NCBI RefSeq assembly: GCF_002020355.1
Contig: NZ_MPZV01000001.1
Location: 1,364,001-1,428,000 of the forward strand
Direction: 5' to 3'
DNA: 64,000 bases
DNA from: Thioclava sediminum
GTDB lineage: Bacteria > Pseudomonadota > Alphaproteobacteria > Rhodobacterales > Rhodobacteraceae
The notes under the pieces are model-generated. The model did no database searches. It saw nothing but the letters and a program-made list of their open reading frames with translations, and was not told the DNA's origin. Below are positions 1 to 64,000 of the stretch, piece after piece; within the stretch, counting starts at the first letter, position 1; every line of letters starts with the position of its first letter. The position numbers and the translations under genes are program-made.

Positions 1-897
1 CTCTTCGATGACCGCCTTGCATAGGCCGGTCAGCGCCGCGATGTCCGAGCCAGCTTTGAGTTGGTGATACTGGTCGGAAATCTTGGTCTCGCGGCCCGTC
101 GCCATATCGTAGAGGTTCTGCGGATCGACGAAGCTGACGAGCCCCTGCTCTTTCACCGGGTTGAAGGTGACGATCTTCGCGCCCCGATCCTTCGCCGCCT
201 TCAGTGGATGCAGGAAGCGTGGCGAGTTGGTGCCGGGGTTCTGTCCGAAGAAGAAGTAGCAATCGGTCTCTTCGAGGTCTTCCCAAAGCACCGTGCCCAC
301 CGACGAGCCGATCACCTTCTTCAGGCCGACCGACGTCGTCTCGTGACACATATTCGAACTTTGCGGCAGGTTGTTGTTGCCATAGGCGCGGGCCATCAGC
401 GCCCAGAGATAGCTGGCCTCCAGACCCGCATGGCCCGATGAGTAGAACACGACTTCCTTCTTCGGCAGACCTTTCAGGATCGACCCGATCTCGGAAAAGG
501 CCTCGTCCCAGCTCACCTCGACATAGCGATCGGTGGCGCGATCAAAGCGCATCGGCGCAGTCAGACGGCCGGTCTTTTCCAGCTCATGATCGGACCAGTC
601 CATCAGGTCCGAGACCGTGTGATCGTCCCAGAACTCGGGCGTGTGGCGCGACTTGGTCATCTCCCACAGCGTCGCCTTCGCCCCGTTCTCGCAGAATTCG
701 AACGGGTGGTAATTGGCGGGTTTCGGGAAAGCACAGGACGAGCACATGAGACCGCCCGGTTTGTTCTGACGCTCCAGCTCGCGCAGCACATCCGGCGAGG
801 GCCAGGAGTCGCCAAAGACCCGGGCAATGCCCCGCATCGAGCCCCAACCACCGGAGGGGCCGCTTTCTTCGGGTAGTTTATCAAGCTTGTCAGACAT
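1..897 (-). CDS. FdhF/YdeP-family molybdopterin oxidoreductase, N-terminal 299 codons (runs off the window)
   Basis: The minus-strand frame is open from an ATG at 897 to the window edge, so the C-terminal part is missing. The product starts MSDKLDKLPEESGPSGGWGS and carries an N-terminal Cys pair (CSSC) at about residues 52-55, followed by 'FCENGAKATLWEMTKSR' and 'VFYSSGHAGLEASYLWALMA', which resemble the formate-dehydrogenase-like YdeP/FdhF group of bis-MGD oxidoreductases. A GGAGGAG ribosome site lies about 9 bases upstream of the ATG. Members of this family are cytoplasmic; YdeP is linked to acid resistance in Escherichia coli, and no substrate can be assigned here. The upstream leader holds a GC-rich hairpin. 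The family call is fairly safe, but formate as substrate is not shown. Confidence 0.8.
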   Translation of the reverse strand, partial: MSDKLDKLPEESGPSGGWGSMRGIARVFGDSWPSPDVLRELERQNKPGGLMCSSCAFPKPANYHPFEFCENGAKATLWEMTKSRHTPEFWDDHTVSDLMDWSDHELEKTGRLTAPMRFDRATDRYVEVSWDEAFSEIGSILKGLPKKEVVFYSSGHAGLEASYLWALMARAYGNNNLPQSSNMCHETTSVGLKKVIGSSVGTVLWEDLEETDCYFFFGQNPGTNSPRFLHPLKAAKDRGAKIVTFNPVKEQGLVSFVDPQNLYDMATGRETKISDQYHQLKAGSDIAALTGLCKAVIEE

Positions 898-938
898 GGC
901 GCGTCGCTCCTCCGGGGTCGATCCGCGCATATGAAATT

Positions 939-962
939 GCGCGCGCCCCGAGGGGCGCGCGC
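939..962 (-). terminator. GC-rich perfect hairpin between cydB and the FdhF/YdeP gene
   Basis: An 11-bp perfect inverted repeat (GCGCGCGCCCC / GGGGCGCGCGC) has a 2-base centre. It lies downstream of cydB and in the leader of the next minus-strand gene. No clear T-run follows, so it could be a weak terminator or a leader structure. A second small hairpin (GCAGAG / CTCTGC, 987-1005) lies closer to cydB. Confidence 0.45.
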
Positions 963-1083
963 AGGCCAGCCGACCGGCTGAAGACCGCAGAGGGAAAGGC
1001 TCTGCTTATGATGCGCGGGATGTTGGTCACATCGTTCCAACCCTGCCTGCGCCCGGTCGGTTCCAGCCGTCCCGTAGTCTCAC

Positions 1084-2097
1084 TCAGTAGTGATGCTCAT
1101 GCTCCGATGTCTTGCCGCGGAACACCCAATAGGCATAGGCCGTATAGGCGAAAATGATCGGCAGGAAGATCGCCGCACCGACCAGAATGAAGCCCTGCGA
1201 CATTGCCGTGGTCGACGCCTCGCGGATCGTGATCGAGGCGGGCACGATATAGGGGAAGATCGAAAGGCCGAGCCCCGCGAAACACAGGACGAAGATCGCG
1301 ATACCGGACAGGTAGGCGACCACGCCTCGATCCGAGCGGATCGCGGTCCAGTAGCCGAAGCCCGCCACCATCAGCAAAAGCGGCACCACGGCGCTCCAGA
1401 TGACGCCCGGCCACTGGAACCAGCGGTGATAATATTCGGGATGCAGGAATGGCGTCGCGAGCGAGGCGAGAGCGATAAACCCGAGTGTCACGATCAGCGA
1501 CACCTGCCCGACGCGCCGCGCGAGATCATAGAGCCCGTGCGAGGTCTTGATGACGAGCCAGGCCGAGCCCAGCATCACATAGCCCGCGACCAGCGCCAGC
1601 GCCGTGCCGAGCGAGAACCAGCTGACCCAGTCGAACGGGCCGCCGGTGAAGGTACGGTCGGTCACTTCGGGGCCGCGCAGCAGCCCGCCGAGGATCGCGC
1701 CCTGCGCCAGCGTCGCGATCAGCGAGCCGCCGAAGAACGCCTTGTCCCAGAGCTTCTGCCAGCGCCGGGTCTTGCCGCGAAACTCGAAGGCCACGCCACG
1801 AAAGGCGAGCGAGAGCAGCATGATGATGATCGGAACGTAAAGCGCGTTCAGGATGATCCCGTAAGCCAGCGGGAAGACGGCGAGCAGACCGCCGCCCCCC
1901 ATCACCAACCATGTCTCGTTACCGTCCCAGACCGGCGCGACCGAATTCATCGCGCGGGTGCGGTTCTCCTCAGAGCCGAGGAAGGGAAAGAGGATGCCGA
2001 TGCCGAGGTCGAACCCGTCGAGCACCACATAGGTCAGGATCGCGAAGGCGATGATCGCGGCCCAGATGTCGGGCAGATAATGGGCGAAGCCGCTCAT
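1084..2097 (-). CDS. cydB: Cytochrome bd-type quinol oxidase subunit II
   Basis: This 337-residue integral membrane protein of the CydB/CioB family has an N-terminus 'DIWAAIIAFAILTYVVLDGF' followed by 'DLGIGILFPFLG', which is the family hallmark, and about eight to nine hydrophobic segments. With CydA it forms the bd-type terminal oxidase that oxidises quinol and reduces oxygen to water without pumping protons, typically at low oxygen or when haem-copper oxidases are inhibited. Its ATG overlaps the cydA stop by four bases (ATGA), so translation is probably coupled. The C-terminus ends in a His-rich EHEHHY. No CydX-like small ORF follows. Because the partner has a short Q-loop, cioB would be an equally valid name. 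Confidence 0.95.
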   Translation of the reverse strand: MSGFAHYLPDIWAAIIAFAILTYVVLDGFDLGIGILFPFLGSEENRTRAMNSVAPVWDGNETWLVMGGGGLLAVFPLAYGIILNALYVPIIIMLLSLAFRGVAFEFRGKTRRWQKLWDKAFFGGSLIATLAQGAILGGLLRGPEVTDRTFTGGPFDWVSWFSLGTALALVAGYVMLGSAWLVIKTSHGLYDLARRVGQVSLIVTLGFIALASLATPFLHPEYYHRWFQWPGVIWSAVVPLLLMVAGFGYWTAIRSDRGVVAYLSGIAIFVLCFAGLGLSIFPYIVPASITIREASTTAMSQGFILVGAAIFLPIIFAYTAYAYWVFRGKTSEHEHHY

Positions 2098-3512
2098 ACG
2101 TGGGCCTCCTCTTTCTCGGTCGTCACATCATTGGCGAGCATCGCGCCCGCCACGCCGCCGGCGCGCTGCGGCGTGTTCTCCACCGGCTCCGCCGACTCCG
2201 GCCCGCGCCGCATCAGTCGCAGCAGGTAGAAGGTGCCCGAGCCGAACAGGAAGGCATAAACGACCACGAAGCCGATCAGCGCCGCCCAGGCTGCGCCATG
2301 GCTGAGGTTAGACACCGACTCCGCCGTCGTGAAATGGCCATAGACCGTATAGGGCTGGCGGCCGAATTCGGTGGTGAACCAGCCCATGATGATCGCGAGG
2401 AACCCTCCCGGCGCGAAGACCAGCGCCACTTTGTGGAACAGCCCCGGCTCGTGCAGGCGCTTGCGCCACATCAGCCAGCCGCCCCAAAGCCCGATCGCGG
2501 CGAAGGCAAAGCCGAGCCCCACCATGATCCGGAAGGTGAAGAAGACGATCGTCATCGGCGGGCGTTCATCGGCCGGGAAGTCCCCGAGGCCGGGCACTTC
2601 GCCGTCGAGCGAGTGCGTCAGGATCAGCGAGGACGCATAGGGCACCTCGATCTTGTAATCGGTGCGCTCCTGGCTCGGGTTCGGGATGCCGAACAGGATC
2701 AGGCCTGCGCCCTTACTGGTCTCCCAATGGCCTTCCATCGCCGCGATCTTGGCGGGCTGGTGTTCGAGCGTGTTGAGCCCGTGCTGGTCGCCTGCGAAAA
2801 TCTGGATCGGCGCGGTCACGAGGATCATCGCCACCGCCATGCGGAACATCGTACGCACCGCGTCATCCGCCGTGCCCTTGATGTGATGCCAAGCCCCGAC
2901 CCCAGCCACGACGAGCGCCGTGGTCAGGTAGGCCGCCAGCACCATGTGCACGAAGCGATAGGGCAGCGAGGGATTGAAGATCACCTCCCACCAGTTCTGC
3001 GGGATGAATTGGCCGACATCGTTCATCGCGAAGCCTGCGGGCGTCTGCATCCAGCTGTTCACGGAGAGGATCCAGAAGGCCGAGAGCAACGTACCGAAGG
3101 CCACCATCGTCACGGCGAACATGTAGATCCACTTGTTCACCCGGTTGCGCCCGAAGAGCATGATCCCGAGGAAGCCCGCCTCGAGGAAGAAGGCGGTCAT
3201 AACCTCGTAGCCCATCAGCGGCCCGATCACCGGTCCCGCCTTGTCAGAGAAATGCGCGAAATTCAGGCCGAACTCATAAGACATCACGACGCCCGAGACG
3301 ACGCCCATCCCGAAGACCACCGCGAAGATGTGTTTCCAGAACTCGAAGATCCTCAGGAAGACCTCCTTGCCGGTAATCATCCGCAGGGCTTCCAGCACCA
3401 TCAGGTAACTTGCCGTCCCGATGGAGAAGGCTGGAAAGACGATATGCGCCGAGACGACGAAGGCGAATTGCGCCCGCGCCAGATCGAGTGTCGGTATGTC
3501 GAAAATGCTCAT
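2094..3512 (-). CDS. cydA: Cytochrome bd-type quinol oxidase subunit I, short Q-loop (CioA-like)
   Basis: The product has 472 residues from the ATG at 3512 (MSIFDIPTLDLARAQFAF). Twenty extra upstream codons are open but do not resemble the family. The haem-ligand region 'FVVSAHIVFPAF' near the N-terminus, 'RFVHMVLAAYL' mid-protein and the quinol-site motif 'GRQPYTVYGHF' are present. E. coli CydA is about 520 residues with a long Q-loop; the shorter length here fits the cyanide-insensitive CioA branch. It forms a two-gene operon with cydB. No FNR-like TTGAT-N4-ATCAA box is visible in the 165 bases upstream, so its oxygen control is not evident from sequence. Confidence 0.95.
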   Translation of the reverse strand: MSIFDIPTLDLARAQFAFVVSAHIVFPAFSIGTASYLMVLEALRMITGKEVFLRIFEFWKHIFAVVFGMGVVSGVVMSYEFGLNFAHFSDKAGPVIGPLMGYEVMTAFFLEAGFLGIMLFGRNRVNKWIYMFAVTMVAFGTLLSAFWILSVNSWMQTPAGFAMNDVGQFIPQNWWEVIFNPSLPYRFVHMVLAAYLTTALVVAGVGAWHHIKGTADDAVRTMFRMAVAMILVTAPIQIFAGDQHGLNTLEHQPAKIAAMEGHWETSKGAGLILFGIPNPSQERTDYKIEVPYASSLILTHSLDGEVPGLGDFPADERPPMTIVFFTFRIMVGLGFAFAAIGLWGGWLMWRKRLHEPGLFHKVALVFAPGGFLAIIMGWFTTEFGRQPYTVYGHFTTAESVSNLSHGAAWAALIGFVVVYAFLFGSGTFYLLRLMRRGPESAEPVENTPQRAGGVAGAMLANDVTTEKEEAHV

Positions 3513-3621
3513 GGCCGTCCGCGTTTCTGCACGTTGCGTGATAAGAACTAGACTTGCCCAAGGATACGGCAACCGCCGGAACGTGGTTCTAAGCCCAACT
3601 GGGACGGGTTGTCGCAGCCAA

Positions 3622-3655
3622 AGAAAAAAGCCCGCACGGAGATCCGCACGGGCTT
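3622..3655 (-). terminator. Rho-independent terminator of the ectABC-ask_ect operon
   Basis: Read on the minus strand, AAGCCCG pairs with CGGGCTT. Inside are a 2x2 internal loop and three further pairs around an AGAT-type loop, and the stem is followed directly by TTTTTTCTTT. It starts 22 bases after the ask_ect stop codon, a classic intrinsic terminator layout. Confidence 0.85.
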
Positions 3656-3677
3656 CATCAGTTCAATGTCGCTTATT

Positions 3678-5108
3678 TCAGGCGACTTGTTTGAGGGCGC
3701 TTTCTTCCGGGATGAACTCCTCATGGAGCGCCTTGATAACGGGTTTCAGATCACCGCGTTCGAGCACGAACTGCACATCGACATTGCGCGGACCTTGGGT
3801 CGCGCCGAGGCTTTCCATGCCGTCCTTGGCGATTGCCTGCAGACCCCGGGTCAGAACCGAGAGGCCCTTCAGGTCACGCCCGATGACCGAAGCCATCGAG
3901 AGCATCCGCGCCGAGATTTCCGCCGACGGGTAGATTTCGCAGAGGTCCTTCTCGACCTTCTGGAGCACTTCGATCGGCGCGTCGACATAGTGGGTGATCG
4001 TGTTCGCGTTCGACGCTTTCGACACGATGCGCACGCCATGACGCGTCAGCACTTCGAGGATCTTGGCGTCGTAACCCTTCACGCCGACCATGTCCTGCTC
4101 GAACACTTCCAGCGCGATGATATCGAGCCCGGTCACCATCTCGACCGCCGCTTCCTTGGCAGGCTTGTCGTCGATCAGCGTACCCGGATCGCCCGGGTCG
4201 AACGCGTTGGTGACGCGCAGCGGAACATCCGCCTGGCGCAGGGTCTTGGCGGCTTTCGGGTGGATCGCCTCCATGCCCATGTTCGACATCTGGTCGGCCA
4301 CGTCATAGTTCGTGTGACCCAGCTTGCGCACCTTGCCTTCGCCCACCAGCTTCGGGTCGGCAGAGGACAGGTGGAATTCCTTGTGGATGATCGCCTCGCG
4401 CGCGCCGGTGAGGGCTGCGAGCTTGGAGAAGGTCACCTCGGAATAGCCACGGTCGAATTCCCGCATCAGGCCTTCGGCGCATTGCGCATAGCCCGTCACG
4501 ATCGGCATCTCGGTCGCGGGGTCGACATCCTTCATCGCCCCCATGATCCGGCCTTCGAGGTCGTGATCGGTCTCGTCGCGCCAACCGGAGAGGTCGACGA
4601 GACGTGCGTTCACGCCGTTGCGCTGCAGCAGGAGCGTGGTGACGAAAGCGGAATGCGCCTCGCCCAGACCCGACAGCAGCTCGCGGATCTGCAGCATATG
4701 CTGCGAGAGGCGGAAGTGCCCGTAGGAGCACAGGCGCTGCAGGTCGATCAGGCAATTGCGCGCGCCTTCGATACGCTCACGCACGAATTCGGTGGCCTGC
4801 GCGATGTCGCCCGGATGCGTCAGCACGCTCTCATGAGCTTCGACCATCGCCGACGAGACGCGGCTCAGCGCCTCGTGCCAGCCATGTTCGCTATCGGCCT
4901 TGGCGAATTGCGCATAGACGCCCGCCTCGCCCGACTTCTTATGTTCGAGCAGCAGATTGGTGATGCCACCAAACGCAGAGACGACGAAAATGCGGTTGTA
5001 AAGATCGGCGCCCTTGCGGTCTCCGATGAACAGCGTGTCGAGCAACTCGTCCACGCGGCTCATCGAGGTGCCGCCAATCTTTTCGACTGTGTGATTCTGG
5101 TGGGTCAA
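3678..5108 (-). CDS. ask_ect: Ectoine-operon aspartate kinase (Ask_Ect)
   Basis: The protein has 476 residues if read from a TTG at 5108. The start was chosen because AGGGGG lies five bases upstream of this TTG and because the N-terminus then reads THQNHTVEKIGGTSMSR, aligning with known Ask_Ect proteins; longer open codons upstream would run deep into ectC. It phosphorylates L-aspartate, feeding aspartate semialdehyde into ectoine synthesis. The kinase domain (KIGGTSM, 'IVTGYAQCAEGLMREFDRGY') is followed by C-terminal ACT-type segments. It is the last gene of the ect operon, 10 bases after the ectC stop, and precedes a strong terminator. The family is described as less feedback-inhibited than LysC; a separate lysC lies at 20829-22082. 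Confidence 0.93.
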   Translation of the reverse strand: MTHQNHTVEKIGGTSMSRVDELLDTLFIGDRKGADLYNRIFVVSAFGGITNLLLEHKKSGEAGVYAQFAKADSEHGWHEALSRVSSAMVEAHESVLTHPGDIAQATEFVRERIEGARNCLIDLQRLCSYGHFRLSQHMLQIRELLSGLGEAHSAFVTTLLLQRNGVNARLVDLSGWRDETDHDLEGRIMGAMKDVDPATEMPIVTGYAQCAEGLMREFDRGYSEVTFSKLAALTGAREAIIHKEFHLSSADPKLVGEGKVRKLGHTNYDVADQMSNMGMEAIHPKAAKTLRQADVPLRVTNAFDPGDPGTLIDDKPAKEAAVEMVTGLDIIALEVFEQDMVGVKGYDAKILEVLTRHGVRIVSKASNANTITHYVDAPIEVLQKVEKDLCEIYPSAEISARMLSMASVIGRDLKGLSVLTRGLQAIAKDGMESLGATQGPRNVDVQFVLERGDLKPVIKALHEEFIPEESALKQVA

Positions 5109-5118
5109 TTTGGCCCCC

Positions 5119-5520
5119 TTACGAATTTTCCAGTTCTTCGGCCGGCGCATACGAGCCGTCCTCACGGTGAACCTCGTTACCGGTCACCGGCGGGTTGAAG
5201 CAGCAAGCCATGACGAGGTCTTCGTCACCTGCGACCAGACGATGGTGGTCGTTCAGGTTCAGCGCATACATGACACCCGGCTTGATTTCGTGGCGCGTGC
5301 CGTTGTCGAGCTCGGTGATGTGGCCGTTGCCCGAGATGCAGTAGACGCTCTCGAAATGGTGCTTGTAGTGGAACGTGTGGTCCGAACCTGCCTTCAGCGT
5401 GGTGATGTGGAAGCTGAAGCCCATCTTGTCGTCGGCGAGCAGCATGCGCACGCTGCTCCAATCGGCGTCGGACACGTCGCGGTCGGTGTTTTTAAGCTTG
5501 TTGAAATCACGAACGATCAT
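5119..5520 (-). CDS. ectC: L-ectoine synthase
   Basis: This 133-residue cupin catalyses cyclisation of N-gamma-acetyl-diaminobutyrate to ectoine. The start MIVRDFNKLKNTDRDVS and the cupin segments 'HTFHYKHHFESVYCISGNG' and 'GVMYALNLNDHHRL' match the EctC family, including the His/Glu/Tyr residues of the metal site. It sits third in the ectA-ectB-ectC-ask_ect operon, 53 bases after ectB. Length and full-length similarity are normal for the family. No ectD hydroxylase follows, so 5-hydroxyectoine synthesis is not encoded here. Confidence 0.97.
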   Translation of the reverse strand: MIVRDFNKLKNTDRDVSDADWSSVRMLLADDKMGFSFHITTLKAGSDHTFHYKHHFESVYCISGNGHITELDNGTRHEIKPGVMYALNLNDHHRLVAGDEDLVMACCFNPPVTGNEVHREDGSYAPAEELENS

Positions 5521-5573
5521 GTGATGTGTCTCCGTATCTGAATTTCTTGGTCGCTGGGTGAGGCAGCGGCGGA

Positions 5574-6860
5574 TTATTCCGCCGCGATGTCCGTGCGCTC
5601 GCCCGTCACCTCGGTGGCGGCTTCGCGCAGGATTTCCAGACCCTTGCGGAATTGTTCCATCGGCGTGGTCAGCGGTGCGAGAACTTTCACGACCTGGTCG
5701 TCATTGCCCGACGTCTCGATCACGAGACCTTTCTCGAAGCAGCGACCGCAGATCGCCGAAGCCAGTTCGCCGGTGCCGACATCGACACCCTGCATCAGAC
5801 CACGGCCCTTGAGGAAGGCACCCGGCACGAGATCGGCCACAGCGGCCAGACCTTCACGCAGGACGTCCGATTTCACGGCCAGTTCCTTCTGGAACTTGTC
5901 GTCGGCCCAGAACTTCTCGATCGCCACGGTGGCGGTCACGAAGGCATGGGTGTTGCCGCGGAAGGTACCGTTATGCTCGGCCGGGCCGAACACGTCGTAG
6001 TCGGGACGCACCAGAACCAGCGCCATCGGCATGCCGAAGCCCGAGATCGACTTCGCCTGGGTCACGACGTCCGGCATCACGTCCATCTCCTCGAAGGAGA
6101 AGAAGGTGCCGGTGCGGCCGCAGCCAGCCTGAATGTCGTCGATGATGAACAGCGCACCGTGCTTGCGGGCGACTTGCTCGACGCCTTTCACGAATTCCGG
6201 GCTTGCGGCGTTGAGACCGCCCTCGCCCTGAACCGTCTCCAGCATGATCGCCGCCGGAGCGTCGATACCGCCCGAGGCGTCCGAGAGCATCTGGTCGAGC
6301 AGCGCGACCGAATCCACACCATCGGCATAGGCGTCGTACGGCATGCGGGTCACGCCATGCGTGTCCATGCCGGCGCCACCGCGGTGGTAACCGTTACCGG
6401 TCGCCGCCAGCGCACCCATGGTCACGCCATGGAAGCCGTTGGTGAAGGCAATGATGTTGGTGCGGCCGGTCGCTTTGCGCGCGATCTTCATCGCGGCTTC
6501 GACGGCGTTCGCACCGGTCGGGCCGATGAACATCAGCTTATGGTCCATGCCGCGCGGTGCGAGGATATGCTCCTCGAAAGCGCTCAGGAACTTGGCCTTG
6601 CTGTCGGTGTGCAGGTCGAGCGCGTGACCCATCTTGTTCTCGGTCAGGTGCTCGATCAGCGCCTGCTTCATGTCCGGGTCGTTATGCCCGTAGTTCAGCG
6701 ACGAGCAACCGGCGAGGAAGTCGATATAGGTGTTGCCCTCGGCGTCGGTCAGTTCCGAGCCTTGCGCGCTGGTGAAAACGGTATCGAAGCCACGGCAGTA
6801 GGAGCGGGCCTCAGATTCGCGTTGGGTAAAGATCGTTTTATCCGTCGAATGAACGGTCAT
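5574..6860 (-). CDS. ectB: Diaminobutyrate--2-oxoglutarate transaminase
   Basis: The start was set at the ATG at 6860 (MTVHSTDKTIFTQRESEARS, 428 aa) because GGAG lies six bases upstream; another ATG at 6872 lacks a ribosome site. This class-III PLP aminotransferase transfers an amino group from glutamate to aspartate semialdehyde, giving L-2,4-diaminobutyrate. Family marks are 'FLAGCSSLNYGHNDP', 'FIDDIQAGCGRTG' and 'DVVTQAKSISGFGMP', the last containing the PLP lysine. It is the second gene of the ectoine operon, 48 bases after ectA. Confidence 0.97.
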   Translation of the reverse strand: MTVHSTDKTIFTQRESEARSYCRGFDTVFTSAQGSELTDAEGNTYIDFLAGCSSLNYGHNDPDMKQALIEHLTENKMGHALDLHTDSKAKFLSAFEEHILAPRGMDHKLMFIGPTGANAVEAAMKIARKATGRTNIIAFTNGFHGVTMGALAATGNGYHRGGAGMDTHGVTRMPYDAYADGVDSVALLDQMLSDASGGIDAPAAIMLETVQGEGGLNAASPEFVKGVEQVARKHGALFIIDDIQAGCGRTGTFFSFEEMDVMPDVVTQAKSISGFGMPMALVLVRPDYDVFGPAEHNGTFRGNTHAFVTATVAIEKFWADDKFQKELAVKSDVLREGLAAVADLVPGAFLKGRGLMQGVDVGTGELASAICGRCFEKGLVIETSGNDDQVVKVLAPLTTPMEQFRKGLEILREAATEVTGERTDIAAE

Positions 6861-6908
6861 GGGGGACTCCATAGAATTGGGGGAATGAGGAGGGTGCGCG
6901 GCCTGAGA

Positions 6909-7439
6909 TCAGGCGGCGGCACGCGCCTCCTCGGGGAAGGTGATGGTGACCATATGCTCGGTCGAGGCATGGCCGTCGAAATGGTCTTCTTCGTGGAAGT
7001 GCGCCTCATCGGTCAGCTCGCCGCCCATCGAACGTGCGAAGGAGCGGAAGAGCGCCCAGCTCGCTTCGTTGCTTTCGGTGATGGTCGTCTTCAACTTGGT
7101 GCAGTCTTCGGCGACGTCGCGCTGGATGAGGTGGCGCAGCATGCGCTTACCAAGGCCAAGACCGCGTGCGTCGGGGGAAACAGCCACTTGCCACACGAAG
7201 AACGTGTCCGGCTCGGACGGGGCGATGTAGCCCGAAATCCAGCCGACGACTTCGCCTTCGCGCTCCACGAGGACACAGGTGTCCCCGAAGTGATCGCACT
7301 GCAGAAGGTTGCAATACATCGAATTTTCATCAAGCGGCTTGCAGCGGCGGATCAGCTTCCAGATTTCGCTGCCGTCTTCGGACTCCGGCTTACGGAAGAC
7401 CAGTTTAGAACCCTTCTTGATCGACTCGACTTGCGGCAC
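6909..7439 (-). CDS. ectA: L-2,4-diaminobutyrate acetyltransferase
   Basis: A GTG start at 7439 gives 176 residues (PQVESIKKGSKLVFRKPES). It was preferred because GAGAGGAAAG lies just upstream and the length fits EctA proteins; an upstream GTG at 7502 would lie inside an operator-like palindrome. The GNAT fold is visible in 'VWQVAVSPDARGLGLGKRML' with the acetyl-CoA loop RGLGLG. It acetylates diaminobutyrate to the substrate of EctC. It is the first gene of the ect operon, divergent from ectR, so the 7440-7575 interval must hold its promoter and osmotic control sites. Confidence 0.95.
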   Translation of the reverse strand: MPQVESIKKGSKLVFRKPESEDGSEIWKLIRRCKPLDENSMYCNLLQCDHFGDTCVLVEREGEVVGWISGYIAPSEPDTFFVWQVAVSPDARGLGLGKRMLRHLIQRDVAEDCTKLKTTITESNEASWALFRSFARSMGGELTDEAHFHEEDHFDGHASTEHMVTITFPEEARAAA

Positions 7440-7481
7440 GGCTCTTTCCTCTCGTTTGCTTCGGTAGCCTAAGTAGTTCAT

Positions 7482-7502
7482 GTGGTCGAAAATTTCAACC
7501 AC
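7482..7502. promoter_or_regulatory. 21-bp palindrome upstream of ectA (candidate EctR operator)
   Basis: GTGGTCGAAAATTTCAACCAC is a 21-base near-palindrome in which nine of ten base pairs match across the centre. It lies 43 bases upstream of the ectA GTG in the ectA/ectR divergent region. MarR-family dimers bind palindromes of this size, so it is a candidate EctR site. The assignment is inferred from position and symmetry only. Confidence 0.5.
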
Positions 7503-7511
7503 CTAACTAAT

Positions 7512-7529
7512 GGAACCCGGAAAAGTTCC
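7512..7529. promoter_or_regulatory. Inverted repeat GGAAC-N8-GTTCC in the ectA/ectR region
   Basis: GGAAC and GTTCC form 5-bp arms separated by eight bases, ten bases from the 21-bp palindrome. It could be a second half of the control region or a hairpin in a leader. Support is symmetry alone. Confidence 0.3.
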
Positions 7530-7538
7530 GCTCATAGC

Positions 7539-7558
7539 CTTATATTCTTGCTTATAAG
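7539..7558. promoter_or_regulatory. CTTATA-N8-TATAAG inverted repeat before ectR
   Basis: CTTATATTCTTGCTTATAAG has perfect 6-bp arms and ends 17 bases before the ectR ATG. The AT-rich arms look like a -10 region (TATATT) overlapped by an operator, which would suit ectR autoregulation. EctR of methanotrophs is reported to bind an AT-rich pseudopalindrome in its divergent promoter; identity of this site is inference. Confidence 0.45.
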
Positions 7559-7575
7559 CCCTAAATACCATTAGC

Positions 7576-8172
7576 ATGACAAAGCAAATGAGTAAAAACG
7601 AACACGATAAACTTAGCAAAGCCAAGCAATTGCAGAGCACGGAACTCTCTGCGATACTGGGTCGTCTTGATAAAAAAGGGGCCCGCCGCCTGATGGAGCG
7701 TGTCGATACGAGCCTGATCGCTTTGCGTAGAATCCTGCGCGCGACCGAAATGTTCGGCCGCGACCTAGCCAAGGCTGCCGGGCTGACGCCTGCGCAGTTC
7801 CGCGTGCTGCAGGTGATTTCCGAAAAAGGTTGGTCCACACCGAAGGCGATCGCACAGCGCATGGGCGTGAGTCAGGCGACGATGACAGCGCTGATCGACA
7901 AGCTCGAGCGCAAGGGCATGGTGACCCGTCAGCGCTCCGAGCGGGATCGCCGTCAGACCGACATCGTGATTACCGAACTGGGCGCGAGTGCGATCGACGA
8001 GGCCCCCGACGCGCTGCAACAGATCTTCGTGCGCCGCTTCGAGGCGCTGGAAGACTGGGAGCAGGCGCAGATCATCGCATCGCTCGAGCGTGTGGCCTCG
8101 ATGCTCGACGCGCACGATATCGACGCGGCGCCGGTTCTGGACTGGGGCGACATCTCGGGCAAGCCGAACTGA
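7576..8172 (+). CDS. ectR: MarR-family regulator of ectoine genes (EctR-like)
   Basis: This 198-residue protein is divergent from ectA, the usual place for EctR. A winged-helix MarR core occupies about residues 50-150: 'AAGLTPAQFRVLQVISEKG' and 'QRMGVSQATMTALIDKLERK' form the DNA-binding helices and 'RSERDRRQTDIVIT' the wing. The lysine-rich N-terminal 25 residues are polar. EctR proteins repress ect transcription at low salt in the cases studied. Start choice is uncertain: ATG at 7576 and at 7588 are both possible and neither has a strong ribosome site, which suggests weak translation. Its stop abuts the stop of the convergent phosphoesterase gene. Confidence 0.88.
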   Translation: MTKQMSKNEHDKLSKAKQLQSTELSAILGRLDKKGARRLMERVDTSLIALRRILRATEMFGRDLAKAAGLTPAQFRVLQVISEKGWSTPKAIAQRMGVSQATMTALIDKLERKGMVTRQRSERDRRQTDIVITELGASAIDEAPDALQQIFVRRFEALEDWEQAQIIASLERVASMLDAHDIDAAPVLDWGDISGKPN

Positions 8173-8958
8173 TCAGCCTTTGACCCAAGCCCCATCGGGG
8201 CCCCGCGTGAATTCGTCGGCCCCGATTGGCTCGAAGCTCATGTCGCGCGCGCCATAGAGCGTGATCGACAGAGCGTCGCGCCCCCCTTCAATCACATTGA
8301 ACGTATTCGGCTCGCCGCGCAGCCGCGAGGACAGCCCCGTCCCCGCCTGCACGAACAGAATGCCAGGCACCGCCGAGAAGGGCGCCACCGATCCGCTGTG
8401 CAGATGCCCCGACAGCACGAGATCCGCGCCGCAGTCCGACATGCCCTCCAGCGCATCCCCTGCCCCATCCATGAGCGCCTTGTCGACTTCGGGCCCATGT
8501 TCGAGCGGATGGTGCATCACCGCGATTCGCAGCCGCTCGCCCGCCTCGCCGAACTCGCGACACAGCCGGGAGATCGTGCGCTCGGGCATCTTGCCGCGCT
8601 GCCAGGCGAAGCGGTTCACGGTATTCACGCCGACCGCCTTCAGGCGATCGGTCTCGAAAACTGGCTCCAGATTATGATTGATATCGGATTTGTAGCGCCC
8701 GAAGGGTTTGAGCATCCGCAGGAAGAGATTGTCGAGCGGTGTGTCATGGTTCCCAGGCACCGAAAGGGTTTCGCTTTCGATCTGCTCCACGAACAGCCGC
8801 GCCTGCGCGAACTGGCCGCGCCGGGCGCGCTGCGTGAAGTCCCCGGATATCACCGTCAGGTCCGGCGCGAGCCGGTTCACCGCCGTCAGCAGCGGCGCCT
8901 CAAGCTCGGGCAGGCTGCGCCCGAAATGCAGATCGGAAAGGTGAACGATACTGGTCAT
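8173..8958 (-). CDS. Calcineurin-like metallophosphoesterase
   Basis: The protein has 261 residues from the ATG at 8958 (MTSIVHLSDLHFG). The five metallophosphoesterase blocks are visible: 'HLSDLHFG', 'ISGDFTQRA', 'VPGNHD', 'VMHHPLEHG' and 'LSGHLHSG', giving a dinuclear metal site. It overlaps the upstream lipid-kinase gene by four bases (ATGA), so the two are co-translated. The fold covers cyclic-nucleotide phosphodiesterases and phospholipid or nucleotide pyrophosphatases. Pairing with a diacylglycerol-kinase-like protein points to a lipid-phosphate substrate, but that is only inference. Confidence 0.88.
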   Translation of the reverse strand: MTSIVHLSDLHFGRSLPELEAPLLTAVNRLAPDLTVISGDFTQRARRGQFAQARLFVEQIESETLSVPGNHDTPLDNLFLRMLKPFGRYKSDINHNLEPVFETDRLKAVGVNTVNRFAWQRGKMPERTISRLCREFGEAGERLRIAVMHHPLEHGPEVDKALMDGAGDALEGMSDCGADLVLSGHLHSGSVAPFSAVPGILFVQAGTGLSSRLRGEPNTFNVIEGGRDALSITLYGARDMSFEPIGADEFTRGPDGAWVKG

Positions 8959-10040
8959 GCGGTCGTGTCTTGGGTCTCGGTGTCCGTGTCCTTGGCTGGC
9001 AGCACGATCCAGAGCGGCGCGTCGGACATCTTGAAGCGGAAAGGGCTTTCTTCGCGGCACTTCTCACCGTCGAAGGCCAGCAACCCGCGCCCGCGGGCGG
9101 TTTCGATCTCGAAGGTTTTCGCACGGATCAATTCGTAATCCTCGCCCTGTTTGGTTTTGCGGCGCACCAGCCGCGACGACAGGCGGAAGAGGTCGCGACG
9201 GCTCTGTGCCTTCGCGACCAGCACGGCGAAGGCGTCGTCGCTGATGACCGTCGCCCCGTCGAGCCCGAAGAAATCGAGCTGATAGGCCGAGCGCGCGATG
9301 AAGACGAGCGCGGTGCGGCGGTTCCTGGTCTCCCCGTCCGCCGTGATCTTCAGGCGCATCGGGCGCTGGAAGCGCAGGAAAGTCTTGAAGACCGACCAAT
9401 GCGCAACGATCCGGCGACGGCCCCAGCGGGCGTAAATGTCTTCGCGTGCCTTGAGGATCGACGGATAGATACCGAGCGACGCGTTGTTCAGAAAAACTCG
9501 CCCGTTCACCTCGCCGACGCGGATCGGATGGGCGCTGCCCTCGCGGATCGCGCGCGCCGCCTCCTCCGCATCCTCGGAGAGGCGCAGCCCGCGCGCGAAG
9601 AAGTTGAACGTGCCGAGCGGCAGCACGGCCATCGGCACCTCCTGCCCCACCAGCGCGCCCGCGACGGCCATTGCAGTGCCGTCCCCACCGGCGGCGACGA
9701 TCATCTCCGCGCCATCGTCGAGCGCCTTGCGGACGGTCGCCACAATGTCGCTTTCCGGCGACCAGCGATAAAGGGACGCACCGTCACCAAGCGCATCCAT
9801 CGCGCGGCGGATCGCCTCTTCATCTTTAGCGTTGCCACCCGAAGAGGGGTTCGCGATCAGCGCGACCGCCTGCCGGCGTAATGCGACGCTTGGCTCCGGC
9901 GGGGTGCCATTCGTCAATTTTTCATCGCCCTTTTCGTCATTCAACCCGGACTGGAGCGCGGATTTCGCGTCTCGATCCACGAGGCCTTCAGGCCCCGTAT
10001 CATTCTCCGGTTTGACGGAATCCTTTGGCTCGGCAGTCAT
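8955..10040 (-). CDS. Diacylglycerol kinase-like (YegS/BmrU-type) lipid kinase
   Basis: This 361-residue protein has an acidic, low-complexity N-terminal extension (about 55 residues) before the DAGK catalytic domain. Hallmarks are 'VALIANPSSGGNAK', the nucleotide loop 'AAGGDGTAMAVAGAL' and 'PLGTFNFFARGL'. Family members phosphorylate diacylglycerol, sphingoid bases or related lipids at the membrane. It is first in a two-gene unit with the metallophosphoesterase, with stop and start overlapping as ATGA, so a lipid phosphorylation/hydrolysis pair is plausible. It lies between ectoine synthesis and a compatible-solute importer. Its leader has a small GCGGC/GCCGC hairpin at 10058-10073. Confidence 0.85.
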   Translation of the reverse strand: MTAEPKDSVKPENDTGPEGLVDRDAKSALQSGLNDEKGDEKLTNGTPPEPSVALRRQAVALIANPSSGGNAKDEEAIRRAMDALGDGASLYRWSPESDIVATVRKALDDGAEMIVAAGGDGTAMAVAGALVGQEVPMAVLPLGTFNFFARGLRLSEDAEEAARAIREGSAHPIRVGEVNGRVFLNNASLGIYPSILKAREDIYARWGRRRIVAHWSVFKTFLRFQRPMRLKITADGETRNRRTALVFIARSAYQLDFFGLDGATVISDDAFAVLVAKAQSRRDLFRLSSRLVRRKTKQGEDYELIRAKTFEIETARGRGLLAFDGEKCREESPFRFKMSDAPLWIVLPAKDTDTETQDTTA

Positions 10041-10125
10041 GATGTCACCTCTTCGTCGCGGCTGTAACGCCGCAGGGAGGTGGAAAGGTCCGTGAAAAGG
10101 TTGCGCCTCGGGACTTGGTTATTTA

Positions 10126-10140
10126 CGACATAGAGTGTCG
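10126..10140. promoter_or_regulatory. CGACA-N5-TGTCG inverted repeat in the proX upstream region
   Basis: In the 249-base gap between the lipid kinase (minus) and proX (plus), CGACATAGAGTGTCG has 5-bp perfect arms. It lies 150 bases upstream of proX and could be an operator for either divergent gene. Nothing else recognisable was seen in the gap apart from the proX ribosome site (AGGAGAACTGT) and the small hairpin at 10058-10073. Confidence 0.3.
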
Positions 10141-10289
10141 GAATTTGGCAAGTCTTGCGACCGTTATCGCGTGAGCGTGACTGTGCGAAGATTCCAACCT
10201 GGGGAAAAACCGGGACTTAACGCGACCGATATCACGGCGGCAGCCCGCGCGGATCGCTTCAATCAAAGCTGCCACAACAGGAGAACTGT

Positions 10290-11297
10290 ATGAACAAGAA
10301 AGCGCTTGCTGCGTTACTGACGGCACTGCCGCTGGCGACCTTCTCGGCGCCCGCCTTCGCCGCCGATGGCGAATGTGGCTCCGTTACCGAGGCCGAAATG
10401 AACTGGGCTTCGGCCGGGGTCGCTGCTTGGGTCGACAAGATCATTCTCGAAAACGGCTACGGCTGTGACGTGACGCTGGTGACCGGCGACACGATGCCCA
10501 CCTTCACCTCGATGAACGAGAAGGGCGAGCCCGACATCGCACCCGAGCTTTGGGTGAACGCGGTGAAGGTCGCGCTCGACAAGGCCGTCAGCGAAGATCG
10601 CCTCGTGATCGCTGCCGAAATCCTCAAGGATGGCGGCGAAGAAGGCTGGTGGATCCCGAAATACGTCGCCGACGAGCACCCCGAGATCAAGACGGTCGAC
10701 GATGCGCTGGCGCATCCCGATCTGTTCCCCGATCCGGAAGAACCCTCGATCGGTGGCGTCTACAACTGCCCGTCGGGATGGAACTGCCAGATCTCGACCG
10801 CGAACCGCTTCAAGGCTCACAAGGCCGAGGAGAAGGGCTTCAAGCTGGTCGACACCGGTTCGGCTGCGGGCCTCGACGGCTCGATCGCCAATGCCTACGA
10901 GTCCAAGAAGGGCTGGCTGGGCTACTACTGGGCCCCGACCGCGATCCTCGGCAAATACCCGATGGTCAAGCTCGACGCGGGCGTCGAGGGCGACAAGGAA
11001 GCCTGGGACAAGTGCAACTCGCAGGCCGATTGCGTCGATCCCAAGCCCAACGCCTACCCGACTTCGGACGTGTACACGGTCGTGACCAAGGAGTTCGCCG
11101 AGAACAACGCGGTGGCGATGGACTACCTTGGCAAGCGTGAATGGTCGAACAAGACCGTGGGCGAATTCCTCGCATGGCAGGCCGACAACCAAGGCACCAA
11201 CGAGGACACCGCTTACTACTTCCTCGAGAACTATCCGGACGTCTGGAAGGCTTGGCTTTCTGACGATGTGATCAAGAAGGTCGAGGACGCGCTCTGA
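10290..11297 (+). CDS. proX: Glycine betaine/proline-type ABC transporter, substrate-binding protein
   Basis: The protein has 335 residues with an N-terminal signal peptide (MNKKALAALLTALPLATFSA, cleavage after AFA near residue 24). The mature part matches OpuAC/ProX-type binding proteins, with aromatic-rich segments 'PELWVN', 'EGWWIPKY', 'CPSGWNCQ' and 'LGYYWAPT' that would form the cation-pi cage for a quaternary ammonium ligand. It opens a proX-proW-proV operon with an intrinsic-terminator-like hairpin just after it, typical of systems needing excess binding protein. Betaine, proline betaine or ectoine-like ligands are all possible. The symbol is given for the closest named family. Confidence 0.85.
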   Translation: MNKKALAALLTALPLATFSAPAFAADGECGSVTEAEMNWASAGVAAWVDKIILENGYGCDVTLVTGDTMPTFTSMNEKGEPDIAPELWVNAVKVALDKAVSEDRLVIAAEILKDGGEEGWWIPKYVADEHPEIKTVDDALAHPDLFPDPEEPSIGGVYNCPSGWNCQISTANRFKAHKAEEKGFKLVDTGSAAGLDGSIANAYESKKGWLGYYWAPTAILGKYPMVKLDAGVEGDKEAWDKCNSQADCVDPKPNAYPTSDVYTVVTKEFAENNAVAMDYLGKREWSNKTVGEFLAWQADNQGTNEDTAYYFLENYPDVWKAWLSDDVIKKVEDAL

Positions 11298-11316
11298 GCG
11301 GGCGATCCGAGATTTT

Positions 11317-11353
11317 GGCGCGCGTGAGGGGAGCCTCGCGCGCGTTTTCTTTT
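11317..11353 (+). terminator. Attenuator/terminator between proX and proW
   Basis: CGCGCGTGAGG (11319-11329) pairs with CCTCGCGCGCG (11334-11344), giving an 11-bp stem with one G-U pair and a GGAG loop, followed by TTTTCTTTT. It lies within an operon, so partial termination would give more binding protein than permease and ATPase. Confidence 0.8.
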
Positions 11354-11389
11354 AACCGGCGCAAATAATCGACCGGAGGACATAACAAG

Positions 11390-12301
11390 ATGGCATCTTC
11401 ATGCTGGGGCTTGCCGGAACTGATGTGTGAGTTCCCTTCCCTTCCCAACTCCACCCTGCGCCACATGCGCATGGGCATCGACGACGGGTTTCGCGGCATC
11501 GTCCGCGCCTATTCCGATCAAATCGACGCGGCCACCCGGCCGCTTCAATGGTTTCTCAACACTCTCGAACACGCCTTCGTGGACACGCCGTGGTTCATCA
11601 TCTTCGCGCTGATCCTCGTCGTGGTGTGGTTCGCCTCGCGCAATCCGAAGATCGTGCTCGGCTCGTCCATGGGCCTTGCCTTCATCGGCATCTTCGGACT
11701 GTGGGAAGACACGATGACCACCCTCGCGATGGTCACCGTGGCGACGCTGATCGCGATCATCCTCGGCCTGCCGATCGGCATCCTGATGGCGCGCTCGGAC
11801 CGGATGCAGAAAATCCTGACGCCGGTGCTCGACGTCATGCAGACCATGCCATCCTTCGTCTACCTGATCCCGGTCGTCGTGATCTTCGGTATCGGCAAGG
11901 TGCCCGGCGTGATCGCCGTGGTGATCTACGCGATTCCGCCGATGATCCGCCTGACCAATCTGGGCATCCGCCTCGTGGACAAGGAAGTCATCGAAGCCGC
12001 GGACGCCTTCGGCGCCAACCCCCGTCAGAAGCTCTGGGGCGTGCAGCTCCCGCTGTCGCTGCCCACGATCATGGCGGGCGTCAACCAGACCATCATGATG
12101 GCGCTGGCGATGGTCGTCGTGGCCTCGATGGTCGGCGTTGGTGGCCTCGGTAAAAACGTGCTGCAGGCGATTAACAACCAGTTCTTCACCATCGGCTTCC
12201 TGAACGGCTTTGCACTCGTTGCGATCGCGATCATCTTCGACCGCGCGAGCCAGGCGTTCGGCAAGCGGCTGCAGAAACATTCGGAGGCTGGCCATGACTG
12301 A
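11390..12301 (+). CDS. proW: Glycine betaine/proline-type ABC transporter, permease
   Basis: This 303-residue inner-membrane permease has a hydrophilic N-terminal tail of about 65 residues and then six or so membrane segments. The cytoplasmic coupling region 'EAADAFGANPRQKLWGVQLP' is the conserved EAA loop. 'IGILMARSDRMQKILTPVLD' and 'LDVMQTMPSFVYLIP' are typical of the ProW/OpuAB family. The GGAGGA ribosome site is 9-10 bases upstream. The stop overlaps the start of proV by eight bases, so the two subunits are co-translated. It pairs with ProX and ProV for sodium-independent, ATP-driven solute import under osmotic stress. Confidence 0.92.
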   Translation: MASSCWGLPELMCEFPSLPNSTLRHMRMGIDDGFRGIVRAYSDQIDAATRPLQWFLNTLEHAFVDTPWFIIFALILVVVWFASRNPKIVLGSSMGLAFIGIFGLWEDTMTTLAMVTVATLIAIILGLPIGILMARSDRMQKILTPVLDVMQTMPSFVYLIPVVVIFGIGKVPGVIAVVIYAIPPMIRLTNLGIRLVDKEVIEAADAFGANPRQKLWGVQLPLSLPTIMAGVNQTIMMALAMVVVASMVGVGGLGKNVLQAINNQFFTIGFLNGFALVAIAIIFDRASQAFGKRLQKHSEAGHD

Positions 12302-13394
12302 TGCCACGACCAACACCGATACCGGCAACCGCTCGGGCATCGAGATCCGCAATCTCTACAAGATCTTCGGGGCGCGCCCCAAGGATTACGTGGAGAAGGT
12401 GCAGGCCGGCATGGGCAAGGAAGAGCTCAACGACAAGCACAAGCACGTTCTGGGCCTGCAAGACATCAATCTTACCCTGCCGCCGGGCAAGATCTCGGTG
12501 ATCATGGGCCTGTCGGGCTCGGGCAAGTCGACGCTCATCCGCCACATCAACGGGCTGATCATGCCCACGGCCGGGGAGATCCTCTATAACGGCCGCGACG
12601 TGGTGAAGATGAACGAAGAGGAGCTGCGGGAATTCCGTCGCCATGAGACGGCGATGGTGTTCCAGAAGTTCGCGCTTCTGCCGCACCGGACCGTGCTGGA
12701 AAACACCTGCTACGGGCTGGATATCCAAGGGGTCGACCGGTCGAAATCGGAACCGATCGCGAAGAAATGGATCGAGCGCGTCGGGCTCGCGGGCTACGAG
12801 GATAACTATCCGAACCAGCTCTCGGGCGGGATGCAGCAGCGGGTGGGCCTTGCCCGCGCGCTGGCCAACGACGCGGACATCCTGCTGATGGACGAGGCCT
12901 TCTCGGCACTCGATCCGCTGATCCGGATGGATATGCAGAAGGTGCTTCTGGACCTGCAGGCCGAGCTGAAGAAGACGATCGTCTTCATCACCCACGACCT
13001 CGACGAGGCGCTGCGCCTTGGCGACAAGATCGCCATCCTGCGGGACGGGGCGCTCAATCAGGTCGGCACGGGGCAGGAAATCGTGCTGCGCCCGGCGAAC
13101 GAGTACATCGCCGAGTTCGTGCGCGAGGTGAACCGTGGCCGGGTCATCCGCGCCGAAACCATCGCGCTGCCGCTGCCCGAGGGCGAGTTGCCGAAGATGA
13201 AGGTGAAAGCCAGCTCGGTGCTCGAAAAGATCGCGCGCCGGATGGCCGATGCCGAGGTGCGCACGGCGACGGTTGTCGACGCAGCCAACAAGCCGATCGG
13301 CATGGTCGACATGACGACGATCCTGACCGCCATGGTGACGCCCGCAAGCGTCGAAGAAGGCGATGACGAGGTCGAGGAAGACAGCGCCGCCTGA
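12294..13394 (+). CDS. proV: Glycine betaine/proline-type ABC transporter, ATP-binding protein with CBS region
   Basis: The protein has 366 residues from the ATG at 12294 (MTDATTNTDTGNRSGIEIRN); 28 open codons upstream belong to proW in another frame. The ATPase core has Walker A GLSGSGKST, the Q-loop 'VFQKFALLPHRTV', signature LSGGMQQRVGLARAL, Walker B 'ILLMDEAFSALDP' and the H-loop 'ITHDLDEAL'. A C-terminal CBS-like region follows (about 290-360), which in OpuA acts as an ionic-strength sensor. An N-terminal insertion 'ARPKDYVEKVQAGMGKEELN' is typical of this ProV branch. It is the last gene of proXWV and is followed by a GC hairpin. Confidence 0.94.
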   Translation: MTDATTNTDTGNRSGIEIRNLYKIFGARPKDYVEKVQAGMGKEELNDKHKHVLGLQDINLTLPPGKISVIMGLSGSGKSTLIRHINGLIMPTAGEILYNGRDVVKMNEEELREFRRHETAMVFQKFALLPHRTVLENTCYGLDIQGVDRSKSEPIAKKWIERVGLAGYEDNYPNQLSGGMQQRVGLARALANDADILLMDEAFSALDPLIRMDMQKVLLDLQAELKKTIVFITHDLDEALRLGDKIAILRDGALNQVGTGQEIVLRPANEYIAEFVREVNRGRVIRAETIALPLPEGELPKMKVKASSVLEKIARRMADAEVRTATVVDAANKPIGMVDMTTILTAMVTPASVEEGDDEVEEDSAA

Positions 13395-13402
13395 AGACTA
13401 CG

Positions 13403-13428
13403 GGGTCGCCGCGTCAGCGTGGCGGCCC
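13403..13428 (+). terminator. Hairpin downstream of proV
   Basis: GGGTCGCCGCG pairs with CGTGGCGGCCC over 11 pairs, including two G-U pairs, around a TCAG loop, eight bases after the proV stop and before the convergent small gene. There is no T-run, so termination would be factor-aided or weak. Confidence 0.45.
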
Positions 13429-13444
13429 TGCCGGGCCAGTGCCG

Positions 13445-13747
13445 TCAGAGCCAGCTGGGTCCACGACGCGACAATCGCGTCATATTGGCGCTGGTGTGGT
13501 TTCCGATCTGCGTGATCGACGCCGAAATCGCCCGATCCGCCGTTTGCCCCCGTAGAAGCGCGAATGCGGCAGCCTCCGCCGCAGCTACGACCGCCACGGG
13601 CTTTTCCTGCACCATCTGGAGCGATTCGAGCGGGGAGACATCCCAGAGCCCCATCATTCCCGCGACGCGCATCGAAATCACCGCTTGGGCCTCAAAGCCG
13701 ATCCGCGCGGCCTCGAAGCCGATACGCATAAAAGACAGGGGATCCAT
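13445..13747 (-). CDS. Small conserved phasin-like protein of unknown function
   Basis: This 100-residue protein starts at the ATG at 13747 (MDPLSFMRIGFEAARIGFEA) with TAGGAGTTTAT as ribosome site. It is alanine-rich and predicted mainly helical ('EKPVAVVAAAEAAAFALLRG'), with a basic C-terminal tail 'HTSANMTRLSRR'. Short Rhodobacteraceae proteins with the same plan (MDP start, helical Met/Ala core, basic end) are often labelled 'antifreeze protein' in databases, a label with no functional basis that I know of. The pattern recalls phasins and other surface-coating helical proteins. It is convergent with proV and monocistronic. Confidence 0.65.
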   Translation of the reverse strand: MDPLSFMRIGFEAARIGFEAQAVISMRVAGMMGLWDVSPLESLQMVQEKPVAVVAAAEAAAFALLRGQTADRAISASITQIGNHTSANMTRLSRRGPSWL

Positions 13748-14065
13748 ATAAACTCCTAAAACCAGACATCGCTGCAAAGCGACGTCAGGTCGTCAGGATC
13801 GCAGGTACAGGTTGAGATAATGCACTCTTCTTCACCGTCGAGCACAGAAAAATCAGATTTTCGCGAGGTGAGCATTCGTGAAGCCCTGTAATTGCTCTGA
13901 CGCACAGACTTTCCGCCTTGCCTTCACGGCACTGTGACCCATCCTTTTAACGTCACTCGCGTATTGACATGACAAGGACGTGAACCAAATGGTTCAGAAA
14001 TCGCGCGCAGCTCGGCCGGCGGGGTCGTATTTGCGTGCAAACAGGGATTTTGACGGGACAGCCAA
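13748..14065. other. 318-base intergenic control region upstream of the RND efflux genes
   Basis: No gene was seen here. The left end holds the ribosome site of the small minus-strand gene and two near-direct repeats, CGTCAGG and TCGTCAGG. The right end holds a TTGACA box (13964-13969) and the inverted repeat described separately. The middle shows no recognised element. Confidence 0.6.
13964..13996 (+). promoter_or_regulatory. TTGACA box and TGAACC-N4-GGTTCA operator-like repeat before the RND operon
   Basis: TTGACA at 13964-13969 is a consensus -35. The 16-base inverted repeat TGAACCAAATGGTTCA at 13981-13996, with perfect 6-bp arms, falls where the -10 would lie (about 13987). A dimeric repressor of the TetR/AcrR class, common for RND pumps, would block the promoter here. 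No tetR gene is adjacent, so any regulator must be encoded elsewhere. It lies 70 bases upstream of the first ATG. Confidence 0.5.
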
Positions 14066-15322
14066 ATGATCAAACGCCTCCTCATCGCCCTCGTCGCGCT
14101 CATCCTCGTGGTGGGTGGCGTCGTCGGCTACAATCTTTTCCGCTCGAAGATGATCGCGCAGTTCTTCGCAAACATGACGCAGCCCCCCGTGGCGGTTTCG
14201 GTCAGCGAAGTGAAGCCGATCACCTGGCAGCCGGGCCTCGAGGCGATCGGCACCGCCGCCGCCGTGCGCGGCACCGAACTGGCCGTCGAAATGGGCGGCA
14301 CCGTGCAGGAGATCCATTTCAAGGCGAATGACAAGGTCGAGAAGGGCCAGGTCCTCATGCAGATCGACGACAGCTCCGAGCGCGCCGATCTGGCCTCGGC
14401 CAAGGCCGCGCAGGATCTGGCGGAGACCAATCTCAAGCGCGCACGCCAGCTTGCCGACCGGGGCGTGTCCGCCACGTCCAATCTCGATCAGGCTGAAGCC
14501 AGCGCGCAGGAAGCGCGCGCAAGCGTCGCGAAGCTGCAGGCCGTGCTCGAGAAGAAGCGCCTGACCGCGCCCTTCGCAGGCATCATCGGCATCCCGCAGG
14601 TGGAGGTCGGTCAGTATGTCGGCACCGGCACCACCTATGCGACGCTGCAGGATCGCGACCACATGCGCGTCGATTTCACCCTGTCCGAACAGCAGGCGCG
14701 TCACGCCGAAGCGGGCCAGACCGTCAAGGTGAAGACCGAGGACGGCTCGGTCGATCTGGAAGGCAAGATCACCGGCATCGAGCCCAAGATCGACCCGAAT
14801 TCGCGGCTCGTGACCCTGCGCGCCGAGGTGCCCAATGGCGAAGGAAAGCTGACGCCCGGCCAGTTCGTCCATGTCACGGTCGTGCTGCCCTCCGAGGACA
14901 ACGTGATCGCGCTGCCGCAAACGGTGGTGAGCTCCAACCTCTACGGCGACTCGGTCTTCGTGGTGCGCAAGCAAACGCCCGAAGGCGCGGACCAGCCGCA
15001 ACTGGTGGCCAAGCAGGTCTTCATCACGCTCGGACGCCGCTCGGGCACGCTCGTCGAAGTGACGAAGGGGCTGAAGGCGGGCGACATGGTCGTCAACGCG
15101 GGCCAGAACAAGCTGAACTCCGGCGCGACGGTGAGCATCGACAACGCGATTTCGCCCGATCCCGACGCGCCTTCCACCGAAGAGGTGATGAAAGCCTTCG
15201 GCATGGAGGGCAACGCGCAGGCAAACTCCGACGCGACGTCGGACGCTTCCGCGGATAGCGCTTCGGACGCCGCCTCTGACGGGGCATCGGACACGACATC
15301 AGACGGCGCGAAGGCGCAGTAA
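14066..15322 (+). CDS. RND efflux periplasmic adaptor (membrane fusion protein)
   Basis: The 418-residue adaptor starts with a membrane anchor 'MIKRLLIALVALILVVGGVV'. It then shows the HlyD/MFP plan: a first biotinyl-lipoyl half 'VEMGGTVQEIHFKANDKVEK', a coiled-coil hairpin at about 110-165 ('LAETNLKRARQLADRG', 'QEARASVAKLQAVLEKKRL'), the second lipoyl half 'APFAGIIGIPQVEVGQYV', then beta-barrel and membrane-proximal domains. The last 35 residues are a Ser/Asp/Ala low-complexity tail, which is unusual for the family. It is 10 bases from the RND pump gene, so they form an operon. No outer-membrane factor is encoded nearby, so it presumably uses a TolC located elsewhere. Confidence 0.92.
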   Translation: MIKRLLIALVALILVVGGVVGYNLFRSKMIAQFFANMTQPPVAVSVSEVKPITWQPGLEAIGTAAAVRGTELAVEMGGTVQEIHFKANDKVEKGQVLMQIDDSSERADLASAKAAQDLAETNLKRARQLADRGVSATSNLDQAEASAQEARASVAKLQAVLEKKRLTAPFAGIIGIPQVEVGQYVGTGTTYATLQDRDHMRVDFTLSEQQARHAEAGQTVKVKTEDGSVDLEGKITGIEPKIDPNSRLVTLRAEVPNGEGKLTPGQFVHVTVVLPSEDNVIALPQTVVSSNLYGDSVFVVRKQTPEGADQPQLVAKQVFITLGRRSGTLVEVTKGLKAGDMVVNAGQNKLNSGATVSIDNAISPDPDAPSTEEVMKAFGMEGNAQANSDATSDASADSASDAASDGASDTTSDGAKAQ

Positions 15323-15332
15323 GGCCAAGCCC

Positions 15333-18300
15333 ATGAACATCTCCGAGATCTTCATCCGCCGCCCCGTCCTGTCGATGGTGCTGGGCGCGTTCATGCTCCT
15401 GCTGGGCGCACAGGCGTATTTCAACCTGCCCGTCCGCCAATATCCGGAAGTCGAGGAAACGGTGGTCACGATCACCACCGCCTATCCCGGCGCCTCGCCC
15501 GAACTGATTCAGGGCTTCATCACCTCGCCGCTGGCCGCCGCCGTGGCGACTACTGAGAACGTCGATTACGTCACCACCCAGTCGCGGCCCTCGGCCTCGG
15601 TCATTTCGGTCCACATGAAGCTCGGGTCGAACTCCGACGCGGCGATGACCGAGGTGCTCTCGAAGGTGCAGCAGGTCAAAGGCCAGCTGCCCTCGGCGGC
15701 GAAGGATCCGGTGATCCAGAAGGGCACCGGCCAGACCTTCGCGCTGATGTATCTCGCGGCGCTCAACCCCAACATGACACCCGAGCAGCTGACCGAATAT
15801 CTGCGCCGGGTGATCCGTCCGCGCATGTCCACGATTCCGGGCGTGGCCCAGACCCAGATCATCGGCGCTTCCGATTACGCGATGCGGGTCTGGATCGATC
15901 CGGACAAGCTCGCCGCGCGCGGCGTCACGGCATCGGAAGTCGTGGGTGCGATTCAGGCGTCGAACTTCCTCTCGGCCCCGGGCAAGACGAAGAACGAGTA
16001 CGTCGCCCAGTCGATCACGCTGCAATCCACGCTGCAAACGCCCGAAGCCTTCGGCAAGCTGCCGATCTCGGGCAAGGGCGATGACGTGGTGCGGCTGCGC
16101 GATGTCGCGAAGATCGAACTCGCCAAGGCCTCCGAGAACGAGATCGTCACTTTCGAGGGCAAGGAGGGCACGTTCCTCGGCGTCTACCCGACGCCCGCCG
16201 CCAACCCGCTCGATACGGCGGCGGCAGTGCGCAAGGCGCTGCCCGACATCAACGCCTCGCTCCCCGAAGGGATGAAAATCCAGCTGGTCTACGACTCGAC
16301 CGAGACGATCTCGGCCTCGATCCACGAGGTATTCAAGACCATCGGCGAAGCGGTCGCGATCGTGACCGTGGTGATCTTGCTGTTCCTCGGCTCGCTGCGC
16401 TCCGTCGCGATGCCCATCGTGACCATTCCGCTCTCGCTGATCGGGGTGCTCGCGGTGCTCTTGGCGCTGGGATACTCGATCAACCTTCTCACATTGCTGG
16501 CAATGGTGCTGGCGATCGGGCTCGTGGTCGATGACGCGATCGTGGTGGTGGAGAATATCCACCGACATATTGAAGAGGGAATGAAACCGATCCCGGCGGC
16601 CGTGCAGGGCATGAAAGAGATCACCGGGCCGGTCATCGCGATGACGATCACGCTGGCCGCGGTGCTCGCGCCTCTGGGCTTCACCGGCGGGCTGACGGGG
16701 CAGTTGTTCCGGGAATTCGCCTTCGCGCTGGCGGGGTCGGTGATCCTGTCGGGGATCATCGCACTGACGATCACGCCGATGATGTCGGGCCGCCTGCTGA
16801 GACATGGCGAGTCCAAGGGCTTCCAGGCCTTCGTCGACCGCAATTTCGACCGGCTCTCGGGTTGGTACGGGCGGCGCGTCGATGGCTCGCTCGATCTGCG
16901 GGGGATCACCCTTCTCATCGTCGCCTCGCTCGTGGGCGTGACCGGGTTCATGCTGATGAACACCAATTCCGAGCTTGCCCCGGATGAGGATAACGGTGCG
17001 CTCTTCGCGATCCTGAACGGGCCGCGCTACGCGACCAGCGAGTACACCCAGAAATATATCGACCAGGTCGGGCGCGACACGGCCGATATTCCCGAAGTGC
17101 GCACCGATTTCTCGATCGCGGGCTTCGGCGGGGACAGCTCTCAGGGCATCTATATCTGGGCGCTAAAAGACTGGGCGGACCGCACCCGTAGCCAGAAGGA
17201 AATCCAGCAGGAAATTCAGGGCGATCTCGGCAAATCGACCGGGTTGAAAGGCTTTGCCTTCGCCCCGCCGTCGCTGCCGGGCACCGGGGGCGGCCTGCCG
17301 ATCTCGGTGGTGATCCAGTCGATCCACTCCGCGAAACGCGTCGCCGAGGTGGCCGAGGAGATCAAGAACAAGGCGCAGGCTTCGGGCAAGTTCATCGTCG
17401 TGCAGAACTCGCTCAACTTCGACAGCCCTCAGGTCAATGTCACGATCGACCGCGACCGGGCGGCGGCGTTGAACGTGCCGGTCTCCGATATCGGCTCGAC
17501 CTTGGGCTTGCTGGTGGGCGAGGCGTCGGTGGCGCAGTTCGACCGCGACTCCAACAGCTACGACATCATCCCGCAGGTGCCGCAGGAGTTCCGCGCGAAT
17601 CCCGAAGAGCTGGGCCGTTACTTCGTGCGCTCGTCCTCGGGGGCGATGATCCCGCTGTCGTCGCTCGTGAAGATCGACACCGGGGTGAACGCGTCTTCGA
17701 TCGAACAGTTCGACCAGCTGAACGCGGCCACGATCACGGCACTGCCGCTGCCCGGTGGCTCCACCGGCGAGGGCGTGCAGACCATCGTCGACATCGCCAA
17801 GCAGGTGATGCCCGAAGGCTTCTACGTGAACTATTCGGGCCAGTCGCGGATCGAGACGCAGCAGGGCAACACCATCCTGATCGCCTTCGCGGCGGCGGTG
17901 CTGGTGATCTACCTCGTGCTCGCCGCCCAGTTCGAGAGCTTCCGCGACCCCTTCATCATCATGATGACGGTGCCGCTGACGATCTTCGGGGCCGTGCTGC
18001 CGCTGAACCTTGGGTTGGGCACGCTCAACATCTATTCCGAGGTGGGGCTGATCACGCTGGTCGGTCTGATCACGAAACACGGTATCCTGATGGTCGAGTT
18101 CGCCAATCAGCAGCGCGAGCAATCGGGCCTCACCCGCAGGCAGGCCATCGTGAAGGCCGCGCAGACCCGTCTGCGTCCGATCCTGATGACCACCGCCGCA
18201 ATGGCGCTGGCCGTGGTGCCGCTGATCCTCGCGCAAGGCGCGGGCGCAGAGGCGCGCAAGGCGATGGGCCTCGTGATCTTCTCGGGGATCCTGATCGGGA

Positions 18301-18401
18301 CGATGTTCACGCTGTTCGTGGTGCCGATGTTCTACACGTTCATCGCGCCCTCGGATAAATCCTTCAAGGAAGCGGAAGCGAAACGTCTGGCCGCAGGCTG
18401 A
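15333..18401 (+). CDS. RND multidrug efflux transporter (HAE1 family, AcrB/MexB-like)
   Basis: This 1022-residue inner-membrane pump has standard length and internal duplication. TM1 starts 'MNISEIFIRRPVLSMVLGAF'. The proton-relay TM4 segment 'LAIGLVVDDAIVVVENIHRH' carries the Asp pair, and 'EFAFALAGSVILSGIIALTI' and 'RLRPILMTTAAMALAVVPLI' are conserved family blocks. Two large periplasmic loops form the drug-binding and docking domains. With the upstream adaptor it would export hydrophobic drugs or metabolites. It ends 51 bases before a long hairpin that terminates transcription toward the convergent ptsP. Confidence 0.95.
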   Translation: MNISEIFIRRPVLSMVLGAFMLLLGAQAYFNLPVRQYPEVEETVVTITTAYPGASPELIQGFITSPLAAAVATTENVDYVTTQSRPSASVISVHMKLGSNSDAAMTEVLSKVQQVKGQLPSAAKDPVIQKGTGQTFALMYLAALNPNMTPEQLTEYLRRVIRPRMSTIPGVAQTQIIGASDYAMRVWIDPDKLAARGVTASEVVGAIQASNFLSAPGKTKNEYVAQSITLQSTLQTPEAFGKLPISGKGDDVVRLRDVAKIELAKASENEIVTFEGKEGTFLGVYPTPAANPLDTAAAVRKALPDINASLPEGMKIQLVYDSTETISASIHEVFKTIGEAVAIVTVVILLFLGSLRSVAMPIVTIPLSLIGVLAVLLALGYSINLLTLLAMVLAIGLVVDDAIVVVENIHRHIEEGMKPIPAAVQGMKEITGPVIAMTITLAAVLAPLGFTGGLTGQLFREFAFALAGSVILSGIIALTITPMMSGRLLRHGESKGFQAFVDRNFDRLSGWYGRRVDGSLDLRGITLLIVASLVGVTGFMLMNTNSELAPDEDNGALFAILNGPRYATSEYTQKYIDQVGRDTADIPEVRTDFSIAGFGGDSSQGIYIWALKDWADRTRSQKEIQQEIQGDLGKSTGLKGFAFAPPSLPGTGGGLPISVVIQSIHSAKRVAEVAEEIKNKAQASGKFIVVQNSLNFDSPQVNVTIDRDRAAALNVPVSDIGSTLGLLVGEASVAQFDRDSNSYDIIPQVPQEFRANPEELGRYFVRSSSGAMIPLSSLVKIDTGVNASSIEQFDQLNAATITALPLPGGSTGEGVQTIVDIAKQVMPEGFYVNYSGQSRIETQQGNTILIAFAAAVLVIYLVLAAQFESFRDPFIIMMTVPLTIFGAVLPLNLGLGTLNIYSEVGLITLVGLITKHGILMVEFANQQREQSGLTRRQAIVKAAQTRLRPILMTTAAMALAVVPLILAQGAGAEARKAMGLVIFSGILIGTMFTLFVVPMFYTFIAPSDKSFKEAEAKRLAAG

Positions 18402-18451
18402 CGCATGAAAACAAGGCTGGGGGCTTCGCGCCCCCAGACCCCCGCGGGATA

Positions 18452-18493
18452 TTTGGGCCAAGGCGAAGTGTCAGAGCTTCGCCTTGGCCCAAA
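18452..18493. terminator. 17-bp perfect hairpin between the RND gene and ptsP (repeat-family copy A)
   Basis: TTTGGGCCAAGGCGAAG (18452-18468) and its exact complement (18477-18493) enclose an 8-base loop TGTCAGAG. It lies between convergent genes and can terminate both directions. The left side, GCGGGATATTTGGGCCAAGG, is one member of the dispersed family described in the findings. Confidence 0.8.
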
Positions 18494-18544
18494 ATCATTC
18501 CGGGGGTGAGATTTCGTGGATAGGAGCGGCAGCCCCTGCCCCGC

Positions 18545-20788
18545 TCAGAGATGGGCGAGGTAACTCGTCACGGCAGGGCGCACGCTGGATTGGCCGGCAT
18601 TGCGCGCCTGCTGGATCACCTGCCGCAGCTCGCCCAGATCGGCGCGGCGGATCAGGTGTTTGACCGGGCCGATCGAGGCGGGCCGCATCGAGAGCGTACG
18701 GATGCCGAGCGCCGCGAAGGTCAGCGACTCGATCGGGCGGCCCGCATCCTCGCCGCAGAAGCTGAGTTGGGTGTCCGAGACCGCACAGCGCGCGATGATC
18801 CGTTCTAGGAAGTTCAGGAACGACCCGTCGAGCGTATCGTAGCGGCGGCGCACGCGTTCGTTCTCGCGGTCGGCGGCGAAGAAGAACTGCTTCAGGTCGT
18901 TGCCGCCGATGGAGATGAAATCGCAATCGCGGTAGAAGCTGTCGGGCGCGAAGCCGAGGCTCGGGGTTTCCAGCATCGCGCCGATGCGCAGCTCTTCGGG
19001 CACGGGGCGGCCCATCTGCGCCTCGCGGTCGCGGACCCGCAGCAGCGTGTCGCGCGCGGCGTAGAATTCCTCTGGCAGCGCGATGAAAGGGAACATGATC
19101 GAGGTCGGGCGGCCGTCGGCTGCGCGCAGCAGCGCCTGCAGCTGCATCCGCAGGATCCCCGGCTTGTCGAGCCCCACCCTCAGCGCGCGCCAGCCCATCG
19201 CGGGGTTCGGCTCGTCCTGCGGCTTCATGTAGGGCACGACCTTGTCGGAGCCGATATCGAGCGTCCGGAAATTCACCCGCTTGCCGTCGGCGGCATCCAT
19301 CACCCGCTTGTAGAGCTGCACGAGTTCGTTGCGGCGCGGCACCTTGGTGCGGGTCAGGAATTGCAGCTCGGTGCGGAACAGGCCCACCCCGTCAGCGCCG
19401 GAGCCCTTCAGTGAAGGCAAGTCCGCCATCAGCCCCGCATTCATCATCAGCGAGACGGTCTGGCCCGATTTGTCTATCGCGGGCTGATCGCGCAACGAGG
19501 CGTAGCGTTTCTGGGCCTCCGCCTGCATCGCGATCTTGTCGCGGAAAGCATGGGCCACGCTTTCCTCGGGCCGCAGATGCACCACGCCCTGATCGCCGTC
19601 GACGAGGATCGGATCGCCGTTCAGCGCCTCGGCGGTGATCCGGCCCGCGTGGATCACCAGCGGGATCGAAAGCGCGCGGGTGACGATCGCAGCATGCGAG
19701 CCGACGGAGCCTTCCTCCAGCACCACGCCCTTGAGCTTGCGGTCGTAATCGAGCAGTTCCGCCGGGCCGATATTGCGCGCCACCAGCACCGGGTTCTCCG
19801 GCATCTCGGCGCCGGTATCGCTGCCCTGCCCCGTCAGCTGCCGCAGCAGGCGGTTCGACAGGTCGTCGAGGTCGTTGAGACGTTCGCGCAGGTAGGGGTC
19901 GGGCGCCTTGCGCATCCGGTCGCGCGCGGCGTTCTGTTCCTTCTCGACTGCGGCTTCGGCGGAAAGGCCGGCGGCGATGTCTTCGAGCATCCGCCGCTTC
20001 CAGCCCTTCGAGGCCGCGAGCATCTTGAAGGTCTCGAGCACCTGCCGCTGATCCTTGTCGATCAGGGTCGGGCTGGCCAGCATCTCGTCGATCTTGCCGC
20101 GCAGTTCGGTGATCGCCTCTTCGAGGCGCGCAGCCTCGGCCTCGGGATCTTCGGCGACCGGGTTCGTCACGACGACGCGCGGCTCGTGCAGCCAGACGCG
20201 CCCCTCGGCGGCACCCTCCTGACCCGTCGCACCGCGGAACATGACCGGGAAGCGATGCGTCGCGCCGATCTCGGAATTCTCGCCACCGGTGAAAGCACCG
20301 AGTTCGGTCATTTCGGCCAGCACCATCGCGACGACCTCGAGCCCGTAAAGTTCATCATCCGAGAAGCTGCGCTCGTCCTTCGACTGCACGACCAGAACGC
20401 CCAGCTTCTCGCCCACGCGCTGGATCGGCACGCCGACGAAGCTGGAATAGATCTCTTCGCCCGTCTCCGGCATGTAGCGGAAGCCCGGCTCGGAAGGCGC
20501 ATCGGCGGAGTTGATCGGCCGGCCCGACCGCGCCACGCGGCCCACGAGCCCCTCGCCCAGCCGCATCCGCGTGTGGTGGACAGCCTCTGCCTTCAGGCCT
20601 TCGGTTGCGCAAAGCTCGAGCGTTTCGGGATCGCGGAACAGGTAGATCGAGCACACTTCGGTACCCATCGAATCCGCAATGATCTGCGTGATGTGATTGA
20701 GCCGGTCCTGCCCGTCGCCCTCCGTGGCCAGCGTATCGCGCAGGCGTCGCAACAGCGTGCGACTATCACTTTCGCTCAGTTCCACCAT
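18545..20788 (-). CDS. ptsP: Phosphoenolpyruvate--protein phosphotransferase PtsP (EI-Ntr)
   Basis: This 747-residue cytoplasmic enzyme starts the nitrogen-type phosphotransferase relay (PtsP to NPr to EIIA-Ntr). The N-terminal GAF sensor domain spans about 20-160 ('YLFRDPETLELCATEGLKAE'). A PEP-utiliser N-domain follows, with the phosphohistidine swivel 'GSVGSHAAIVTRALSIPL' (His365). The C-terminal TIM-barrel has 'ALRVGLDKPGILRMQLQALL' and 'SFCGEDAGRP', the PEP site. GAF domains of EI-Ntr bind glutamine and alpha-ketoglutarate in studied proteins, linking nitrogen status to carbon or potassium control. It follows lysC by 40 bases on the same strand. The ribosome site is weak. Confidence 0.95.
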   Translation of the reverse strand: MVELSESDSRTLLRRLRDTLATEGDGQDRLNHITQIIADSMGTEVCSIYLFRDPETLELCATEGLKAEAVHHTRMRLGEGLVGRVARSGRPINSADAPSEPGFRYMPETGEEIYSSFVGVPIQRVGEKLGVLVVQSKDERSFSDDELYGLEVVAMVLAEMTELGAFTGGENSEIGATHRFPVMFRGATGQEGAAEGRVWLHEPRVVVTNPVAEDPEAEAARLEEAITELRGKIDEMLASPTLIDKDQRQVLETFKMLAASKGWKRRMLEDIAAGLSAEAAVEKEQNAARDRMRKAPDPYLRERLNDLDDLSNRLLRQLTGQGSDTGAEMPENPVLVARNIGPAELLDYDRKLKGVVLEEGSVGSHAAIVTRALSIPLVIHAGRITAEALNGDPILVDGDQGVVHLRPEESVAHAFRDKIAMQAEAQKRYASLRDQPAIDKSGQTVSLMMNAGLMADLPSLKGSGADGVGLFRTELQFLTRTKVPRRNELVQLYKRVMDAADGKRVNFRTLDIGSDKVVPYMKPQDEPNPAMGWRALRVGLDKPGILRMQLQALLRAADGRPTSIMFPFIALPEEFYAARDTLLRVRDREAQMGRPVPEELRIGAMLETPSLGFAPDSFYRDCDFISIGGNDLKQFFFAADRENERVRRRYDTLDGSFLNFLERIIARCAVSDTQLSFCGEDAGRPIESLTFAALGIRTLSMRPASIGPVKHLIRRADLGELRQVIQQARNAGQSSVRPAVTSYLAHL

Positions 20789-20828
20789 CCGCGCAGGTTG
20801 CCCCTGTTGCTGCGGCCCTTCGGGTTAC

Positions 20829-22082
20829 TCAGGCCTTGTCGAGTTCGAAGGCATCATGCAGGGCCTGAACCGCCAGTTCCAGATATTTGCGGTCGACCAG
20901 CACCGAAATCTTGATTTCCGACGTAGCGATAACCTTGATGTTGACGTTTTCAGCGGCCAGCGCCTTGAACATCTTCGCCGCGACCCCCGCGTGGGAGCGC
21001 ATACCGATGCCCACGACGGAAATCTTTGCCACGTCTTCGTCGGCGACCAGCTCGTCGAATTTGATCAGCCCGGCGTCGCGGGCGTCCTCCATCGCCTTGC
21101 GGGCGCGGGCGACCTGATTGACCGGGCAGGAGAAGGTCATGTCGGTGACCTTGACCTCATGCTCGGCCTGACGCTCGGAGATGTTCTGGACGATCATGTC
21201 GACGTTCACCCCCGCATCCGCGAGCGGCCCGAAGATCGCGCTGGCGATGCCGGGGCGGTCTTCGACCGTCACGAGGGTCATTTTCGCTTCGTCGCGGGAA
21301 AAGGCGACGCCGGAGACAACTTTCGATTCCATGATTTTATCCTCGTCGCAGACCAGAGTGCCCGAATTCTCCGTGGTTTCCTCGAAGGAGCTTAGCACGC
21401 GCAGCGGCACCTTGTAGCGCATCGCGAGCTCGACCGAGCGGGTTTGCAGAACCTTCGCCCCGAGGCTCGCGAGTTCCAGCATCTCCTCGAAGGCGATGCG
21501 GTCGAGCTTGCGCGCCTTGGAGGAGACGCGCGGGTCGGTGGTATAGATGCCGTCGACATCGGTGTAGATGTCGCAACGCTCCGCGCCGAACGCGGCGGCG
21601 AAGGCCACGGCGGTCGTGTCGGAGCCGCCCCGGCCGAGCGTGGTGATCCGGTTCTCCGGCGAAAGCCCCTGGAAGCCTGCGATCACCGCGACCTTGAAGC
21701 CCTCGGAGAATTTCTGGTCGAGATTTTCGCGCGGGATCGACACGAAGCGCGCCGCGCCATGCGCCGAGGTCGTGTTGATTGGCACCTGCCAGCCCTGCCA
21801 GCTGCGCGCGGAGACACCCATCTCCTGCAGGCGCAGCGACATCAGACCGGCTGTGATATTCTCGCCCGAGGCGACCACGGCGTCATATTCGCGCGCGTCA
21901 TAGAGCGGCGAGGTCGTCTCGACCCAGTTGACGAGTTCATTGGTCTTGCCCGACATCGCCGAGACAATCACGATGACATCGTAACCGCGTTCGACTTCGC
22001 GCTTCACCTTTTCGGCGGCGTTGGCGATCCGGTCGAGATCGGCGACGGAAGTGCCGCCGAATTTCATCACCAGAATGGGCAT
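20829..22082 (-). CDS. lysC: Aspartate kinase, lysine/threonine branch
   Basis: The protein has 417 residues from ATG with AAGGGGGATTTCC upstream. The N-terminal amino-acid-kinase domain has 'LVMKFGGTSVADLDRI', 'TTLGRGGSDTTAVAFAAAFG' and 'DVDGIYTTDPRV'. Two ACT domains follow (about 265-410; 'VTVEDRPGIASAIFGPLADA', 'IGMRSHAGVAAKMFKALA'), the sites of allosteric feedback. It makes aspartyl phosphate for lysine, threonine, methionine and diaminopimelate. It is the general aspartokinase, in contrast to Ask_Ect in the ectoine operon; keeping both fits separate control of ectoine flux. It is probably co-transcribed with ptsP. Confidence 0.97.
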   Translation of the reverse strand: MPILVMKFGGTSVADLDRIANAAEKVKREVERGYDVIVIVSAMSGKTNELVNWVETTSPLYDAREYDAVVASGENITAGLMSLRLQEMGVSARSWQGWQVPINTTSAHGAARFVSIPRENLDQKFSEGFKVAVIAGFQGLSPENRITTLGRGGSDTTAVAFAAAFGAERCDIYTDVDGIYTTDPRVSSKARKLDRIAFEEMLELASLGAKVLQTRSVELAMRYKVPLRVLSSFEETTENSGTLVCDEDKIMESKVVSGVAFSRDEAKMTLVTVEDRPGIASAIFGPLADAGVNVDMIVQNISERQAEHEVKVTDMTFSCPVNQVARARKAMEDARDAGLIKFDELVADEDVAKISVVGIGMRSHAGVAAKMFKALAAENVNIKVIATSEIKISVLVDRKYLELAVQALHDAFELDKA

Positions 22083-22208
22083 GGAAATCCCCCTTGGGCA
22101 GAGTCGGGCCTCTGCTAGCTCAAGCCGTTGGGCCGCGCAAGAGATTTGGCGTTTCGAGGGTCTCAGATCGGCGCTGGGGCGCTGCCCCTCTTCGCTCGCG
22201 CGAATTCA

Positions 22209-22240
22209 CCCCGGGATATTTGGAAAGAGCGAAAAGGGTC
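22209..22240 (+). repeat. Dispersed GGGATATTT element, copy B (half-site)
   Basis: CCCCGGGATATTT at 22209-22221 is followed by GGAAAGAGCGAAAAGG, overlapping the stop codon of the DUF1178 gene. It matches the left arm of the element family but has no complementary right arm nearby. Confidence 0.5.
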
Positions 22241-22673
22241 AGTTCGTCTTGCGAGTCGACAGGAAGGGCAGCGGCAGAACCGGCAGCCCGTCCTCCAGCA
22301 TCTTGCGCGCCTCTTCGGGTTTCGCCTCGCCGTGGATCGCGCGTTTCTTGGCGGTGCCTTCGTGCATGGCGCGCGCTTCGGTGGCGAAGTTCATGCCGAC
22401 GTAATCGGAATTCTTCTCGATCTCGCGACGCATCGCGGCGAGGGCCTGTTCGGCCTCGGATTGCGGCTGCGAAAGGGGGCGTTCGGCGGCGGGCTCGCCC
22501 GTCTTGCGCGTCTGTGCGACAGGCGGCGCCATCAGCGATTTCTCGACCTTTTTCGAACCGCAGATCGCACATTCCAACTGGCCTGCGGATTTGAGCGCCT
22601 CGAACCCGGAGGCCGAGGGGAACCAACTGTCGAAGCGGTGCTCATTCTCGCATTGCAGCGTATAACGGATCAT
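22239..22673 (-). CDS. DUF1178 family protein
   Basis: This 144-residue protein starts at the ATG at 22673 (MIRYTLQCENEHRFDSWFPS) with GGGAG eight bases upstream. The N-terminus has the DUF1178 signature: a Cys at residue 8, 'FEALKSAGQLECAICGSKKV' with CxxC near 36-39, then 'KSLMAPPV'. The Cys positions suggest a small zinc-ribbon. The C-terminal half ('NSDYVGMNFATEARAMHEG') is conserved in the family. Function is unknown. It is 67 bases from waaA on the same strand. Confidence 0.85.
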   Translation of the reverse strand: MIRYTLQCENEHRFDSWFPSASGFEALKSAGQLECAICGSKKVEKSLMAPPVAQTRKTGEPAAERPLSQPQSEAEQALAAMRREIEKNSDYVGMNFATEARAMHEGTAKKRAIHGEAKPEEARKMLEDGLPVLPLPFLSTRKTN

Positions 22674-22740
22674 GTCTGCATCTCCCGGATGCATATGGAA
22701 ATAAGCGTTTTAGGCCGCAATGCAAGCGCGTCGCCGTCGC

Positions 22741-23949
22741 TCAGAGCCGTGCGAGGAGCGCCTTTGCAAGGCTTTCGACATCGGCAGGCGGACCGAGAGC
22801 CCCCCGTGCGGCGCTAGCCATTTCGGCCTGCGCGTCGGCGTCAATCGTGGTGAAAGCGGTCGCAAGATCGGCTTCGGTTTTGCAAAGCCGCGCTCCGCCT
22901 GCCGCATCGAGCGCGGCATAGGCCTCGGCGAAATTCGCGACATCGGGACCGTGCAGCAAAGCGCAGCCGAAGCCCGCGGGCTCATAGGGGGTATGGCCGC
23001 CCTTTTCGACCAGCGAACCGCCGACGAAACACAGCCCTGCACTCGCATACCAGCGGCCCATCTCGCCCAGCGTATCGGCCAGATAGACCTCCGCCGTCGG
23101 AGGCTCGTCCTTCGAGCGGGAGGTATGGCGCAGCCCGGCCTTGGCGATCAGCGCCGCGATTTCGGGCGCACGGCGCGGATGGCGCGGAGCGAGGATCAGG
23201 CGCAGGCCGGCGCGGCGCGCGCGCGCCTTCGCGAAGGCGGCAAGGATCGGCGCGTCTTCCCCCTCATGGGTCGAGGCGGCCAACACCGTATCGCTGCGCG
23301 GCCAGTCGAGCGGCGTGCCGGGCGCGACGGTGATCGCCGTCTTGAGATTGGCGGGCGGCAAAAGTCGGTCGCGCGGCAGACCAAGGTCGAGGAACCGCGC
23401 CTCGGATCCCGCATCCTGCGCCGAGAGTGCGGTGATCTGGGCGATCATCGGCTGCGCCATCCCGATTTTCGCCCAGCGCGCCGCAGAGCGGGCCGACATC
23501 CGCGCCCCGATCACGAAGATCGATCGCTTCGCATCGGCCATCAGCGCCATGCGGTTCGGCCAAAGCTCATTCTCGATCACGACGAGCGCGCGGGGATCGT
23601 GTCGCGACAGAAACCGCCGCAGCACGGCGCGATGATCGAGCGGGGCCATGCGGATCGCGATGCGCGGATCGGCCCAGCCCTGTCCCAGCTCGCGCGCCGT
23701 CACCGTGTTCACCGTCACCAATAGCTGCGACGCGGGATCTGCGGCCAGCAGCGCATCGATCAAAGGTTTGGCGGAGGTCAGCTCTCCGTTCGAAGCCGCA
23801 TGCAGCCACAGACGGTGCGACGCGGCCTCCCCGCCGCCCAATCGCTCCGTCAAAGCGGTCCGGCTTTCCCGCCCGCGCAGAACGCGCCAGAGCAGAGCCG
23901 CCAGAACAGGCAGGCTCGCGATACTGACGAGAAGGCGGTAAAGGACCAT
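22741..23949 (-). CDS. waaA: 3-deoxy-D-manno-octulosonic-acid (Kdo) transferase
   Basis: The protein has 402 residues from the ATG at 23949 ([20 protein letters not shown]), chosen because CCGGAG sits seven bases upstream; an in-frame ATG at 23976 is less well placed. An N-terminal membrane anchor is followed by the GT-B glycosyltransferase '[19 protein letters not shown]', '[20 protein letters not shown]' and '[20 protein letters not shown]', all typical of KdtA/WaaA. It transfers Kdo to lipid A precursor at the inner face of the inner membrane. It is divergent from the GMC oxidoreductase gene. Confidence 0.93.
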
Positions 23950-24117
23950 GAAAGGCTCCGGCGAGATTTGCGCCATAGAACGGATCACCCCCCTCACAGG
24001 CAAGCCCCTCCTTGCGTTTTCGCAAAGCGACTTTGCGCGAATGAACGGGTCATGGCCTTGTTTCCCGGACGGCAGCTTGCGAAAGTCTTGCCCGGAGGCG
24101 CAGTTCGGGAGGGGCTC

Positions 24118-25713
24118 ATGGAGCAATACGATTACATCGTGGTCGGCGGTGGCAGCGCAGGCTGCGTTCTGGCGAACCGTCTGTCGGAAGATCCGAAAAA
24201 CAAGGTGCTGCTGCTGGAAGCAGGCGGGCGCGACAATTACCACTGGGTGCATATCCCGGTGGGCTACCTGTATTGCATCGGCAATCCGCGCACCGATTGG
24301 GGCTACAAGTCGAAAGCCGATGCCGGGCTGAACGGGCGCGAGCTGCTCTATCCGCGCGGGCGTATCCTCGGCGGCTGCTCCTCGATCAACGGCATGATCT
24401 ACATGCGCGGTCAGGCGCGCGATTACGATATGTGGGCGCAGTCGGGCAATCCCGGCTGGAGCTGGGACGACGTGCTGCCGCTGTTCAAGAAGCAGGAAGA
24501 TTTCTATCGCGGCGAGAGCGACCTGCATGGCGCGGGTGGCGAATTGCGGGTGGAAGAAGCCCGCGTGCGCTGGGAGATGCTCGACACCTTCCTAGAGGCT
24601 GCCGAAGAGGCAGGCTTCCCGCGCACCGACGATTTCAACACCGGCACCAACGAGGGCGGCGGTTATTTCCACGTCACGCAGAAAGCCGGCTGGCGCTGGA
24701 GCGCGGTGAAAGCCTTCCTAAGACCCGCCATGAAACGCCCCAACCTGCGGATCGAGACCAATGCGCAGGTCGAGAAGCTCCTGATCGAGGAGGGCCGCGT
24801 CGTCGGCATCCGCTACAATCAGAACGGCCAGAGCCATGACGTGAAGGCGGGCGAAACCGTCCTCTCCGCCGGTTCGGTCGGCTCGGTGCAGATCCTCGAG
24901 CTGTCAGGGATCGGGCGCGGTGACGTGCTGTCCGAGCATGGCATCACCCCGGTGGCCGAGGTCGATGGCGTGGGCGAGAACCTGCAGGATCACCTGCAAC
25001 TGCGCCTCGTCTACAAGGTCTCGGGCGTAAAGAGCCTCAACACCATGTCCTCGACCCTTTGGGGCAAGGCGAAGATCGGGATGGAATATGCGCTGTTCCG
25101 CTCGGGGCCGATGTCAATGTCGCCCTCGCAGGTGGGCATCTTCACGCGCAGCTTCCCCGAGAAGGAGACGCCCGATCTGGAATATCACGTCCAGCCGGTC
25201 AGCCTCGACAAGTTCGGCGATGCGGTCCACCCCTTCCCCGGCATGACGGCGAGCGTGTGCAACCTGCGCCCCGAAAGCCGCGGCCATGTGCATATCACCT
25301 CGCCCGATTTCCGCGCCCATCCGGAGATCGCGCCGAATTACCTCTCGACCGAGGGCGATCGCCGCGTCGCCGCCGAAGCGATCCGGCAAGTGCGTCGCGT
25401 GGCGTCGCAGCCGGCGTTCTCGAAATACAAACCCGAGGAATACAAGCCCGGCCCGGACTATCAGACCGAGGCGGATCTCGTGAAAGCGGCGGGCGATATC
25501 GGCACCACGATCTTCCACCCCGTCGGCACCTGCCGGATGGGCTCGGATGACGGCGCGGTGGTGGACTCGCGGCTGCGGTTGAAAGCGCTGAAAGGGCTGC
25601 GCATCGCGGATGCCTCGGTGATGCCGACGATCACCTCGGGCAACACCAACGCGCCGACGATGATGATCGCCGAGAAGGCGGCGCAGATGATCCTCGAGGA
25701 CGCGAAGGGCTGA
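24118..25713 (+). CDS. GMC-family FAD oxidoreductase (choline dehydrogenase-like)
   Basis: The product has 531 residues from the ATG at 24118, with GGGAGGGGCTC as ribosome site. The FAD dinucleotide fold is '[17 protein letters not shown]', and GMC signature 1 is '[20 protein letters not shown]'. Signature 2 is '[15 protein letters not shown]' and the C-terminal catalytic block is '[20 protein letters not shown]' with the active-site His. Related enzymes oxidise choline, other alcohols or polyethylene glycol. BetA identity is not secure because betB and betI are absent nearby. It could supply betaine for the osmoadaptation theme of the window, but that is only inference. Confidence 0.85.
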
Positions 25714-25755
25714 GGGTTCGGAGGGGGCGCTGCCCCCGCTCCTTCGGAGCCCCCC

Positions 25756-25810
25756 GGGATATTTTCGCCAAGAGGAAGAGGGGCGTTCTTCCTCTTGGTC
25801 TAAATATCCC
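25756..25810. terminator. Long two-part hairpin between convergent genes (repeat-family copy C)
   Basis: GGGATATTT (25756-25764) pairs with AAATATCCC (25802-25810). After a 3x3 internal loop, CCAAGAGGAAGA (25768-25779) pairs with TCTTCCTCTTGG (25787-25798) around a 7-base loop. Twenty-one pairs in total, symmetric on both strands, sit between the GMC and EcsC genes. It is a likely bidirectional terminator and the most complete copy of the dispersed element. Confidence 0.8.
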
Positions 25811-25852
25811 CGCCGGAGGCATCCGACCGCGACCAAAGGCGCGACGCTTCGA

Positions 25853-26605
25853 TCACTTGGCGATGCGGGCGACAAGCTCCTCGCGCAGCACGCCCTCATC
25901 GGTGCCGGTGTCGCGGGCAAGGCGCTTGAGGCCGAAATGGACGCGAGCGATTTCCTGATAATAGCTGGTGAAGGCGTAGTTGACGGCCGCACCTGCGACC
26001 GCGCCAAGAACCGGGGCCGCCTGAGCCGCAAGCTTCTGACCCAGCACGATCGACAGGCGTGGCGCGACCTTGGCGATCAGCGATTTCAGGCTCGGCCCGG
26101 TGATCGTAGCCCTCGCGGCGAGGAAGCTCAGATCCATCCCGTCATCATCCTCGAGCGGCCCGGCAGAGGCGAAGACCCGCAGACATTCCAGCCGCACTTC
26201 CTCGGACGCCGGGTCGAAGCCATGTTCGGCAGCGATACCCTGTATGGCGCGCAGGAGCATGGTGACCGTGAAGGGCAATTCGGCGAGCGAACTGCCCAGA
26301 CCCCCGACGCCGCCCGCAGCCCCCATCGCGGTGGTCAGCGTGCGATTCATCCAATCGGGCCGGTCCGAGACGATCCCGCGCGAACGCTCAGCAGCGGTCA
26401 TCGCCCCTGACAACGCGCGTTCGGTCGCCCCGTCGAGCCCATTGCGGACCGGGGTGGGCAATTTGCCCAGCAGCCCCTCGGCAGAGCCTCCGATATAGCC
26501 GATCACCTGCATCACCACGCCGCCTGCCGCGCGGTGGCGTTTCGCGAGCGAGTCGAGCTGACCCAGAATCGCCGGGTCGCTCACGGGGGGAAGAATATCT
26601 GCCAT
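25853..26605 (-). CDS. EcsC family protein
   Basis: The product has 250 residues. The ATG at 26605 (MADILPPVSDPAILGQLDSL) was chosen over the one at 26608 because AAGGAGG is then five bases upstream. 'FTVTMLLRAIQGIAAEHGFD' and 'EVRLECLRVFASAGPLED' match the EcsC-like family. Glycine/alanine-rich amphipathic stretches ('GAVAGAAVNYAFTSYYQEIA') suggest membrane association. EcsC sits with an ABC exporter in Bacillus but is stand-alone in proteobacteria, and its function here is unknown. The next gene upstream on the same strand is a GNAT protein, 51 bases away. Confidence 0.8.
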   Translation of the reverse strand: MADILPPVSDPAILGQLDSLAKRHRAAGGVVMQVIGYIGGSAEGLLGKLPTPVRNGLDGATERALSGAMTAAERSRGIVSDRPDWMNRTLTTAMGAAGGVGGLGSSLAELPFTVTMLLRAIQGIAAEHGFDPASEEVRLECLRVFASAGPLEDDDGMDLSFLAARATITGPSLKSLIAKVAPRLSIVLGQKLAAQAAPVLGAVAGAAVNYAFTSYYQEIARVHFGLKRLARDTGTDEGVLREELVARIAK

Positions 26606-26656
26606 CATCGCCTCCTTGCCTTTCCCTGATATGGGGCGGCGGAGGCGCTTCGGCAA

Positions 26657-27139
26657 TCAGTCGTCTTTCTCGACTTGGCCTTTGACGCCGTCCCAGGCGC
26701 CGGGCACCAGTTCGAGGCCCAGAACGCGGTCGGGGTTGGTGGGCGGCGGCATCTCGACATCGTCGAGCTTCTCGAAGCCGAAGCGTTGGTAATAGGGCGC
26801 GTCGCCCACCAGCAGCACCCGCTCCCAGCCGAGATCGGCAGCGCGGGAAAGACTTTCATGCATCAGGATTCCGCCCAGTCCTTCGCCCTGACGCGTCGGG
26901 TGGACCGCGATCGGCCCCAGCAGCAGCACGCGCTTGCCGCCGACCCTGACCGGCCAGAAGCGGATCACGGCGGCGAGGATGCCGTCCTGGCGCAGCGTCA
27001 GGCAAAGCGGGCGCACCGGATCGACCCCGTCGCGCAGCCGGTAGGAGGACAGCGCCGTGCGGCCCGGCGCGAAGCAGAGATCATAGAGTGCCTCGACTTC
27101 CCACCAGTCTTCCGCCGTCTCTTGTTCGAGCTGATACAT
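26657..27139 (-). CDS. GNAT-family N-acetyltransferase
   Basis: This 160-residue protein starts MYQLEQETAEDWWEVEALYD. The acetyl-CoA binding region is 'LLLGPIAVHPTRQGEGLGGI' with the loop RQGEGLG. The C-terminal 'GDAPYYQRFGFEKLDDVEMP' resembles YhbS-type acetyltransferases. Substrate unknown. Divergent from the flavin reductase gene, 77 bases away. Confidence 0.85.
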   Translation of the reverse strand: MYQLEQETAEDWWEVEALYDLCFAPGRTALSSYRLRDGVDPVRPLCLTLRQDGILAAVIRFWPVRVGGKRVLLLGPIAVHPTRQGEGLGGILMHESLSRAADLGWERVLLVGDAPYYQRFGFEKLDDVEMPPPTNPDRVLGLELVPGAWDGVKGQVEKDD

Positions 27140-27216
27140 ACGCCCGCCGCCCCTTTCAGGCTGCCCCTTTCCTGCGCGGTAGCATGCGCTAAGTTCGGGA
27201 TCAAACAGGAGAAAGC

Positions 27217-27816
27217 ATGTTCTATCGCACCTCGGATGGCCACCCTCTCGCCCATAACCCGTTCAATTCCATCGTCGCCCCGCGTCCGATCGGCTGGATT
27301 TCGACGCGCAGCGAGATGGGCGACAACCTCGCGCCCTACTCCTTCTTCAACGCGGTCGCCTATACGCCACCGCAGGTGATCTTCTCCTCGACCGGTGTGA
27401 AGCCCGACCGCGACGGCACGAAGGACAGTGTCTCGCAGCTGCGCGAAGCGGGCGTGTTCTGCGCCAATCTCGTGACCTATGCGCTGAAAGATCAGATGAA
27501 CGCCTCCTGCGCGAATTTTCCGGCCGGCACGGATGAGTTCGCCGAATGCGGGATCGAGAAGGCGGAATGCGAGACGATCGATTGCCCGCGTGTGGCCGCG
27601 GCGCCTGCCTCGCTCGAATGTCGCGTGGTGCAGGTGATCAAGCTGTTGGGCGAGGGGAATTACCTCGTGCATGGCGAGGTGACAGGCATCCATATCGCGG
27701 ACGATTGCCTCAAGGACGGGCTCTATTCCCCGCCCGATCGTCTCGTGCGGCTCGGCAATCGCGGCGATTACGCAGCTGTCTCGGAAACCTTCGAGATGCT
27801 GCGGCCTAAGCTCTGA
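27217..27816 (+). CDS. Flavin reductase-like FMN-binding protein
   Basis: This 199-residue protein of the flavin_reduct family opens 'NPFNSIVAPRPIGWISTRSE', followed by 'NLAPYSFFNAVAYTPPQVIF' and 'GVFCANLVTYALKDQM', the FMN-binding split-barrel motifs. Ribosome site AGGAGA lies six bases from the ATG. Family members reduce flavins with NAD(P)H or bind FMN as oxygenase partners; the substrate is unknown. Its last 11 bases overlap the end of the convergent DMT transporter gene. Confidence 0.88.
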   Translation: MFYRTSDGHPLAHNPFNSIVAPRPIGWISTRSEMGDNLAPYSFFNAVAYTPPQVIFSSTGVKPDRDGTKDSVSQLREAGVFCANLVTYALKDQMNASCANFPAGTDEFAECGIEKAECETIDCPRVAAAPASLECRVVQVIKLLGEGNYLVHGEVTGIHIADDCLKDGLYSPPDRLVRLGNRGDYAAVSETFEMLRPKL

Positions 27817-28684
27817 TCCGGGCGCGCGCCCGGCTGCGGCGGCCTTCAATCAGCGTGTAGAGGCCGCTCGCCACGATTAGTGCCGCACCCACGATCATCG
27901 CCGCATCGGGCCGCTCGCCGAACACCACCGCGCCGAGGATCAGCGCGAAGATCAGGCGGGTGTAGCGGAAGGGCGTGATGACCGAGACCTCGCCCATCCG
28001 CATCGCCTTGGTCAGCGACCAATAGGCGAGGCTGCCGAAGGCCACCGCACCGGCCACGTCACGCAGCGCAAAGAGATCAGGCGTCGTCACACCGCCGAAG
28101 ATCAGCAGGATCAGCACGCCGGTCGGGATCAGCATCATGAAGCCGTAGAAGCTGAGCTGGAAATTCGACAGGACCGGCGGGCAGGCGCGCGTCGCCAGAT
28201 CGCGGCCCGCGAACCCCAGCATCCCCAGCACGGTCCAAAGGGCAGCCGGGACGAAGCCGTCGAGGCCGGGGCGCAGCACGATCAGCACGCCGATGAACCC
28301 GATCCCCACCGCGACCCAGCGGCGGATGCCGACGCGTTCGGAAAACACCACCGCCGCGCCTGCGACGACGACCAGCGGCGTTGCCTGCAGGATCGCGGAG
28401 GCGTTCGAGAGCGGCGTCAGCGCGATCCCCAGCGTGTAGCCAAGACGCCCAACCACTTCGAGCGCGAGCTTGATCAGGAGCGGTTTCGAAGCGAGCGCCG
28501 GATGTAGCAGCCGCTGGCCCCGCGCGGTGATGAGCACACCGAAGACCACCATCCCGCCGAGGCCGAATAGCATCAGCACCACGCCCACCGCGAGATGGGT
28601 CGAGGCGGATTTGACGAACATGTCTTCCATCGCGAAGGCCGCCATCGCGACGACCATCAGCACCGAGCCGCGGATATTTTCCAT
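27806..28684 (-). CDS. EamA/DMT-family transporter
   Basis: The protein has 292 residues from the ATG at 28684 (MENIRGSVLMVVAMAAFAME) with GGGAGGATCT upstream. Ten hydrophobic segments are arranged as two EamA repeats; 'AFAMEDMFVKSASTHLAVGV' and 'LTPLSNASAILQATPLVVVA' are typical of this drug/metabolite exporter superfamily. Repeat two ends 'SVITPFRYTRLIFALILGAV'. The substrate cannot be predicted. The stop codon lies inside the 3' end of the flavin reductase gene on the other strand. Confidence 0.88.
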   Translation of the reverse strand: MENIRGSVLMVVAMAAFAMEDMFVKSASTHLAVGVVLMLFGLGGMVVFGVLITARGQRLLHPALASKPLLIKLALEVVGRLGYTLGIALTPLSNASAILQATPLVVVAGAAVVFSERVGIRRWVAVGIGFIGVLIVLRPGLDGFVPAALWTVLGMLGFAGRDLATRACPPVLSNFQLSFYGFMMLIPTGVLILLIFGGVTTPDLFALRDVAGAVAFGSLAYWSLTKAMRMGEVSVITPFRYTRLIFALILGAVVFGERPDAAMIVGAALIVASGLYTLIEGRRSRARARIRA

Positions 28685-28821
28685 AGATCCTCCCGTGGGG
28701 ACTCCCATACCCCCCTGCGCCGATAGACCGCGCGGCAAGTGGCTGCAATCCCTCTTTCCTCCCGGGGCCGTGGCGCTTAGGCTCGCTGCGACGCGGAAAA
28801 GACAGGCGAAGGATGCGCAGA

Positions 28822-29694
28822 ATGGACAGAATGATCGGGGTGATCGGCGGCTCGGGCGTCTATCAGATCAACGGGCTCGAAGGGGCCGAATGGATCACCG
28901 TCGAGACGCCGTTCGGCGCGCCCTCCGATCAGGTGCTGACCGGCACGCTGGACGGTGTGAAGATGGCCTTCCTGCCCCGCCACGGGCGCGGCCATGTCGA
29001 GACGCCGACCACCGTTCCCTACCGCGCCAATATCGCCGCGATGAAACAGCTGGGCGTCACCGATCTGATCGCCGTCTCCGCCGTGGGCTCGCTGAAAGAG
29101 GCCTATGCGCCCGGCGATTTCCTGATCGTGGACCAATATATCGACCGCACCTTCGCGCGTGAGAAAACCTTCTTCGGCCCCGGCATGGTGGGCCACGTCT
29201 CGGTCGCACATCCTGTTTGCTCCGACCTCTCGGCCGCCTGCGCCGAGGCCGCGCGCAAAACCGGCGTGAGCGTCCATGAGGGTGGCACCTACGTCGCGAT
29301 GGAGGGCCCGCAATTCTCGACCAAGGCCGAGAGCGAGCTTTACCGCCAATGGGGCGCCGACGTGATCGGCATGACTGGCATGCCCGAGGCCAAGCTCGCC
29401 CGCGAGGCGGAGCTGCATTATGCCTGTGTCGCGATGATCACCGATTACGACTGCTGGCACCCCGATCATGATGCCGTGGATGTGGCGCAGGTCGTTGCCG
29501 TCGCGATGAAGAACGCCGATAAGGCGCGCGATCTGGTCGCGGCTCTGCCCGGTCTGCTGAAGGGCGCGGCGGGCGATTGCGCCACCGGCTGCACCCACGC
29601 CCTCGACAGCGCGATCATGACCGCCCCCGACAAGTGCGACCCCGAGATGGCGCGCAAACTGAAGACCATCGCGGGCCGCGTGCTCGACCTCTGA
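28822..29694 (+). CDS. mtnP: S-methyl-5'-thioadenosine phosphorylase
   Basis: The product has 290 residues from the ATG at 28822 ([20 protein letters not shown]), where GAAGGA lies at useful spacing; an ATG at 28813 is also open. The PNP/MTAP family I motifs '[20 protein letters not shown]', '[20 protein letters not shown]' and '[20 protein letters not shown]' are present. It phosphorolyses methylthioadenosine to adenine and methylthioribose-1-phosphate. The next gene, apt, seven bases on, recaptures the adenine, so the pair forms an adenine-salvage unit. Confidence 0.93.
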
Positions 29695-29701
29695 GGATCC
29701 C

Positions 29702-30232
29702 ATGACCAACGTCAAAGACTATATCCGCACCATTGCCGATTTCCCCCATGAGGGGATCATGTTCCGCGATGTGACGACGCTCTTCGCCGATCCGCGCGGT
29801 TTCCGCATGGCGATCGACCAGTTGCTGCACCCGTGGGCCGGCCAGCAGATCGACAAGGTCGTGGGTCTGGAGGCGCGCGGCTTCATCATCGGCGGCGCGA
29901 TCGCGCATCAGCTGTCGAAAGGCTTCGTGCCGATCCGCAAGAAGGGCAAGCTGCCCGGTCAGACGATCAGCCAGGCCTATCAGCTGGAATATGGCGAGGC
30001 GGTGATGGAGATGCATGAAGATGCGATCAAGCCGGGCGAGAAGGTTCTGGTCGTCGACGATCTTCTAGCCACCGGCGGCACCGCGCAGGCGGGCATCCAA
30101 CTGATCGAGCGCGTCGGCGGCGAGATCGTGGGCCTGTCCTTCATCGTCGATCTGCCGGAACTGGGCGGGCGCAAACTGCTCGAAGATCGCGGCATGAATG
30201 TCAGCGTTCTGTGCGAATTCGAGGGGGCGTGA
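29702..30232 (+). CDS. apt: Adenine phosphoribosyltransferase
   Basis: This 176-residue protein of standard length opens '[20 protein letters not shown]', and '[20 protein letters not shown]' is the family block. The PRPP-binding motif is '[20 protein letters not shown]'. It makes AMP from adenine and PRPP, directly using the product of the upstream MtnP. Its stop overlaps the GTG start of the nudix gene (GTGA) inside a hairpin loop. Confidence 0.97.
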
Positions 30233-30238
30233 GCCCCC
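30223..30238 (+). promoter_or_regulatory. GC hairpin whose loop is the GTGA stop/start overlap
   Basis: GGGGGC (30223-30228) pairs with GCCCCC (30233-30238), and the four-base loop GTGA is exactly the nudix GTG start joined to the apt TGA stop. The G-run of the ribosome site is locked in the stem, so ribosomes finishing apt would have to open it. Confidence 0.55.
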
Positions 30239-30651
30239 GTCCCGTCCCCGCCATTCTTGCCGTCGTGATCCGCGACGGGCAGGCGCTGCTGGTGCAGCGG
30301 GCGAACCCGCCCGATGCCGGGCTCTGGGGCTTTCCCGGCGGCAAGGTCGAGTTCGGCGAGACGCTTCTTGCGGCGGCAGAGCGCGAATTGCTTGAAGAGA
30401 CCGGCGTGCAGGCGCGGGCCACCCATGCCTTCAACGCGCTCGACGTCCTCGCCGAGGATGGAAAGGGCACGCTGGAGCATCACTTCGTGCTGGTCGCTGT
30501 CGAATGCCGGTGGCAGGCAGGAGAGCCGGTCGCGGACGACGACGCGCTGGATGCACGCTGGGTCGCTATCGACCGGATGGAGGAGGACCTTCCCCTCAGC
30601 CGCGACGTGGCGCGGATCGCGCGGCAGGCCGCCGCGCTCGGACCGCGTTAA
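30229..30651 (+). CDS. NUDIX hydrolase (MutT-like)
   Basis: The product has 140 residues if started at the GTG at 30229, overlapping the apt stop as GTGA. The nudix box reads '[20 protein letters not shown]' then ETGV, matching GX5EX7REUXEEXGU. '[14 protein letters not shown]' and '[12 protein letters not shown]' are common in ADP-ribose and oxidised-nucleotide hydrolases. Its place behind mtnP-apt suggests nucleotide sanitation or salvage; substrate not known. A strong terminator follows. Confidence 0.85.
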
Positions 30652-30730
30652 CGTCTTTCTTACGCGAATCGACCTACCCTGAGCGGGGCTGATGGTTCGG
30701 CTGCTTGCAATGACACGTGAACCGGAACGC

Positions 30731-30769
30731 CGCGCTCCGCCTGCTCTCCTGGCGGGGCGCGTTTTTCTT
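30731..30769 (+). terminator. Rho-independent terminator after mtnP-apt-nudix
   Basis: CGCGCTCCGCC (30731-30741) pairs with GGCGGGGCGCG (30751-30761), an 11-bp stem with one G-U pair and a 9-base loop, followed by TTTTTCTT. It ends just before the stop of the convergent FAD oxidase gene. Confidence 0.85.
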
Positions 30770-30774
30770 GGCCC

Positions 30775-32178
30775 TCAGCGCTCCGCCAGCACCGCGCCGG
30801 GGTTCAGGATGCCTTTCGGATCGAGCGCCGCTTTGATCGCGCGCATCGCGGCCAGCTTGCCCGGATCGCCGTAGCACTCCAGATCGCCCACCTTCAGCCG
30901 TCCGATCCCATGCTCGGCCGAGATCGAGCCGCCAAAGCGGTCGACCAGATCGTAGACCGTCTCGGGAATCGCGCGGCGCAGATTCTCGTATTCCTTGCGG
31001 TCGCGCCCCTCGGCGGGGAATGCGTTGAAATGCAGATTGCCGTCGCCGACATGGCCGAAGCAGTTGATCCGGATATTGCCGAGGTCGAGAAGCGCGCCAC
31101 GCGCCTCTTCGATGAAAGCGGCCAGTTTCGGCAGCGGCAACGAGATGTCATGGCTCGAGATCGATCCGATCCGCTTGTTCGCCTCCGGCAGGCTCTCGCG
31201 CAGGGACCACATCTCGGCGCGCTGGCTCTCGGAGCTTGCGATCACCCCATCGCTGACCAGCCCCTCGGCCGCCTCAAACAGCTCTCCCAGCGCCTCCTCC
31301 GGCGCCAGCCCCTCGGGCAGACCGATCTCGATAAGCACCGACCAGTCGGGGCGGGCCTCAAAAGGTTGGTGCACCTCCGGCCCGACCTCATCGAGAAAGC
31401 GCAGCCCCTGCCCCGAGATCATCTCGAAGGCCGACACGCAGCCCGGCATCCGGGCCTCGGCGAGTTCCAGCAGTTCCAGCGCGGCGGCGGGGCTTTCGAC
31501 CACCATCATCGCCGTGCCGACCGCCGCCGGGCGCGGGAACAGCCGCAGGGTCGCCGCCGTGATGATCCCGAGCGTGCCCTCGGACCCGATCAGCAGGTCC
31601 TTCAGATCGTAGCCGGTATTGTCCTTGCGCAGATGCTTGAGGCCGGAGATCACCGTGCCATCGGCCAGCACCGCCTCGACGCCCAGACACAGCTCGCGCG
31701 CGTTGCCATAGCGCAGTACGTTCACCCCGCCCGCATTGGTCGCCAGCACACCGCCGATCCGGGCAGAGCCCTGGCTTGCGATCGTCAGCGGGAACAGCCG
31801 CTCCGCGCCTTCCGCCGCCTGCTGGGCCTCGAGCAGCGTCGCGCCGGCCTCGATCTCCAGAACATGGCCGGTGACCGCACGGACGGCATTCATTTTTTCG
31901 AGGCTCAGGATGACTGGCACGGGACCGTCTTCGGTGATCTGGCCACCGACCAGACCGGTGCCGCCGCCATAGGGCAGCACGGCGACGCCCGCCGCGTGAC
32001 AGTGCTTCAGAACCGCTGCGACCTCTTCGGTCGACGTCGGCTTGACCAGAACTCCGCCAAGGCCGTGATACCGCCCGCGCGGCTCTTCCAGATAGGACGC
32101 GCCCGGCGCCCCGAGGCTCAGGCCCGGCACCGCGTCCCGCAGCGTCTCGACGAAACTTTCATCAGCGGCGGTGCGCAT
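30775..32178 (-). CDS. FAD-linked 2-hydroxyacid dehydrogenase/oxidase (GlcD/Dld family)
   Basis: This 467-residue protein has GGAGG five bases from its ATG. The PCMH-type FAD domain is visible in 'GVAVLPYGGGTGLVGGQITE' and 'IGGVLATNAGGVNVLRYGNA'. 'KDLLIGSEGTLGIITAATLR' follows, and the FAD-oxidase C-terminal domain has 'NCFGHVGDGNLHFNAFP' and 'SAEHGIGRLK' with the metal-binding His residues. Substrates in this family are D-lactate, glycolate or D-2-hydroxyglutarate; the sequence does not decide among them. Monocistronic, convergent with the nudix gene, with a repeat element (copy D) in its leader. Confidence 0.88.
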   Translation of the reverse strand: MRTAADESFVETLRDAVPGLSLGAPGASYLEEPRGRYHGLGGVLVKPTSTEEVAAVLKHCHAAGVAVLPYGGGTGLVGGQITEDGPVPVILSLEKMNAVRAVTGHVLEIEAGATLLEAQQAAEGAERLFPLTIASQGSARIGGVLATNAGGVNVLRYGNARELCLGVEAVLADGTVISGLKHLRKDNTGYDLKDLLIGSEGTLGIITAATLRLFPRPAAVGTAMMVVESPAAALELLELAEARMPGCVSAFEMISGQGLRFLDEVGPEVHQPFEARPDWSVLIEIGLPEGLAPEEALGELFEAAEGLVSDGVIASSESQRAEMWSLRESLPEANKRIGSISSHDISLPLPKLAAFIEEARGALLDLGNIRINCFGHVGDGNLHFNAFPAEGRDRKEYENLRRAIPETVYDLVDRFGGSISAEHGIGRLKVGDLECYGDPGKLAAMRAIKAALDPKGILNPGAVLAER

Positions 32179-32187
32179 CTCTGCCTC

Positions 32188-32215
32188 CTTCGGCTTGGCT
32201 TAAGTATCCCGGGGG
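32188..32215 (-). repeat. Dispersed GGGATATTT element, copy D (half-site)
   Basis: On the minus strand this reads CCCCCGGGATACTTAAGCC then AAGCCGAAG, the same order of blocks as the other copies with one change in GATATTT. It lies between the GNAT gene and the FAD oxidase, touching the latter's ribosome site. Confidence 0.5.
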
Positions 32216-32312
32216 GTGAGCCGGGATCAGCGGCCTTCCGGTGGAAGGACGCCCCGGCGAACGCCCGTAGCGCAAGCGAAGGGCCGGACGTCCGTCGCCA
32301 GCATATCCGTCC

Positions 32313-32897
32313 CTATCGGACATCCGTCCGTCCCCGGCGATCCGAGCGCAGGTTGGAATAAAGCACGTGATTGCGCCAGCGCCCGTTGATCTGCAGGTAG
32401 CTCTGCGCAACACCCTCATATTTGAAACCGGACTTCTCCAGCACCCCGCGCGAAGCCGCGTTCTCGGGCAGACAAGCTGCCTCGATGCGGCTCAGGTCGA
32501 GCTTGGTGAAAGCGTAATGAACCACGGCCTCGATCGCCTCGCGCATATAGCCATGACGCGCGTGGCGTTGGCCGATCCAATAGCCCAGCGTGCCCGCCTG
32601 CGCGGGCCCACGCCGGATATTGTCGAGCGTGATCGCCCCCAGAAAAATGTCATCGCGGCGCGAGAACAGAAATACGGGAACGGCGGTGCCGTTCGCGATC
32701 GCGCGCGCCGCCCAATAGACCCGGTTCGAGAACGCCTTGCGGCTAAGGTGGTCGGAGGACCAGCTCGGCTCCCACGGCACCAGGAAGTCGCGGCTGTCCT
32801 CGCGCAGGCTGGCCCAAGGACGATAATCCCCATGCTGCGGCGGACGCAGGATCATTCGATCCGTATCGATCCGCAGCTGACGACGACGCGCGAACAT
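32313..32897 (-). CDS. GNAT acetyltransferase, RimJ/RimL type
   Basis: The protein has 194 residues from the ATG at 32897 (MFARRRQLRIDTDRMILRPP). 'LGYWIGQRHARHGYMREAIE' is the acetyl-CoA binding block, and 'RIEAACLPENAASRGVLEKS' then 'GFKYEGVAQSYLQINGRW' are hallmarks of the RimJ-type N-terminal acetyltransferases of ribosomal proteins. The start overlaps the M16 peptidase stop (ATGA), so it is the last gene in the cox-surf1-thrC-M16 run. Confidence 0.88.
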   Translation of the reverse strand: MFARRRQLRIDTDRMILRPPQHGDYRPWASLREDSRDFLVPWEPSWSSDHLSRKAFSNRVYWAARAIANGTAVPVFLFSRRDDIFLGAITLDNIRRGPAQAGTLGYWIGQRHARHGYMREAIEAVVHYAFTKLDLSRIEAACLPENAASRGVLEKSGFKYEGVAQSYLQINGRWRNHVLYSNLRSDRRGRTDVR

Positions 32898-34156
32898 CAG
32901 GCGGCGAGCCTTTCGCGCAGCTCCCCGAGCTCGGGCGCATCCTTGACCGGGCCGTAAAGCGCCATGGCCGTGCGCCCGCCAGTGGCGAGCCGTTCGCCGA
33001 AATCGCGCACCGCATCGCGGGTGACGCTGTCGATCCGCGCCGAGGCCTCGTCGATCCCGGGCACCCGGCCCCAGATATAGAGGCTGCGCGCCATGCGTTC
33101 CGCGCGCGCCGAGGCGCTTTCCAGCCCCATCAGCAGACCTGCCTTGATCTGGGCGCGGGCACGGGCGATCTCGACCTCGGTCATGTCCTCGGCGGCGCGT
33201 TTCAGCTCGTCGATGGTCAGTTCGGCCAGACCGCGGACCTCGTCGCCGGAGGTGCCCGCATAGACGGTGAACATGCCGGTATCCTCGTAGGCGCCGGCCT
33301 GCGAGAAGATCGTGTAGCACAACCCGCGCTCTTCGCGGATCTTCTGGAACAAGCGCGAGGACATCCCCCCGCCCATCGCCACCGAATAGACCTGCGCGGT
33401 GTAGAGATCGGCGTCGCGATAGCTGGGCGACTCGATGCCAAGCGCGAAATGCGCCTGTTCGAGCTGTTTGATCTCGCGCCGCTCGTTGCCGACCCATTTC
33501 GCGGGATAGGGCGCGGGGTTCAGCGCGGGGCGCAGGTCGCCGAAGATATCCTCGGCGCGTTTCACGATCTCCGCGTGATCGACCGCACCCGCCGCCGAGA
33601 GGATCATCTGATCGGGGCCGTAATGTTCGGTCACGAAAGCCGAGAGATCGTCACGCGCGAAGCTGCGGACCTTCTCCGCCGGGCCGAGAATCGTGCGGCC
33701 CATCGGCTGATCGGGGTAAGCGGCCTCTTGCAGCCAGTCGAAGATCACATCGTCGGGCGTGTCGAGCGACTGGCCGATCTCTTGCAGGATCACACCGCGC
33801 TCCACCTCGATCTCGCGCTGGTCGAAGACCGGGTTCAGCAGAATGTCCGAAATCACGTCGAGCGCGAGCGGCACGTCTTCGGCAAGCACGCGGGCGTAAT
33901 AGGCGGTCATCTCGCGCGAGGTATAGGCGTTGATATAGCCGCCCACGTCTTCGATGGCTTCCGCGATCTGCAGCGCCGAGCGCGTCTTCGTGCCCTTGAA
34001 CGCCATATGTTCGAGGAAATGCGCGATGCCGTTCTGCTCGGGGCGCTCGTGGCGGCCACCGGCCGTGATCCAGACGCCGATCGCGGCAGAGGCGAGGCCC
34101 GGCATCGACTCGGTGATGATGCGCAGACCGTTCTTCAGGGTGGTCATTTCGATCAT
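32897..34156 (-). CDS. M16-family zinc peptidase (mitochondrial-processing-peptidase-like)
   Basis: This 419-residue protein opens 'MTTLKNGLRIITESMPGLAS'. The inverted zinc motif HFLEH (HxxEH) is at residues 46-50, with the distal Glu in 'EIEVERGVILQEIGQ'. The C-terminal half has 'MGGGMSSRLFQKIREERGLC', matching the beta-MPP/PqqL group. It lacks a signal peptide, so it is probably cytoplasmic. The start overlaps the thrC stop and its own stop overlaps the GNAT start, both as ATGA. A thrC-M16 peptidase order is common in alphaproteobacteria. Confidence 0.93.
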   Translation of the reverse strand: MIEMTTLKNGLRIITESMPGLASAAIGVWITAGGRHERPEQNGIAHFLEHMAFKGTKTRSALQIAEAIEDVGGYINAYTSREMTAYYARVLAEDVPLALDVISDILLNPVFDQREIEVERGVILQEIGQSLDTPDDVIFDWLQEAAYPDQPMGRTILGPAEKVRSFARDDLSAFVTEHYGPDQMILSAAGAVDHAEIVKRAEDIFGDLRPALNPAPYPAKWVGNERREIKQLEQAHFALGIESPSYRDADLYTAQVYSVAMGGGMSSRLFQKIREERGLCYTIFSQAGAYEDTGMFTVYAGTSGDEVRGLAELTIDELKRAAEDMTEVEIARARAQIKAGLLMGLESASARAERMARSLYIWGRVPGIDEASARIDSVTRDAVRDFGERLATGGRTAMALYGPVKDAPELGELRERLAA

Positions 34157-35550
34157 GTGCGGCGGCGCTCCCGGATCAGGGCTTCAAGGTCTGCAAGGTC
34201 ATTCGGCACGCGGGTCACGCGCTCCTCGCGGGTGAACAGGTCCGCCATGCGCGGCGGCAGGTCGGGGCGGATGCCCGTCGCCTCTTCCACAGCATCGGGG
34301 AACTTGGCGGGATGCGCGGTGGCGAGCGTGATCATCGGCGTGGCCGGGTCACGCGCGACCGCCGTTTTGCCGACGTTCACGCCGACCGCCGAATGCGGGC
34401 AGAGCAGCTCGCCGGTTTCCTTCAGCGTGTCGCCGATCTCTTCCATCGTGCGCGCCTCGCCGACCGAGCCGCTGTCGTAGATATCGCGCAAGCTCCCGAT
34501 GGCGTTTTCGGAGACGGTGAAGGAGCCTTCGGTTTTCAGCTCGTCCATCAGCTTCTCGATCGCGGCCCCGTCCTTGCCATAGGCCCAGAACAGCGCGCGC
34601 TCAAAGTTCGAACTCACCTCGATATCCATCGACGGCGAGATCGAGGGTGTGACGCCCTGCTTGGTGTAATCGCCCTTCTCGAGGCAACGATGCAGAATGT
34701 CGTTCTGGTTCGTCGCGATCACCAGACGCTCGACCGGCAGGCCCATTTCCTTCGCAAGGAAGCCCGCAAAAATATCGCCGAAATTGCCGGTGGGCACGGT
34801 GAAGGAGACCTTGCGATGCGGCGCACCAAGCGCCACGGCCGAGGAGAAGAAATACACGATCTGCGCCAGCACGCGGGCGAAGTTGATCGAGTTCACGCCC
34901 GCCAGACCGACCTCATCGCGGAAGTCAAAGTCGTTGAACATGTCCTTCAACTTGCCCTGGCAATCGTCGAAATCACCATCGAGCGCGAGCGCGTGGACAT
35001 TGCTCTCGATGGGCGTCGTCATCTGGCGGCGCTGCACTTCGGACACCCGGCCATGCGGGAAGAGGATGAACACGTCGACATTGTCGAGCCCGCGGAACGC
35101 CTCGATCGCCGCCGAGCCGGTATCGCCCGAGGTGGCACCCACGATGGTGATCTTCTTGTTGCGCTTTTGCAGTTCGATCTGGAAGAGCTGCCCGATCACC
35201 TGCATCGCGAAATCCTTGAACGCGAGCGTGGGGCCGTGGAACAGCTCCAGCAGGAAATGGTTCGGCGCCAGCTGCACCATCGGCGCGCGGGCGACATGGC
35301 CAAAGCCGGAATAGGCACGCGTGATGGCGCCGCGCAGTTCCTCGTCCGAGAAAGTCTCGGAGACGAAGGGCTTCATCACACGGAAAGCCACCTCTTCGTA
35401 GGGCTGCCCTGCGAGCGCTGCGATCTCATCGGCGGAGAACTGCGGCACGGTCTCAGGCACGTAAAGCCCGCCGTCACGGGCAAGCCCCGTCAGCATCGCA
35501 TCGCCGAAATTCAGAACCGGGGCTTTGCCCCGAGTGGAAACATAACGCAT
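34153..35550 (-). CDS. thrC: Threonine synthase
   Basis: The protein has 465 residues from the ATG at 35550 (MRYVSTRGKAPVLNFGDAML), with GAGGATTGACG upstream. The PLP lysine lies in 'GPTLAFKDFAMQVIGQLFQI', the phosphate loop in 'VGATSGDTGSAAIEAFRG', and 'FTVPTGNFGDIFAGFLAKEM' is conserved. It converts O-phosphohomoserine to threonine, ending the pathway begun by lysC. It starts nine bases after surf1, so it is transcribed with the cytochrome oxidase genes, an unexpected but apparently conserved arrangement. Confidence 0.96.
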   Translation of the reverse strand: MRYVSTRGKAPVLNFGDAMLTGLARDGGLYVPETVPQFSADEIAALAGQPYEEVAFRVMKPFVSETFSDEELRGAITRAYSGFGHVARAPMVQLAPNHFLLELFHGPTLAFKDFAMQVIGQLFQIELQKRNKKITIVGATSGDTGSAAIEAFRGLDNVDVFILFPHGRVSEVQRRQMTTPIESNVHALALDGDFDDCQGKLKDMFNDFDFRDEVGLAGVNSINFARVLAQIVYFFSSAVALGAPHRKVSFTVPTGNFGDIFAGFLAKEMGLPVERLVIATNQNDILHRCLEKGDYTKQGVTPSISPSMDIEVSSNFERALFWAYGKDGAAIEKLMDELKTEGSFTVSENAIGSLRDIYDSGSVGEARTMEEIGDTLKETGELLCPHSAVGVNVGKTAVARDPATPMITLATAHPAKFPDAVEEATGIRPDLPPRMADLFTREERVTRVPNDLADLEALIRERRRT

Positions 35551-35559
35551 CGTCAATCC

Positions 35560-36237
35560 TCAGGCCTGTTGCCGCCTGATACGCCAGAGAAGAAAGATTG
35601 TCATCCCAGCCCAGACGATTGCGAGCAAAAACCAGGTGATCGCGTAACCGAGGTGGTCATTCGGGATGCCGGTGATGGTGACGGGGACCGGCGTTATGCC
35701 CTGCGCGGCGCCCTGAACGGTGCGGGCGACAATCAGGATCGGCTCGGTGCCGAGCTTCGCAGCCATCGCGGGCACGTCGCGGGCAAACCAGATGCCGGTC
35801 TTGGCGTCGGGCTCGGGGGTATAGCTGTCGGTCTCTTCGGGCCAATGGAGGTTGCCGGTGACGCTGAGCGCCGTGGCGGGGCGGTCGGTGCCCTTTTCGC
35901 CCTCGGGGATGAAGCCGCGATCGAGCAGGATCTTGCGGCCCTGATCGGTCTCGAAAGCGTCGATGACCCGGTAGCCCGCGCCGACGCCCTTCTGGCCCGA
36001 AAGCACGAGGATCTCCTGCCCCGTCGTGCGCCCGCTTACCGTGACGGGTTCGTATTTCAGAGGCTTGGTGTCGGTGCCCTTGGTCGGCAGCGCCTGCGGC
36101 TGACCTTCGATCTTGGCGGAAATCTCGGCCAGCATCGCCTCTTTCCAGCCAAGGCGCTGCACCTGCCAGATGCCGAGCGAGATCAGGATCGCGCAGCCGA
36201 CGACGCCCAGCAGCAGCGGAAAGATGTAGCGTTTCAT
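35560..36237 (-). CDS. SURF1 family cytochrome oxidase biogenesis protein
   Basis: The product has 225 residues from the ATG at 36237 (MKRYIFPLLLGVVGCAILIS), GGAGG being four to five bases upstream; a TTG one codon earlier is less likely. The two-membrane-segment plan is an N-terminal anchor with 'ISLGIWQVQRLGWKEAML', a periplasmic domain with 'ILLDRGFIPEGEKG', and a C-terminal 'NDHLGYAITWFLLAIVWAGM'. SURF1 aids haem a insertion into subunit I. Located right after ctaE in the cox operon. Confidence 0.93.
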   Translation of the reverse strand: MKRYIFPLLLGVVGCAILISLGIWQVQRLGWKEAMLAEISAKIEGQPQALPTKGTDTKPLKYEPVTVSGRTTGQEILVLSGQKGVGAGYRVIDAFETDQGRKILLDRGFIPEGEKGTDRPATALSVTGNLHWPEETDSYTPEPDAKTGIWFARDVPAMAAKLGTEPILIVARTVQGAAQGITPVPVTITGIPNDHLGYAITWFLLAIVWAGMTIFLLWRIRRQQA

Positions 36238-36312
36238 CAAGCCTCCAACAAAGCGGCGCGAGGGTCGCCCCCCGCGCCGATCTGCGCTTTTGCGTGTGAT
36301 GGCCGGGGGCGC

Positions 36313-37116
36313 TTACGCGCTGCCCCAGATATAAATCGACGCGAACAGGAAGAGCCAGACCACATCGACGAAGTGCCAGTACCAGGCGGCGGCCTCGAAG
36401 CCGACGTGCTCGTTCTGGGTCATCTGGCCTTTGACGATGCGGATCAGGCAGACCAGCAGGAAGATCGTCCCGATGATCACGTGCGCCCCGTGGAAGCCCG
36501 TCGCCATGAAGAAGTTGGCACCGTAGATATTGCCCGCCAGACCGAAGGCCGCGTGGCTGTACTCGTAGGCCTGCAGGACCGTGAAGGACGCGCCGAGGAT
36601 CACCGTCAGGATCAGGCCCTGCTTGACCTGGCTGCGGTCGTTTTCATGCACCAGCGCGTGGTGAGCCCAGGTGAGCGTCACACCCGACAGGAGCAGGATC
36701 ACGGTGTTGATCAGCGGCAGGTGCCACGGATCGAAGGTCACGATGCCTTCGGGCGGCCAGACGCCGTCCTGAATGGGGCTCATCGGGCCCATCGGGTACA
36801 TGGCGTGCTTGAAGAAGCTCCAGAACCAGGCCGCGAAGAACATCACTTCGGACATGATGAACAGGATGAAGCCATAGCGCAGGCCGATCCGCACCACCGG
36901 GGTGTGATCGCCCACTTCGCCCTCGTGGACTACGTCCGACCACCAGCCATACATGGTGTAGAGCACCACGAGCAGGCCGCCGAAGAAGACGTAATGGGTA
37001 ATGCTCTGCATCCAGAGCACCGCCCCGAAGAGCATGATGAAGCCGCCCACTGCCCCGAGGAGGGGCCAGATCGAGGGCGGTAGGATGTGGTAGTCGTGGT
37101 TCTTTGCGTGGGCCAT
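36313..37116 (-). CDS. ctaE: Cytochrome c oxidase subunit III
   Basis: This 267-residue, seven-helix membrane protein opens '[20 protein letters not shown]'. '[19 protein letters not shown]', with the conserved Glu, 'THHALVHEN'-like segment '[18 protein letters not shown]' and '[20 protein letters not shown]' are family blocks. It completes with '[20 protein letters not shown]'. It stabilises the aa3 oxidase core and proton uptake. Downstream of ctaG by 17 bases. Subunit I (ctaD) is not in the window. Confidence 0.97.
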
Positions 37117-37133
37117 GCGTCTCCCTCCGATGG

Positions 37134-37727
37134 CTAGTTGACCGTCTCCGTCTCCCTTTGACGGACCGAGGCAGTTTCCTCCGGCTCGGGAAGGTCGGTT
37201 TCATAGAAAGTATAGCTCAACGTGATCGCGTGAATCCGCTTCGCATCGGCATCCTCGACAATGTCGGGATCGACGAAGAAGCTCACCGGCATCTGCACCC
37301 TCTCCCCGGGTTGCAGCACCTGTTCGGTGAAGCAGAAACACTGGATCTTGTCGAAATAGTAGCCAGCCACGTCGGGCGAGACATTGTAGCTCGCCGTCCC
37401 CGCGATCGGATGATCGGTCGGGTTGTAGGCCTCGTAGAAGGCGAGCCCGTTCTGCCCGATCTTCAGTTTCATCTCGGTCTGGACCGGCTTGAACTCCCAC
37501 GGCATGCCGCGCGCGACATTCGCGTCGAAACGCACGAGGATCTCGCGGTCGAGCACTTTGTCGGGCAGCACCTCGGCGGTGTTGGTCGTGCCGCCATAGC
37601 CGGTGGTCTTGCAGAACCAGTTGTAGAACGGCACTGCAGCCCAGGCCCCTGCCCCCATCACGACGATCACCGCGAGCAGCGAGAGCAGCACGCGCGTGTT
37701 CGACCGATCTGCGGGGCGTTGGGTCAT
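37134..37727 (-). CDS. ctaG: Cytochrome c oxidase assembly protein, copper chaperone
   Basis: This 197-residue Cox11-type protein delivers copper to the CuB site of subunit I. It has an N-terminal membrane anchor ('[20 protein letters not shown]') with '[15 protein letters not shown]', then a periplasmic immunoglobulin-like domain with the copper motif '[16 protein letters not shown]' (CFCF). The ATG overlaps the stop of the upstream small ORF as ATGA. Length is normal. Confidence 0.96.
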
Positions 37728-37918
37728 TGCGAAGCCCCTTCCGCCGGCAGCACGGAGGCGCGCGGCTGGTGATCGTAGGCTTCCATTTTCGAGCCGTTCT
37801 CGACCTTGACCACGGTCAGACCGAAGACGATTGCGACGAACCCGAGAAGAACCGCGCCCAGCCCCGCATTGCGCGAGAACCGACGGATATGAAGATCACT
37901 GTCCCGGGTGATTGCCAT
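37724..37918 (-). CDS. Small single-span membrane protein in the cox operon (CoxF-like position)
   Basis: This 64-residue protein has a polar N-terminus ([19 protein letters not shown]), one membrane span '[20 protein letters not shown]' and a periplasmic Pro-containing tail. It sits between ctaB and ctaG, three bases after ctaB and overlapping ctaG by four bases, so expression is tightly coupled to oxidase assembly. A short membrane ORF (CoxF) occupies this place in some alphaproteobacterial cox operons. Homology could not be tested, so the name is not transferred. Confidence 0.75.
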
Positions 37919-37921
37919 CGC

Positions 37922-38857
37922 TTACCAGACTCCCAAACCGATATAGCTCAGCCCCGCTTCGGCCAGCAAAGCCGCGAAATGCGCGAAGAGGTAGATGAGC
38001 GAGAAATAGAAGAAGCGCTTCTCGACCGCGTATTTGTCGGCCTCCGCCTGCGCTTCGGTGCGGGCGTGGATCTCGATCGCGCCCTTGATGAAGAGCGCAT
38101 TCATGATCAGCGCCGTCGCGAAATAGACCGGGCCGCCGATCGAGGTGAAACCCGTGCCGACCGCGATGGGGGCGAGGATGAAAGCGTAGAACAGGATGTT
38201 CTTGCGCGTCACCACCCGACCGTGGGTCGAGGTCAGCATCGGCACTTTCGCCTCGTCGTAATCGGCCTTCATGAACAGCGCGAGCGACCAGAAATGCGGC
38301 GGCGTCCAGAGGAAGACCAGTAGGAACATCGCCACGGATTCGATCGAGATGCCACCCGTCGACACGGCCCAGCCGATCATCGGAGGGAAGGCGCCCGCCG
38401 CGCCGCCGATCACGATGTTCTGCGGCGTCGCCCGCTTGAGCCACATCGTGTAGACGACGACGTAGAAGAAGATGGTGAAGGCGAGGAACAGGCCCGAGAA
38501 GATATTCGTGGCCAGCGCCAGCATCACGCAGGAGATACCCGACAGCGCGAGGCCGAAGCCCAGCGCCTCGCGCTCCGAGATGCGGCCCGCCGGGATCGGA
38601 CGGTTCCGGGTGCGGCGCATGATGCGGTCGATATCCGCGTCATACCACATGTTCAGCGCGCCCGAGGCACCGCCGCCCAGCGCGATGAACAGGATCGCGA
38701 CGAAGCCAACGAAGGGATGCACCGGATTCGGCGCAACCACGAGGCCGACGAAGGCGGTGAAGACCACCAGCGACATCACGCGCGGCTTCAGAAGCGCGAT
38801 GTAGTCGCCGAACCGCGCCTCGTTGTCCTGTTGGCGGATATAGCTGATGTCACTCAT
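37922..38857 (-). CDS. ctaB: Protoheme IX farnesyltransferase
   Basis: This 311-residue UbiA-superfamily prenyltransferase makes haem o from haem b for haem-copper oxidases. 'DYIALLKPRVMSLVVFTAFV' opens the family pattern. The Asp-rich prenyl-diphosphate motif is 'NMWYDADIDRIMRRTRNRPI', and the second motif is 'FLLVFLWTPPHFWSLALFMK' with 'DYDEAKVPML'. About nine membrane segments. It lies 34 bases after ctaC. Confidence 0.97.
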   Translation of the reverse strand: MSDISYIRQQDNEARFGDYIALLKPRVMSLVVFTAFVGLVVAPNPVHPFVGFVAILFIALGGGASGALNMWYDADIDRIMRRTRNRPIPAGRISEREALGFGLALSGISCVMLALATNIFSGLFLAFTIFFYVVVYTMWLKRATPQNIVIGGAAGAFPPMIGWAVSTGGISIESVAMFLLVFLWTPPHFWSLALFMKADYDEAKVPMLTSTHGRVVTRKNILFYAFILAPIAVGTGFTSIGGPVYFATALIMNALFIKGAIEIHARTEAQAEADKYAVEKRFFYFSLIYLFAHFAALLAEAGLSYIGLGVW

Positions 38858-38891
38858 GAAAGCGTCCCTCGGGTGTTATCGCACAATGAAT

Positions 38892-39779
38892 TCAGTTCTG
38901 TGCGACCCGAACCGCGCCATCCGTCTCGACCGAGGCGAAGTCATTCTTCGCACGCTCAAGCCAGTTAGCGTAAACTTCCGGTGAGACAACTTTGACCACG
39001 ATGGGCATGTAAGCGTGGTTGGTGCCGCAAAGCTCCGAACACTGGCCGAAATACACACCTTCTTGATCGGCCTTAAACCACAATTGCGCGATCCGGCCCG
39101 GCACGGCGTCCTGCTTCACGGCGAAGGCCGGCACGGTCCAGCTGTGAATCACGTCCGCGCCAGTGACTTGCACGACGATCGTCTTGCCCGCGGGCACCAC
39201 CATCGCGTTGTCGGCGGCCAGCAGATATTCGTCGGGCGCATAGCCATGATCTGCAAGCTCGTCTTTCGCCAACATCAGCGAATCGAACGCCACGCCCTCA
39301 TCGGGGTATTCGTAGCCCCAGTACCACTGGTAGCCGGTCACCTTCACGGTGATGTCACCTTCCGGGATTTCCTGCTGATTCCACAGCGCGGGCAGCGAGA
39401 AGGCCCCGATCGCCACGAGAATCACGATCGGCACAAAGGTCCAGGTGATCTCGAGCGGCGTGTTATGGGTGAAGCTGCGCGGCGTCGGATTGGCGCGGCT
39501 GTTGAAGCGCAGGATCGCGTAGATGATCAGCGCGAACACGAAAACGCAGATCGCGGCGATGATCACCAGCAGCATATGGTCGAGCCATTGCTGATCTTCC
39601 GCGAGGTTCGAGGACGCGGGCTGGAACCCCGTGCCGCCCAGATGCGGCTTACCGATCACCGGCAGCCCCTTGATCATGTCCTGAGCCGAGGCCTGCCCGG
39701 CGACGAGCGTCAACATAACAGCCGACGTGACAGCGGCCGCGATGCCGCGGCCCTTGCTTGCAAAGCGCATAAGTCCCAT
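38892..39779 (-). CDS. ctaC: Cytochrome c oxidase subunit II
   Basis: The product has 295 residues, with a signal peptide ending near residue 32 (GQASA), two membrane helices and a periplasmic CuA domain. The CuA ligands are in '[18 protein letters not shown]' (Cys, Glu, Cys, His, Met) plus an upstream His in '[13 protein letters not shown]'. 'DGVAFDS'-type aromatic region '[16 protein letters not shown]' is the electron-entry patch. It heads the ctaC-ctaB-ORF-ctaG-ctaE-surf1 operon. Start is ATG at 39779 or, less likely, 39770. Divergent from tldD. Confidence 0.96.
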
Positions 39780-39938
39780 GTCTCCCTTTTGGCGGCGTTT
39801 CTCCCTGCCGCCCGACGGCGTTCGGATCTCCCAAACCGTTCACCGTTGCGTGTTCTCACTTTAAAATCATATTGGGAGGGTGGCGCAAGCAAAAGCTGCG
39901 ACATTTTGTCAAAATTGATCGCCTTAGCAGGAGTCCAG

Positions 39939-41363
39939 ATGACCAAGCCCGACCGTTTCGCCCCTTTCGAGGACAAGCTCGACCAGGATCGCGCGCTGCA
40001 TCTGCTGCGTGAAGCGACCGCAGGGGCCGAGGATGGCGAGCTGTTTCTCGAACAGCGCCGGTCCGAGGCGCTGGTCTTCGATGACGGGCGCGTCAAGACC
40101 GCCTCTTACGATGCCTCCGAAGGATTCGGCCTGCGCGCGGTGAAGGGCGATGTGGCGGGCTATGCCCATTCGACCGAGATTTCCGAAGCCGCGCTGAAGC
40201 GGGCGACAGAGACCGCGCGCCTCGCCGTGGGCGATGGCGGCGGCACGATGGCGCCCCCGCCCAAGGGCACGAATTTGCATCTTTATAGTGATACCGATCC
40301 CGTCTCGGACACGCCCTTCGCCGCGAAGATCGACATCCTGCGCGAGATCGACGCGTTTGCCCGCGACCTCGACCCGCGCGTCGTGCAGGTCTCGGCCTCG
40401 ATGGCCGCCAGCCTACAGGAAGTGTTCATCCTGCGCCCCGAGGGTGGGCTGGTCTCGGATATCCGCCCGATGGCGCGGATCAACATCTCGGTCATCGTGG
40501 AAGAGAACGGACGCCGCGAATCCGGCGGCCATGGCGGCGGCGGGCGGTTCGGCCTGTCGGGCCTGATCGAGCCCGCGCATTGGCAGCCGGTCGCGCGCGA
40601 GGCGCTGCGCATCGCGCTGGTGAACCTGCGCGCCGAACCCGCGCCTGCCGGCGTGATGGATGTGGTGCTTGGGCCGGGCTGGCCGGGCGTGCTGCTGCAC
40701 GAAGCGGTTGGCCACGGGCTGGAAGGCGATTTCAACCGCAAGAAATCGTCTGCCTTTGCCGGGCTGATGGGTCAGCAGGTGGCGGCGAAAGGCGTTACCG
40801 TGCTCGACGACGGCACTATCCCCGACCGGCGCGGCTCGATCACGATCGACGACGAGGGCACCCCCTCGGGCAAGAACGTGTTGATCGAGGATGGCGTGCT
40901 CGTGGGCTACATGCAGGACCGCCAGAACGCCCGCCTGATGGGCGTGGAGGCCACCGGCAACGGGCGGCGCGAGAGCTTTGCTCATGCCCCGATGCCGCGG
41001 ATGACCAACACCTACATGCTGGGCGGCGATGCCGATCCGGGCGAGATTCTCGCCGATTTGAAGGACGGCATCTATGCAGTCGGCTTCGGCGGCGGTCAGG
41101 TCGACATCACCAATGGCAAATTCGTTTTCAATTGCACCGAAGCTTATCGCGTGAAGAACGGCGTCGTCGGCGCGCCGGTGCGCGGGGCGACCCTGATCGG
41201 CGACGGGCCGACCGCGATGCAGCATATCCGCGCCATCGGCAACGATCTCGCGCTGGATCCCGGCATCGGCAATTGCGGCAAGGCGGGCCAATGGGTGCCG
41301 GTGGGCGTCGGCCAACCGACCCTGATGATCGGCGGGCTGACCGTGGGCGGCTCGGCCGCGTAA
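39939..41363 (+). CDS. tldD: TldD metalloprotease subunit
   Basis: The protein has 474 residues from the ATG at 39939 (MTKPDRFAPFEDKLDQDRAL) with CAGGAGTCCAG upstream. The zinc motif HEAVGH (HExxxH) is at about residues 254-259 within 'PGWPGVLLHEAVGHGLEGDF'. 'MPRMTNTYMLGGDADPGEIL' and 'IGNCGKAGQWVPVGVGQPTL' are conserved C-terminal blocks. TldD works with TldE/PmbA as a peptidase that processes modified peptides such as microcins and degrades antitoxins. tldE is not in the window. The divergent neighbour is ctaC. Confidence 0.96.
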   Translation: MTKPDRFAPFEDKLDQDRALHLLREATAGAEDGELFLEQRRSEALVFDDGRVKTASYDASEGFGLRAVKGDVAGYAHSTEISEAALKRATETARLAVGDGGGTMAPPPKGTNLHLYSDTDPVSDTPFAAKIDILREIDAFARDLDPRVVQVSASMAASLQEVFILRPEGGLVSDIRPMARINISVIVEENGRRESGGHGGGGRFGLSGLIEPAHWQPVAREALRIALVNLRAEPAPAGVMDVVLGPGWPGVLLHEAVGHGLEGDFNRKKSSAFAGLMGQQVAAKGVTVLDDGTIPDRRGSITIDDEGTPSGKNVLIEDGVLVGYMQDRQNARLMGVEATGNGRRESFAHAPMPRMTNTYMLGGDADPGEILADLKDGIYAVGFGGGQVDITNGKFVFNCTEAYRVKNGVVGAPVRGATLIGDGPTAMQHIRAIGNDLALDPGIGNCGKAGQWVPVGVGQPTLMIGGLTVGGSAA

Positions 41364-41379
41364 ACGTTTCGCCGACGGG

Positions 41380-41414
41380 CGTGGGGGAGATGATCCGGCG
41401 AGGTCTCCCCCGCG
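41380..41414 (+). terminator. Hairpin downstream of tldD
   Basis: CGTGGGGGAGA (41380-41390) pairs with TCTCCCCCGCG (41404-41414) over 11 pairs with one G-U, loop of 13 bases, 17 bases after the tldD stop. No T-run follows. Confidence 0.5.
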
Positions 41415-41478
41415 GCCCCAAGCTGCAAATCGGTAGCGCCAAAAAAATCTGCAACCAAAACGTGAAAAATTTATTCCA

Positions 41479-41498
41479 AACCCGTCGCGATACGGGTT
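41479..41498. promoter_or_regulatory. AACCCGT-N6-ACGGGTT inverted repeat upstream of dprA
   Basis: Perfect 7-bp arms lie 62 bases before the dprA ATG in an AT-rich stretch of otherwise GC-rich DNA. It could be an operator or a leader hairpin next to the CtrA-like box at 41502-41516. Confidence 0.4.
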
Positions 41499-41501
41499 TT
41501 G

Positions 41502-41516
41502 GTAACGAGTTATTAA
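41502..41516. promoter_or_regulatory. CtrA-like box upstream of dprA
   Basis: GTAA-CGAGTTA-TTAA matches the CtrA consensus TTAA-N7-TTAA at seven of eight positions with exact spacing, 45 bases before the dprA ATG. In Rhodobacter capsulatus dprA and other DNA-uptake genes needed for gene-transfer-agent reception are under CtrA control, which supports the reading. Binding is not shown. Confidence 0.5.
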
Positions 41517-41560
41517 GACTAACGCGGCAGAAAGGGTGAGCGATTGAGGCGGAGGGTCGG

Positions 41561-42691
41561 ATGGAAACAGATTTGTTTTCTTACCCCACCCCCTTCACCC
41601 CACCCACCACGGAAGAAGATGAACTGCCGGTTCTTCGCCTCATTCGTTCCCGACGTGTCGGACCCACAACCTTCCACAGATTGATCGGTGAACATGGCTC
41701 AGCGGCGGCAGCGCTCGCGGCCCTGCCTGAAGTCGCCCGCGCGGCGGGCGTCGCCGATTATACCCCCTGCCCCGAGAAACAGGCCCGCGCCGAGATCAAG
41801 GCGGGCAAGGCGGCCGGCGCTCGGCTGTTGATCCATGGCGGGCCGGGTTACCCCACTGCGCTTGCAGAGATCGACGACGCGCCGCCCGTGCTCTGGGCGC
41901 TCGGTCAGCTGGAATTGCTCACCCGCCCGATGATCGCACTGGTCGGCGCGCGCAATGCCTCTTCGCTGGGCCTGCGCATGGCGAAGCGGTTGAGCGAAGG
42001 TCTCGGAGAGGCGGGCATCTGCGTGGTCTCCGGACTGGCGCGCGGAATCGACGCCGCCGCCCATGAGGCCGCCCTGCCCACGGGGACAATCGCGGTGCAG
42101 GCGGGCGGCATCGATGTGATCTATCCGCAGGAGAATACGGCGCTCGCCCGGCAAATGGCCGAGACCGGACTGCGGCTGACCGAAGCCCCGCCCGGCACCC
42201 AGCCGCAGGCACGCCACTTCCCTGCGCGCAACCGGATCATCTCGGGGCTGAGCGCGGGCGTCGTCGTCGTCGAGGCGGCGCTGAAATCGGGCAGCCTGAT
42301 CACAGCGCGCGACGCGCTCGATCAGGGGCGGGAGGTGATGGCCGTGCCGGGCCATCCGATGGACGGGCGCGCGGGCGGCTGCAATTCGCTGATCCGCGAT
42401 GGGGCAACCTTGGTGCGCGGGTCCGAGGATGTGCTGGCCGCGCTGAACGCCCGCGCGGCGCCTCCCGCACCGCATCCTGCGCCGCCCCCTCCGCCAACGC
42501 GCCGCGCCGTGAAAAGCGGCGATCTCGGCGCGAAGATCCTCGAACGTCTCGGCCCCTCCCCCACCGCCGAGGACCAAGTGATCCGCGATCTCGACGTGCC
42601 TGCGGCGGCCTTCTCGCAAGCCCTCACCGCGCTCGAAATCGAGGGCCGGATAGAGCGGCATCGGGGCGGCCTGATCAGTCGTCCGCTCTAA
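41561..42691 (+). CDS. dprA: DNA-processing protein DprA
   Basis: This 376-residue protein has an N-terminal SAM-like region ('VLRLIRSRRVGPTTFHRLIG') followed by the Rossmann-like DprA core with 'ALVGARNASSLGLRMAKRL', 'VVSGLARGIDAAAHEAAL', 'FPARNRIISGLSAGVVVVEA' and 'VMAVPGHPMDGRAGGCNSLI'. After a Pro-rich linker a winged-helix DML1-like domain ends the protein ('LERLGPSPTAEDQVIRDL'). DprA protects incoming single-stranded DNA and loads RecA during transformation or GTA reception. It precedes topA. Confidence 0.95.
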   Translation: METDLFSYPTPFTPPTTEEDELPVLRLIRSRRVGPTTFHRLIGEHGSAAAALAALPEVARAAGVADYTPCPEKQARAEIKAGKAAGARLLIHGGPGYPTALAEIDDAPPVLWALGQLELLTRPMIALVGARNASSLGLRMAKRLSEGLGEAGICVVSGLARGIDAAAHEAALPTGTIAVQAGGIDVIYPQENTALARQMAETGLRLTEAPPGTQPQARHFPARNRIISGLSAGVVVVEAALKSGSLITARDALDQGREVMAVPGHPMDGRAGGCNSLIRDGATLVRGSEDVLAALNARAAPPAPHPAPPPPPTRRAVKSGDLGAKILERLGPSPTAEDQVIRDLDVPAAAFSQALTALEIEGRIERHRGGLISRPL

Positions 42692-42793
42692 GGGGGAAGG
42701 GATTACCTCAGGGTCAGGACGCATTGACAATTCGCCCCAAACGCCCACATGTTCCGCGCCCAGACCCTTTTTGCACTGAATAGTGAGGACCTT

Positions 42794-45397
42794 ATGGCTG
42801 TTGTTGTCGTCGAATCCCCTGCCAAGGCCAAGACGATCAACAAATATCTAGGGTCTGACTACACCGTGCTCGCCTCTTTCGGCCACGTCCGTGACCTGCC
42901 TCCGAAAGACGGCTCGGTCGATCCCGAGCAAGATTTCGAGATGAAATGGGAAGTCGCGAGCGACTCGAAAAAGCACATCAAGGCGATCACCGACGCGCTG
43001 AAAGATGACGACACGCTGATCCTCGCAACTGACCCCGATCGCGAAGGCGAAGCGATCTCGTGGCACCTGCAGGAAGCGCTGGAGAAGAAGCTCAAGGGCA
43101 AGAATGTCTCCCGCGTCACCTTCAACGCGATCACCAAGACCGCAATCCTCGAGGCGATGAAGCATCCGCGCGATGTCGATGCCCCGCTGGTCGAGGCCTA
43201 TCTGGCCCGCCGCGCGCTCGACTACCTCGTGGGCTTCAACCTCTCGCCGGTCCTGTGGCGCAAGCTGCCCGGCGCGAAATCGGCGGGCCGCGTGCAATCG
43301 GTCTGCCTGCGTCTCATCGTCGAGCGCGAGATGGAGATCGAAGCCTTCAAGCCGCGCGAATACTGGACGGTGAAAGTGATCCTGACGACGCCGCGCGGTC
43401 AGGAATACGAGGCGCGTCTGTCGGTTCTGGGCGGCAAGAAGCTCGAGAAATACGACCTTGAGAACGAGACCGCAGCCGAGATGGCGGTGCAGGCGATCAC
43501 GTCGCGCGATCTCAGCGTGACCTCGGTCGAGGCGAAACCAGCCAATCGCAACCCCTACCCGCCCTTCATGACCTCGACGCTGCAGCAGGAAGCCAGCCGC
43601 AAGTTCGGCTTCGGCGCGCGGGCCACGATGTCGGCGGCGCAGCGTCTCTATGAAGCGGGTCACATCACCTATATGCGGACCGACGGCATCGACATGGCCC
43701 CCGAGGCCGTGATGCAGGCCCGCGATGCGATCAAGGACAAGTTCGGCGACAGCTACGTCCCGAAAAGCCCGCGGATGTACAAGAACAAGGCGAAGAACGC
43801 GCAGGAAGCGCACGAATGTATCCGCCCGACGGATATGTCGAAATCGCCCGACAAGCTGAAGCTCTCCGACGATCAGTGGAAATTGTATGACCTGATATGG
43901 AAGCGCACGATCGCGAGCCAGATGGAAGCGGCCCGGTTCGAGCGCACGACCGTTCTCGTCGGCTCCGGCGATGAGCAGGTCGAACTGCGCGCGACCGGCT
44001 CCGTCGTCGTGTTCGACGGCTTCCTGAAAGTCTACGACCAAGGCCGCGACGATGACGAGGGCGAGGACAGCAACCGCCTGCCGCAGATCCACGAGGGCGA
44101 AGAGGCGAAGAAGGGCGACATCACGCCCGAGCAGCACTTCACCCAACCGCCGCCGCGCTACACCGAGGCGACGCTGGTCAAACGGATGGAAGAGCTCGGC
44201 ATCGGGCGCCCCTCCACCTATGCCTCGATCGTCACGACGATTCAGGACCGCGGCTATGTGCGCAAGGACAAGAACCGCCTTATGCCCGAGGATACCGGGC
44301 GGCTGGTGACGGCCTTCCTGTCGAATTACTTCAAGCGCTACGTCGAATACGATTTCACCGCCGATCTGGAAGACCAGCTCGACGATATCTCGGCGGGCGA
44401 TCGCGACTATAAGGAAGTGCTCAAGCGCTTCTGGCGCGATTTCTCGGCGGCTCTGGAAGAGACGTCGGAGCTGCGCATCTCGGAAGTGCTCGACAAGATC
44501 GACGAAGTTCTGGCGCCCCACCTCTATCCGCCGCGCCCCGACGGGTCCGACCCGCGCATCTGCCCGCTTTGCGGCAGTGGCAAGCTGCACCTGAAGACCG
44601 CGCGCTCCGGCGGGGCCTTCATCGGCTGCGGCAACTACCCCGAATGCCGCTTCACCCGGCCCCTCTCCGCGCCCGATGGCGATGACGAGGTGCAGGCACT
44701 CGACGGCAAGGTACTGGGCTATGACGAGGATCAGGCGATCACGCTGCGCGTCGGTCGTTTCGGCCCCTACGTCCAGAAGGGCGAGCCGACCGAGGATGTG
44801 CCCAAGCCGCCGCGGGCCTCGCTGCCCAAGGGCTGGAAGCCCGAAGAGATCGACCTCGAGAAAGCGCTGCTGCTCTTGAGCCTGCCGCGCGAGATCGGCC
44901 CGCACCCGGAAGATGGCGAGCTGGTCGAAGCCGGGATCGGGCGCTACGGGCCCTACGTCAAGAAGGGCCGGATCTACGCGAACCTGCCCGAGGTCGACGA
45001 GGTCTTTACCATCGGCATGAACCGCGCCGTGGAAGTGATCGCTCAGAAAGCCGCCAAAGGCGGACGTGGCGCGGCTGCGAAACCGCTCAAGGAGCTGGGC
45101 GAGCATCCCGAGGGCGGCCCGATCGCGGTCATGCCCGGGCGCTACGGGCCCTACGTCAAGTGGGGCAAGATCAACGCGACCCTTCCGAAAGAGCTGGAAC
45201 CGGAATCCGTCACGCTCGAAGACGCGCTTCCGCTGATCGAGGCGAAAGCGGCGAAGAAGGGCGGCACGAAGAAGAAAGCCGCGCCGAAGAAGACGGCCGC
45301 GAAAAAGCCCGCTGCAAAGAAACCGGCCGCCAAGAAGACCGCCACGAAGAAACCCGCGGCGAAAAAGACGGCGACCAAGAAGACTGACGAGGCGTGA
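42794..45397 (+). CDS. topA: DNA topoisomerase I
   Basis: The product has 867 residues from the ATG at 42794 (MAVVVVESPAKAKTINKYLG), with TGAGGACCTT as ribosome site. The TOPRIM domain has 'ATDPDREGEAISWHLQEAL', and the catalytic Tyr (about 293) is in 'YEAGHITYMRTDGIDMAPE'. One four-Cys zinc ribbon starts near 590 ('CPLCGSGKLHLK', 'FIGCGNYPECRF'), followed by three C-terminal repeats GRFGPYVQKG, GRYGPYVKKG and GRYGPYVKWG. The last 45 residues are a Lys/Ala/Thr tail resembling histone H1, probably a DNA-binding tether. It relaxes negative supercoils. Confidence 0.97.
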   Translation: MAVVVVESPAKAKTINKYLGSDYTVLASFGHVRDLPPKDGSVDPEQDFEMKWEVASDSKKHIKAITDALKDDDTLILATDPDREGEAISWHLQEALEKKLKGKNVSRVTFNAITKTAILEAMKHPRDVDAPLVEAYLARRALDYLVGFNLSPVLWRKLPGAKSAGRVQSVCLRLIVEREMEIEAFKPREYWTVKVILTTPRGQEYEARLSVLGGKKLEKYDLENETAAEMAVQAITSRDLSVTSVEAKPANRNPYPPFMTSTLQQEASRKFGFGARATMSAAQRLYEAGHITYMRTDGIDMAPEAVMQARDAIKDKFGDSYVPKSPRMYKNKAKNAQEAHECIRPTDMSKSPDKLKLSDDQWKLYDLIWKRTIASQMEAARFERTTVLVGSGDEQVELRATGSVVVFDGFLKVYDQGRDDDEGEDSNRLPQIHEGEEAKKGDITPEQHFTQPPPRYTEATLVKRMEELGIGRPSTYASIVTTIQDRGYVRKDKNRLMPEDTGRLVTAFLSNYFKRYVEYDFTADLEDQLDDISAGDRDYKEVLKRFWRDFSAALEETSELRISEVLDKIDEVLAPHLYPPRPDGSDPRICPLCGSGKLHLKTARSGGAFIGCGNYPECRFTRPLSAPDGDDEVQALDGKVLGYDEDQAITLRVGRFGPYVQKGEPTEDVPKPPRASLPKGWKPEEIDLEKALLLLSLPREIGPHPEDGELVEAGIGRYGPYVKKGRIYANLPEVDEVFTIGMNRAVEVIAQKAAKGGRGAAAKPLKELGEHPEGGPIAVMPGRYGPYVKWGKINATLPKELEPESVTLEDALPLIEAKAAKKGGTKKKAAPKKTAAKKPAAKKPAAKKTATKKPAAKKTATKKTDEA

Positions 45398-45413
45398 GGC
45401 GCTCGCGCGCCCC

Positions 45414-45440
45414 TTCCTCTTGGTAAAAATATCCCGGGGG
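45414..45440 (-). repeat. Dispersed GGGATATTT element, copy E (half-site)
   Basis: On the minus strand this reads CCCCCGGGATATTTTTACC then AAGAGGAA, nearly identical to the left arm of copy C. It lies 17 bases after the topA stop. The rest of the 234-base gap to scoA holds short GC hairpins (GGGGGCGGAGCCCCC, GTCGCC/GGCGAC) and no gene. Confidence 0.55.
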
Positions 45441-45631
45441 AGCGCGATAGCGCGGGGGCGGAGCCCCCTCTCACTCAAGCCTTGTCGCCCTACGGCGACG
45501 GGGGCAGAGCCCCCTCCCCCGGCCTATTTACGCGCGAAGTTTACCTTCCGCACCGCCGCTCGCCGCATCGCAGCAATTGACTCCCCCCCGCCCCGGCGTC
45601 ATCTTCACGCGCACATGAGCGGAGGATATCC

Positions 45632-46336
45632 ATGAACAAGATTTACGGTTCCGCGGAAGAGGCCCTCGACGGGCTTCTTTTCGACGGAATGCTGATCGCG
45701 GCCGGGGGCTTCGGGCTTTGCGGCATCCCCGAAATGCTGATCGACGCACTGGTCGAGAGCAAGGTCAAGGACATCACGGTCGCGTCGAACAACTGCGGCG
45801 TGGACGGGTTCGGCCTCGGCAAGCTGCTCGACACCAAGCAGATCAAGAAGATGATGTCGTCCTACGTGGGCGAGAACGCAGAATTCATGCGTCAGTATCT
45901 GAGCGGCGAGCTCGAGCTGGAATTCAACCCGCAGGGCACGCTGGCAGAGCGCATGCGCGCCGCCGGCCACGGCATCCCCGGCTTCTACACCAAGACCGGC
46001 TACGGCACGCAGATCGCCGAGGGTAAAGAGGTGAAGGTATTCAACGGCGAGCACTACATCCTCGAAGAGGGCATCTTCGCCGACGTCTCCATCGTGAAGG
46101 CGTGGAAAGCCGACGAGACCGGCAATGCGATCTTCCGCAAGACGGCGCGTAACTTCAATCCGCCGGCGGCGATGTGCGGCAAGGTCTGCGTGATGGAAGT
46201 CGAAGAGATCGTGCCCGTGGGCTCGCTCGACCCCGACTGTATCCACCTGCCCGGCATCTACGTGCACCGCCTGATTCAGGGCGAGCACGAGAAGCGCATC
46301 GAGAAAGTCACCACCCGCGAAAAGAAGGAGGCCTGA
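45632..46336 (+). CDS. scoA: 3-oxoacid (acetoacetate) CoA-transferase, subunit A
   Basis: This 234-residue protein has GGAGGATATCC as ribosome site. '[20 protein letters not shown]' and '[20 protein letters not shown]' are typical of the ScoA/SCOT family I alpha part. '[20 protein letters not shown]' and '[18 protein letters not shown]' follow, favouring succinyl-CoA:3-ketoacid transferase over other members. It activates acetoacetate to acetoacetyl-CoA for ketone-body or polyhydroxybutyrate use. Three bases separate it from scoB. Confidence 0.93.
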
Positions 46337-46339
46337 CCC

Positions 46340-46969
46340 ATGGCATGGGATAGAAATCAGATGGCCGCCCGCGCGGCGCAGGAGCTCGAAGACGGCACCT
46401 ATGTGAACCTCGGCATCGGTATCCCGACGCTGGTCCCGAACTTCATCCCCGAGGGCGTGCACGTCACGCTGCAATCGGAGAACGGCATGCTCGGCATGGG
46501 TCCCTTCCCCTATGAGGGCGAAGAGGATCCCGACCTGATCAATGCCGGCAAGCAGACGATCACCGAACTGCCCAACACGGTCTATTTCGACAGCTCGATG
46601 AGCTTCGGCATGATCCGCGGCGGCAAGATCGCGATGGCGATCCTCGGCGCGATGGAAGTGGCCGAGAATGGCGATCTGGCGAACTGGATGATCCCGGGCA
46701 AGCTGGTGAAGGGCATGGGCGGCGCGATGGACCTCGTGGCGGGCGTGAAGCGCGTCATCGTCGTGATGGACCACACCAACAAGCATGGCGACAGCAAGCT
46801 GCTGAAGGAATGCACCCTGCCGCTGACCGGCACCGGCGTCGTCAACCGCATCATCACCAATCTCGGTGTGCTCGATGTGGTCGAGGGCGGGCTGAAGATC
46901 GTCGAGTGCGCCGAGGGCGTCACCGAAGACGAGATCCGCGAAGCGACCGAGGCGACGATCGTCAACTGA
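46340..46969 (+). CDS. scoB: 3-oxoacid (acetoacetate) CoA-transferase, subunit B
   Basis: The 209-residue beta subunit contains the catalytic Glu in '[17 protein letters not shown]', which forms the glutamyl-CoA thioester. '[20 protein letters not shown]' and '[19 protein letters not shown]' are conserved. Its ribosome site AAGGAGGCC overlaps the end of scoA. It forms an alpha2beta2 complex with ScoA. It is followed by a hairpin shared with the convergent gene. Confidence 0.95.
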
Positions 46970-46996
46970 TCGCCTCTCGATAGGCTAGAGACGAAG

Positions 46997-47023
46997 AGAG
47001 CGGCCCTCAGGGGCCGCTCTTTG
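46997..47023. terminator. Bidirectional hairpin overlapping the last codons of the lytic transglycosylase gene
   Basis: AGAGCGGCCC (46997-47006) pairs perfectly with GGGCCGCTCT (47011-47020) around a TCAG loop, then TTTGCC. It lies 27 bases after scoB. On the minus strand the right arm, the loop and the last stop codon belong to the lytic transglycosylase reading frame (codons Lys-Ser-Gly-Pro-stop), so coding and termination share bases. Confidence 0.75.
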
Positions 47024-47897
47024 CCATTTGGGTGACCTGGAAGACGCAGCCGTCGCTCACCAGCTGCGGCCGCGTCGCACAAAGCCCCCGCGCCACGTTC
47101 CACGCCGCCAGCACCTTCGGCACGTAGTCGCGCGTCTCCGCATAGGGCGGCACACCGTCATTCTTCTTCACCGCGTTCTCGCCCGCGTTATAGGCGGCGA
47201 TGACCATCAGCGGATCGCGGTCGAATTCCTTCATCAGCCAGTCGAGATAGCTCACCCCGCCCGCGATGTTCTGCGCGGGGTCCTTGCTGTCTGCGACGTC
47301 GAACCGCTCGGCCGTGGCCGGTATCAGCTGCATCAGCCCCACGGCCCCCGCATGGCTTTGCGCGTCGAAGCGCCCGCCCGATTCCACCGCGATCATCGCC
47401 AGCACCAGCGCGGGCGAGACCTCGGTCCCGATGGTGGAGCGCAGGATATCGGTGCCATGGGCGCGCGCGATCTTCGCCAGATCATTGAGCCGCGGCTCGC
47501 GCACCCGTGTGCCCTTCGGCCCTTGCGACAGCGCTGAGATCGCCTGATCGAACCGCCCCGCCCTCTCTCCAAGGCGCGGCGAGACCTTGTTCCAATACCA
47601 CGCGTAATGCGCAGGCGCGCGCGGCGTGGGCGTAGAGGCCGGTGCCTCGCCCGTCGCGCTGTCGTCTTTCGCAGGCGCTGTTTCCGGCTCCCAAGGCTGC
47701 TTCGCCATCGCAGCAAGCTGGCGTTTCTGTTCCTCGGGATCGATCTGGATCGTGATGAAGCGTTTGGTGCCGGGCGCAGGCGGCTTGACCGTCTTGGGCT
47801 TCACGCTCTTGAAGACGGGGGCTGCAGGTTCGGCCCACACGGGCACGACCACGGCCACCATCGCACTGCAGAGAATCCCTGCGAAAACCTTGCGCAT
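47007..47897 (-). CDS. Lytic transglycosylase, SLT domain
   Basis: The protein has 296 residues from the ATG at 47897 (MRKVFAGILCSAMVAVVVPV), with a signal peptide cut near residue 22. A GTG three codons upstream is also open. A Pro/Ala-rich linker of about 90 residues precedes the SLT lysozyme-like domain; the catalytic Glu lies in 'LVLAMIAVESGGRFDAQSHA', with 'GAVGLMQLIPATAERFDV' and 'MVIAAYNAGENAVKKNDGVP' after it. It cleaves peptidoglycan glycan strands. It stands next to the Tad locus on the opposite strand and could open the wall for pilus assembly, though its family is widespread. Confidence 0.9.
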   Translation of the reverse strand: MRKVFAGILCSAMVAVVVPVWAEPAAPVFKSVKPKTVKPPAPGTKRFITIQIDPEEQKRQLAAMAKQPWEPETAPAKDDSATGEAPASTPTPRAPAHYAWYWNKVSPRLGERAGRFDQAISALSQGPKGTRVREPRLNDLAKIARAHGTDILRSTIGTEVSPALVLAMIAVESGGRFDAQSHAGAVGLMQLIPATAERFDVADSKDPAQNIAGGVSYLDWLMKEFDRDPLMVIAAYNAGENAVKKNDGVPPYAETRDYVPKVLAAWNVARGLCATRPQLVSDGCVFQVTQMAKSGP

Positions 47898-48077
47898 CTG
47901 CGCCACCTGCTCACTGCCTCGCGCGGCTCTCGAGGGCCGCTTTGGCCCGACTATCCCTGAAAACCCGGAAAAATTCCAGAAAATCCGCCGTTTTCAGGCC
48001 GACGAATCGCGGTTTGACGGCCGAAACTCGGACGCAAAATGCAAATCTCACAAAAATTCAGTTTTTTGTTTCTTTAA

Positions 48078-48092
48078 TTAACAATGACTTAG
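48078..48092. promoter_or_regulatory. CtrA-like box upstream of the pilin gene
   Basis: TTAA-CAATGAC-TTAG matches TTAA-N7-TTAA at seven of eight positions with exact spacing and lies 160 bases before the pilin ATG. CtrA drives pilA in Caulobacter. It is adjacent to a second TTAA (TTAATTAA at 48074-48081). Assignment by pattern only. Confidence 0.4.
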
Positions 48093-48162
48093 CGCCTTCG
48101 TCAGGCAGGATTTTCATTTTCGCGAAATCGCCTGCGATGCGCCCAAATCGCGCCACGTTCCG

Positions 48163-48178
48163 GGGGCCATATGTCCCC
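48163..48178. promoter_or_regulatory. GGGG-C-CATATG-T-CCCC interrupted palindrome in the pilin leader
   Basis: The 16 bases read GGGGCCATATGTCCCC, symmetric except for one central pair on each side, 74 bases before the first pilin ATG. It could bind a dimeric regulator or fold in the leader mRNA. Confidence 0.3.
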
Positions 48179-48251
48179 ATACCGCGAGACGGAAACCGGC
48201 ACGGACGCCAGCCGAGACCGCGGGGCAGAGACAAACCTTAGGAGAGACACC

Positions 48252-48494
48252 ATGATGAAGTTTTTCAAAATCAAGAAGTTCCACGACGAAGAAGACGGCG
48301 CTGTGACCGTTGACTGGGTTGTGCTGACCGCTGCTGTCGTCGGCCTCGGCGCTGCTGCACTGGCCCTGGTCCGCACCCAGACCGCTGGTCTGTCGGGCAA
48401 GATCGCAAGCTACCTCGACGGCGCAGAAGTGACCGAGTCCTTCACCGCTGACGAAGTCACCGCTGGTGAAGCTGACGGCTACCTGCCGCAGTAA
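48252..48494 (+). CDS. Tad-associated pilin-like protein 1 (GAVTVDW type)
   Basis: This 80-residue protein starts MMKFFKIKKFHDEEDG with GGAGA seven bases upstream; the ATG at 48255 is an alternative. A basic leader ends in Gly16, followed by AVTVDWVVLTAAVVGLGA, one hydrophobic helix. This is the type IVb prepilin layout, but residue +5 after the expected cleavage site is Asp21, not the usual Glu. The mature part would be 64 residues and ends acidic (TADEVTAGEADGYLPQ). It is the first gene of the Tad locus and is followed by a terminator-like hairpin, typical of an abundant pilin subunit. Formally a candidate Flp. Confidence 0.8.
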   Translation: MMKFFKIKKFHDEEDGAVTVDWVVLTAAVVGLGAAALALVRTQTAGLSGKIASYLDGAEVTESFTADEVTAGEADGYLPQ

Positions 48495-48518
48495 TTTCCG
48501 GCTCAGTCGGAAGATGCA

Positions 48519-48544
48519 GAGACCGCCCCTTCCCGGGCGGTCTC
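48519..48544 (+). terminator. Hairpin after the first pilin gene
   Basis: GAGACCGCCC (48519-48528) pairs perfectly with GGGCGGTCTC (48535-48544) around a 6-base loop, 24 bases after the stop. Only a weak T-run (ATCATTT) follows. It probably stabilises or ends a short pilin mRNA. Confidence 0.65.
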
Positions 48545-48700
48545 ATCATTTCAAATCGCGGGCTCATGCAATCTTCACTAACGCGTCGCGCACAGCAGGC
48601 GCGCCAGGTTGCAGAAAATACCCCGCGACCGCCCAATTTCCGCCACTCCCTCCCGCCAAGTTTTCACCAAAGGTCCCGTTGAGAAAGTCGAGACACAGAG

Positions 48701-48928
48701 ATGAACAAACTGATTTTCAATTTGAAGAAAGTACTTCGCGCGGAAGATGGCGCCGTAACGGTCGACTGGGTCGTACTCACGGCATCGCTGGTCGCTTTGG
48801 GTTTCATGGCGACTGCCATGATCTGGACCCAGACCGCCGGCACTTCGGGCAAGATCGCAAAATATATCGACAAGCAGGAAGTTACCCCTGCCTTCACGGC
48901 CGACGAACTCGCCGACGACGAGGGCTGA
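48701..48928 (+). CDS. Tad-associated pilin-like protein 2 (GAVTVDW type)
   Basis: This 75-residue paralogue of the preceding gene starts MNKLIFNLKKVLRAEDG with Gly17 before AVTVDWVVLTASLVALGF, again with Asp at +5. 'WTQTAGTSGKIAKYIDKQEV' aligns with 'RTQTAGLSGKIASYLDGAEV' of protein 1, so the two arose by duplication. Mature length would be 58 residues, ending in the acidic TADELADDEG. A 206-base gap with a hairpin separates them, so it may have its own promoter. It could be a minor pilin or a pilus-initiating subunit. Confidence 0.8.
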   Translation: MNKLIFNLKKVLRAEDGAVTVDWVVLTASLVALGFMATAMIWTQTAGTSGKIAKYIDKQEVTPAFTADELADDEG

Positions 48929-49032
48929 AACTCACCAGTGCTGCGGATGCGCCAAGTTTTCGCCACTTTGATCTGTAATAAGCGGCTCTATTCACAGGAT
49001 TGTCGCCGATCAGACAACAGAAGGAAGAAGCG

Positions 49033-49902
49033 ATGCGACTGATTTTTGTTCTTTTCCTCGTGGCCGGTGTCGGCCTCGCTGGTGTCGCCGTGATGATGGC
49101 GCAGGGACAGATCGCGCAGTTCCAAGCGGAACGCGATCAATTGGCCGAGATGCAGAAGAATGCCCCCAAGCTCGCCGATGTCGTAGTCGCGCGGAAACCG
49201 CTCAAATACGGCGAGCATTTTGGCCCGGAAGATCTCGCCGTGATCAAGGTGCAGGCAAATGCCGTGCCGAAATATGCTTTCGACACGATCTCCGCAAAAC
49301 CCGGCACCGAAGAGGCCAAGAAGGCCGTCTTCCTTGAAGGCGAAACGCGCAAGCGCGCCTCCATGCGTGAGATTTCGCCGCGAGAAGTCATTCTGGCGTC
49401 GCGGGTCACTCAACCCGGCGAAAACGCGGGCATCATGGCAAGCCTGCCCGACAACCGCCGTGCCTTTACGATCCAGGTCTCGTCGACCTCAGCAGTCTCG
49501 GGCTTCCTGCGTCCGAACGATCTCGTCGACGTCTACTGGTCCGGCACGATTAACGGCGAGCCGGTGACCAAGCTCATCGACACCAACCTCAAACTGATCG
49601 CGATCGATCAAAGCACCGATCCGGACCGCAGCAACGCCACGCAGATCGCGCGCTCGGTTACTGCCGAGGTCAGCCCCGAACAGGTCGCGGCTCTGACGCT
49701 AGCTCAGAATACCGGGAACATTACGCTGTCGCTCGTCGGGCTTTCGAACACGGAGCAGGTGAGCCAGATCGAAATCAACCGTGACGAGCTGCTTGGCATC
49801 CAGAAAGACGAGGTCAAAAAGGTCGAGAAGGCAGAGGTTTGCACGATCAAGACCCGTAAGGGCACGGACGTCGTCGAGACACCGATCCCCTGCACGAACT
49901 AA
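49033..49902 (+). CDS. cpaB: Flp pilus assembly protein CpaB (RcpC)
   Basis: The product has 289 residues from the ATG at 49033 (MRLIFVLFLVAGVGLAGVAV), AAGGAAGAAG being the ribosome site. An N-terminal membrane anchor is followed by a SAF-like domain ('VVVARKPLKYGEHFGPEDLA') and the RcpC region 'VSSTSAVSGFLRPNDLVDVY'. The C-terminal tail has two Cys residues, 'EVCTIKTRKGTDVVE' and 'PIPCTN', that could form a disulfide. CpaB is a periplasmic partner of the secretin. A UUCG-loop terminator follows. Confidence 0.93.
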   Translation: MRLIFVLFLVAGVGLAGVAVMMAQGQIAQFQAERDQLAEMQKNAPKLADVVVARKPLKYGEHFGPEDLAVIKVQANAVPKYAFDTISAKPGTEEAKKAVFLEGETRKRASMREISPREVILASRVTQPGENAGIMASLPDNRRAFTIQVSSTSAVSGFLRPNDLVDVYWSGTINGEPVTKLIDTNLKLIAIDQSTDPDRSNATQIARSVTAEVSPEQVAALTLAQNTGNITLSLVGLSNTEQVSQIEINRDELLGIQKDEVKKVEKAEVCTIKTRKGTDVVETPIPCTN

Positions 49903-49928
49903 ATAAATGACAAATATCAGTCATTTGC

Positions 49929-49954
49929 GCGGGGTCCTTCGGGGCCCCGCTTTT
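49929..49954 (+). terminator. Terminator with CUUCGG tetraloop after cpaB
   Basis: GCGGGGTCC (49929-49937) pairs with GGGCCCCGC (49942-49950) with one G-U, closing a TTCG loop in the extra-stable C(UUCG)G context, then TTTTA. It lies 27 bases after the cpaB stop, inside the Tad gene cluster. Confidence 0.85.
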
Positions 49955-50112
49955 ACATGTGACCGTTTATCCACATCAACAACGCCGCTCAATCCATTGA
50001 TTCTTGCAAAAAAACAGGTCTTGGCGCATTCTCCTTTGCAATAATGGACCAAAACAGTCCCTAAGCAGACAAAAGATTTGCGAGTGGCGTGATCGGAGAG
50101 GCAGGGTCACAG

Positions 50113-51504
50113 ATGAAATTGAAAACCTTAATGCAGGCCTGCCTATGCGGCATGGCGCTGAGCGTCGCGGTAATGAGCCCGGCGCAAGCAGACACGTTGC
50201 GGATTCTGTCCGGGGCAACTCAAGCTCCGCTGACGGTTCCGTTGAACCGCGCGGTGGTCGTGGAAAGCGACACGCCGTTTTCGGAACTCTCGATCGCCAA
50301 TCCCGGCATCGCAGACATCCAGACCCTTTCGGATCGTTCGATCTACGTGCTGGGCAAGGTGCCGGGCCGGACGACGCTGACGATCCTTGGTGCCGACGGC
50401 AAGCTGGTGTCGAATGTCGACGTTCAGGTGACCCCGGACCTCGCGGAGTTCAAGGAACGCCTCAAACAGATCCTGCCGGGCGAGAACATCCAGGTGCGCA
50501 CTGCGAATGACGGGATCGTCCTTTCAGGCACGGTCTCCTCGGCGCAGAAACTCAGCCGCGCGCTTGAGCTGGCCAATCGCTACGCGCCGGACCGGGTGTC
50601 GAACCTGATGATGGTTGGCGGTACGCAGCAGGTGATGCTGAAAGTGCGCTTCGCAGAGATGCAGCGCTCGGTTGCCAAAAGCCTCAGCTCCTCGATCAAT
50701 GCAAGCGTTGGGCCGAACGGAACCTTGGGCGCGGGTGCGGGCTTCGGCGGCACGAGGACCACCACCGCAACCGCACCCGCGCAGACCTACGACAACGGGA
50801 TCGGCATTGGCATCGGCCGCGGCACGTTCCAGCTGGGCGTTCTTATCCAAGCGCTGGAAAACAAAGGCGTGGTGCGCACCCTCGCGGAACCGAACCTGAC
50901 CGCTCTTTCGGGCCAATCGGCAGACTTCCTCGCCGGTGGCGAATATCCGATCCCGGTGCTCAACAATGGCGACGTGTCGATCCAGTACAAACCCTTCGGC
51001 GTCGAGATGTCCTTCACGCCGCGTGTGGTGGACGGTGACGTGATCAACCTCGAAATCGCCGCCTCGGTCTCCTCGATCGATACGGCGAACGGTTATACGA
51101 GTGGTACGTTCAACGTCAGCGCCTTCAAGAAACGCTCGACCTCGACCACGGTCGAGATGCGCGACGGCGAAAGCTTCGCGATCGCGGGCCTCCTTCAGGA
51201 CGACTTCAACGATTCCGTGGGCCAGATCCCGTGGCTCGGCGATGTTCCGGTGCTCGGCGCGCTGTTCCGCTCGACCGAATTCGAACGCAAGCAATCCGAA
51301 CTGGTGATCATCGTGACGCCGCATCTTGTCTCGCCCGTCAAGGGTGACACGCTGGCGCTGCCGACGGATCGCCTGAAGCCGCCAACCGAGTCCGAGCTGT
51401 TCCTCAACGGCAGAACCTCGGGTGGCAAAGCGCCGCAAAAAGGCCCTGCCGCGGAAGTCGCCAAGCAGGACTTCTCCGGCTCCTATGGCTATGTGATGGA
51501 GTGA
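50113..51504 (+). CDS. cpaC: Secretin of the Tad pilus (CpaC/RcpA)
   Basis: This 463-residue outer-membrane channel protein starts at the ATG at 50113 (MKLKTLMQACLCGMALSVAV), with a signal peptide ending at AQA near 26. The N-terminal pilus-formation domain has 'LNRAVVVESDTPFSELSIAN' and 'LSDRSIYVLGKVPGRTTLTI'. A BON-like segment ('GIVLSGTVSSAQKLSRALEL') and the secretin core 'VRTLAEPNLTALSGQSADFL' and 'SIQYKPFGVEMSFTPRVVDG' follow. The C-terminus has 'LPTDRLKPPTESELFLNGR', common in alphaproteobacterial CpaC. Confidence 0.94.
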   Translation: MKLKTLMQACLCGMALSVAVMSPAQADTLRILSGATQAPLTVPLNRAVVVESDTPFSELSIANPGIADIQTLSDRSIYVLGKVPGRTTLTILGADGKLVSNVDVQVTPDLAEFKERLKQILPGENIQVRTANDGIVLSGTVSSAQKLSRALELANRYAPDRVSNLMMVGGTQQVMLKVRFAEMQRSVAKSLSSSINASVGPNGTLGAGAGFGGTRTTTATAPAQTYDNGIGIGIGRGTFQLGVLIQALENKGVVRTLAEPNLTALSGQSADFLAGGEYPIPVLNNGDVSIQYKPFGVEMSFTPRVVDGDVINLEIAASVSSIDTANGYTSGTFNVSAFKKRSTSTTVEMRDGESFAIAGLLQDDFNDSVGQIPWLGDVPVLGALFRSTEFERKQSELVIIVTPHLVSPVKGDTLALPTDRLKPPTESELFLNGRTSGGKAPQKGPAAEVAKQDFSGSYGYVME

Positions 51505-51509
51505 GCGAG

Positions 51510-52166
51510 ATGGCTGGAAACATGAAACTACGCACTCTCGCGATCACCGTCGGCACCATGGCCGTGCTGGCTGGCTGTTCGGAAGGCACCAAGACCTTCA
51601 ACTCGGAGGTCGGCTCGACCACGGAAGGCTCGCTGGGCTTCGGCTCCGCCATCGCACAGAACCAGGCGATGATGAGCGGCAACCAAAGCTACGTCATCAA
51701 CATGACGCGCAAATTCGCCGCTGACGTGCCCAACACGGTGCACTTCGCCTTTAACTCTTCGGTGCTCGATGCGCAGGCGCGCAATGCGCTGCTGATGCAG
51801 GCGAACTGGATCCGGCAGAACCCGGAAGTGCGCTTCCGCGTCTACGGACATACCGACCTTGTCGGTTCCAACGCTTACAACAAGGCTCTGGGGCTGCGCC
51901 GCGCGCGGGCCGTGGTGAATTTCCTCGTCTCGCAGGGCATCTCGCGGTCTCGGCTCGAGGCGCTCGTATCCTACGGCGAAACACATCCGCTGGTCTACAC
52001 CCAAGCCCCGAACGAACAGAATCGTCGCACCGTCACTGAGGTCTCGGGTTTCGTGACCAAGGGCAAACCGATGTTGCTCGACGGCAAGTACGCGGCGGTG
52101 ATCTATCGCGACTACATCGCCTCGGCTGCGGCCGGCGGCGGAGATAGCGGTGGCGGCGGCAACTAA
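51510..52166 (+). CDS. OmpA-family lipoprotein of the Tad locus
   Basis: The protein has 218 residues from the ATG at 51510, GGAG eight bases upstream; an internal ATG at 51522 is possible. The lipobox LAGC places the lipidated Cys at residue 23. The OmpA C-terminal domain has 'NTVHFAFNSSVLDAQARNAL' and 'VYGHTDLVGSNAYNKALGLR', with the Asp and Arg that bind diaminopimelate. The C-terminal Gly/Ser-rich tail GGGDSGGGGN is low-complexity. It sits five bases after cpaC and probably anchors the secretin to peptidoglycan. A strong terminator follows. Confidence 0.9.
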   Translation: MAGNMKLRTLAITVGTMAVLAGCSEGTKTFNSEVGSTTEGSLGFGSAIAQNQAMMSGNQSYVINMTRKFAADVPNTVHFAFNSSVLDAQARNALLMQANWIRQNPEVRFRVYGHTDLVGSNAYNKALGLRRARAVVNFLVSQGISRSRLEALVSYGETHPLVYTQAPNEQNRRTVTEVSGFVTKGKPMLLDGKYAAVIYRDYIASAAAGGGDSGGGGN

Positions 52167-52217
52167 GCCTCTGAAATTGCGAACATAGTCGCGTTTTGCG
52201 GCAAAGAACATCTTTTG

Positions 52218-52256
52218 ACGGCGGGCGCTTTTCAACAAAGCCCGCCGTTTTTCTTT
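52218..52256 (+). terminator. Rho-independent terminator after the OmpA lipoprotein gene
   Basis: ACGGCGGGC (52218-52226) pairs with GCCCGCCGT (52240-52248) around a 13-base loop, followed by TTTTTCTTT. It splits the Tad cluster before cpaE, implying a separate promoter in 52257-52428. That stretch has a TTAACC half-site at 52385-52390 but no recognised promoter. Confidence 0.85.
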
Positions 52257-52428
52257 ATCGTCTCTCTTTATCCCACAATTGAAACAGTCTGGCCCCAATG
52301 TCGCCCAGATTGGAAACGAGATTGATCCTCGACGGAATAGGCGCGTCCAGCGAGTCGCGTCCGGTCTGCGGCGTAGCAACAGAGTTAACCGAACCCCGCC
52401 GCGGGTCACGAAAAAGAGGACAGAGGCA

Positions 52429-53697
52429 ATGACTGCAGCAGCTATCATGACTTCGGAGCCGGCCCCGATTCAGGCGTGCACCGTGTCACGCGATGTGTCG
52501 AATTTCGACCTGTTGATCGAGGATATGGAGACCGAGCTTGGTGAAAGCTGGGGCGACCTGACCTTTGACGAAGCGGCAATCTTCCTGAGCCAACCCGATG
52601 CGGAACAGCTCGAGTTCATTGCGATTGCCGTGGATGGCGAAGACGAGGATGAGCTGACCAAGATTTCCGGCATCATCACCGAGGCCAAGGACCGTAATAT
52701 TCGCGTCATCCTGATCGCCGACGAGGTCAGCCCGATCGCGCTGCATCAGCTGCTGCGCCTCGGGGCCGATGATTTCGTCCCCTACCCGCTTCCCGAAGGC
52801 GCGCTCCATGACGCGATTGAGCGTCTGGGCCAAGCCGCGCCGCCGCCCGAGATGGCGCCCAACATGAACGCCCCGACCTTTTCGGCCAGCGGCAACCATG
52901 ACGGCGTCGTTCTTCCGGTCCACGGCCTTTCGGGCGGTGTCGGCGCAAGCACCTTCGCGGTGAACCTCGCCTGGGAAATGGCGACAATCCACGACGGCAA
53001 AAAGAAGAAGAAAGATTCGTCCACCTCGCCGAAAGTCTGCCTGCTCGATCTCGACCTGCAGTTCGGCGCTGCGGCGACCTATCTCGACCTGCCGCGCCGC
53101 GAGGTGATCTACGAGATGCTCGCCGATACCGAGCATATGGATAAGGAAACCTTCCGGCAGGCGATGCTCAGCTTCAACGACAAGCTCGATGTGCTGACCG
53201 CGCCGACCGACATGCTGCCGCTCGATCTGCTGAGCGGCGAGGATCTGGAGCGCCTGATCGACATGGCGCGCGCGCATTACGATTTCGTCGTGATCGACAT
53301 GCCCTCGACCGTGGTCAGCTGGACCGAGACGGTGCTGAACAAGGCGCATCTCTACTTCGCGCTGATCGAGCTGGACATGCGCTCGGCCCAGAACGTGCTG
53401 CGGATGCAGCGCGCGCTGAAATCCGAAGGGCTGCCGACCGAGAAGCTGCGCTACGTGCTCAACCGCGCACCGAAATTCACCGATCTGAACGGCAAGGCGC
53501 GCGTGAAGCGACTGGCCGAGAGCCTCGATATCTCGCTCGAACTGCTGATGAGCGATGGCGGCAAGCAGATCACGCAGGCCAACGACCACGGGCTTCCGCT
53601 GGCGCTCTCGGCGCCGAAAGTGCCGCTGCGCAAGGAATTCCAGAAGCTCGCCGGCTCGCTGGTGGAGCTGAACGAAGCCGTCGAAGCGGCCGCCTGA
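52429..53697 (+). CDS. cpaE: Pilus localisation ATPase CpaE/TadZ
   Basis: The product has 422 residues from the ATG at 52429 (MTAAAIMTSEPAPIQACTVS), with AAGAGGACAGAGGC upstream. An N-terminal receiver-like domain ('IRVILIADEVSPIALHQLLR') is followed by a MinD/ParA-type ATPase with 'HGLSGGVGASTFAVNLAWEM', 'VCLLDLDLQFGAAATYLDLP' and 'YDFVVIDMPSTV'. The P-loop reads GGVGAST, without the deviant-Walker Lys and GKT, as reported for atypical TadZ proteins. It marks the pole where the pilus assembles. It is 19 bases from cpaF. Confidence 0.92.
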   Translation: MTAAAIMTSEPAPIQACTVSRDVSNFDLLIEDMETELGESWGDLTFDEAAIFLSQPDAEQLEFIAIAVDGEDEDELTKISGIITEAKDRNIRVILIADEVSPIALHQLLRLGADDFVPYPLPEGALHDAIERLGQAAPPPEMAPNMNAPTFSASGNHDGVVLPVHGLSGGVGASTFAVNLAWEMATIHDGKKKKKDSSTSPKVCLLDLDLQFGAAATYLDLPRREVIYEMLADTEHMDKETFRQAMLSFNDKLDVLTAPTDMLPLDLLSGEDLERLIDMARAHYDFVVIDMPSTVVSWTETVLNKAHLYFALIELDMRSAQNVLRMQRALKSEGLPTEKLRYVLNRAPKFTDLNGKARVKRLAESLDISLELLMSDGGKQITQANDHGLPLALSAPKVPLRKEFQKLAGSLVELNEAVEAAA

Positions 53698-53716
53698 CCC
53701 GAAAGGACACGTCCAG

Positions 53717-55174
53717 ATGTTTTCGCGCTACAAGAAAGACGGGGCAAAGCCCACCAACGGCAAGGCCGCCCCCCCGCCGCCCGCGCCCGGTGCCGCCAAG
53801 CCGCCGCCGATCGACGCTGCGCCGAAAACGCAGGTGGTCCATCGCAAGATGGGCCCCGCGAAGGTCGCAGCCGACCCGGTGGCCGTCGACAAGGAGAAGA
53901 AGCGCAAGCAGCGCCTTCAGGAACTCAAGGTGGAGCTGCACAAGCGGCTGTTGGAGAACCTGAACCTTGCCGCGCTCGAGCACGCCTCCGAACGCGAACT
54001 GCGCGCAGAGATCGCCGACATCACCGCCGAGGCGATGACCGAGCTATCGGTCGCGCTGAACGCGCAGGACCGTCAGGCGCTGCAGCAGGAGCTTTACGAC
54101 GAGGTCATGGGTCTCGGCCCGCTCGAGCCGCTGCTCAAGGACGAGACCGTCAACGATATTCTGGTCAACGGCCCGCAGCAGATCTTCATCGAACGCGATG
54201 GCAAGCTCGAACTGAGCGACATCACCTTCAAGGATGAACGCCACCTGCTGCGCATCATCGACAAGATCGTGTCGGCCGTGGGTCGTCGCGTCGATGAATC
54301 CAACCCTTACGTCGACGCCCGTCTCGCTGACGGCTCGCGTTTCAATGCGATGGTACCGCCGATCGCGGTGGACGGCTCGCTCGTCTCCATTCGTAAGTTC
54401 AAGAAGGACAAGCTCGGGATCGACGATCTCGTCAATTACGGTGCCTTCACCGAGGAAATGGCGGCCTATCTGCAAGCCGCCGTCGCGACGCGTCTCAACG
54501 TGATCGTCTCGGGCGGGACGGGCTCGGGTAAGACGACGACGCTCAACGCGCTGTCGTCCTTCATCGACAACGCCGAGCGGATTTTGACGATCGAGGACAC
54601 GGCCGAACTTCAGCTGCAACAGACCCATGTGGGCCGGATGGAAAGCCGTCCGCCGAACGTCGAAGGCAAGGGCGCGGTCACTCAGCGCGACTGTCTCAGG
54701 AACGCGCTGCGGATGCGTCCCGACCGTATCATCGTTGGCGAAACGCGCGGCGAGGAAGTCATCGACATGTTGCAGGCCATGAACACCGGCCACGACGGGT
54801 CGATGACCACGATCCACGCGAACTCCGCCCGTGACGGCGTGGCGCGTCTGGAAAACATGATCTCGATGTCGGGCATCGAGATGCCGATGAAGGCGATGCG
54901 CAGCCAGATCGCGTCGGCTGTGAACCTGATCGTGCAGGCCTCGCGCCTGCAGGACGGCTCGCGCCGCATGGTTTCGGTGACGGAAGTCACCGGCATGGAA
55001 GGCGACGTGATCTCGATGCAGGAAGTCTTCCGCTACGAGCGTCTCGGCCTCGCCCCCGACGGCAAGATCATTGGTCGCTTCACCGCGACCGGCGTTCGCT
55101 CGCATTATTCCGATCGGTTCCGGCAATGGGGCTACGACCTGCCGGCTTCGATCTACGAACCCGTGCAGGACTAA
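53717..55174 (+). CDS. cpaF: Secretion ATPase CpaF/TadA
   Basis: This 485-residue hexameric traffic ATPase has a Pro/Ala-rich N-terminus, then the N-domain '[20 protein letters not shown]'. Walker A is GGTGSGKT (266-273), and the Asp box/Walker B region is '[20 protein letters not shown]' and '[20 protein letters not shown]'. The His box '[20 protein letters not shown]' is also present. It powers pilus assembly (and, in Caulobacter, retraction). It is located between cpaE and tadB, 12 bases from tadB. Confidence 0.97.
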
Positions 55175-55186
55175 GGACACCCCGCC

Positions 55187-56146
55187 ATGGCGACCCCCAT
55201 TATCTACCTGCTGATCTTCGTCGCAGTGCTTCTGCTCGTCGAAGGCGTCTATCTGCTGTTCTTCGGCAAATCGATCTCGCTCAACAAGCGGGTTAATCGC
55301 CGCCTCGAGATGCTCAACAAGGGCGAGCGGCGCGAAGAGGTTCTGGAACGTCTGCGCAAGGAAGCGACGCAGCATAACGACGCGCGCTCGATCCCGCTTT
55401 ATTCGCTGCTGGCCGACAAGGCGCAGAAGGGCAACATCGCCTTCTCGCCGATGGCTCTGATCGGCATCATGGCCTTCGCCTGCTTCGCCGCTTTCATCGC
55501 GCTCACGGTGGCCTCGCAGGCGGGGCTCTTCATCCGTATTTTCCTCGCGCTTTTCATGGGCGTGGGCGGCGTGTTCTTCTGGGTCAACTCGAAGGCCAAG
55601 AAGCGCATGGCGCTGATGGAGGAGCAACTTCCCGATGCGGTGGAACTGATGGTGCGCAGCTTGCGCGTTGGCCATCCGCTGGCCTCCGCGATCCAGGCGG
55701 TCGCACGCGAAATCCCCGATCCGATGGGCACCGAGTTCGGCATCATCGCCGATGAGGCCGCCTATGGGCGCAACGTGGCCGAGGCAATCTCGGAAATGGC
55801 CGAACGTCTGGATATGCAGGATCTGCGCTTCCTCGCGGTCGCCGTGTCGATCCAGCAGACCTCGGGCGGCAACCTCGCCGAAGTTCTCGAAGGTCTGTCG
55901 AAGGTCATCCGCTCGCGCTTCCGGCTGTTCCGCCGCGTGAAGGCGATCACCGCAGAGCCGCGCTGGTCGGGCATCTTCCTGTCGGCCTTCCCCGTCGTGG
56001 TGATGGTGATCATTCAGGTCGTCTCGCCCGATTATTACGACGAGGTGAAAACGACCGCCGCCTTCATCCCGGCCGCCATCGTGGTGTTCCTGCTGCTCGG
56101 CGCCAACGTGATCTTCATGAAGGTCATGACAACCATCAAGGTCTGA
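55187..56146 (+). CDS. tadB: Tad platform protein TadB
   Basis: This 319-residue inner-membrane protein of the GspF/TadC family has an N-terminal helix ('IIYLLIFVAVLLLVEGVYLL'), two central helices and the T2SSF domain 'EEQLPDAVELMVRSLRVGHP'. 'IPDPMGTEFGIIADEAAYGR' and 'QQTSGGNLAEVLEGLSKVIR' are conserved. It forms the inner-membrane platform with TadC that CpaF turns. Confidence 0.95.
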   Translation: MATPIIYLLIFVAVLLLVEGVYLLFFGKSISLNKRVNRRLEMLNKGERREEVLERLRKEATQHNDARSIPLYSLLADKAQKGNIAFSPMALIGIMAFACFAAFIALTVASQAGLFIRIFLALFMGVGGVFFWVNSKAKKRMALMEEQLPDAVELMVRSLRVGHPLASAIQAVAREIPDPMGTEFGIIADEAAYGRNVAEAISEMAERLDMQDLRFLAVAVSIQQTSGGNLAEVLEGLSKVIRSRFRLFRRVKAITAEPRWSGIFLSAFPVVVMVIIQVVSPDYYDEVKTTAAFIPAAIVVFLLLGANVIFMKVMTTIKV

Positions 56147-56156
56147 GGAGAGCCCA

Positions 56157-57164
56157 ATGGATTTCGCTGCCATCAACCAGATGCTGACCGATGCGCTCGG
56201 GCCGATGGGGCCGATGATCGCACTGGCGGCGCTCGGCGGGCTTCTGGTGCTCGCCGCGATCCCTGCGCTCCTGAAGAAGCGCGAGGATCCGTTCGACAAG
56301 ATCCGTGGGAAAGCCCCGCGCCAGCCGCGCCAGAATACCGGCGGCAACGCGGATAAAACCAACCCGAAGCTGCGCGACACCCAGAGCGACAAGCTGCAGA
56401 AATATTCGGCCTTCCTCGAGCCGCAAAACGCCGAGGAACTGTCGGAGTCGCGCAAATGGCTGCAATCGGCCGGCTATCGCGGCCCGAATGCCGTGCGCAC
56501 CTTCCACGCGGTCCAGTTCGCGGCGGGTATCGGCCTGCTCGCGCTCGGCTCGCTCTATGTCGTGCTCTACAACTCCGGCGCGCCCGAGGGGCAAAGCATG
56601 GGGATGCTGGGCACGGTGCTCTGGGTGCTCGGCCCCGGGGGCGTCGGCTATTACGGCCCGAAATACTGGGTGAACAAGCGCGTGAAAGCGCGCACCGACG
56701 AGATGCAGAACGGTTTCCCGGACTCGCTCGACATGCTGCTCGTCTGCGTCGAGGCGGGCCAGTCGCTCGATCAGGGGATCATCCGCGTCTCGAAAGAGCT
56801 GAACAAATCCTACCCTGCCCTGTCCGAGGAATTCGCGATGGTCGCCCACGAGATCAAGGCCGGTCTCGACAAGTCGACCGTGCTGCGCAATTTCGGCGAA
56901 CGCTCGGGCGTGCCGGATATTGCAAGCTTCGTGACCGTGATGATCCAGTCGCAGCAATTCGGCACCTCGATCGCCGAAGCCCTGCGCCTCTATGCCGCCG
57001 ACATGCGCGACAAGCGGATCATGCGCGCCGAGGAAGCCGCCAACAAGATCCCGACCAAGATGACGCTGGGCACGATGATGTTCACCGTGCCGCCGCTTCT
57101 GATCATTCTTGTTGGCCCGTCGATCCATGATATGCTTGAGAACTTCAAGAATATGGGCATTTGA
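56157..57164 (+). CDS. tadC: Tad platform protein TadC
   Basis: This 335-residue paralogue of TadB lies 10 bases downstream of it. Three or four membrane spans and the T2SSF domain 'GFPDSLDMLLVCVEAGQSLD' are followed by 'VMIQSQQFGTSIAEALRLYA' and 'MTLGTMMFTVPPLLIILVGP'. It partners TadB in the assembly platform. Confidence 0.95.
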   Translation: MDFAAINQMLTDALGPMGPMIALAALGGLLVLAAIPALLKKREDPFDKIRGKAPRQPRQNTGGNADKTNPKLRDTQSDKLQKYSAFLEPQNAEELSESRKWLQSAGYRGPNAVRTFHAVQFAAGIGLLALGSLYVVLYNSGAPEGQSMGMLGTVLWVLGPGGVGYYGPKYWVNKRVKARTDEMQNGFPDSLDMLLVCVEAGQSLDQGIIRVSKELNKSYPALSEEFAMVAHEIKAGLDKSTVLRNFGERSGVPDIASFVTVMIQSQQFGTSIAEALRLYAADMRDKRIMRAEEAANKIPTKMTLGTMMFTVPPLLIILVGPSIHDMLENFKNMGI

Positions 57165-57168
57165 CGGC

Positions 57169-57738
57169 ATGATCCCAAAGCGCCGCGGCCTGATACTGGC
57201 CGCGCTGACAGTAACCACACTGGCCGCCTGCAACCCGGGCGGCCTTTCGGCTGAGAAACGGGGCGCTTTCGCCCCCGGCACGAAACCCGGTGCGGAGGCG
57301 GTCGACGGGCTTCTCGTCGGTCATCGGCTGATGGAAGCGGGTGAATACGAGCTTGCCCTGAAAGCCTATTACCGCGCGGCGGGCCAGCATGGCGCGACGG
57401 CGGAAATCCTCTCGGGCATCGGTTCGGCCGACCTGAAACTGGGGCGCCTGAACCAGGCCGAGCAGATGCTGCGCCGTGCGACCGAGGCCGATCAGACCTT
57501 CGTGCCGGCGTGGAACAACCTTGGCGTCGTTCTGATGGAGCGCGGCAAATACGCCGAAGCCGCGCGCGTCTTCAAACTCGCCTTCGCGCTGGACAGTGGC
57601 GAATCGGACGCGATCAAGCAAAACCTCAAGCGGGCGCTCGCAAAAATAGAAGAGCCGGGTTACGCTGCGCCACAGGACAAGCAGTTCACGCTCGTCAGGA
57701 AAGGGGTCGGTGACTACCTGCTGCTGACGAAGCACTGA
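57169..57738 (+). CDS. tadD: TPR lipoprotein of the Tad locus, TadD-like 1
   Basis: The product has 189 residues from the ATG at 57169, four bases after the tadC stop and with no strong ribosome site of its own, suggesting coupled translation. Lipobox LAAC puts the lipidated Cys at 21. Three TPR units follow: 'GHRLMEAGEYELALKAYYRA', 'GIGSADLKLGRLNQAEQMLR' and 'NLGVVLMERGKYAEAARVFK'. TadD is required for outer-membrane placement of the secretin in other Tad systems, acting as pilotin. A second TPR lipoprotein follows. Confidence 0.88.
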   Translation: MIPKRRGLILAALTVTTLAACNPGGLSAEKRGAFAPGTKPGAEAVDGLLVGHRLMEAGEYELALKAYYRAAGQHGATAEILSGIGSADLKLGRLNQAEQMLRRATEADQTFVPAWNNLGVVLMERGKYAEAARVFKLAFALDSGESDAIKQNLKRALAKIEEPGYAAPQDKQFTLVRKGVGDYLLLTKH

Positions 57739-57765
57739 GGCTCGAGCAAAAAGGACGCAGGTAAC

Positions 57766-58638
57766 ATGCGCCACCCGATCTTTCTGGCAGCCTTGGCTGG
57801 CTGCGCGATGACTCTCTCCGGCTGTATGGGCAATAACAGCGACGCCGAAGTCGCGCGCGCGATGAAAAGCGTGAATGCCGTCGATGAGACCAACCTTACC
57901 GACATCATGCTGACGGTCGCCGATCCGAACGAGGCCGTGACCTATTTCACCCGGCTGTCCAACGACCATCCCGACCGCATCGATGCCAAGCGCGGGCTCG
58001 CGAAATCGCTGGTGCGCGCGCAAAAGCCCGTGCAGGCCGTGAAGGTCTGGCAAGAGGTTCTCACGATGCCGGGCGCGACCAATGACGACCGCGTGTCGCT
58101 GGCCGAGGCGCAGATCCGCTCCAATGACTGGTCCGGGGCGAAGGCCACGCTGAACACCGTGCCGCCGACCCACGAGACCTATGACCGCTACCGTCTCGAA
58201 GCGATGGTGGCCGATAGTGACAAACAGTGGAAGAAGGCCGACAGCTTCTACGAAACCGCGGCGGGCCTGACCACGAAGCCCGCGGGTATCTACAACAACT
58301 GGGGCTTCTCCAAGCTCAGCCGCGGAGATGCCGCAGGCGCCGAGAAGCTGTTCAAGGAAGCGCTCACCTACGATCCGACCCGCTTCACCACGAAGAACAA
58401 CCTCGTGCTCGCGCGGGCCAGCCAGGGGAAATACGACCTGCCCGTGATCGACATGACTCAGACGGAACGCGCGCAGCTTCTGTATACGGCGGGTCTGGCG
58501 GCGGTGAAGCGCGGCGACGTCAATATCGGCAAGACGCTGTTGCAGGACGCGATCGACACCAATCCGCAGTATTTCGCGGAGGCCGACCGGGCGCTGAAGG
58601 CGCTCGATCAGGGATCGTCGAGCGCACTGAAAGGCTAA
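57766..58638 (+). CDS. TPR lipoprotein of the Tad locus, TadD-like 2
   Basis: This 290-residue protein has AAGGACGCAGGTAAC as ribosome site. Lipobox LSGC puts the lipidated Cys at 20. TPR-like repeats span residues 50-285: 'VTYFTRLSNDHPDRIDAKRG', 'IYNNWGFSKLSRGDAAGAEK', then 'LYTAGLAAVKRGDVNIGKTL'. It is longer than TadD-like 1, and the two have little direct identity, so they are not a simple tandem duplication. It probably shares pilotin or assembly-scaffold duties. The next gene, prepilin peptidase, starts four bases later. Confidence 0.85.
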   Translation: MRHPIFLAALAGCAMTLSGCMGNNSDAEVARAMKSVNAVDETNLTDIMLTVADPNEAVTYFTRLSNDHPDRIDAKRGLAKSLVRAQKPVQAVKVWQEVLTMPGATNDDRVSLAEAQIRSNDWSGAKATLNTVPPTHETYDRYRLEAMVADSDKQWKKADSFYETAAGLTTKPAGIYNNWGFSKLSRGDAAGAEKLFKEALTYDPTRFTTKNNLVLARASQGKYDLPVIDMTQTERAQLLYTAGLAAVKRGDVNIGKTLLQDAIDTNPQYFAEADRALKALDQGSSSALKG

Positions 58639-58642
58639 GAGG

Positions 58643-59143
58643 ATGCTCGGTCTCGCCCCGCCCCTGTCGGCGCTGATCTTTCTGGTGCTGATCACCCCGG
58701 TTTGCGCCTGGGTGGTCTTCACCGACCTCAAATACATGAAAATTCGCAACAAGGCGGTGCTGGCGCTTCTGGTGATTTTCGCTTTTGCGGGGCCGTTCCT
58801 CTTGCCGATCGACGTCTATGCCTGGCGGTGGAGCCACGCGCTGGTCGTCTTCGTGATCGGCTACATCCTGAACCAGATCGCGCATTTCGGTGCGGGCGAC
58901 GCGAAATTCGCAGCCGCAGCCGCGCCGTTCTTCTCGCATGAACTGTTCGACGTGCAGTTGACGATGTTCCTGCTCTGCGCCTTCCTGCTTGCGGCCTTCG
59001 CCGCGCACCGGATCTTTCGCGCAATCCCGGCCGTGGTGAAGGCCACGCCCGACTGGGTGAGCTGGAAGCGCAAGGACTTCCCGATGGGGCTGGCGCTGGT
59101 CGGCACGCTCTGGGCGTATCTCCTGCTCGTGGCCCTCGGCTGA
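58643..59143 (+). CDS. cpaA: A24-family prepilin peptidase (TadV/CpaA)
   Basis: This 166-residue aspartic membrane protease of the short (methylase-lacking) class is predicted with five to six helices. The catalytic Asp residues are D28 in 'VVFTDLKYMKIRN' and D86 in 'HFGAGDAKFAAA' (GxGD motif). It would cleave the leader of the two GAVTVDW pilin-like proteins after Gly. The last helix ends at the C-terminus. It is four bases after TadD-like 2. Confidence 0.93.
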   Translation: MLGLAPPLSALIFLVLITPVCAWVVFTDLKYMKIRNKAVLALLVIFAFAGPFLLPIDVYAWRWSHALVVFVIGYILNQIAHFGAGDAKFAAAAAPFFSHELFDVQLTMFLLCAFLLAAFAAHRIFRAIPAVVKATPDWVSWKRKDFPMGLALVGTLWAYLLLVALG

Positions 59144-59285
59144 TTGTTGAGCCTCCCGATCGGGTATCGCGGCGATTACCCGGTTTCTCCAACATTTGGC
59201 CACAATCACCGGCAAGATTGGCCCGGACCGATCTTAGCCCCCGCGCAGGACCAAAGCGGGGTGCACAGCCGAGAGGACGCGCCAG

Positions 59286-60596
59286 ATGAACATGATGACC
59301 TCGAATGTCATCGCCCCGGCCCCGCCGCGCGCGCTGGAGGAAACCGGGCTAAACGTCGTGATGATGCGGGACATCCTGCTCAAGACGATGTTCCGCACCA
59401 ATACGGACACGGCCTCTGCGCTGTCGAAGCTGCTCTGCCTGCCGATGACGATGGTGCAGGACCTGATCGACATGTGCCGCAAGCAGGGCCTGTTGGAGGC
59501 GATGGGCACGCTGCACGCCAATTCCGGCGGCGAGATGGGCTTCCAGCTGTCGGACACCGGCAAGGCGCGCGCGCTCGATGCGCTGGCGCAGTCGGAATAT
59601 TACGGCGCGATGCCGGTGCCGCTGACCGTCTATCGCGAGCAGGTGAAGCGCCAGTCGATCCGCAACATCCAGCTGACCCGCCAGCAGCTTCTGGGCGCGA
59701 TGGGCCACCTGATCCTGCCGCCGGACCTGATCGGCCAGCTTGGCCCGGCGGTCTCCTCGGGGCGCTCGATCCTGATGTACGGCCCGCCCGGCAACGGGAA
59801 GTCCTCGATCTCGAACGGCATCCGCGACGCGATCGGGGACAATATCTTCATCCCGCGCGCCATCGAATATGCGGGCCAGATCATCACCGTCTACGACCCG
59901 ATCGTGCATACCCCCGTTCCGGTCGAAGAAGACGACCCGACCTCGCTGCGCAAGCGCGGGATGCAGTTCGATCAGCGCTACGTCTATTGCGAGCGCCCGA
60001 CCGTGATCACCGGCGGTGAACTGTCGCTCGACATGCTCGACCTGAAATACAATGCGACCGCCCGCACCTATACCGCGCCGCTGCAGTTCAAATCGGCCGG
60101 CGGCGTGTTCATCGTGGACGACCTTGGCCGTCAGGCCGAACCGCCGCAGAAGCTGGTAAACCGCTGGATCGTGCCGCTCGAAGAGAACCGCGACATCCTC
60201 TCGCTGCAATCGGGCGAGAAATTCGAGGTGCCCTTCGATACGCTCGTGATCTTCTCGACCAACTTCCACCCGAACGAGATCTTCGATAAGGCGGCGCTGC
60301 GTCGTATCTTCTTCAAGATCAAGATCGACGGGCCGAACCAGTCCGACTATCTCAAGATTTTCCAGATGATGGCGAAGAAGCGCAACATGCCGCTCGACGA
60401 GAAGGCGCTGCTGCATCTCCTCAAGGTGAAGTACCCCACCATCGACAATATCTACGCGAATTATCAGCCGGTCTTCCTGATCGACCAGATGATCTCGATC
60501 TGCGAATTCGAGGGCATCCCCTATCAGATGACGCCGGAACTGGTGGATCGCGCCTGGGACAACATGTTCGTCAGAGACGAGGTGATCGTCCACTAA
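59286..60596 (+). CDS. AAA+ ATPase of unassigned role at the end of the Tad locus
   Basis: This 436-residue protein has GAGAGGACGCC before the ATG at 59286. The N-terminal 120 residues look like a winged-helix segment ('LSKLLCLPMTMVQDLIDMCR', 'MGFQLSDTGKARALDALAQS'). The AAA+ core has Walker A GPPGNGKSS (166-174), Walker B FIVDDL (275-280) and a sensor-1-like 'DTLVIFSTNFHPNEIF'. 'ALRRIFFKIKIDGPN' and a lid helix region follow. It is not CpaF, CpaE or any named Tad subunit. It is 142 bases after cpaA on the same strand and convergent with the LytTR gene. The role is unknown; remodelling or regulation of the pilus machine is plausible. Confidence 0.85.
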   Translation: MNMMTSNVIAPAPPRALEETGLNVVMMRDILLKTMFRTNTDTASALSKLLCLPMTMVQDLIDMCRKQGLLEAMGTLHANSGGEMGFQLSDTGKARALDALAQSEYYGAMPVPLTVYREQVKRQSIRNIQLTRQQLLGAMGHLILPPDLIGQLGPAVSSGRSILMYGPPGNGKSSISNGIRDAIGDNIFIPRAIEYAGQIITVYDPIVHTPVPVEEDDPTSLRKRGMQFDQRYVYCERPTVITGGELSLDMLDLKYNATARTYTAPLQFKSAGGVFIVDDLGRQAEPPQKLVNRWIVPLEENRDILSLQSGEKFEVPFDTLVIFSTNFHPNEIFDKAALRRIFFKIKIDGPNQSDYLKIFQMMAKKRNMPLDEKALLHLLKVKYPTIDNIYANYQPVFLIDQMISICEFEGIPYQMTPELVDRAWDNMFVRDEVIVH

Positions 60597-60601
60597 GGGC
60601 G

Positions 60602-61456
60602 TTACTGGGCGGCCATCCCATCTGCACCGGGCGCGCGGAACCGTGCCGACTCGACTTGCGGCTGATAGGTGCGCGAGACGGGCACTTCTTCGCCGTCGGC
60701 CATCTGCAGGAAGACGCGCCCCTTCTCCTTGCGCAGGCCGCGCACCGCATCGCGCGCCACCCAATGCGAGCGATGGACCTGCAGGCCCGACGTGCCCTCG
60801 GTCTCGGCAATCGCATCGGCAAGCCGGATCAACAGGCTCGTCTGCCCCGCCTCGGTCACCACGTCGACATAGTGATCATTCACCGCGAGACGGATCAGCG
60901 GTGCGCGCAGGTCAGGCTCGAGCCGATAAAGCAAACGCGGCGTGGGCGAAGACAGAGCCCCCTTACTCGCTGCCTTCACGTCCCGGCGGGCCTCCTTCTC
61001 CGCGGCGGCCACCGAGGCCTCCTGCGCCCGCCTCGGATGCCCCTGCTGAGGCGCCATCCAGTGCCGCAGGGTGGAGCCTGCCATCGAGAGGCCGAGGATA
61101 TAGCCAGCCATGTGGAATATCTCGAACCCCCGGAAGTTGGGCTTCGCCGCAAGCAGCAGAACGAGCAGGTAAAGCGGCACAGTCAGCACCAAAGCGGAAA
61201 GGCCGGCAAGCGTGGGCGCCTCGTAACGGAACCGGCGCAAACCCAGCTTCCGCCGCACAAAAATGCGGATCGCCGCGCCGATCAGGATGCCGGCCGCGAC
61301 ACTGAGCGGCCAGAAAATTACGCGCGCGCCGAGCGACATGGATTCGAGAGTGTTGAACGGTCCGGCGACGATGCCGAATAGCGATGCCACGACCCAGATC
61401 ACCGGCAGAGCCGGGATCTTCAATGCCCGCCAATATATTTTCCAGAAACCTGCCAT
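60602..61456 (-). CDS. Membrane-anchored LytTR transcriptional regulator
   Basis: The protein has 284 residues from the ATG at 61456 (MAGFWKIYWRALKIPALPVI); a GTG at 61465 is also open. Four membrane segments lie in residues 10-135 ('FWPLSVAAGILIGAAIRIFV', 'ALVLTVPLYLLVLLLAAKPN'). A charged linker precedes the C-terminal LytTR DNA-binding domain ('DHYVDVVTEAGQTSLLIRLA', 'HRSHWVARDAVRGLRKEKG'). There is no receiver or kinase domain, so it may sense a membrane signal directly. It converges on the AAA+ gene, five bases apart, and is divergent from nothing: folD1 lies upstream on the same strand with a palindrome between. Confidence 0.9.
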   Translation of the reverse strand: MAGFWKIYWRALKIPALPVIWVVASLFGIVAGPFNTLESMSLGARVIFWPLSVAAGILIGAAIRIFVRRKLGLRRFRYEAPTLAGLSALVLTVPLYLLVLLLAAKPNFRGFEIFHMAGYILGLSMAGSTLRHWMAPQQGHPRRAQEASVAAAEKEARRDVKAASKGALSSPTPRLLYRLEPDLRAPLIRLAVNDHYVDVVTEAGQTSLLIRLADAIAETEGTSGLQVHRSHWVARDAVRGLRKEKGRVFLQMADGEEVPVSRTYQPQVESARFRAPGADGMAAQ

Positions 61457-61482
61457 TGCCGTCACGCCCCAATGACGCTTGG

Positions 61483-61498
61483 GTAACGCAAGCGTTAC
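61483..61498. promoter_or_regulatory. 16-bp palindrome GTAACGC-AA-GCGTTAC upstream of the LytTR gene
   Basis: Perfect 7-bp arms with a two-base centre lie 27 bases before the LytTR ATG and 64 bases after the folD1 stop. The flanking ACGCTT (61475-61480) and AAGCGT (61490-61495) add a second overlapping symmetry. It is a likely operator for the LytTR gene; whether it is self-binding is unknown, since LytTR proteins usually bind direct repeats. Confidence 0.45.
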
Positions 61499-61561
61499 GG
61501 TTCCGACAACGGCAAAGGCCGCTTACCCCACCCAACCTGTGGAAATCCTTACCTACCTTTG

Positions 61562-62464
61562 TCAGGCAGTCAAACCCTCAGGTTCGGGCAGATTGTTCGC
61601 GCGGCAGCAGGCAGTGACCGTGTTGGCCAGAAGGCAGGCGATGGTCATCGGGCCGACGCCGCCCGGCACCGGGGTGATCGCGCCCGCGACCTCCTTGGCG
61701 CTGTCGAAATCGACATCGCCCACCAGCCGGGTCTTGCCCTCGCCCTTCTCGGGCGCGTCGATCCGGTTGATACCGACATCGATCACGGTCGCGCCGGGCT
61801 TCACCCAGTCGCCCGGGATCATGCGCGGGCGGCCCACGGCTGCCACGAGGATATCGGCGCCCCGGCAGACATCAGCGAGATCCTTGGTGCGGCTATGCGC
61901 GATGGTGACGGTGCAGCTGTCGCGCAGCAGCAGCTGCGCCATCGGCTTTCCGACGATGTTGGAGCGCCCCACCACGACGGCGTTCAGCCCCGAGAGGCTG
62001 CCCAGCTGGTCGCGCAGCATCATCAGGCAGCCCAGCGGCGTGCAGGGCACCATCGATTTCTGCCCGGTGCCCAGAAGGCCCACATTGAGGATATGGAAGC
62101 CATCGACATCCTTCGCGGGGGTGATCGAGTTGATCACCTTCTCCTCGTCGATATGATCGGGCAACGGCAGCTGCACGAGGATGCCATGCACCGCCGGATC
62201 GGCGTTGAGCTTTTCGACCAGTGCCAGCAGATCGGCCTCGGAGGTCTCCGCGGGCAGCTTGTGCTCGTAGGAGTTCATCCCGGCTTCGAGCGTCTGCTTG
62301 CCCTTGTTGCGCACATAGACCTGACTGGCCGGGTCTTCGCCCACCAGAACCACCGCGAGGCCCGGCGTGATGCCGTGCTCCTCTTGCAGCCGGGTGACAT
62401 GCTCGGCCACTTTCTCGCGCACGCTCGCTGCGAAGGCCTTCCCGTCGATGATCGTCGCCGTCAT
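61562..62464 (-). CDS. folD: Methylene-tetrahydrofolate dehydrogenase/cyclohydrolase FolD1
   Basis: This 300-residue protein keeps all three catalytic residues at E. coli positions: Lys54 in '[15 protein letters not shown]', Gln98 in 'GILVQLPLP' and Asp121 in '[13 protein letters not shown]'. The NADP domain has '[18 protein letters not shown]' and '[17 protein letters not shown]'. It interconverts methylene-, methenyl- and 10-formyl-tetrahydrofolate. It is the last gene of the fhs-aroQ-folD2-folD1 run, 12 bases after folD2. It is the functional bifunctional enzyme of the pair by residue content. Confidence 0.96.
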
Positions 62465-62476
62465 TTCATTCCTCCG

Positions 62477-63355
62477 TCACTCCGCCGCCGCGAAGGTCGT
62501 GCGGTAATGGTCCATCTGCATGCGGGTCGCGCGGACCGCGTTGTTCATCAGCGTCGAGACCGTGACCGGCCCCACCCCGCCCGGGACGGGCGTGATCCAG
62601 CCCGCCACTTCGGCGCAGCTGTCGAAATCGGCGTCGCCCACGGTGCGCCCCTCGACCCGGTTGATGCCGATATCGATCAGCGCCGCGCCCGGCTTGAGCA
62701 TTTCGCCATGCACCAGCCCCGGCTTACCGACCGCGACGAACACGGCATCGGCGGCGCGCGAATGCACCGAGACCTGCCGCGTCATATGGTGGCACACGGT
62801 GACGGTGGCGCCGAGTCCCATCATCAGGAAGGCGATCGGCTTGCCCACGATTTCCGAGTGGCCGATCACGCAGACATTGAGCCCTTCGGTCTGGAGCGGA
62901 AGGGATTTCAGGATCTCCACCGCCGCGACGGCGGTGCAGGGGCCGAGCTCCAGCTCGTTATAGACGATGTTGCCGATCGAGGACGGGTGCATCCCCTCCA
63001 CGTCCTTGAGCGGATGAACCGCCTTCTGCAGAACCTTGACCGGGATATGGGCGGGCAGCGGGCGCTGGATGATGATGCCGTTGACGCGCGGGTCGGCGTT
63101 CAGACCGGCCAGCACGCCCTGAAGCTGTTCGAGGCTGATCGTCTCGGGGTAGTTGCGCACCTCGAAGGCCACGCCGGCTTTCTCGGCGTATTTCTTCTGA
63201 TTGCGCACATAAAGTTCGGCCGCTGCGACATCGCCGACCGAGATCGAGACGAGGCGCGGCGCCCAGCCTGCCTCCGAAAGCCTCTGTGCCTCGGCATAGG
63301 TCTCGTCCAGCTTGACCTGCGCAAGCGCCTTTCCGTCAATGATCGTGGCGCTCAT
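62477..63355 (-). CDS. FolD paralogue 2 with substituted catalytic residues
   Basis: This 292-residue protein is clearly FolD-like over its full length ('[20 protein letters not shown]', 'CVIGHSEIVGKPIAFLMMGL', '[19 protein letters not shown]'). The Lys54 position is Gln53 in 'ELYVRNQKKYAEKAG', the Asp121 position is Glu120 in 'LKDVEGMHPSSIG', and the Gln98 equivalent Gln97 is kept in 'GIIIQRPLP'. The Lys is needed for cyclohydrolase activity in studied enzymes, and a Lys-to-Gln mutant of the human enzyme is known to keep dehydrogenase activity. FolD2 may therefore be a dehydrogenase-only or repurposed protein. The start overlaps the aroQ 3' end by 20 bases. Confidence 0.9.
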   Translation of the reverse strand: MSATIIDGKALAQVKLDETYAEAQRLSEAGWAPRLVSISVGDVAAAELYVRNQKKYAEKAGVAFEVRNYPETISLEQLQGVLAGLNADPRVNGIIIQRPLPAHIPVKVLQKAVHPLKDVEGMHPSSIGNIVYNELELGPCTAVAAVEILKSLPLQTEGLNVCVIGHSEIVGKPIAFLMMGLGATVTVCHHMTRQVSVHSRAADAVFVAVGKPGLVHGEMLKPGAALIDIGINRVEGRTVGDADFDSCAEVAGWITPVPGGVGPVTVSTLMNNAVRATRMQMDHYRTTFAAAE

Positions 63356-63656
63356 CGGGGTCTCCCTTGCCCAGAACCTGTTCTTCCTGCGCGATGAAAT
63401 GCTCGATCATTTCGCGCCACAGACGGTCGGCGAGATCGGGATCGAGCCCGGCAGGACCGGCGGCGGCGCGGACCTTTGCCACCACATCCTCGACCCGGTC
63501 GGGGATGCGTGCGGGCCAGCCATTTCCCTGTTTGAGTTCCGCCGCACGGGCGATCAGCCGGGTGCGCGCACCGAGCATCTCGACCAGCTCCCGGTCGAGC
63601 GCATCGATGGCGACGCGCAGCTCTTCCATCGTGTGCAGGTCTGACGGAGATTTCAT
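63336..63656 (-). CDS. AroQ-type chorismate mutase
   Basis: The product has 106 residues from the ATG at 63656 (MKSPSDLHTMEELRVAIDAL), with GGGAG eight bases upstream. It is all-helical. 'MEELRVAIDALDRELVEMLG' and 'ARTRLIARAAELKQGNGWPA' give the Arg, Lys and Glu pattern of the AroQ fold, with 'WREMIEHFIAQEEQ' at the end. It converts chorismate to prephenate for Phe and Tyr. It lies between fhs and folD2 and overlaps folD2 by 20 bases, so it is translated with the C1 genes, a link with no obvious pathway reason. Confidence 0.88.
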   Translation of the reverse strand: MKSPSDLHTMEELRVAIDALDRELVEMLGARTRLIARAAELKQGNGWPARIPDRVEDVVAKVRAAAGPAGLDPDLADRLWREMIEHFIAQEEQVLGKGDPDERHDH

Positions 63657-63723
63657 CGACAAGGCTCCCGGAACACTCGCGCCCCCTATCGCAGCTTGGC
63701 CCAACAAGCTCAAGACCGCGCCC

Positions 63724-64000
63724 CTAGAACAAACCCGTGATGCGGCCTTCGGCATCGAGGCCGATCGTCTCCGCAGCCGGGTGCCGGGGAAGGCCCGGCA
63801 TGGTCATGATTTCACCGCAGATCACCACGACGAACCCCGCCCCCGCCGAGAGCCGCACTTCGCGGATCGGCAGCGTATGGCCCGAGGGCGCCCCGCGCAG
63901 CGTCGGGTCCGCGCTGAAGGAATACTGCGTCTTGGCCACGCAGATCGGCAGGTTGCCATAGCCCGCGGCCTCCCAGTCGCGAAGCTGGTTGAGGATCTTC
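63724..64000 (-). CDS. fhs: Formate--tetrahydrofolate ligase, C-terminal end (runs off the window)
   Basis: The last 91 codons of fhs are visible. '[20 protein letters not shown]' and '[20 protein letters not shown]' then '[18 protein letters not shown]' are the conserved C-terminus of the family. The N-terminal part with the ATP P-loop is outside the window. Fhs makes 10-formyl-THF from formate, which FolD1 then reduces. It heads the operon with aroQ and the two folD genes. Confidence 0.96.

Follow-up and report, generated by a model that had tools for sequence, protein, structure and literature searches.

The window, by which we mean the whole analysed stretch of 64,000 nucleotides from Thioclava sediminum, carries two folD-like genes side by side on the reverse strand. 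The gene folD2 (62477..63355, (-)) is an intact open reading frame (ORF) of 292 amino acids with Q53, Q97, R98, E120, M122, H166 and H190, and it is followed after 12 nt by folD1 (61562..62464, (-)), an intact ORF of 300 amino acids with K54, Q98, D121 and R167. A chorismate-mutase-like ORF (PF01817; 63336..63755, (-)) overlaps folD2 by 20 nt and has its probable start at 63656, past the stop of fhs, the gene for formate-THF ligase, of which only the 3' end lies here (63724..64000, (-)) and the rest beyond the window (locus L084, 3725-5422). In the direction of transcription the order is ftsH-like, methyltransferase-like, MOSC-like, fhs, chorismate-mutase-like, folD2, folD1 and then a LytTR-protein gene, with the three labels upstream of fhs assigned by eye. 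In a profile search, the genome of the window proved to contain just two PF00763 matches and a single fhs and to be without a match to FchA (PF04961), so that folD2 is not accompanied by an fchA gene in this genome. FolD2 contains PF00763 (99.5 bits) and PF02882 (184.4 bits), both above cut-off, and no other Pfam domain above cut-off; FolD1 likewise has both domains. FolD1 reaches 533.7 bits against the NCBIfam model NF010785 (cut-off 396), and for FolD2 none of the best 25 of 30 NCBIfam FolD models reaches its cut-off, the top one being NF010786 with 275.2 against 421 bits.

Of the 80 top-ranking named loci (out of 511), 61 have the chorismate-mutase-like ORF close to folD2; that of the window also matches TIGR01803 and isochorismate lyase models with scores below their cut-offs. 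In one genome of the class sample (G015) folD2 (L099, 7962-9044) directly follows a gene for chorismate synthase (PF01264), which is a second, perhaps chance, link between folD2 and a chorismate enzyme. Elsewhere in the window, a cluster resembling a Flp/Tad pilus (secretion ATPase, TadB/TadC-like and TPR proteins, prepilin peptidase-like protein) was recognised by eye at 53717-59143 on the forward strand.

FolD2 aligns with E. coli FolD (1b0a) without gaps at the key sites, with the motifs YVRNQ, IQRPLP and KDVEG in place of YVASK, VQLPLP and KDVDG. Q53 (codon at 63197..63199, (-)) corresponds to E. coli Lys54, Q97 and R98 (63062..63067, (-)) to Gln98 and Leu99 and E120 (62996..62998, (-)) to Asp121, as computed from the ORF start, and the computed position of the His166 codon, which is Arg in FolD1 and Arg173 in the human enzyme, is 62858..62860 (-). 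As FolD1 has K/Q/D at these three sites, the alignment confirms the contrast between Q53/Q97/E120 and Lys54/Gln98/Asp121 that had been drawn in a preliminary description of this DNA. We then compiled 247 distinct FolD sequences, leaving out matches that were shorter than 230 residues, contained an internal stop or were identical to one already kept; L147/L148 and L166 are absent from this set as their matches overran their own stop codons. At positions 50/54/98/121 (E. coli numbering) 110 of the 247 show Y/Q/Q/E, 135 Y/K/Q/D and two Y/K/D/D. Thus in all 110 distinct FolD2 sequences Lys54 is replaced by Gln and Asp121 by Glu, and of the three residues expected in a bifunctional FolD only Gln98 is kept. 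The combination Q/Q/E was also found in 83 of 83 homologues, namely in the best 80 of 511 named-genome stretches, kept from a scan with six peptides of which two contain Q53 or E120, and in L084-L086. FolD2 sequences that protein or family searches yielded agree in these residues as far as they were read. With the same residues fixed in 83/83 homologues and in 110/110 distinct sequences, chance can be excluded.

Further changes accompany K54Q: V38S, L99R, D121E and R167H occur in 110/110 FolD2, as do A145, W255 and others, F123M is found in 108/110, and the changes N127S and P143A are also seen in the FolD2 set. The preliminary description was right about the altered residues but had missed the additional fixed changes V38S, L99R, F123M and R167H. 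An alignment of 32 rows from both paralogues shows no variation at Y49 and Q97 or within GxSxIVGKP and PVPGGVGP. It had also been considered that a lysine of the KK following Q53 might take the place of Lys54, and this idea did not survive the alignment of the 110 FolD2. There, 63 sequences have Gln and 11 have Lys directly after Q53, and at the position that follows 104/110 have Lys or Arg. As the first position is rarely Lys, and as E. coli FolD possesses K56 besides K54 as well, we rejected a rescue by the next lysine.

The AlphaFold model of FolD2 has a mean pLDDT of 90.9 (68-73 at residues 121-140), matches FolD/MTHFD structures with a TM score of about 0.9 and shows residues 44-60 as one helix carrying Y49 and Q53. 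The corresponding helix alpha2 of E. coli FolD bears Y50 and K54 (PMC5688156, which like PMC3368264 and PMC3338484 is cited here from excerpts). As V38S, L99R, D121E and R167H are fixed together with K54Q, the pocket of FolD2 has been rebuilt rather than left to decay.

What these substitutions might mean for catalysis can be estimated from the E. coli and human enzymes. In the excerpt on E. coli FolD, K54 is essential for the cyclohydrolase, with K54N keeping ~19% dehydrogenase and undetectable cyclohydrolase activity, and Q98H, in which Y50 packs against V38, keeping ~8% dehydrogenase and ~1% cyclohydrolase activity (PMC5688156). In the excerpts from two other papers the lysine takes part in the cyclohydrolase reaction by proton transfer or acid-base catalysis, Gln100/98 helps to place it and Asp125/121 binds the pterin (PMC3368264, PMC3338484); human Lys56 together with Gln100 also supports hydride transfer, i.e. 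the dehydrogenase step (PMC3368264). From these roles and the E. coli mutants, the exchange of Lys by Gln in FolD2 should cost the cyclohydrolase activity first, and, in view of the dual role of Lys56 and the dehydrogenase activity of only about a fifth in K54N, it may lower the dehydrogenase activity of FolD2 too. It could be argued that FolD2 is still bifunctional, Arg98 or Glu120 replacing Lys54, and simply represents a second, differently regulated FolD. L99R, D121E and K54Q are indeed fixed together in 110/110 sequences and thereby bring a new charged group next to Q97, the human residue at the L99 site (Leu101) is described in the excerpt as a substrate-site residue (PMC3368264), and two annotated relatives carry the bifunctional name. 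We nevertheless consider this unlikely, as the residue essential for the E. coli cyclohydrolase is the one that has been lost, as a lysine-less cyclohydrolase of the FolD fold was not found in the literature examined and as another FolD is present in 14/14 FolD2 genomes of the class sample.

Regarding the cofactor, human Arg173 and Ser197 (with His196) bind the 2'-phosphate of NADP according to the same excerpt (PMC3368264). FolD1 has Arg and Ser at these sites and E. coli FolD Ala and Arg. FolD2 shows His in 110/110 and 108/110 sequences and is without Lys or Arg in 110 and 109 of 110, respectively, which hints at NAD+ rather than NADP+ as the cofactor, a hint that is thin since some canonical FolDs (L230, L239) are also without a basic residue there.

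To place FolD2 among other FolDs, we reconstructed a tree of 88 rows, including L147 and L166 after trimming at their own stop. FolD2 forms a single clade with a support of 100/99 and a stem length of 1.56, apart from folD1 of the Rhodobacterales, in a tree whose bootstrap had not settled, which contains several long branches and in which the join of FolD1 to the rest is weak (20/85). The two proteins of the window share about 43% identity. Since the FolD2 clade is long-stemmed, the tandem pair is to be seen as a gene neighbourhood and not as a fresh duplication; a recent duplicate, as the term tandem paralogue had implied, was rejected for this old clade, whose members lie apart from the other FolD in 12/14 class-sample genomes. 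In comparison with the window genes, FolD2 has a dN/dS of 0.065-0.157 and FolD1 one of 0.085-0.182 (four pairs each); the values for two FolD2 pairs at greater distance are 0.38 and 0.20. FolD2 is thus under purifying selection, and on its conservation and dN/dS a decaying gene was rejected.

The closest FolD2 among the best 80 of 511 named-genome stretches is that of Thioclava sp. JE_KL1 (99%). FolD2 was found in 17 of 121 Rhodobacterales genomes, ten with at least 67% identity (window-type) and seven with 54-61%, and the two further members of the window's genus that the sample contains are without it. The Gln/Glu pair, which had been discussed for the Rhodobacterales, could be counted in this order but is not confined to it, with FolD2 occurring in 14/289 genomes of the Alphaproteobacteria class sample. 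In the phylum sample FolD2 is present at an identity of at least 58% in 15/398 genomes, all of them Alphaproteobacteria; the other 24 matches show 41-45% identity and come from other classes, and the 17 of these 24 that were read are all K/Q/D. A record named Exiguobacterium profundum (L030, 8001-8873) contains a FolD2 with 87% identity in the gene order of Rhodobacterales, for which reason this Bacillota name probably belongs to a misnamed MAG. Using tblastn, the best relatives on plasmids were 57% (Paracoccus aminovorans, two records) and 52% identical (Ponticoccus alexandrii), and among the ten phage matches listed of 53 the identity was at most 41%. A DNA pattern for the FolD2 signature matched 12/289 class genomes, with three hits that gave no FolD match (L091, L093, L098), and it missed five FolD2 genomes that the protein search had detected. 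One MAG (G407) possesses two FolD2 copies (L151, L152) plus a canonical FolD.

In the 80 top-ranking of the 511 named loci, folD2 is preceded by fhs in 77/78 and followed by folD1 in 77/79 testable cases. The retention of folD2 beside fhs and an intact folD, as noted in the preliminary description, was thus borne out, also in view of the purifying selection. This neighbourhood, together with the dimeric nature of canonical FolD as given in the excerpt (PMC5688156), might be taken to suggest that FolD2 is a subunit or regulator with little catalysis of its own that tunes FolD1 in a heterodimer. Such a role is improbable, as in 12/14 class-sample genomes FolD2 and the other FolD are encoded on separate contigs or at a distance of over 100 kb, and as FolD2, at ~43% identity to FolD1, retains the motifs of the NAD(P) and folate sites.

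In some relatives, other neighbours of folD2 belong to C1 metabolism. L059 and L073, from MAGs under the names Hyphomicrobiales and Rhizobiales, have the order fhs-folD2-tmm, and their opposite strand carries genes resembling gmaS and mgs, these names being given by eye and from 78-84% identity to genes of L107. In L107-L110 and L113 folD2 is near tdm, tmm and gmaS, and in L107 the models for TMAO demethylase and TMA monooxygenase as well as TIGR03105 all score above cut-off. A Ponticoccus plasmid has the order fdhF-fhs-folD-folD2-tdm, a genome of 1.2 Mb (L103) carries soxB and soxA (sarcosine oxidase) beside folD2, and in L219 and L220 a gene for formate dehydrogenase alpha, above the profile cut-off in L220, is located directly upstream of folD2. 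No recognised C1 neighbour was seen in 9/14 class genomes among the neighbours scanned. As a marker for GmaS we used TIGR03105, which is named type III glutamate-ammonia ligase and was equated with GmaS by gene context. The marker is absent from the genome of the window, and among Rhodobacterales it is present in 2/10 genomes with the window-type FolD2 versus 32/104 without FolD2 (p 0.72), while all seven genomes with the 54-61% type possess it (7/7, p 0.0005). From this difference, the methylamine link belongs to the sister group with 54-61% identity; a methylamine role for the FolD2 of the window is not supported, and only fhs and folD1 can be regarded as its firm context. The neighbours also bear on whether FolD2 could act on another pterin or folate form instead of being a methylene-THF dehydrogenase. 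The pterin-binding residue is changed in all sequences (D121E) and L99R, F123M, N127S and P143A come in addition, but Y50, Q98 and the PVPGGVGP motif are retained and some relatives have THF enzymes as neighbours (Fhs; Tdm and SoxA with GCV_T-like parts), so that we regard a different substrate as rather improbable.

If FolD2 does not hydrolyse methenyl-THF, it should not be the sole FolD of a genome unless another cyclohydrolase is present. In agreement with this, a further gene with a PF00763 match was found in each of the 14 class-sample genomes that carry FolD2. The partner is K/Q/D in 13/14, and in G015, the single informative FolD2 genome for this test, it is K/E/D (Q98E) and lies beside an FTCD_C gene, the frame after the folD stop encoding a short, stand-alone protein. 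Taken alone, the presence of a K/Q/D FolD in the same genome as FolD2 is weak evidence, as nearly every genome has a FolD (259/289 class genomes with a match). Together with the K54N data in the excerpt (PMC5688156) it nevertheless speaks for the earlier prediction that FolD2 would have lost the cyclohydrolase and kept the dehydrogenase. The FTCD_C gene of G015 is putatively fchA-like, a name that rests on adjacency since PF04961 (FTCD_C) also includes cyclodeaminases.

FTCD_C matches above cut-off were found in 4/289 class genomes, one of which (G283) is not among the 259 with a FolD match. In the other three, the FolD that adjoins the FTCD_C gene lies outside the FolD2 clade, keeps Lys54 and has Gln98 changed (Q98E in G015, Q98D in G148 and in G212). 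Among the FchA-negative class genomes with a completely read FolD, Gln98 is present in 56/56 and K/Q/D in 55/56, the exception being G273. This difference (3/3 Q98E/D versus these 56; Fisher p 3e-5) refers to a nonrandom set of FchA-negative FolDs, for which those with the lowest scores, those of two-copy genomes and part of those with the highest scores had been chosen, with most of the 259 outside it; G220 with its partial FolD was kept out, and G051 and G232, with FTCD_C below cut-off, were counted as FchA-negative. The pattern of Q98 and FchA supports, at the level of sequence, the residue rule on independent cases. The FolDs with altered Q98 and retained Lys54 (L147/L148, L169 and L171) may represent a second natural split of the two activities. 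In a genome of 0.9 Mb (G273) the sole FolD match (L166, 997-1860) has Q/R/Q/D at positions 50/54/98/121 and an altered PGGVGP motif, and this genome shows no FchA match.

We therefore favour, as the probable reading, that FolD2 is a methylene-THF enzyme that works as dehydrogenase only, probably with NAD+, that FolD1 would carry out the cyclohydrolase step, and that both together with Fhs would form a small module for C1 oxidation. Methylene-THF derived from glycine cleavage, serine or demethylation would be the substrate of FolD2, which would convert 5,10-methylene-THF into 5,10-methenyl-THF, presumably with reduction of NAD+. Methenyl-THF would then be converted into 10-formyl-THF by FolD1 or spontaneously, the latter being possible according to the excerpt (PMC5688156), and FolD1 would also continue to serve biosynthesis. 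Flux in the oxidative direction would end with Fhs working in reverse, from 10-formyl-THF to formate with a gain of ATP. That the reverse reaction of Fhs yields formate and ATP is established biochemistry. A more specific version, which we put forward only tentatively and hold to be doubtful as a whole, is that of an unnamed Alphaproteobacterial subfamily of NAD+-driven dehydrogenases with the rebuilt site Gln53-Gln97-Arg98-Glu120, in which Arg98 would be catalytic and which with FolD1 and Fhs might be the bacterial counterpart of the division of labour between Mtd1 and Ade3 in yeast.

In any case FolD2 is an old, misnamed subfamily whose difference from FolD is hidden by the names in databases. 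We found no description of it in the literature, a weak negative result as the search term FolD also matches the word fold. If the subfamily is indeed without methenyl-THF hydrolysis, models of C1 flux that are built from bifunctional names count one activity twice and also miss a possible NADH-yielding route of C1 oxidation. The fixed changes of FolD2 moreover offer a natural test of the residues that split the two FolD activities. As binding of carolacton needs the FolD lysine according to the excerpt (PMC5688156), and as this lysine is absent, FolD2 should not bind carolacton in vitro.

Compared with known systems, FolD2 resembles the bifunctional FolD/MTHFD enzymes (E. coli, 1b0a; human, DC301) in both Pfam domains, the full-length alignment (43% identity to E. 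coli FolD), the fold (TM about 0.9) and the retained Y50 and Q98. It differs from them in the replaced Lys54 and Asp121, in L99R, V38S and R167H and in remaining below the cut-offs of the best 25 of 30 NCBIfam models. Yeast Mtd1 (1edz), known as a monofunctional NAD-dependent methylene-THF dehydrogenase, would be similar in the proposed role, i.e. oxidation only, with cyclohydrolase and formyl-THF synthetase provided separately, but it is not a close relative, being the weakest of 27 PDB matches (E 2e-11). In Clostridium perfringens a FolD/FchA pair is known, and the FolD of P. productus is monofunctional and NADP-dependent (PMC6443876). The proposed separation of cyclohydrolase and dehydrogenase would be common to FolD2 and these bacterial FolDs, some of which are paired with FchA. 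In the FolD-FchA pairs of Alphaproteobacteria (G015, G148, G212), in contrast, Lys54 is kept and Gln98 changed, which is a solution different from that of FolD2, and the genome of the window is without FchA. Methylobacterium uses a separate dehydrogenase MtdA and a cyclohydrolase Fch for its C1 metabolism (PMC4543880), so that the split of functions would be alike here as well, although in FolD2 itself the only Pfam domains above cut-off are those of FolD.
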